Source: a virus. Taken from it: a stretch of 21,207 nucleotides of DNA. Where the stretch lies: the IMG/VR virus record IMGVR_UViG_3300012359_000049, positions 1 through 21,207 of that record; one strand, 5' to 3'. The notes under the pieces are model-generated. The model saw only the letters and a program-made list of their open reading frames with translations, ran no database searches and had not been told where the DNA came from. Shown here in pieces: positions 1-21,207 of the stretch (its first letter is position 1; every line of letters starts with the position of its first letter). A program made the position numbers and the translations under genes.

Positions 1-578
1 GCCCCTACAGCAGAATGTGTAGCGATAGTAAGTGTTCCCACAGAACCGGCTGAGGGTGTTTCCTGTGTTCCCGCGTTCGTCATGCCTGACCCGTAACCAT
101 TTCCATAGAGATAACTGAGAATAGGTGATGTTCCCGTATCAGGGTTTGCGCCGTTGATAAAGTTGCGCCCATCTGTTACTGATGGTGTCTGTGTGCCAGG
201 GGAAGGGGTTGTAAGAGCCGAAGATGAGAAAGCTGACCATCGAGGGGCTGCCGCAAATGTACCATCCGTGTTGGGCTGATTAAGGCGCAAGACGTTCGCC
301 TTCGCATTTGTGCCATCATAAGTAGCTACCTGAAGCCCTACCGCGTCTGTTGTGAACATCCATAGTTGACGCATCGCAGCCGTACCAGAAAGCGGTCGCG
401 GGACTAAAGGCCAGGATGCTGAAGGGGTAGTAGTTGTCGCACCCGCGCCTGTATCTGAGAAGCGAAACTCATTCGCGCCGTTACCCGAGCCGCCAAAAGC
501 GATAGCCGTACCTGTCCATGTAGGGGATGCGTCGGTGTTTGTATTGTACTGGACATTAAAAAGAGCATAATCTGCCAA
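1..578 (-). CDS. Beta-rich phage structural protein, tail/fibre region (3' part beyond window)
   Basis: The minus frame is open from an in-frame TAG at about 648 to the left edge and encodes about 192 residues rich in Gly, Thr, Ser, Ala and Asn, as in phage fibre or adhesin proteins. It has no ATG near its beginning. I place the start at TTG 578, which gives MADYALFNVQYN and has AGGTGA (583-588) four bases upstream; an earlier TTG at 611 is possible. A 64-aa ORF begun by an ATG at 598 lies in another frame and looks like a shadow. The gene follows the tail genes after a gap of about 150 nt with its own promoter, so it may be a receptor-binding, fibre or decoration-type protein made separately from the tail operon. 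I recognise no named family and no catalytic motif. Confidence 0.65.
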   Translation of the reverse strand, partial: MADYALFNVQYNTNTDASPTWTGTAIAFGGSGNGANEFRFSDTGAGATTTTPSASWPLVPRPLSGTAAMRQLWMFTTDAVGLQVATYDGTNAKANVLRLNQPNTDGTFAAAPRWSAFSSSALTTPSPGTQTPSVTDGRNFINGANPDTGTSPILSYLYGNGYGSGMTNAGTQETPSAGSVGTLTIATHSAVG

Positions 579-623
579 AGTTTCACCTTTGCCTTCATGC
601 CCCGTTTTCAATGCCCCGTAGCG

Positions 624-644
624 TTGTTGTAGTGCCCAACAACA
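624..644 (-). other. 7-bp inverted repeat in the leader of the left-end gene
   Basis: On the minus strand GTTGTTG and CAACAAC are separated by 7 bases, just after the predicted transcription start. No T-run follows, so it does not look like a rho-independent terminator. It may be a 5' leader hairpin or simply chance. Confidence 0.3.
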
Positions 645-655
645 GCTCTAAAACA

Positions 656-685
656 ATTATAAGCTATCTTTTAGCCTTTTGTCTA
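656..685 (-). promoter_or_regulatory. Promoter-like -35/-10 pair before the left-end gene
   Basis: On the minus strand, TAGACA (680-685, 5 of 6 matches to TTGACA) is followed after 18 bases by a perfect TATAAT (656-661). It lies just downstream of the 138-aa gene's stop and upstream of the left-end gene, with predicted transcription start near 645-650. This is the best promoter-like match I saw in the window. The call rests on consensus matching only. Confidence 0.55.
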
Positions 686-732
686 CAAAGCCGCCAGAAA
701 CGCGTATAATCAACGCTAGTATAGACGAGCTT

Positions 733-1149
733 TTAGTCTTCAGATACAACAAGCGTCCCGATAGCGAAACTCGCTACGACGCCTGTGTTGATCGTTTGTC
801 CGCTGATTGTCTGCCAATACAAAAGATTGCCTGACCCAAGTGTCGCTATATCAAAGGTGCCTACAGAAATAACCGTTCCCCAGTTCGCTGTAGCTGTGGG
901 GAACGTAATGACGCCATTATTGCTTATTTGATGCGGGGCTGTCCCGCCTGTGATCGCAGACCATGAAGATGAGCGTGCCATCGCTACACGCGCATACGAG
1001 CCGCCAGACACTTCTACATAGCCAGTACCATCATCAGCGGGCGCTGTTGTGAATAATGCGACATAGACATTTGTTGTCGGCGCAACAAACGTTGTCCCCT
1101 TCATCCAGTTTAGGAGTTGGTCTTCAAGGTACGAAGATTTCCCTGACAT
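733..1149 (-). CDS. Small tail/fibre-type protein (138 aa)
   Basis: Encodes 138 residues. An N-terminal helix-forming stretch (about 1-18) precedes a beta-rich body with the pattern VYVALFTTAP, then GTGYVEVSGGSYARVA, then a WGTVISVGTFDIATLG strand set. This resembles small siphovirus proteins annotated as tail fibre or minor tail proteins encoded after the hub, including the conserved EVSGGxYAR element; I make this match from memory. The ATG overlaps the TAA of the upstream gene as TAATG, with GGAG about 8 bases upstream, so the two are probably translationally coupled. No enzymatic motif is visible. The likely role is at the tail tip or in an attached fibre. Confidence 0.6.
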   Translation of the reverse strand: MSGKSSYLEDQLLNWMKGTTFVAPTTNVYVALFTTAPADDGTGYVEVSGGSYARVAMARSSSWSAITGGTAPHQISNNGVITFPTATANWGTVISVGTFDIATLGSGNLLYWQTISGQTINTGVVASFAIGTLVVSED

Positions 1150-1433
1150 TACAATACTCCAATTACATTCGCAATATCAACACGCACATCAGCAGCAACC
1201 CCTGGTAACGTACCCGTCATAAAGTCTTCTAATCGCGCGAAGTCATAGGCGAGGTTCAAGATAGCATTCTGATCGCCCACACCAATAGCTGCCGCGTTCA
1301 TATTCGCTACCGTCATTTGATGGCTATATGCTGAATTGCGCTCTCGTATCCATGAGAGCGTCGCTTTCAGTTGTTGCGCATCGCTGAGTACCACTTGTTG
1401 TATATGCGTCAAATCTACCGGTATAAGGGTCAT
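1149..1433 (-). CDS. Small hypothetical protein of the tail-tip region (94 aa)
   Basis: Unrecognised small protein, probably helical, with a patterned hydrophobic stretch IQQVVLSDAQQLKATLSWI near the N-terminus and an Ala/Val-rich C-terminus. I prefer ATG 1433 because a strong AAGGTGAG lies 4-5 bases upstream; the longest frame begins at GTG 1442, overlapping the upstream TGA as GTGA and giving 97 aa. It sits tightly between the hub protein and the fibre-like 138-aa protein, so a tail role or fibre-assembly chaperone role is plausible. Nothing in the sequence proves either. Confidence 0.6.
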   Translation of the reverse strand: MTLIPVDLTHIQQVVLSDAQQLKATLSWIRERNSAYSHQMTVANMNAAAIGVGDQNAILNLAYDFARLEDFMTGTLPGVAADVRVDIANVIGVL

Positions 1434-1438
1434 TATTC

Positions 1439-4400
1439 TCACCTTTTCTTAAAGTAATTAAAAAACTTATGCCATGAGCCTATGATAGCCCCATCTGTGC
1501 AACTTACATCATAGGTATACAATATACCGCCATCGCTTTTCAACATTGTTGATGCTTGTATACCAGTGATGAAATACTGATGATTAATTATCTTGCCTTC
1601 AGGGAAGAATACCGTAAGATACTGACCAGCAGCTAAACCTTCACGCAACGTACTGAATTGGAATGCTGTCGCTAACTTCGCATACTGTGTGAGTCTTGCC
1701 TGAGCAAGCGCGTCAGCATCAACCCGCATAAGCGGCACTGCCTGAAGCGTGCCCTTGCCGCTTTCTGTCGTAGCGATAATGCCGCTAGAATGATCTAACG
1801 ATGCGATGAGTTGCTGTTGGGCGACATCATTCGCGATAGCCGTATAGTCAATACCGCCGTTATATGAGATTGTCAGTATATCTGTTGATAACAGCACCGT
1901 ATTCGTTGCGTCCTGAATAATACTAGGAGAACCTGTTGTAAAGTAGAAGTTTTTCCCATGTTCCACGCCCAACTCGCCAACGGTTACAATTGCCCCATTT
2001 AGTAGCATCGTCGGTTTCCCATAGACAGGATACCTCAAATTCCACGTTGTTGTTGTACCATCTCCCTTGCGTATATCACTGACGGGGATAGTATCAATTG
2101 CGTCAGTGATAAATTGTCTATTTCTATAGAGAGGAGTGTTGTAAATAACTGTCGGCTGTCTTGCCATGAGAATATCGCCATTAGCCGAAGATATAACAAT
2201 GGGCGATGGGTTTCTTGTCACTGTTGTAAAGAGTAGCCCGCGTAACTCGTTTATGTTCCACCACAAGTCACTCTGCGTAGCAAAATCAGATAACATCCCA
2301 TCACACATCTTGGTATTTTTACTGCCACTTGTTGATGATAAGCTCCCCGTATCAATTCCAGGCGCGCGTACTGTTAAGAAAAAGTCGCTGACAATCGGCG
2401 TTTGTGTTGCATCAGTCGTACTTAAATTTACCTGAGTTTGTATACCGACGCCGCTGAGAGGGGAACCAGCCTCACGTGCTAAGATGTTATACCAGTAAGC
2501 AATGCCTCCATCATTGAGATATCCAATATTCCCAACGCTTGTTATATCAGTATCAGCTACTTGAGCAACCTGTACGCCATCCCAAAAGCAGGTAATCAGC
2601 GGCCCAAAGAATGACACATGCAATGTATGATATGCACCGCGTATAAAATTAATCGCTATAGGGGCGACAATCTGCGTAGTAACCGCGTTTACCCGCTTGT
2701 TTATAAACAGCGTTTGCGGAGTGCCGACGCCCGCGCTATCAATCACATGTGCCTGATAATAGTTGTTTATGTCGATATAACGAAAAACGATACCGCTATT
2801 ATTGCTCTGCCCTACAACACAATATATATCCCCATCAGCAGTATCTACTTTATTCCATAGTACTGCTGCATTTTGCCCTCCTGTGAGAGCTAAACGATGA
2901 TTGACCGTATCTATCGACATTACTACAGGCAAACCACCGTATAAAGCTACTGTGCCGCCAAATATACGCGGAACATTCCCCCAAAATACCGTTGAGTAAT
3001 CTTGTGAAGAGTCAACACTATAGTTATCAACTATCGCTAATTGCTCACTGATAAGGCCAGGTAAATCATCACCTGATGCTAACGCATCCCATGTATTCCC
3101 TCTATCAGTTGACACATTCACATTCACGCTAGAGCCAAGTGGCGTTTCTTGCTTCCAACTTATTGATGCGCCGCCCAAATAGGGGATATTATTTCCAGCG
3201 GGAAGAGGAACAGTGCCGCCGAACGCCCGCGCAACATATGGAGATGATACTGGTATAAGTGTCTGACTCGTTCTTGAACCCGCACTCGCATACTGCTGTA
3301 CGACATTCCATACCAGACTTGATAACACCGGTAGTTGCGTCAAATCTGATGTGGAGAATGATGCTTTCACCTTTACGCTCAAGCCCGAGACATTCATGCC
3401 CGTAGTAATGCCAGGGATAGTCCCGCCATTAGAACATGCTTGCCATGTAGAACCCCCGTTTATAGACGTTGATACAGCGAGTGTTTCCGCGCCGCCGCTA
3501 CTATCTGGCCCCCATGATATTTGTGAGCCGCCCGCTGCCCCGACAGCACTGATAGAATGTGATGCGCTTGTCCATACAGCGGGCTGTGTGTAGGGAACCA
3601 TCACAAAATTATCAAACTTTGACGGAGACCCGCTACTATTATGATTGTTATACGCACGTGCGCCGACATACCCCGCTGACAAAAACTTTGTATCCGTCGT
3701 GCTGCCAAGCGCGGTTGATGAATTGTTCCAGTAGACAGTATGCGTACCGCCGACAACGACAAGGCGCACATGATACCACGTATTTGTGATGACCGTAGTC
3801 GTCGCGCTCCACAACTCCGTAGAACTGCTTGTATTAGAGCTGTTACTGGCGCGATGTATCATTACTGTGCCAGGGTCGCCTTTTATCTGCAAGATATATG
3901 CATAGCTATTATCCGCCGAAGACCAATAAGTAGTCCTGTAAATGATAGCCGCGCGCATATGCGTACCTGTTATCATAAGATCACAATCTATGATAAAATC
4001 GGCAACCTGCCCCGCGAAGTCAAAGCGCACATTTGAGGATTTCAGCGCATCGTCTTGATAAATACGATAGATGCCGCTTGATACCGATTGTGACCCTGTA
4101 CCATTGTCATACAATGTCTGCCCTGAAATAGAGCCATTATTCCAATCTCTTGTTATCGGCGTCGTACCTGTGAGCGCGACAATAGAACCGGTAAACGCGC
4201 AATTAGAGAATGTCGCGCCATCCTCGTTGAAAGAAGTCGTATCAGGATAGATGTAAGAAGCTGATGCGCCGCTTGGCGCGAGCGTTAATTTCCCTGTGTT
4301 GGCCGAAGCGTTTATCAGTGACCCATTGCTCCATGAAGCTCTATCTACGTTCGCTTCCTGGAGATAACTCGCAGTGATGCCCTCTGCTTTCAACTGTTGC

Positions 4401-5461
4401 GCATGCATACGCACAACAGCATCACCCGCATTAGTCGCGGTAAACTCATCGCCTGTGTATACCAGCTTATCAACAAGATACGCATTATCTTTCCCAACGA
4501 TGAGAAAAAATGTCGTGAGGGGATTGCTGCCTGAAATTGGCATACGTTCTATTCTATCAATGAAACCAGTAAATTTATTTCCAAGCTCGCCATCATCAAT
4601 AGTGATGGTCATATTCTCAGATAGCGTCATCCCAACGCTGTCGCTCACACCAAAACTACATGTTGACCGCTGGCTTACATCATCCCCAAATGTTAGCGGT
4701 ATCTGTTGCAGTAATATGTCTACGATTGCGCTATTTATTTGTACCCGTAACCCTGTATATGGAACAAAAGCCGATACCAATGCCGCTGATAACGTACCCA
4801 CTCCTGACATAGTAGCTGTCAGTGCCACTGTATTGAGCAAAAGTGGCGCGGTAAGCGTTCCTACGCCACTCATTGTAGCTGCTAAAGCAATACCTGTACT
4901 GGTGAACGCGCTTGTTGTCACCTGCAAATCTGAAGCAACGCCAAAGGATGCTGAGTTAGAAAGATAGAAAACAGGGTTATCGCCGCCCGCGTTCGTGCTT
5001 GAGTCATGCCACCACGCATCAATATACAGTTGGTCAGTTGTAGCAAATGACTGTAAAGGGAAAGCAGTAGCAGGAGAAGTCCAGGTCGTTTTTGCGGTGG
5101 CAGTGACATTCGTGACGATGTCAGCAATATGTGTATACACACCGCCTATCAGCGTGAAGAAGCGTAGGGTGAGGTTTGTTGTCGCACTCTGAAACGCGAC
5201 AGACATGGTGAAAGATGCTTGCCAGTTCGCAGCCGCGAAACTTCCTGCTCCTGGTGTAAATACCCATCCATGTCCTGTTGGGGTAGCGGGTATAGAAGTA
5301 ACTGTCGCGGATGTGCCGCCTTGTGATAGCACTTCAGCATAGACATTGGAGCCTGTTGTTGTCGTGGTTCTACTTGTCTCCGCACCGCCAGTACTTGTTG
5401 ACATATCACATGCGGTTGTCAACCCGCTATCTGCTACAGCGGAGCCATATAAGACCGTCAT
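1439..5461 (-). CDS. Hub/minor tail protein with two inserted lectin-like domains (1340 aa)
   Basis: Likely tail-tip hub or tail-associated protein, encoded directly after the tape measure; start ATG 5461 follows GAGGA. Layout by eye: residues 1-185, a Thr/Ser-rich beta-sandwich; about 192-230, two copies of a 20-residue repeat with core ATMSGVGTL; about 235-345, a hub-like domain whose pattern TCSFGVSD, then ITIDDGELGNKFTGFIDRIE resembles siphovirus hub domain I; about 440-625 and 820-1000, two sandwich domains of LamG/concanavalin type (YHVRLVVVGGTHTVYW and YHTLHVSFFGPLITCFWDG); about 1040-1330, a second hub-like part (DLWWNINELRGLLF, then YRNRQFI). The hub thus appears split by about 670 residues of putative glycan-binding domains. 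No peptidase or lysozyme motif is visible. Hub role is fairly likely; sugar binding is inference. Confidence 0.75.
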   Translation of the reverse strand: MTVLYGSAVADSGLTTACDMSTSTGGAETSRTTTTTGSNVYAEVLSQGGTSATVTSIPATPTGHGWVFTPGAGSFAAANWQASFTMSVAFQSATTNLTLRFFTLIGGVYTHIADIVTNVTATAKTTWTSPATAFPLQSFATTDQLYIDAWWHDSSTNAGGDNPVFYLSNSASFGVASDLQVTTSAFTSTGIALAATMSGVGTLTAPLLLNTVALTATMSGVGTLSAALVSAFVPYTGLRVQINSAIVDILLQQIPLTFGDDVSQRSTCSFGVSDSVGMTLSENMTITIDDGELGNKFTGFIDRIERMPISGSNPLTTFFLIVGKDNAYLVDKLVYTGDEFTATNAGDAVVRMHAQQLKAEGITASYLQEANVDRASWSNGSLINASANTGKLTLAPSGASASYIYPDTTSFNEDGATFSNCAFTGSIVALTGTTPITRDWNNGSISGQTLYDNGTGSQSVSSGIYRIYQDDALKSSNVRFDFAGQVADFIIDCDLMITGTHMRAAIIYRTTYWSSADNSYAYILQIKGDPGTVMIHRASNSSNTSSSTELWSATTTVITNTWYHVRLVVVGGTHTVYWNNSSTALGSTTDTKFLSAGYVGARAYNNHNSSGSPSKFDNFVMVPYTQPAVWTSASHSISAVGAAGGSQISWGPDSSGGAETLAVSTSINGGSTWQACSNGGTIPGITTGMNVSGLSVKVKASFSTSDLTQLPVLSSLVWNVVQQYASAGSRTSQTLIPVSSPYVARAFGGTVPLPAGNNIPYLGGASISWKQETPLGSSVNVNVSTDRGNTWDALASGDDLPGLISEQLAIVDNYSVDSSQDYSTVFWGNVPRIFGGTVALYGGLPVVMSIDTVNHRLALTGGQNAAVLWNKVDTADGDIYCVVGQSNNSGIVFRYIDINNYYQAHVIDSAGVGTPQTLFINKRVNAVTTQIVAPIAINFIRGAYHTLHVSFFGPLITCFWDGVQVAQVADTDITSVGNIGYLNDGGIAYWYNILAREAGSPLSGVGIQTQVNLSTTDATQTPIVSDFFLTVRAPGIDTGSLSSTSGSKNTKMCDGMLSDFATQSDLWWNINELRGLLFTTVTRNPSPIVISSANGDILMARQPTVIYNTPLYRNRQFITDAIDTIPVSDIRKGDGTTTTWNLRYPVYGKPTMLLNGAIVTVGELGVEHGKNFYFTTGSPSIIQDATNTVLLSTDILTISYNGGIDYTAIANDVAQQQLIASLDHSSGIIATTESGKGTLQAVPLMRVDADALAQARLTQYAKLATAFQFSTLREGLAAGQYLTVFFPEGKIINHQYFITGIQASTMLKSDGGILYTYDVSCTDGAIIGSWHKFFNYFKKR
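4780..4890 (-). repeat. Tandem 20-residue coding repeat in the hub protein
   Basis: The hub protein carries two adjacent copies at about residues 192-230: ALAATMSGVGTLTAPLLLNT and ALTATMSGVGTLSAALVSAF. The shared core ATMSGVGTL is identical in both. The repeat lies between the N-terminal sandwich and the hub domain and may be a linker. Coordinates are approximate. Confidence 0.7.
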
Positions 5462-5468
5462 CTATTCC

Positions 5469-8414
5469 TCATTTTAGGTTTAAGTTTAGTCTGAGATTGT
5501 CTATCATGTAACCGCCAAGAGCTTGAGCAAGGGTGCGCCCATCTATCTGCAAGTAAATATTTTGCTCCCCGCGCTGCATGTTGTTGTTATATGTTCCAGT
5601 AGGGACGGTCTGATGCCCAGGAAACGCCATGTTTGGTGTTTTCAACATCACATCCATAGGCTTTAAGAGTGATACCAATGCAGCATTTAACGCTGGCGCT
5701 GAGCGCACAATCCCTGTCGCTATTGTATTGACTAATGCGGGGCCAGTCTTATCTAAATCCATAAGTGGCCCTTCTTTCGCGGGGGAGTGTGGAAGTAAAT
5801 TACGTATAGCCGTTACCGCGTTATTAAATGCGCCTGTTACCCAACTTATGCCAGCAGTAATGCTATTCGCGAAAGCATGCATGATATTCGCGCCAGCAGT
5901 TGCAACCGAGCTTACTAACCCGTTAAGGATACTCAACGCAGTCGTTTTTACGTTATTAAATATTTGTCCCACTCTGCCTATAAGCTGACTAAGAGTCGTA
6001 ACTATCGCACTTACAATAAGCACTGCTTCTATTGATAGCCTCGCGCGCATATTATTAAAATACCCTATAGCATAGTTAACCATACTCATAATGGCCGCTC
6101 CCACTCTACCAGGGAGTGTCATAAAGAAGTTTATAATAGCATTTATCATATCTGGGATAATAGAATGTCCTACAAGCGCATCTGACAAGGCTTGAAACAC
6201 CCCCTTCACCCCATCAACAAATCCCGTTACTATTCCTGTGATAGTGAACCATGCCATTTGAAAGAGACCAACAATAATTTGCCATGCGCCCTGGAATATG
6301 TTGACGATACCATTCCACATAGTTTGCAGATCAGCGCCAAGTTTCCCAAAATTTCCCGTAAATAAATCAAGGATAAGATTAAGAAAACCAGATATAAGTT
6401 GTACAACCCCTGCAACAAACTTTCCTATGCCGCCAATAATAACAATCAAACCAGATAGAAAACCAGCTATTCCCTTGATAATAGCCGCCAAAGCAATAAC
6501 AACAGCTATTATAGCCATTACCAACACAACGCCTATGATTGCCGCTACGACACCGACAATACCGCCCACCATCTTTAAGACAGGCGCAAGTTTCACAAGT
6601 TCTTGCCCTATCGTATTTAGCGCGGGTTGCAAGTCGCTTTTCCACATCGCTACAAGTTGCCGCCACACAGGGAGGAAGTTCGCAACAAGAAAGCCCCATA
6701 TCTGCATCATGGGTGGGCCAAGATGCTGCTGCATCCATTGCCCTGCTTGTTGACACCAATGCGCGAAGTTCTGTAGAGCAGGCACAATATTCGCATCTAA
6801 CACACTCGCAAAGTGTTGCACTGTCTTCACGATATTGTTAAATATCGGTCCGAAGTTCGCCCCTACCCAGGCGATAAACGTCATGAATGCTACGCGCACA
6901 TTTTCAACACCCTGGCGTACTTGAGGAAAAGCGGTATACAGTTTCATAAATGCATACCATGCGACTGCGATAGCCGCACCTATAGCAAGAAGCGGCCACG
7001 TAGCAGCAATGACCGCGCCAGCTAATGACCACATAGCAGGAATAAGCCAGGATAATAACGCAATAGCAATCGTCCCTATTATTGGGACGACAATCTGCAA
7101 ATTATTCTTTAGCCATGTCGCGGCGCCGCCAGCAGTTGTCATAGTCGTCGCCCATGCGCTGAATGATTTCGCAAGCGGAGAAAGAAACCCACTGATCTTT
7201 CCAAGAATACCTTCTAATGCTGTCATGGCACGATCAATTATCTGTGTTTTATCTACCCATTGCCCAAAAGCTACAATAGCATCATGTACCCCTCCCGTAG
7301 CCTTTGAGAGATGAGGGATAATCTGCAAGCCAACAATAATGCCAAGAGCTTGTAATGCCGCCCAAGTACGGGCCGCTTGCATATTCAGGCCCTGTAGTGC
7401 TACTTCCCACCCAAGAACCGAACCTTTGCTGCCGGTCATCTTTTCTATAACGCTCGCAACTGTTTCCCTGAAAGCCTTCATATGCGTACCGGTAAGATCA
7501 AGGAATGCGCGGAGAGAACGCTGACCGCCGATCATCAAAGAAACCGCGTCATCAAACGGTTTTGACATGTATGGGCCAGCTTTTAATGCTGCATCATAAA
7601 CTAGCTGCAAAGCATCGGGGAGAGACTTCTTAATCGTGTTCGCTAACACTGTTGAGTCTAGCCCAAGTTTGAGCATTTCTTTTGACGCTGAAGTTGTTGG
7701 GACGATCAAACTTTGTATCATAAAGCGCAGCGACGTAGCCGCTACAGATGCGTCAAGACCCGCATTGGTCATAGTAGCCATAGCAGATGCGGCATCAACA
7801 AAGCGCACGCCAAATTCTTGCATATACGGGAGTATAGGGCCAAGCGCCGATGCTATCTCCTCAAGGCTTAGCCTTCCATGCGCGACAGCCGCGATAAATC
7901 CATTCATGTACTGCGTAGCGTTATACTGCTTTGTACCATAGTCTGTCATTGCCGTAGCCAGAGCTTTCGCCACGTCCACGACATTCGCTTGTTCTATGAC
8001 AGCCCCTTTTGCCGCCACAGCGAGCGTGTTTTGGGCCTCAGCGCCACGCTGACCTGCCGAAATAATGTTATACATGGCTGTTAATAGTGGCCCTGTCAGC
8101 ACCCCTGTATCAGCCGAGACAGCTAAAATAGCAGAACCCATCTGCTTCATATTGTCAGTAACATCACCCGCGCCTGTAACGAGCCTAATCATCCCTTGTT
8201 GAAAATCACCGGCCGCTTTTACCGCAATAACTCCAAGTCCCACGGCAATAGCTGCTACCGCCGCTACAGCGATAAGAGAGAACGCCGCAAATGCTCTACC
8301 AGCACTAGCAACAGCGCCCTCAGTAGCGCCTAGAGAGCCAATGATAGCATTTACCGCGCTTGTTACCGCAGCATATGATGCTCTAAATGAAAAGAGGATA
8401 CTCGCTATTTCTAT
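5469..8414 (-). CDS. Tail tape measure protein, TP901-type core (about 981 aa)
   Basis: Tape measure protein that sets tail length and fills the tail tube. The family core is clear at about residues 85-300: SADTGVLTGPLLTAMYNIIS, SLEEIASALGPILPYMQEFG and AAASATMTNAGL-like helices typical of PhageMin_Tail/TP901. Long hydrophobic stretches at about 440-490 and 610-682 fit the segments thought to enter the host membrane. The C-terminus has the common LPHSPAKEGPL motif. The frame is open upstream of GTG 8243 to a TAG at 8427-8429 and this part still reads as tape measure sequence (Ala-rich helices). No ATG, GTG or TTG precedes 8243. A perfect AGGAGG (8423-8428) stands 8 bases before ATA 8414, which I take as the start. 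Numbering is from that ATA. Confidence 0.88.
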   Translation of the reverse strand: MEIASILFSFRASYAAVTSAVNAIIGSLGATEGAVASAGRAFAAFSLIAVAAVAAIAVGLGVIAVKAAGDFQQGMIRLVTGAGDVTDNMKQMGSAILAVSADTGVLTGPLLTAMYNIISAGQRGAEAQNTLAVAAKGAVIEQANVVDVAKALATAMTDYGTKQYNATQYMNGFIAAVAHGRLSLEEIASALGPILPYMQEFGVRFVDAASAMATMTNAGLDASVAATSLRFMIQSLIVPTTSASKEMLKLGLDSTVLANTIKKSLPDALQLVYDAALKAGPYMSKPFDDAVSLMIGGQRSLRAFLDLTGTHMKAFRETVASVIEKMTGSKGSVLGWEVALQGLNMQAARTWAALQALGIIVGLQIIPHLSKATGGVHDAIVAFGQWVDKTQIIDRAMTALEGILGKISGFLSPLAKSFSAWATTMTTAGGAATWLKNNLQIVVPIIGTIAIALLSWLIPAMWSLAGAVIAATWPLLAIGAAIAVAWYAFMKLYTAFPQVRQGVENVRVAFMTFIAWVGANFGPIFNNIVKTVQHFASVLDANIVPALQNFAHWCQQAGQWMQQHLGPPMMQIWGFLVANFLPVWRQLVAMWKSDLQPALNTIGQELVKLAPVLKMVGGIVGVVAAIIGVVLVMAIIAVVIALAAIIKGIAGFLSGLIVIIGGIGKFVAGVVQLISGFLNLILDLFTGNFGKLGADLQTMWNGIVNIFQGAWQIIVGLFQMAWFTITGIVTGFVDGVKGVFQALSDALVGHSIIPDMINAIINFFMTLPGRVGAAIMSMVNYAIGYFNNMRARLSIEAVLIVSAIVTTLSQLIGRVGQIFNNVKTTALSILNGLVSSVATAGANIMHAFANSITAGISWVTGAFNNAVTAIRNLLPHSPAKEGPLMDLDKTGPALVNTIATGIVRSAPALNAALVSLLKPMDVMLKTPNMAFPGHQTVPTGTYNNNMQRGEQNIYLQIDGRTLAQALGGYMIDNLRLNLNLK

Positions 8415-8422
8415 TGCTGTAT

Positions 8423-8428
8423 CCTCCT
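8423..8428 (-). promoter_or_regulatory. Ribosome binding site that places the tape measure start at ATA
   Basis: A perfect AGGAGG on the minus strand lies 8 bases upstream of ATA 8414 in the tape measure frame. The only other standard-type start in that region, GTG 8243, has no comparable site. An in-frame TAG at 8427-8429 overlaps the site, so initiation must be downstream of it. Confidence 0.6.
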
Positions 8429-8440
8429 ATCTAATCTAAA

Positions 8441-9087
8441 CTAGCGCGCATTATCATAAGCATCTTTTTCTTCCTGTTGCTTCATCAACAGGAAAAGTCG
8501 CCATTCAGAGATTTCAAAAGACGGCATATCAAGCACTTGAGATAGGGACATGCCGAGGGCGAGTGCAATCTCAAAATACAGTCGGCGCTCGCCCTGCTCT
8601 AGTTTTTTGCCATTTGTACCTGTGTTGCCTGTTCAAGGCCTGAAAGTTTTGAAACTGCGATAGAGATGCGCTCTATCACGCCCGCTGACTTTTGCATCAT
8701 CAGGTTCTCTCTATCAGCAGGTGAAAAGACCAGTTCGCCATTGTTAGGATTTCGTACTCCAAACACAACCATCATAGAATACATCTTATCTACGTCCGGT
8801 TCCATATTCGCACCCATCATCGCCTTCATCACCATTGACCGCTGCCTTCCTGTCAGCCCTCTCAACAATACCTTTGTGCGCCACTCAGGAATATCCATCA
8901 ATTCTTCTTTGATATCGTCAGCATTAAAGATATGCCCGCGTATCGCCTTTGTATCTAACCCAAAGTCTCGATATTCTACGGGAGGTGCGGGAGGTACTGC
9001 CACCCCATTCATGCTCATGTCGTCAGGCATCTCCGTTTGTCCGACTTCGATGTTTTCTAGTGTGATATCTTCGTCTTCAGGGTTCAT
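8441..9087 (-). CDS. Tail assembly chaperone frameshift product (GT-like fusion, about 215 aa)
   Basis: Joint product of the chaperone gene and a short overlapping -1 frame, analogous to lambda gpGT, which binds the tape measure and recruits tube subunits. The zero frame (from ATG 9087) slips back one base at A AAA AAC (8602-8608) and continues for 53 codons to TAG at 8441-8443. The new part begins LEQGERRLYFEIALALG and has the acidic, aromatic, helical look of T-type domains, with EISEWRLFLLMKQQEEKD near the end. No separate start codon or ribosome site serves this frame, so frameshifting is the natural way to express it. It ends 27 bases before the tape measure start, the classical position. 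Confidence 0.85.
8557..8608 (-). promoter_or_regulatory. Programmed -1 ribosomal frameshift signal
   Basis: Slippery heptamer A AAA AAC (8602-8608) in the correct phase (GCA AAA AAC TAG), a 7-base spacer (8595-8601), then GGGCGAG (8588-8594), whose exact complement CTCGCCC lies at 8557-8563. A second short pair, GCCGA (8582-8586) in the loop and TCGGC (8552-8556) directly after the stem, could compete or form a pseudoknot-like fold. Confidence 0.85.
8599..9087 (-). CDS. Tail assembly chaperone, unshifted form (G-like, 162 aa)
   Basis: Abundant short form of the tail chaperone. The first 35 residues are acidic and Pro/Met-rich. The body contains VLLRGLTGRQRSMVMKAM, an arrangement common in siphovirus G-type chaperones, then SPADRENLMMQKSAG and a C-terminal helix ending MAKN. 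The stop TAG directly follows the slippery heptamer, so only slipped ribosomes continue. The start ATG 9087 has AAGGGG but at a long spacing of about 13 bases, so translation may be modest. It lies between the second tube-type gene and the tape measure, as expected for this role. Confidence 0.82.
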   Translation of the reverse strand: MNPEDEDITLENIEVGQTEMPDDMSMNGVAVPPAPPVEYRDFGLDTKAIRGHIFNADDIKEELMDIPEWRTKVLLRGLTGRQRSMVMKAMMGANMEPDVDKMYSMMVVFGVRNPNNGELVFSPADRENLMMQKSAGVIERISIAVSKLSGLEQATQVQMAKN

Positions 9088-9140
9088 AGATAGCTTGCCC
9101 CTTATCGTCGCTTCGCCCCACCATAGTACGCTGTCTTACA

Positions 9141-9797
9141 TTAAGAGGTATAATAGTACACTTGTCCTTGTATCGCAAAAGACGCTTCTTGCGTCACCAC
9201 ACCTGCAACGGTGACTTTCGGTACAACCGCCGTACACCACGCATACATCTCCCATCTCACATTTGCTGACCTGTTAGCATAGAGTACTAATATCTGTAAG
9301 TTATTCAGATCAGCAAGTAATGTTCCATCAGTACGATAGCCGTTACACTTTGCTGTTGCTTTCTTGAGTGTCGCTGTATGCACGCGAAAGTTTGACGGAG
9401 CTTGAAATGATGTTGTATCAACAGTATCACCGCCAAGGTCTAAATTCCACTCATGCATATCTGTGAGTTGTGTTGCTGTCAGATACCAACCCGCATTTGC
9501 CTGTATGCGAATAAAGTTGTTGACACCAGGCGTACGCGCGACAGTAAATACTAACAACCCACCGCAATAGTTAAAGTAGTATGCATCACTACCTGTGTTA
9601 TTGATTGTTGTCCAGCCTGTCGAACCATTGGCTGATTGCTCAAACACAATGACGTGCGAAAAGTCCCAGTACTTATGAGTTGCCGCATTGTAGTTGATAT
9701 GATCGCCGGAGTCATTCATCGCCTCAACAGATGTTTGTTGTACCGATGGCGATGCTGTAAGCCAGATGTCTCCAAGAACGCCTTGTATTGCTGCCAT
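9141..9797 (-). CDS. Tail tube-type protein, longer paralogue (218 aa)
   Basis: Probable tail tube or tube-like protein. Its C-terminal half (about 112-218) aligns by eye with the neighbouring 127-aa protein: HEWNLDLGGDTVDTTSFQAP here against HEWNVDIGGDAVDVTPFGAA there, followed by TATLKKATAKCNGY against GTVKKWSAKCNCY, then VPKVTVAGVVTQEASF against VPKVTATGVVTLEYSF. The first 110 residues are an added beta-rich part with many aromatic residues (HVIVFEQSANGSTGWTTI), which could project from the tube as a decoration or act as a distal or initiator subunit. Start ATG 9797 has GGGAGGG 7-8 bases upstream. Which of the two is the main tube subunit cannot be told from sequence alone. Confidence 0.7.
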   Translation of the reverse strand: MAAIQGVLGDIWLTASPSVQQTSVEAMNDSGDHINYNAATHKYWDFSHVIVFEQSANGSTGWTTINNTGSDAYYFNYCGGLLVFTVARTPGVNNFIRIQANAGWYLTATQLTDMHEWNLDLGGDTVDTTSFQAPSNFRVHTATLKKATAKCNGYRTDGTLLADLNNLQILVLYANRSANVRWEMYAWCTAVVPKVTVAGVVTQEASFAIQGQVYYYTS

Positions 9798-9833
9798 TTC
9801 TGTGCCCTCCCTTATTCTAGCTTTACACTATGT

Positions 9834-10217
9834 TTAAGTTAGAGTACAGGGGCCAGTTCCCTGAAAACTATATTCAAGTGTTACCACACCTGTCGCTGTC
9901 ACTTTCGGGACAATTGCGATAAGTATTCCTGACCCTGACCAGTAGTTTGTCGCATTGATATAAAACTTCATGGTAAACGTCGAGAGAATACCTGCGTTTA
10001 ATATCTGCTGACCATTGGTGTCAGTGACATCGTGGTAACAATTACATTTTGCTGACCATTTCTTCACTGTCCCTAGATGAGCACGCCACGATGACGCAGC
10101 GCCGAACGGCGTCACATCAACCGCGTCACCGCCGATATCGACATTCCATTCATGGACATTCGCAATCGTATTTGCCCCCTGGACAACAGAACCGCCTACT
10201 CCCGCTAATGCAGCCAT
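9834..10217 (-). CDS. Major tail tube-type protein, short paralogue (127 aa)
   Basis: Probable tail tube protein, found at the usual place after the tail-completion genes and before the chaperones. It is short and beta-rich. Its features are HEWNVDIGGDAVDVTPFG (about 22-39), a KKWSAKCNC segment, a central MKFYINATNYWSG strand and a C-terminal VPKVTATGVVTLEYSFQG typical of tube and decoration beta-barrels with a cross-gene VxVxxxGVVTxxxxF pattern. Start ATG 10217 has AGGAG seven bases upstream. It shares this domain with the next gene, so one gene likely arose by duplication. The size is at the small end for a tube protein. Confidence 0.72.
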   Translation of the reverse strand: MAALAGVGGSVVQGANTIANVHEWNVDIGGDAVDVTPFGAASSWRAHLGTVKKWSAKCNCYHDVTDTNGQQILNAGILSTFTMKFYINATNYWSGSGILIAIVPKVTATGVVTLEYSFQGTGPCTLT

Positions 10218-10308
10218 TTACAGGCTCCTGACCGCCCCTAATTGCGCCCCAGGAAACCGCTATATCGTCTTACAGTATTTGCTATTCCTCTCATGTTAAC
10301 GTAGTGCA

Positions 10309-10497
10309 TCACGTACTAGGAGGATTTTTTGTTGATGCTTTCCCTTTAACCTTTTTGAGATTAGGATTTGCTTTCTTCGCGGCAGGTGATGCATTTCTTG
10401 TAGAAGATGCTACAATCTTTGCCGCCGTTTGCTTAGAATAGCCGCCCTTAGACGCTACAGAAGCAGCAGCAGCATTAAAGCCCATACCTTTTGCCAT
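10309..10497 (-). CDS. Small basic phage protein (62 aa)
   Basis: A 62-residue, very Lys/Ala-rich protein. A first half with a repeated SKGGYSKQTAAKIVASSTR helix pattern is followed by SPAAKKANPNLKKVKG. Short proteins with the sequence theme ASKxGYSKxxA...SPAAKKxNPxLKKV are common in phage genomes, usually as hypothetical proteins; I recall this from experience. The charge suggests nucleic acid binding or packing against an acidic partner. The start ATG 10497 has AGGAGAGG close upstream. It is encoded between the tail-completion protein and the tube genes. Confidence 0.65.
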   Translation of the reverse strand: MAKGMGFNAAAASVASKGGYSKQTAAKIVASSTRNASPAAKKANPNLKKVKGKASTKNPPST

Positions 10498-10506
10498 TAT
10501 CCTCTC

Positions 10507-10938
10507 CTAACTTTGCTGTAGTAAACGCAACCTGATGGGAATGTTTCTGACGCGCTCTCTCGGAAGCGGTACATTTGTCATCCACTCACAGTAACAATCA
10601 ACAGAATGATACGCAGTCAATGGTAATTCATCGATAGGGTGATGCAGCAGCCGATATACATCCTCTATGAGATATAAATATGTATCTCCATTGAGTAGCA
10701 AGTCCCATATATTTATCATCAAACGCACATCAAACCCAAACTTTCTTGGCATTGTGTCCCAAGATGTTACCGCTCCCTGAGTCATCCCATCCCCTATTAC
10801 GATATATGGGAATTGTGCATCATCCTTTGCTTGTGACTGATAGACACCCAACAGCCCATGTGTTTGTAACAGCGCATCTACTGAGAGAATGGTATACAGT
10901 GTTGCCCTGATATCTTCTATTACAAACATGACGATCAC
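10507..10938 (-). CDS. Tail completion protein, DUF3168-like (about 143 aa)
   Basis: Probable tail-completion or tail-to-head joining protein. The pattern MFVIEDIRATLYTILSVDAL, then a PYIVIGD segment followed by SWDTMPRKFGFDVRLMINIWD and a C-terminal YHSVDCYCEWMTNVPLP-type strand, fits DUF3168 proteins, which have similar length. I choose GTG 10938, which overlaps the upstream TGA as GTGA; ATG 10929 gives a protein three codons shorter. A longer frame back to 11043 lies wholly inside the gp10-like gene and is unlikely to be used. It stands directly behind the gp10-like gene, the normal order in HK97-type modules. Confidence 0.72.
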   Translation of the reverse strand: MIVMFVIEDIRATLYTILSVDALLQTHGLLGVYQSQAKDDAQFPYIVIGDGMTQGAVTSWDTMPRKFGFDVRLMINIWDLLLNGDTYLYLIEDVYRLLHHPIDELPLTAYHSVDCYCEWMTNVPLPRERVRNIPIRLRLLQQS

Positions 10939-11339
10939 ATATTGTCTTTCAAGGACGCCTTCAATGCTTGCAACTCCATAAAAAGCCATTTGCGCCCATA
11001 GATGTATCCAGGTGTCATAAAATCTCTTGCTGGCATCTTCCATGTTCCTAAACAGACATATGCCGCATATTCAGCTAAGTTAGCTACACCCGCGTCAATC
11101 GTAAAGTTACCGCCTTTTGACCAGGGGACATTGCTATCACGCAAGAAGCCAGGCATCGGGTCATGTGAACTAGCTTCAGCAGCAACAGGCGTATTCTCTT
11201 TACATACTTCTGTCGCAAATTCCGCCGCCCGAACAAAGATGTTCTTTAGTTTACGATCAACCCTAAAGGGAAACTCTTCGACTAGCCGAAGAGCTTCGGG
11301 CATCCCGACCATTTCAATACTGATAATAGGTTGTGCCAT
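10935..11339 (-). CDS. HK97 gp10-like neck/tail protein (134 aa)
   Basis: Protein of the HK97 gp10 type, a neck component usually required for tail joining. Family signs: a helical N-terminal half (LRLVEEFPFRVDRKLKNIFV), the ENTPVAAE segment followed by PGFLRDS, then a beta part, and near the end YAAYVCLGTWKMPARDFMTP, matching the family's YAxxxxxGTxxMPARPFM signature. The start ATG 11339 has an AGGA element about 9 bases upstream. It follows the low-complexity protein and overlaps the DUF3168-like gene. Confidence 0.8.
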   Translation of the reverse strand: MAQPIISIEMVGMPEALRLVEEFPFRVDRKLKNIFVRAAEFATEVCKENTPVAAEASSHDPMPGFLRDSNVPWSKGGNFTIDAGVANLAEYAAYVCLGTWKMPARDFMTPGYIYGRKWLFMELQALKASLKDNM

Positions 11340-11344
11340 AATTC

Positions 11345-11788
11345 TTATCCTGTCGTTGGTGTTTGTCTGCCACGCGGGCCGCGATTACTGTTGGGTGTCA
11401 TGGGGACTGACCCTACAGGGCCAGCAGTCGTCTGATCTGTCGCAGTAGCACTCATATTCGGGTCTGCCTGACTAATGCCCTTGCTAGCGGGTATTACTAC
11501 CCCTGATGACCCTTCAGGGATGCCGCGCGTAGAACTACCAGAGTTGCCGCCATTGCGCCACGTCCCGCCAGATTTAGAAGCAGGAGCAACAGCACCGGCC
11601 TGTTGTTTACTTTGCGGGACAGTTGCCGCAGCTTTTGCCGTATTCTTTGCTGATGTGCCTGAGCTTGCAGCAGGAGTTTTAGACCCCGTAATCGCTTTCG
11701 CACTATTCGATGGTTTCCCTGCGCTAGAGTTTGACTTACTTGGCGGAATACGCCCCATTGCCCCGCCGCTATTCCCATTCTTTGCCAT
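11345..11788 (-). CDS. Low-complexity, probably disordered protein (147 aa)
   Basis: The whole protein is made of Ser, Ala, Gly, Thr, Pro, Lys, Asn and Gln, with almost no bulky hydrophobic residues and a single Trp near the middle. It should be disordered. It has no Cys and only scattered basic residues (for example KSNSSAGKPSNSAK). Start ATG 11788 has an AGGAG about 7 bases upstream, and it is tightly packed between head-closure and gp10-like genes, so it is translated from a good site. Role unknown: a linker, a tail-neck spacer or a surface-exposed neck part are guesses. I know no family for it. Confidence 0.6.
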   Translation of the reverse strand: MAKNGNSGGAMGRIPPSKSNSSAGKPSNSAKAITGSKTPAASSGTSAKNTAKAAATVPQSKQQAGAVAPASKSGGTWRNGGNSGSSTRGIPEGSSGVVIPASKGISQADPNMSATATDQTTAGPVGSVPMTPNSNRGPRGRQTPTTG

Positions 11789-11798
11789 GACTATTCTC

Positions 11799-12209
11799 CT
11801 ATCTTGTGTCTTTCAAGCGACGCTTCGCAAACAACAACAAGACACTATGTTTATACCCTATATCAAGGGGCATCCTTGTGAGTACATATTGTTCCGCGTC
11901 TGTCACAAGGCGCATATTCGCGTGTACGTCTGTGCGATAGCGTATGCGTATCCAGTTGGTTGTCTCTTCCCCCTGTTGTTCATCCTGATAGACAACAGCC
12001 CCATGTAGCGGATAGATTGACGCCCAAATCGTATCTATTGTCGTCCATCCTTGAGGAATATTCCCCGAGGGTAGCGGGGTTGTATTCGGCGCTTGCAACA
12101 AACAACGTGCGTTTAGTTCACCCGCCATAATCAGCGGTGTTCGTATCATCACTGTATGTGACGGCAATAAACCATATGGAGTATTTACTGATCGCTTTTT
12201 GTTGACCAT
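11799..12209 (-). CDS. Head closure / head-tail joining protein (136 aa)
   Basis: Likely the head-tail joining (SPP1 gp16-like, PF05521-type) protein that closes the head after packaging. The signature is GWTTIDTIWASIYPLHGAVV followed by NWIRIRYRTDVHANMRLVTD, the standard W.t..tiWA.i.pl...e...a.....irIRyr pattern of this small beta-barrel. A basic N-terminus and a basic C-terminus (FAKRRLKDTR) flank it. Start ATG 12209 follows GGAG within one copy of a duplicated 11-base repeat. It lies directly after the gp6-like connector gene. Confidence 0.75.
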   Translation of the reverse strand: MVNKKRSVNTPYGLLPSHTVMIRTPLIMAGELNARCLLQAPNTTPLPSGNIPQGWTTIDTIWASIYPLHGAVVYQDEQQGEETTNWIRIRYRTDVHANMRLVTDAEQYVLTRMPLDIGYKHSVLLLFAKRRLKDTR

Positions 12210-12214
12210 TCAAA

Positions 12215-12242
12215 GTACTCCGTCCATCAGGGTACTCCGTCC
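12215..12242. repeat. Duplicated 11-bp repeat containing a ribosome-binding motif
   Basis: GTACTCCGTCC occurs at 12215-12225 and 12232-12242 (period 17). On the coding strand each copy reads GGACGGAGTAC and carries GGAG. The copy nearer the head-closure start is placed to act as its ribosome site; the other is a duplicate ending just past the connector stop. Confidence 0.8.
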
Positions 12243-12245
12243 GCA

Positions 12246-12827
12246 CTACAAGTAATCTTCCCACACCTTTGAGCGCATAATCGCTGAAGCAATTCCTTCA
12301 GGCATCGTATCATCCTCACGAAACGCATAGTAATGCGCAACATATTGCAGCCACATCATCTCATCAGCGGGGTCAAGTACGCTAGAACCAACATCATATG
12401 TCACCCTGATATAGAGATATCTGTCTACTGCATACAATGTTGTGATGTCATCTATCGTTAGTTTGTTCTCTTGAAAGTGCCAGAATTGCGGGTCATACGT
12501 GACCCAGGTGTTTTGCCCCGTCATCGCCTCAACTAAACTCACGCTGTTTACGGGCGGTAAGTAGAGAGGAAACGTCATATGTATTATTGTCGATACTAAT
12601 GCTGTTTGCGGTAAGAAGTATCTATATGTCACCATCAAAACTTGATGCGATAATGCGCGTCCTAATCGCCGCTCCAAGTCTACTCGCGTATGTGTGACCA
12701 TACGAGATAGCAATGAAGCTTCTGATTGTGACTGCCTCACATAGTCAAGCACTGTTTGCGTCGCCAAACTCTCACTTGATGGCGGAGTTACGACGACCAC
12801 ATTTGATGGTGTCCAGGTACTTACCAT
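12246..12827 (-). CDS. gp6-like head-tail connector (193 aa)
   Basis: Connector ring protein of the HK97 gp6 / SPP1 gp15 type, which binds under the portal. It is mainly helical: LLSRMVTHTRVDLERRLGRA (about 39-58) is the typical helix with VExxLGRxL, followed by LYLPPVNSVSLVEAM, a beta hairpin with VTYD, IRVTYDVG and a C-terminal helix bundle (MMWLQYVAHYYAFREDD). Start ATG 12827 has a GGAG element about 9 bases upstream. The first 30 residues are Ser/Thr/Val-rich and lack homology I can name. Confidence 0.77.
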   Translation of the reverse strand: MVSTWTPSNVVVVTPPSSESLATQTVLDYVRQSQSEASLLSRMVTHTRVDLERRLGRALSHQVLMVTYRYFLPQTALVSTIIHMTFPLYLPPVNSVSLVEAMTGQNTWVTYDPQFWHFQENKLTIDDITTLYAVDRYLYIRVTYDVGSSVLDPADEMMWLQYVAHYYAFREDDTMPEGIASAIMRSKVWEDYL

Positions 12828-12849
12828 ATAGTGCGCTCCGCTAATGTAC

Positions 12850-12936
12850 TTACCATTTTATTTCACTTTGTTGAGCGAAAACAGCGAGTGTATACATCAT
12901 TTGCATTTCCTGGGGCGATGGATAGCTGAGACGCAT
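12850..12936 (-). CDS. Possible 28-codon ORF in the connector gap
   Basis: ATG 12936 to TAA 12850-12852 encodes MRLSYPSPQEMQMMYTLAVF and eight more residues, which looks protein-like and would fill an otherwise unusually long gap for this tightly packed operon. The start lies in the 3' arm of a strong hairpin and its ribosome site is weak (AGAG). A later ATG with AGGA about 8 bases upstream would give 16 codons. Could equally be chance. Confidence 0.28.
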   Translation of the reverse strand: MRLSYPSPQEMQMMYTLAVFAQQSEIKW

Positions 12937-12964
12937 ACACTCTGCTGTTATGCACTCTCAGCTA
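12923..12964. other. 42-nt compound hairpin between neck genes
   Basis: TAGCTGAGA (12923-12931) pairs exactly with TCTCAGCTA (12956-12964), and GCATA (12933-12937) with TATGC (12949-12953), separated by a small interior loop and an 11-nt apical loop. No T-run follows on the transcribed (minus) strand, so it is not a classical rho-independent terminator. It may stabilise or separate mRNAs between head and neck genes. Confidence 0.6.
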
Positions 12965-12998
12965 AAATCCCCTGCCGGAAAGAAAAACACAGAGTTTC

Positions 12999-13421
12999 TT
13001 AGCCTCGTTCTTTTCTAGGTCTACCGCGTTGTGCGGTAGTAATCGGCATCTCTACAACAGATGCCCTCTCTATGAGAGGTTGCTCAATAACAGGGTCATT
13101 TTCATGTAAGAGATAGTCTTGCACATCAACAGTGCGTATACTATTTCTCTTCGCCCATCCCTCAGGAAGGACTATCGGCGCTTCGATCTTATTTGCTTCA
13201 GGGTTATCTCTATGTTCCCGCTGTATTAGTTGTTGTTGTTCACTGATCTCTCCTGACCCCACTATAGCAGCCCCATCATCTAAGAGCATCTGCGCAAGGT
13301 CAGCAGAGACACAAAATTCATGAACTTTCTCTCCCACCATAAATTCATGGTCTTTCAGCCACATGACTGAATGTATATGGTCAGGGGCTACTGCTGTATC
13401 CTTGCACATTACTATTTTCAC
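12999..13421 (-). CDS. Neck-region protein with AT-hook-like C-terminus (140 aa)
   Basis: Unrecognised in full. An N-terminal part (about 25-55: HEFMVGEKVHEFCVSADLAQMLLDDGAAI) resembles the short FxxGxxxxVxxxxAxxLLxxGxA element found in many small proteins encoded beside capsid genes. The remainder is acidic to neutral, and the C-terminus is QRGRPRKERG, close to an AT-hook (GRP core with flanking Arg/Lys). It probably starts at GTG 13421, with AGAGGACT about 10 bases upstream inside a duplicated repeat; ATG 13409 is an alternative. Position between the capsid accessory and connector genes suggests a head or connector-associated role. Confidence 0.6.
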   Translation of the reverse strand: MKIVMCKDTAVAPDHIHSVMWLKDHEFMVGEKVHEFCVSADLAQMLLDDGAAIVGSGEISEQQQLIQREHRDNPEANKIEAPIVLPEGWAKRNSIRTVDVQDYLLHENDPVIEQPLIERASVVEMPITTAQRGRPRKERG

Positions 13422-13429
13422 TAGACGTT

Positions 13430-13462
13430 AGTCCTCTCTTAGACGCGAGTCCTCTCTTAGAC
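13430..13462. repeat. Duplicated 15-bp repeat containing a ribosome-binding motif
   Basis: AGTCCTCTCTTAGAC occurs at 13430-13444 and 13448-13462 (period 18), with a partial third copy (CTAGACG) at 13421-13427. On the coding strand each full copy contains AAGAGAGGACT. One copy runs over the stop of the upstream 150-aa gene. The nearer copy probably serves GTG 13421. Confidence 0.85.
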
Positions 13463-13909
13463 AATACCTACGCTTTCACGCGGGTGCGATTGCACACACA
13501 CAAGCCCCATACCGCATGATGGCGAAGATGCGCCTGTAAGCACCGCTTTCAAGAAACGTAAGTAGCCGCCGACGTATGCAAACACAATGTCTGTTTGATC
13601 TGTTGCTGTAGACGATACTACAGGAAGTGTTGAACCATTGCCCAGTCGCTGCATCTTCGCATTTGCATCTACCTGGAACACTTCTATCTGTGTGTTATCA
13701 ACTGCTGTATATGTACCGCCTGATGTTGCGCACTCTGTCAGCGACGGAGTAAATGTACCCGCTGTCCACACGCCAACATTCCAGATGAAGGTTGTCGACT
13801 CCCACCCCTGAGTATCAATCGCAGTACTGGTAAACGTCGCCGCGACAACACCCGCGTCGAGTATATGATTTACCCTGATTAAGTGTCCGAGTTCTCTTGT
13901 AGCGCCCAT
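13457..13909 (-). CDS. Beta-rich capsid accessory protein candidate (150 aa)
   Basis: Small, Cys-poor beta-sandwich-like protein immediately after the major capsid gene, where decoration or head-stabilising proteins are often encoded. The body shows FTSTAIDTQGWESTTFIWNV, then WTAGTFTPSLTECATSGGTYTAV and a C-terminal GGYLRFLKAVLTGASS. This STAIDTxGxES...GTFTxxLxES...YTxV theme is familiar from small phage proteins encoded next to HK97-type capsid genes. The start ATG 13909 has AAGGAGAG close upstream. It could instead be a minor head protein; the decoration call is inference from sequence type and place. Confidence 0.5.
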   Translation of the reverse strand: MGATRELGHLIRVNHILDAGVVAATFTSTAIDTQGWESTTFIWNVGVWTAGTFTPSLTECATSGGTYTAVDNTQIEVFQVDANAKMQRLGNGSTLPVVSSTATDQTDIVFAYVGGYLRFLKAVLTGASSPSCGMGLVCVQSHPRESVGIV

Positions 13910-13919
13910 AATACTCTCC

Positions 13920-15230
13920 TTATGTTCCCAACTGATATATTCTCAGGGCTTCAGGAAGTATTACCTGACCGCCTACACGTTGTCGGGCGTACACGCCCAC
14001 CTGTGAGTTTTCAACCCATCTCTCTGATAGACGTTTGAATGTCATCCCAAGTCGCTGCACAATCATATACGCCCTGGAAAGATCGCCGAAGAGAATAGAG
14101 TTTGAAGAAGAAGCAGCAACCGGCATATCAGGAGTCTCGACATAAGGATATCCCATAATTGTGTTCGGCGCGCTATCCAAACCGCCTTGAGAGGGGCCAG
14201 CGCCAGGCTGCCAGACATACGATGTTTCACCGCCTGAGTACTTCAGTTGTCTGATGATACCTACTGTTTGACGGTTCATATACCATTGCGCACGCCCCGC
14301 GTATACAGAAGGAAGGTCGTATACACAGTTAACTAGCGTATCAGCAGTAGGAAGCGATGACACACCCGATTTCTTAATCGGGATAAGAGGGTGTGTGAGT
14401 ATCCCTTGCGGCTGAATTGACCCATCGCCTGAGAGAAACGCTTTCCCTTCAGCAACCCCGAACTGCTCGGTAATTTCGTTTCTGATTTCTGTCTCAACGT
14501 CAAATGCAGGGTCTTCTAAGTCTTGTTCTGAGATGAGTACGAGAGAGTACATCTCGTTTGTAGGGATTTCAAGCCTACCTAAATTCCATCCCGTCGTATC
14601 AGTGCGCACCGCGCGCTCACCTACCCATGTAGCAGTAGTGAGTGTTGATGTCCGCTTAGGCATCTGCACAGATCTGTTTGATGTTGAGCGCACTTTTGCG
14701 TAGGGTCTGATAACCGAATACAAGACAAGGTTCTTGATGATCTCCGCGACAAACTCAGGAGGCGCAAACATACCGCCCGTCGTATCTTCTGAAACAGTGA
14801 TACCTGTCGTGATAGATGCTTTTGTCTCGAACTCTTTATTCGGCGGCGCATCAAACGCTGATGCTTGATAGAGATGTTTGCGTTCTTCAGGAGTGCAACC
14901 CGCGAAACCCTTGCGCAAGTAATTTGAGAGTGCTTTCACGTCATCGCGCTTTTTTATGATGCGCATACGACGATTAAGTGCCGCTTCATCGACGCCTTTT
15001 GTTTCAAGGATGTCATCCTCAAAGTCATTGTTCTGTACAGACTTTGTCGAGGGTTTCTGCATCTCGCCCTCAAGGCGCTGCAACGTGACCTCCATCGCCA
15101 AACGTTTTTGTTCTGACTCTTGCCCCTTTTCTCCGAAGCTTTTGATCTCTTTTTCAATGCCATCATAAAGCTCTCTGATCTGGTACACCGTCTTCATAAA
15201 CTCGGTGTACTCTTCCTGTGTTAAAGGCAT
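13920..15230 (-). CDS. Major capsid protein, HK97 family (436 aa)
   Basis: HK97-fold shell subunit. The N-terminal 135 residues form a Glu/Lys-rich, coiled-coil-prone delta-like domain (EIKSFGEKGQESEQKRL and following helices), which acts as scaffold and is usually removed by the prohead protease. The mature part probably begins near 137, just before ITTGITVSEDTTGG. It holds family signatures: GMFAPPEFVAEII, the beta region with SLVLISEQDLEDPAFDVE, AEGKAFLSGDGSIQPQGIL (about 260-278), YMNRQTVGIIRQL and a C-terminal TFKRLSERWVENSQVGVYA. The cleavage site is inferred. Start ATG 15230 follows GAGGAG and lies close behind the protease stop. Confidence 0.95.
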   Translation of the reverse strand: MPLTQEEYTEFMKTVYQIRELYDGIEKEIKSFGEKGQESEQKRLAMEVTLQRLEGEMQKPSTKSVQNNDFEDDILETKGVDEAALNRRMRIIKKRDDVKALSNYLRKGFAGCTPEERKHLYQASAFDAPPNKEFETKASITTGITVSEDTTGGMFAPPEFVAEIIKNLVLYSVIRPYAKVRSTSNRSVQMPKRTSTLTTATWVGERAVRTDTTGWNLGRLEIPTNEMYSLVLISEQDLEDPAFDVETEIRNEITEQFGVAEGKAFLSGDGSIQPQGILTHPLIPIKKSGVSSLPTADTLVNCVYDLPSVYAGRAQWYMNRQTVGIIRQLKYSGGETSYVWQPGAGPSQGGLDSAPNTIMGYPYVETPDMPVAASSSNSILFGDLSRAYMIVQRLGMTFKRLSERWVENSQVGVYARQRVGGQVILPEALRIYQLGT

Positions 15231-15236
15231 TTCTCC

Positions 15237-16592
15237 TCATTTCCCAAAAAGGGTTGTCACCTGCTTGAGTATGTCAGCAGATGAAAACAATGTTGGGTTA
15301 TTCGGCGCAGACGTTCGCGGCGTCTCAGAGGGAGGTTGTCCTTTGTGAGAGGTGCTTGCCTGGGTGCTTTTCCCTATGTCACTTGTAGTTGCCCCTATAT
15401 ATGAAAGATCATCATCGGGATTATGTTCTAAACTGTCAAGCCATTTCTGTATAGATTGTAGCTCTTCCCATACCGCAGAAATAGAGCCTGATATCTTTTG
15501 CTTATTCGCAGCAGAAAGCGTCTTGCCCGCCTTTATAGTCAGTTCTTTACATTTCTTTAAAGCGACCATTGATAAATCAGCGTGCATATATCCCATACCA
15601 GCATCGTAGGAACTACCGCCGCTACTCTCAGATGCATCCTCAGACACATCGGCCTCATTAAAGTCGTCAAGCCAACTTCCCGTTACCTCTGAAGAGAACT
15701 GAGATATCGTTGTCGCAATAGCAGACGATGTATTGCTTACATCATCATCATCAGCTATACCCAAAATACTTGATGTCAGGATATCGCACATAGAATACAA
15801 CTGCATACGCACCTGTGACATGCGTCGCGCATCCCACATCTCTGAGAATGTTGAAGATTTAGCTTGCGCACTTTGTTTCTTCCCCCCAAGGGCAGGAGAA
15901 GGAGTACTCGCTGCCCTTTTATCATGCTCACCTGACTTTATTGAAGCTGCCATACTATCAAATACTTTTGCCGCCTGTGTCGGGACATGACTCCATGCCC
16001 ACACCTGTTTTGTCGAAATGATATCAGCAAGATCGTTTGCAGGAAAACTGACCTGAGAGATTTCCCGCAAACGGTTCTCTTTTAAGTTGCGTATATTGTT
16101 GCGTTGTATGTCAAAGCGTATCGGGTCGTATCCGTAGCTTGACCCGATCATTTTCATCTCCGCTAATTCAAACGCATCCTGCGCTCGCTTGATACCCATC
16201 GCAAATTGGGTTTCATAGATAACGCCCCTGCTATCTTCTGTAAGGGCTTTTACGCCACCTATTACTTCATCTCTATTATGTTGCCAAAGGTTAGGGACTA
16301 GCCAGGGATTGTTCTTCTTATTGCGCGCATAATCCAACTCACGGATTGTTTTTGTAAACGCCCCTGGAGAAACAATATCGTTATACGGGTCTATAAACGG
16401 CGTTCCATCATCATTGTTATACACCGTCATATAAGCAGTCACAACGCCCTGCTTTTTGTTGAAGTCAGCATCTTTTAGAGCGGTAGGGAGTGTATCAACA
16501 GCAAATGTCGGAAGAGGAAATGAATAGCCAGGGATAGGGGTAGACGCAAATGCTTGCAGCACATCATCAATGTTTATAACTTTGTCGGGCAT
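15237..16592 (-). CDS. Prohead protease with long C-terminal extension (451 aa)
   Basis: HK97-type prohead serine protease (PF04586-like) that cleaves the capsid delta domain. Numbered from ATG 16592: GVVTAYMTVYNNDDG and IVSPGAFTKTI in the fold, LWQHNRDEVIGG with His105, GSSYGYDP with Ser152, and LREISQVSFPANDLADI with Glu177, matching the family's His/Ser/acidic arrangement. From about residue 205 there is an extension of some 245 residues: a Ser/Lys-rich linker, a helical part (WDARRMSQVRMQLYSMC), an acidic Ser-rich stretch with DDDD, and a helix containing KAGKTLSAANKQKISGSISAVW. This may be a scaffold or capsid-binding tail. An alternative start TTG 16616 (AAGGGG 5 bases upstream) adds eight residues. 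Confidence 0.9.
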   Translation of the reverse strand: MPDKVINIDDVLQAFASTPIPGYSFPLPTFAVDTLPTALKDADFNKKQGVVTAYMTVYNNDDGTPFIDPYNDIVSPGAFTKTIRELDYARNKKNNPWLVPNLWQHNRDEVIGGVKALTEDSRGVIYETQFAMGIKRAQDAFELAEMKMIGSSYGYDPIRFDIQRNNIRNLKENRLREISQVSFPANDLADIISTKQVWAWSHVPTQAAKVFDSMAASIKSGEHDKRAASTPSPALGGKKQSAQAKSSTFSEMWDARRMSQVRMQLYSMCDILTSSILGIADDDDVSNTSSAIATTISQFSSEVTGSWLDDFNEADVSEDASESSGGSSYDAGMGYMHADLSMVALKKCKELTIKAGKTLSAANKQKISGSISAVWEELQSIQKWLDSLEHNPDDDLSYIGATTSDIGKSTQASTSHKGQPPSETPRTSAPNNPTLFSSADILKQVTTLFGK

Positions 16593-16633
16593 AATAGAGT
16601 AATCCCTTTTAATCAACTATGCCCCTTAACGTA

Positions 16634-16662
16634 AGTATACTAACTATTCAGACAAAACACAA
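16634..16662 (-). promoter_or_regulatory. Promoter-like sequence before the protease gene
   Basis: On the minus strand TTGTGT (16657-16662, weak, 3 of 6 matches) and TATACT (16634-16639, 5 of 6) are separated by 17 bases in the short gap before the protease and capsid genes. Predicted start near 16626, which would favour ATG 16592 over TTG 16616 as protease start. Consensus match only. Confidence 0.35.
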
Positions 16663-16682
16663 GCCAATTGTTTTTTATCAAC

Positions 16683-16883
16683 TCACTCGAAGTTTCTCAG
16701 AGGTTCATCTTTCACATCTGCTATACCCGCTTCTTGCGCAGTGATTTTCCCTTGTGCAAATAATTCGGCTCGCCACTTCTTACAACTGCGGCACTGGCAA
16801 TCCGCTAGGCTTGTGCCTTTCTTCATATTTGTATGGGAGATAAGCCCCATATCAAGACGTGGTCTTGGTGTATAAGAGTCCAT
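16683..16883 (-). CDS. Small Cys-rich protein between portal and protease (66 aa)
   Basis: Short basic protein with a CQCRSC cluster (Cys29, Cys31, Cys34) followed by KKWRAELFAQGKITAQEAG. The three cysteines within six residues suggest metal binding or simply a compact Cys cluster; a fourth ligand is not evident, so a complete zinc site is unproven. ATG 16883 overlaps the portal TGA as TGATG, which argues for translational coupling. A longer frame from 16904 would add seven residues. I recognise no family, and the role in head assembly is unknown. Confidence 0.62.
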   Translation of the reverse strand: MDSYTPRPRLDMGLISHTNMKKGTSLADCQCRSCKKWRAELFAQGKITAQEAGIADVKDEPLRNFE

Positions 16884-18367
16884 CACCGCAATAACCCCGC
16901 CCACATGTGACGGACGCCTGTCGCAAGATCATATTGCTCTTCTGGTAGAGTGCTGGCCCTCTTCGTCAACGCATTAGATGGCGGCTGTGTGATATCTGAT
17001 ACTACTACTTGCCCAGGTGGGGGCGGAAGCATTGGCGGCGGTTTCATAGCAGCAGCTTGTATCGCGGCAGTAGCCGCCTCTTCTTGTTGATCGAGCCATG
17101 CGGCGACATTCGATCGCCTGATAAATGTTGTTGGACCGAACTTATAAAAGTCATCAACATCATCAATAAGCGGCTGATTTACCTCCGCCGCGCAAGAGTT
17201 AAATGGCGCAAGGCCATTATTCCAGAGTGACAGTACAATGTTTGTATCAGCAAGTCTGTTTTGTTTTAGCAACTCAATAGGCTTCCTATCAAGTTTCAAC
17301 TCAACATCTGAAACAACACCGCCAGGACTGTAGAGTGGCGGCAACCACATATTGAGCTCATCCTCTAAGCGCGCTAAGATGTTTAGCCCTGTCAACTCCC
17401 ACATTGCTAGTTTCGCTTCAGCAACATTGTTGTATGTTGAATACTCCTTGTCGTTGACAAGTAAAGAGTCTACCCCAAGAGCAGCCAAAATCTTCCGCCC
17501 TGCCGAAGCGTCTGAATTGAACCAATCGGCATCGACGGGAGAAAGTGCTAACTGAATGTATGTCAGCCCATTTTCTAATAATAAAGGTACACCAGCCGTC
17601 ATCCTCCCACCACCGTATTTCTTGCGTATTTCTTGTATCATTTTTCCACGTGTCAAGGGAGGCAAGTCTGTGGTAGCGACAAAAGCGCCGCTCGGTCTTG
17701 CGCTGTTGGACATGAGATTGAAGTTCCATTCTTCACCTGCGTTCTGTCGCTCTATTACCGACGCTGCAACCTGCAAAGGAGATAAACCCACAAATTCATT
17801 GAGAGGATGAAAGAACCTGATAGGGTGCATATATTGCACACTATAATCTTTGTTGTAGTATCTATAGTTATATATCTGATTATCTAAATTTACTTCAGGC
17901 AGAACTAGATCGGGTCGGAGATTATAGAGAGCCAATGGCGGAGAGACAGCATCATTTTGCACTGACCAGACATAGTCCTGCCCGCCGATCAAGAGATAGC
18001 TGACAAGTTGTTCCATGAAGTTTGCCCGCATACGCTTATAGTTCGGCTGCGCCATCAGTAATTCTAATGGGTGTCCCTCAATGCGCTGCTTCTGGCCGTA
18101 CTTCTCAAACACTTGCCATTCTAACGCCGCGATCGCTTGCGCAAGAATAGACACACCACGATACACCGTAATGTTGTTGAGATAGCCAATGTTCGTTATA
18201 TTGAGCACAGTACGCGCTGAATATGATGTGTATCCCGAACCTGTGCTAATTATCTGACTTGCAATGTTACTGGTAAGGTCGCTTTGCTTCGTAGATGCCA
18301 GTTGTTTTTGCTCGGATTTTACTTCAGGTTTTGTAAATGCTACCCATGCGTCTTTGACGCGGCCCAT
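16883..18367 (-). CDS. Portal protein, HK97 type (494 aa)
   Basis: Dodecameric portal through which DNA enters the head and on which the tail assembles (HK97 gp3-like). Characteristic features: VYRGVSILAQAIAALEW near the N-terminus, the HPLELLMAQPN segment, the FHPLNEFVGLSPLQVAASVI region (about 185-205), SGAFV with GGGRMTAGVPLLLENGLTYI, and helices with VAEAKLAMWELTGLNILARLEDELN. The final 60 residues are Pro/Ala-rich (MKPPPMLPPPPGQVVV) and probably a disordered tail. The start ATG 18367 lies 44 bases inside the preceding membrane-protein gene and has only a poor ribosome site. Confidence 0.92.
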   Translation of the reverse strand: MGRVKDAWVAFTKPEVKSEQKQLASTKQSDLTSNIASQIISTGSGYTSYSARTVLNITNIGYLNNITVYRGVSILAQAIAALEWQVFEKYGQKQRIEGHPLELLMAQPNYKRMRANFMEQLVSYLLIGGQDYVWSVQNDAVSPPLALYNLRPDLVLPEVNLDNQIYNYRYYNKDYSVQYMHPIRFFHPLNEFVGLSPLQVAASVIERQNAGEEWNFNLMSNSARPSGAFVATTDLPPLTRGKMIQEIRKKYGGGRMTAGVPLLLENGLTYIQLALSPVDADWFNSDASAGRKILAALGVDSLLVNDKEYSTYNNVAEAKLAMWELTGLNILARLEDELNMWLPPLYSPGGVVSDVELKLDRKPIELLKQNRLADTNIVLSLWNNGLAPFNSCAAEVNQPLIDDVDDFYKFGPTTFIRRSNVAAWLDQQEEAATAAIQAAAMKPPPMLPPPPGQVVVSDITQPPSNALTKRASTLPEEQYDLATGVRHMWAGLLR

Positions 18368-18614
18368 TTCTGTTTATCGCAATCTCGCCCCGTCTACGCA
18401 ATACATGTACAGCTATCACATTGTTGTCGCTATCAAGCGTCTCTATGCGCGTAATGCGAGAACGGTGGGCAACAGTACCCCGATGGATAACAACCCGTCT
18501 GACCCTTACTCTACTGTATAGTATTGTACGAAACATATTGATTACAAGTAGCCCTAGCCCTACATACGCAATAAGCATTATTTGCGGCCCACCCATCATT
18601 TCCCATAGTGTCAT
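18324..18614 (-). CDS. One-pass membrane protein between terminase and portal (96 aa)
   Basis: Small protein with a single hydrophobic segment, about residues 10-30 (GPQIMLIAYVGLGLLVINMF), followed by a strongly basic part with VRVRRVVIHRGTVAHRS. The segment is long enough for a membrane helix and the basic C-terminal part would be predicted to stay in the cytoplasm. Start ATG 18614 overlaps the terminase TGA as ATGA, and its end overlaps the portal gene by 44 bases. I know no assigned family. Its position suggests a capsid-membrane or packaging accessory, but this is conjecture. Confidence 0.6.
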   Translation of the reverse strand: MTLWEMMGGPQIMLIAYVGLGLLVINMFRTILYSRVRVRRVVIHRGTVAHRSRITRIETLDSDNNVIAVHVLRRRGEIAINRNGPRQRRMGSIYKT

Positions 18615-20161
18615 GTAAACAGCCCCTCTTCTAAGAACTTTGCTAAATCAGGATTATGCTCCCGTATTGCTTCTATCTGCGCAAACTCTTTCGCTTCGCC
18701 TAGCTCAATAGCCGTTAACATCGGTTCACCATGCGAATACAACTCGTTGAGAATACTTGTTGCATCAACCTGGTCGTCATGGTCAGCCCTCGGAAACCCC
18801 AAGAGTTGTTTCTTATATTCTACGAAGCCAGGTGTGTTCTTGTCAAAAAAGAACAATCCTAGTGCGAAGTAAACCGCAATACTTTGCGCTCTCGCCACTT
18901 TATCCTTTAAAGGGATATATGGGCGTATCGGATGCCCATTGCCCCGCCCACGCTGAATAATCGACTTCTGATGGCCAACATCTTCTATAAGACAGCACCA
19001 TAGACGTGGTGTAGAGCGTAACTTTGTCCATAGCTTATCCTCAGCCTCCGGCCCCTCCCATTTTTCAACGATTATATCCAATAGTAATGCTTCTCCGTCA
19101 GGAGTAACATCCCAATCCAGGAAACAGGTAAAGTCAGCCTGTTGTTTTGTACTAACGGCAAAGTCAGTAGATACCACGCGTCTACATAAAAACTTGAGCA
19201 CACGCTTATCCATAGTAGCGGTATGTAATAAATATGTTTCTCCTTCATCAACGTACTCCAACATCGTCGCGCCCTTGATGATAGCGCCTTCTTCTAAGAC
19301 AGGTTTCTGTTGATACTGGCTATAATAGTTTAATTGAAGTATTGCTTTGAGAGACTCTAAGACAACTTTCGGAAACTTCTCTTCCCAAAGCGGCTCCCCC
19401 GACTCTTTGCGCGGGTCTTCCCATCCGATTGATGTTATTGTCTTATGCGAAGGGTCATATTCAGACGGTAAACAGAGATACTCCCACCCGCCCTGATCTA
19501 TCACATGACCAATTAAGTCTTGATCGTGAACGCGCTGGCCGAGTATTATCATGCCGCCCGTTTGTTGATCGTTCAAACGAGAAGTCATGGTGTTATCCCA
19601 CCATGCTAATGTGTCACGTCTGACCGCATCGCTCTCTGCTTCAGCAATGTTGTGTGGGTCATCACAAGAGACGATATCGCCGCCTTCACCTGTCGCAGCA
19701 CCAGCAACAGAAGTAGCAATACGATAACCGCCTTTATTGTTTTCATATCGCCCTACTTTATTCTGATCGGGCAGCCACCCGAATGAGTTCTTAAATAAAC
19801 TTTGATACCAGATACTATCTACTAATGCTCTGCACCGTTGACTATCACGTATAGCCAGAGACATGCCATACGAACTACATAAGAACTTAAATGATGGGTG
19901 CCACGTCCATCCCCACGCAGGGGCCATTACAGAGATGATTATCGACTTTGTATGTCTCGGGGGGAGAGCGACCGCAAGTTTATGTATCTGGCCCTTAAAG
20001 ACTGCTTGTATATGCTCGCAGATCGCATCGTGATGCCACGACCATACTAACGGTGCAGGGTCTACATGTTTCCATGCAGCTTTTGTGAAAGCAGCTAAGG
20101 TATCTTGATACGACCATACATCTTGTATGGCCTTGATTTTGTCTAAAGGAGATAGGGGCAA
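18611..20161 (-). CDS. Large terminase subunit (516 aa)
   Basis: ATP-driven DNA packaging motor and nuclease. Walker A variant at 67-73 (PPRHTKS), an ATPase core with GAATGEGGDIVSCDDPHN at about 154-171 giving Walker B acidic residues (Asp167/Asp168), and a TerL coupling segment with MIILGQRVHDQDLIGHV. The C-terminal nuclease part has the acidic set expected for an RNase H-like fold: VSTDFAVS with Asp333, LIEDVGHQKS with Glu393/Asp394, and ADHDDQVDA with Asp460 to Asp466. The first stop upstream in frame leaves TTG 20161 as the only usual start before Met79, so TTG is the likely initiation codon, with a weak purine-rich site upstream. No small terminase is recognisable beside it. Confidence 0.93.
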   Translation of the reverse strand: MPLSPLDKIKAIQDVWSYQDTLAAFTKAAWKHVDPAPLVWSWHHDAICEHIQAVFKGQIHKLAVALPPRHTKSIIISVMAPAWGWTWHPSFKFLCSSYGMSLAIRDSQRCRALVDSIWYQSLFKNSFGWLPDQNKVGRYENNKGGYRIATSVAGAATGEGGDIVSCDDPHNIAEAESDAVRRDTLAWWDNTMTSRLNDQQTGGMIILGQRVHDQDLIGHVIDQGGWEYLCLPSEYDPSHKTITSIGWEDPRKESGEPLWEEKFPKVVLESLKAILQLNYYSQYQQKPVLEEGAIIKGATMLEYVDEGETYLLHTATMDKRVLKFLCRRVVSTDFAVSTKQQADFTCFLDWDVTPDGEALLLDIIVEKWEGPEAEDKLWTKLRSTPRLWCCLIEDVGHQKSIIQRGRGNGHPIRPYIPLKDKVARAQSIAVYFALGLFFFDKNTPGFVEYKKQLLGFPRADHDDQVDATSILNELYSHGEPMLTAIELGEAKEFAQIEAIREHNPDLAKFLEEGLFT

Positions 20162-20205
20162 AAAGACGTATCACTTTCCCGCCCCTAAGTTGTAAGTATA
20201 GCACA

Positions 20206-20409
20206 CTACGTACATGGGAACAGCCGTATATGTTTTGCCGCTATGTAAAACGCAACAGCCTCTTCCTCAGTAGAGAAGAAGTACTCGACTTTCCCATTTG
20301 TGATAGGCCAGTATATCCATACACTATCAGGGTCTCCATACCGCCTGATGATAAAATGATCTTCGTTCTCATAACCATCGCGCTGCTTTTCCCAGTTCTC
20401 TATCGACAT
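20206..20409 (-). CDS. Small hypothetical protein (67 aa)
   Basis: Unrecognised 67-residue protein with an acidic N-terminal half (ENWEKQRDGYENEDHF), many aromatics (IRRYGDPDSVWIYWPIT) and a short helix TEEEAVAFYIAAKHIRL. The pattern suggests a small compact alpha/beta domain. A perfect AGGAGG stands about 7 bases upstream of ATG 20409, so it should be well translated. It lies upstream of the large terminase, where small terminase genes often lie, but it lacks a visible helix-turn-helix. Confidence 0.58.
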   Translation of the reverse strand: MSIENWEKQRDGYENEDHFIIRRYGDPDSVWIYWPITNGKVEYFFSTEEEAVAFYIAAKHIRLFPCT

Positions 20410-20425
20410 TACTTACAACCTCCTA

Positions 20426-20458
20426 TTATGCGCTTCGCTAAATTCTCTAGCGGCATAA
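20426..20458. other. Bulged inverted repeat before a strong ribosome site
   Basis: TTATGC (20426-20431) pairs with GCATAA (20453-20458), and CGCTA with TAGCG inside it, with a 4-nt bulge, about five bases before the AGGAGG of the 67-aa gene. No T-run is present. Function unknown, possibly mRNA structure around the 5' end. Confidence 0.35.
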
Positions 20459-20459
20459 C

Positions 20460-20792
20460 CTAACTCCCAGGATAGTCATCATCAAATATCCCTTGCGCTT
20501 TCAACTCTTCCAATTCTTCATCACCGTGATAGTTCTCGTTATACGGTTCTTCTTTCACTTCCTCAACAGGCAATACTTGCTGACAGTACGGACAGTATGT
20601 GTTTACTTGCGCATCTGCTACCATGTCTATCTGATCGACAAGCACAAGTACCTGTGCAGTAATACCATTATCACGCACTTTTATTGGGCTAAATGTTATT
20701 TCTGTCACCTTGTCTATCTCTTTGCCCGTTTCGGCATCATAAATATGCGTATTATACGGGATACCATCCGTGTTTACGATACGTATTTTCAT
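20460..20792 (-). CDS. Small protein with a CPYC zinc-knuckle-like element (110 aa)
   Basis: Two-part protein. Residues 1-65 (MKIRIVNTDGIPYNTHIYDA onward) look like a beta-rich domain with ETGKEIDKV, which resembles a short domain seen in diverse phage proteins of unknown role. Then comes YCPYCQQVLPVEEV, one CxxC knuckle without an obvious partner, and an acidic tail with EELEELKAQGIFDDDYPG. I cannot assign a function. It is encoded two genes upstream of the terminase. Confidence 0.55.
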   Translation of the reverse strand: MKIRIVNTDGIPYNTHIYDAETGKEIDKVTEITFSPIKVRDNGITAQVLVLVDQIDMVADAQVNTYCPYCQQVLPVEEVKEEPYNENYHGDEELEELKAQGIFDDDYPGS

Positions 20793-20815
20793 GTTATGGC
20801 CTCACTTAGTCGCAG

Positions 20816-21207
20816 CTATCGCTGCAAGTAACACCCGCAGCCTTTGCATACTTCGTTTACTACACCGACAAGATGACAGACACGACATTCTACCCCCTTC
20901 TTTAAGAGACAAGCGCAATATCCGCACTTGCTGTTTGTCGCAGCATTTACTCTATGACATGCAGGACATTCTACTTTTGTATATATATCCATCTTCTCAA
21001 AAGATGACCCGCAATGGCGGCAATACCGCGCATCAGCAGGATTTGTACCGCTGCACTTATAGCATCCTAGCCCGCCAGGTGGGACGCCATTCACTCCCTT
21101 GTTTTTAGGGCTATCGCGCACAAGATTAGCGAAAGATGTCCCGCAATAGCAACATTCATCGCGCCAATGCAAGTCATTCGGAACACCGCACTTAGGGCAA
21201 GCTATCA
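20816..21207 (-). CDS. Multi-zinc-ribbon protein (start at or beyond right edge)
   Basis: The frame is open to the right edge and reads IACPKCGVPNDL before the TTG at 21172, so the start lies further right; the codon cut by the edge is NTG and could itself be the start at 21208. In order, the CxxC knuckles are CPKC, CCYC, CYKC, CRHC, CPAC, CGYC, CRVC and CKGC, which gives four two-knuckle zinc ribbons. Between them are short loops (for example SGTNPADARYCRHCGSS). The architecture suits protein- or nucleic-acid-binding zinc ribbons (DZR-like) and no catalytic domain is visible. The role in the phage is unknown. Confidence 0.72.
   Translation of the reverse strand, partial: IACPKCGVPNDLHWRDECCYCGTSFANLVRDSPKNKGVNGVPPGGLGCYKCSGTNPADARYCRHCGSSFEKMDIYTKVECPACHRVNAATNSKCGYCACLLKKGVECRVCHLVGVVNEVCKGCGCYLQR

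Follow-up and report, generated by a model that had tools for sequence, protein, structure and literature searches.

The window, by which we mean the whole stretch of 21,207 bases analysed, covers positions 1 to 21,207 of the IMG/VR virus record IMGVR_UViG_3300012359_000049. The record topology is linear, and the window is probably a fragment of a virus genome. Its main genes all lie on the minus strand and are arranged in tailed-virus order:

18611-20161, minus strand: large terminase
13920-15230, minus strand: HK97-type capsid
9834-10217, minus strand: major tail protein
8599-9087, minus strand: tail assembly chaperone
5469..8243, minus strand: tape measure protein (PF10145, 6e-26; PHROG tape measure families, to 3.5e-41)
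1439..5461, minus strand: P0001, 1340 aa, predicted split baseplate-hub ORF

P0001 directly follows the tape measure gene, with a spacing of 8 nt in the ORF list, and this neighbour places it at the tail tip; three smaller ORFs come after it in gene order. A separate Dit gene is absent between the tape measure and hub genes of the window, of vir515 (L002) and of many relatives. The major tail protein ORF (9834-10217) is adjacent to a paralogous minus-strand ORF at 9141-9797 (NVHEWNVDIGGDAVD and DMHEWNLDLGGDTVD, respectively; local score 197), which has about 105 additional N-terminal residues. Moreover, a small Gp80-like protein is encoded at 733-1149 on the minus strand (PF23140, 1.3e-32), and small ORFs resembling it precede ConA-domain proteins at L127:2627-2971 and L128:2273-2617.

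The two hub halves of P0001

The first-pass annotation had described P0001, with exact coordinates, as a hub apparently split, with hub signatures at about residues 235-345 and 1040-1330 separated by some 670 residues. Profile search with a family HMM agrees closely, giving halves at residues 235-370 (E=2e-12) and 1048-1334 (E=3e-48; hhalign E=1e-31 for the C half), so that the hub is split at residues ~370/1048 with a half-to-half gap of 677 residues. The domains of P0001 are as follows, where the individual subdomains hdI to hdIV within the halves are putative assignments:

4892..5461, minus strand: N-terminal module, residues ~1-190; beta-rich by sequence
4772..4891, minus strand: linker, residues ~191-230; A-x-M-S-G-V-G-T-L twice in the sequence
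4355..4771, minus strand: hub N half (hdI and first hdII helix), residues ~231-369; family HMM, vir515 match, AlphaFold2 (AF2)
3578..4165, minus strand: ConA-like domain 1 (ConA1), residues ~433-628; PF06439
3287..3577, minus strand: beta module copy 1, residues ~629-725; phrog_20852, E=1.2e-5
3050..3181, minus strand: beta module copy 2, first part, residues ~761-804; z=7.4 to copy 1
2468..3049, minus strand: ConA-like domain 2 (ConA2), residues ~805-998, inside beta module copy 2; PF06439, 6e-5
2354..2467, minus strand: beta module copy 2, second part, residues ~999-1036; z=7.2 to copy 1
1457..2320, minus strand: hub C half (remaining hdII, hdIII, hdIV), residues ~1048-1335; family HMM, vir515, hhalign, AF2

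Scans of viral and genome collections for near relatives of the whole of P0001 found nothing, and a tblastn search of phage records gave one hub-wide relative, the 611-aa hub DBA35119.1 of the Methanosarcinales-assigned virus vir515. Residues 64-171 of the vir515 hub align to P0001 260-369 and residues 189-454 to P0001 1057-1335, leaving 17 residues between the aligned blocks in vir515 versus 687 in P0001. Alignment-based scans of IMG/VR gave 18, 16 and then 224 relatives (80 of the 224 were kept in the last scan), and nine further relatives were found in bacterial and archaeal genome contigs. Half profiles detected both halves at 107 loci, and 85 of these have a gap of 6 residues; all but four of the 107 lie within 5-30 residues. 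Among the 69 non-redundant representatives left by clustering, 67 have a gap of 5-30 residues (usually 6) and no insert longer than 30 residues. Members of the family match PHROG baseplate hub families and, in 20 of 67 cases, PF05954 (Phage_GPD), and the weak Phage_GPD matches in relatives keep the correct order, with the N half at model positions 38-100 and the C half at 224-300. The two ends of P0001 are thus halves of one hub that is contiguous in about 100 relatives, vir515 among them, and these uninterrupted relatives argue for a joint fold of the two halves. By sequence, the hub profile had no credible match in the PDB, and hhalign of the family with Mu gp44 gave no significant alignment.

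For structure prediction, AF2 was run on P0001 residues 225-1340 together with 66 further alignment rows, the window's own N half being added as an extra row; mixed alignments, in which the hub halves were misplaced, were discarded before folding. Most of both hub halves is modelled with pLDDT 80-97 and the insert with about 30. The pTM is 0.51 for the 1116 residues, a value that suggests that the halves were placed relative to each other, since it could hardly be attained otherwise. All 14 PDB matches of the hub model at E<=1e-3 in Foldseek are hubs or VgrG-type spikes of phage, contractile-system and type VI secretion origin, including Mu gp44, MuSo2, Listeria gp18, T5 pb3, HFTV1, VgrG1 and diffocin; these alignments mostly comprise 137-301 columns, too short to span the insert, and so do not prove that the halves pack together. 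The possibility that the two end parts are unrelated, which the first-pass annotation had proposed to check by structure prediction, is not supported, as they are contiguous in the relatives and both are confidently modelled with the hub fold. The four-subdomain gp27/Tal/GPD fold of baseplate hubs is indicated by the AF2 halves, the hub-only PDB matches and the Phage_GPD and PHROG matches of the relatives, and the position just after the tape measure gene, likewise seen in vir515, is that of a baseplate hub. We consider it likely, for this explanation as a whole, that P0001 is one baseplate-hub protein (Tal or gp27-type) of a long-tailed virus, interrupted by the insert.

The domains of the insert

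PF06439 matches the whole insert in two stretches (E=2.4e-9) and also matches each domain alone (ConA1, 5e-5; ConA2, 6e-5). The score of both domains together, 38.0 bits, is above the curated cut-off of 26.8 bits, whereas the single scores, 23.9 and 23.6 bits, are just below it. The Pfam boundaries of about 433-628 and 805-998 refine the two sandwich domains noticed earlier at 440-625 and 820-1000. Folding ConA1 by AF2 with six additional rows gave a weak model (mean pLDDT 47), and its best Foldseek E is 3.5e-3. Lectins or carbohydrate-binding modules (CBMs) make up most of the top 50 PDB matches of this low-confidence model: CBM66 comes first, and many galectins and the CBM of the phage J-1 evolved Dit are among them; sialidase and alginate-lyase folds are also matched. 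A lectin-like fold in the insert, as had been suspected, is therefore supported by PF06439 for both domains and by Foldseek for the low-confidence ConA1 model. ConA1 is homologous to the N-terminal domains of two hubs of the family (L114 and L107), and tblastn matches ConA2 to proteins of Stenotrophomonas phages (E down to 2e-9), one of which carries PF06439 itself; IMG/VR scans for relatives of either domain gave little.

The impression that the two domains are duplicated needs correcting. ConA1 and ConA2 resemble each other weakly (z=3.5, p=0.008), but the beta module is a clear duplicate. Copy 1, of the phrog_20852 type, is whole (residues 644-721), and the module is also found in Moorella phage MTATph1 (tblastn). 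Copy 2 consists of two pieces, residues 763-804 and 999-1032, which flank ConA2 and are each similar to copy 1 (z=7.4 and 7.2; 0 of 500 shuffles). Judged from the sequence, ConA2 thus interrupts the second beta module as a nested insertion, and this arrangement replaces that of tandem-duplicated lectins.

The insertion site and decoration in the hub family

In a distant relative, L030 (near-copy L029), the same loop is filled by 182 residues that hold a CBM_4_9 domain (Pfam, E=1.4e-7). By sequence reading, the insert starts after EGITASYLQE in P0001 and after GEGVEASF in L030, and both inserts sit in the stretch joining the two helices of the putative hub domain II. Three other candidates for same-site inserts, L031, L038 and L039, were rejected because the inserts are read elsewhere in the hub; L039:7458-11480, a 1340-aa distant hub relative, has a large repeat-rich insert at another site later in the hub.

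N-terminal extensions of the Laminin_G_3 or ConA1-like type are found in L008, L009, L047, L056, L075, L109, L107 and L114, and thus lectin-type decoration is common in the hub family, whereas lectin-type domains inside the hub are rare. In L114 and L107, K-S-x-x-L-R-T type repeats, probably a flexible tether, lie behind the ConA-like domain at the hub N-terminus. A protein of 918 aa at L128:2626-5382 has a ConA-like domain at its N-terminus, behind which ALxGxGxLT repeats occur many times; these resemble the linker of P0001 at residues 191-230. The N-terminal module of P0001 (residues 1-190) has no match in Pfam or PHROG; it is common to the N-termini of hubs L011, L012, L014 and L015 (E 1e-6 to 5e-14) and matches two separate downstream ORFs in L009, and is a mobile tail module.

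The role of the insert at the tail tip

The chain would build domain I of the hub plus the first domain II helix, exit the hub for about 680 residues to form ConA1 and two beta modules, the second of which holds ConA2, and then re-enter the hub, completing domains II to IV. By analogy with solved hubs, three copies may form the terminal ring of the tube, with the inserted domains displayed outward at the tail tip, where they could make many weak glycan contacts in adsorption. Because the insert holds two sugar-binding-type domains, the hub, as the end of the tail tube, probably also grips host-surface sugars. Most likely, on the analogy of the evolved Tal and of tail proteins of roseophage R4C, the inserted domains serve as decorations of the tail tip that bind glycans on the surface.

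The decorated-hub design is already known. As in the evolved Tal of CBM-decorated siphophage hubs (PMC7291167), two carbohydrate-binding-type domains lie within a gp27-like hub domain, PF06439 being found twice within the 677-residue gap; P0001 differs in having ConA/PF06439-type domains and beta modules, with one lectin nested in a beta module, and in that its hub family shows no detectable similarity in sequence to hubs of solved structure. In the Brussowvirus Tal (SW13, TP-778L; PMC9437275), the hub core is also interrupted by two functional modules on linkers, but these are two lysins between sub-domains 3 and 4, whereas the lectin-like domains of P0001 would be inside sub-domain 2. In the roseophage R4C megatron (PMC10276861), a carbohydrate-binding domain likewise interrupts another domain of a tail-tip protein (482-629 within 212-903), though it is a single CBM11-like domain in a peripheral domain of a GTA-type megatron. 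The hub of vir515 and its relatives are the same hub at the same place after the tape measure, without the insert. What is new here lies in the modules, in the use of the domain II loop by this hub family, in the nesting of one insertion within another and in the family context.

T5 pb3 and lambda gpJ also have a large insertion in hub domain II, with FNIII nested in the insertion in lambda; these insertions close the tube or are structural, and the parts of the reports cited here mention no ConA-like domain (PMC10038345, PMC10721106). Like the domain II insertion of T5 pb3 and of the GTA hub (megatron), the insert of P0001 could close the tube as a cone or cap that lies beneath the ring and is displaced on receptor binding; its lectin folds would then be structural. 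Its putative position between the two helices of domain II fits this explanation, and, according to PMC10038345, a large domain II insertion closes the tube in T5 and GTA, as long domain II loops do in p2. However, compact relatives without any insert indicate that it is not a general closing device of the family, and the insert is made of lectin-type or CBM modules that elsewhere in the family are N-terminal; we regard tube closure as unlikely. It is quite improbable that ConA1, ConA2 or both act not as binding modules but as enzymes that degrade glycans, forming a depolymerase at the tail tip. PF06439 does include a 3-ketotrehalose hydrolase and an endo-xanthanase/lichenase (PMC9007349), but the match to it is partial and remote, and the best structural matches of ConA1 are the binding modules CBM66 and galectins, even if the sialidase and alginate-lyase folds also appear. 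Chimeric assembly or gene degradation as the origin of the long ORF is hardly credible, since, although the record is metagenomic and no near-identical second copy of P0001 was found in viral and genome collections, the reading frame is continuous across the gene, the hub start and end are intact, GC is similar across the segments (0.43-0.52), and L030 provides a precedent insert in the same loop.

Under the preferred explanation, an interrupted hub with glycan-binding-type inserts, large cassettes of this type are tolerated in the hub core of a tailed-virus family that is large, mostly without annotation and has relatives in bacterial and archaeal MAGs; the evidence is the many relatives with no interruption and the one loop that was filled independently. 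This loop offers a defined site at which sequences may be read for host-recognition modules, and with it a natural way to test for direct coupling between binding and hub opening. A further reading, which we hold to be rather doubtful, is that the domain II loop of this widespread hub family is an exchangeable docking slot for unrelated glycan-binding cassettes (CBM_4_9 in L030, the nested ConA and beta modules in P0001). The cassettes would then be carried directly by the moving hub part, and their binding to glycans could help to open the tail tube; if true, the tube might be opened without a separate receptor-binding protein.
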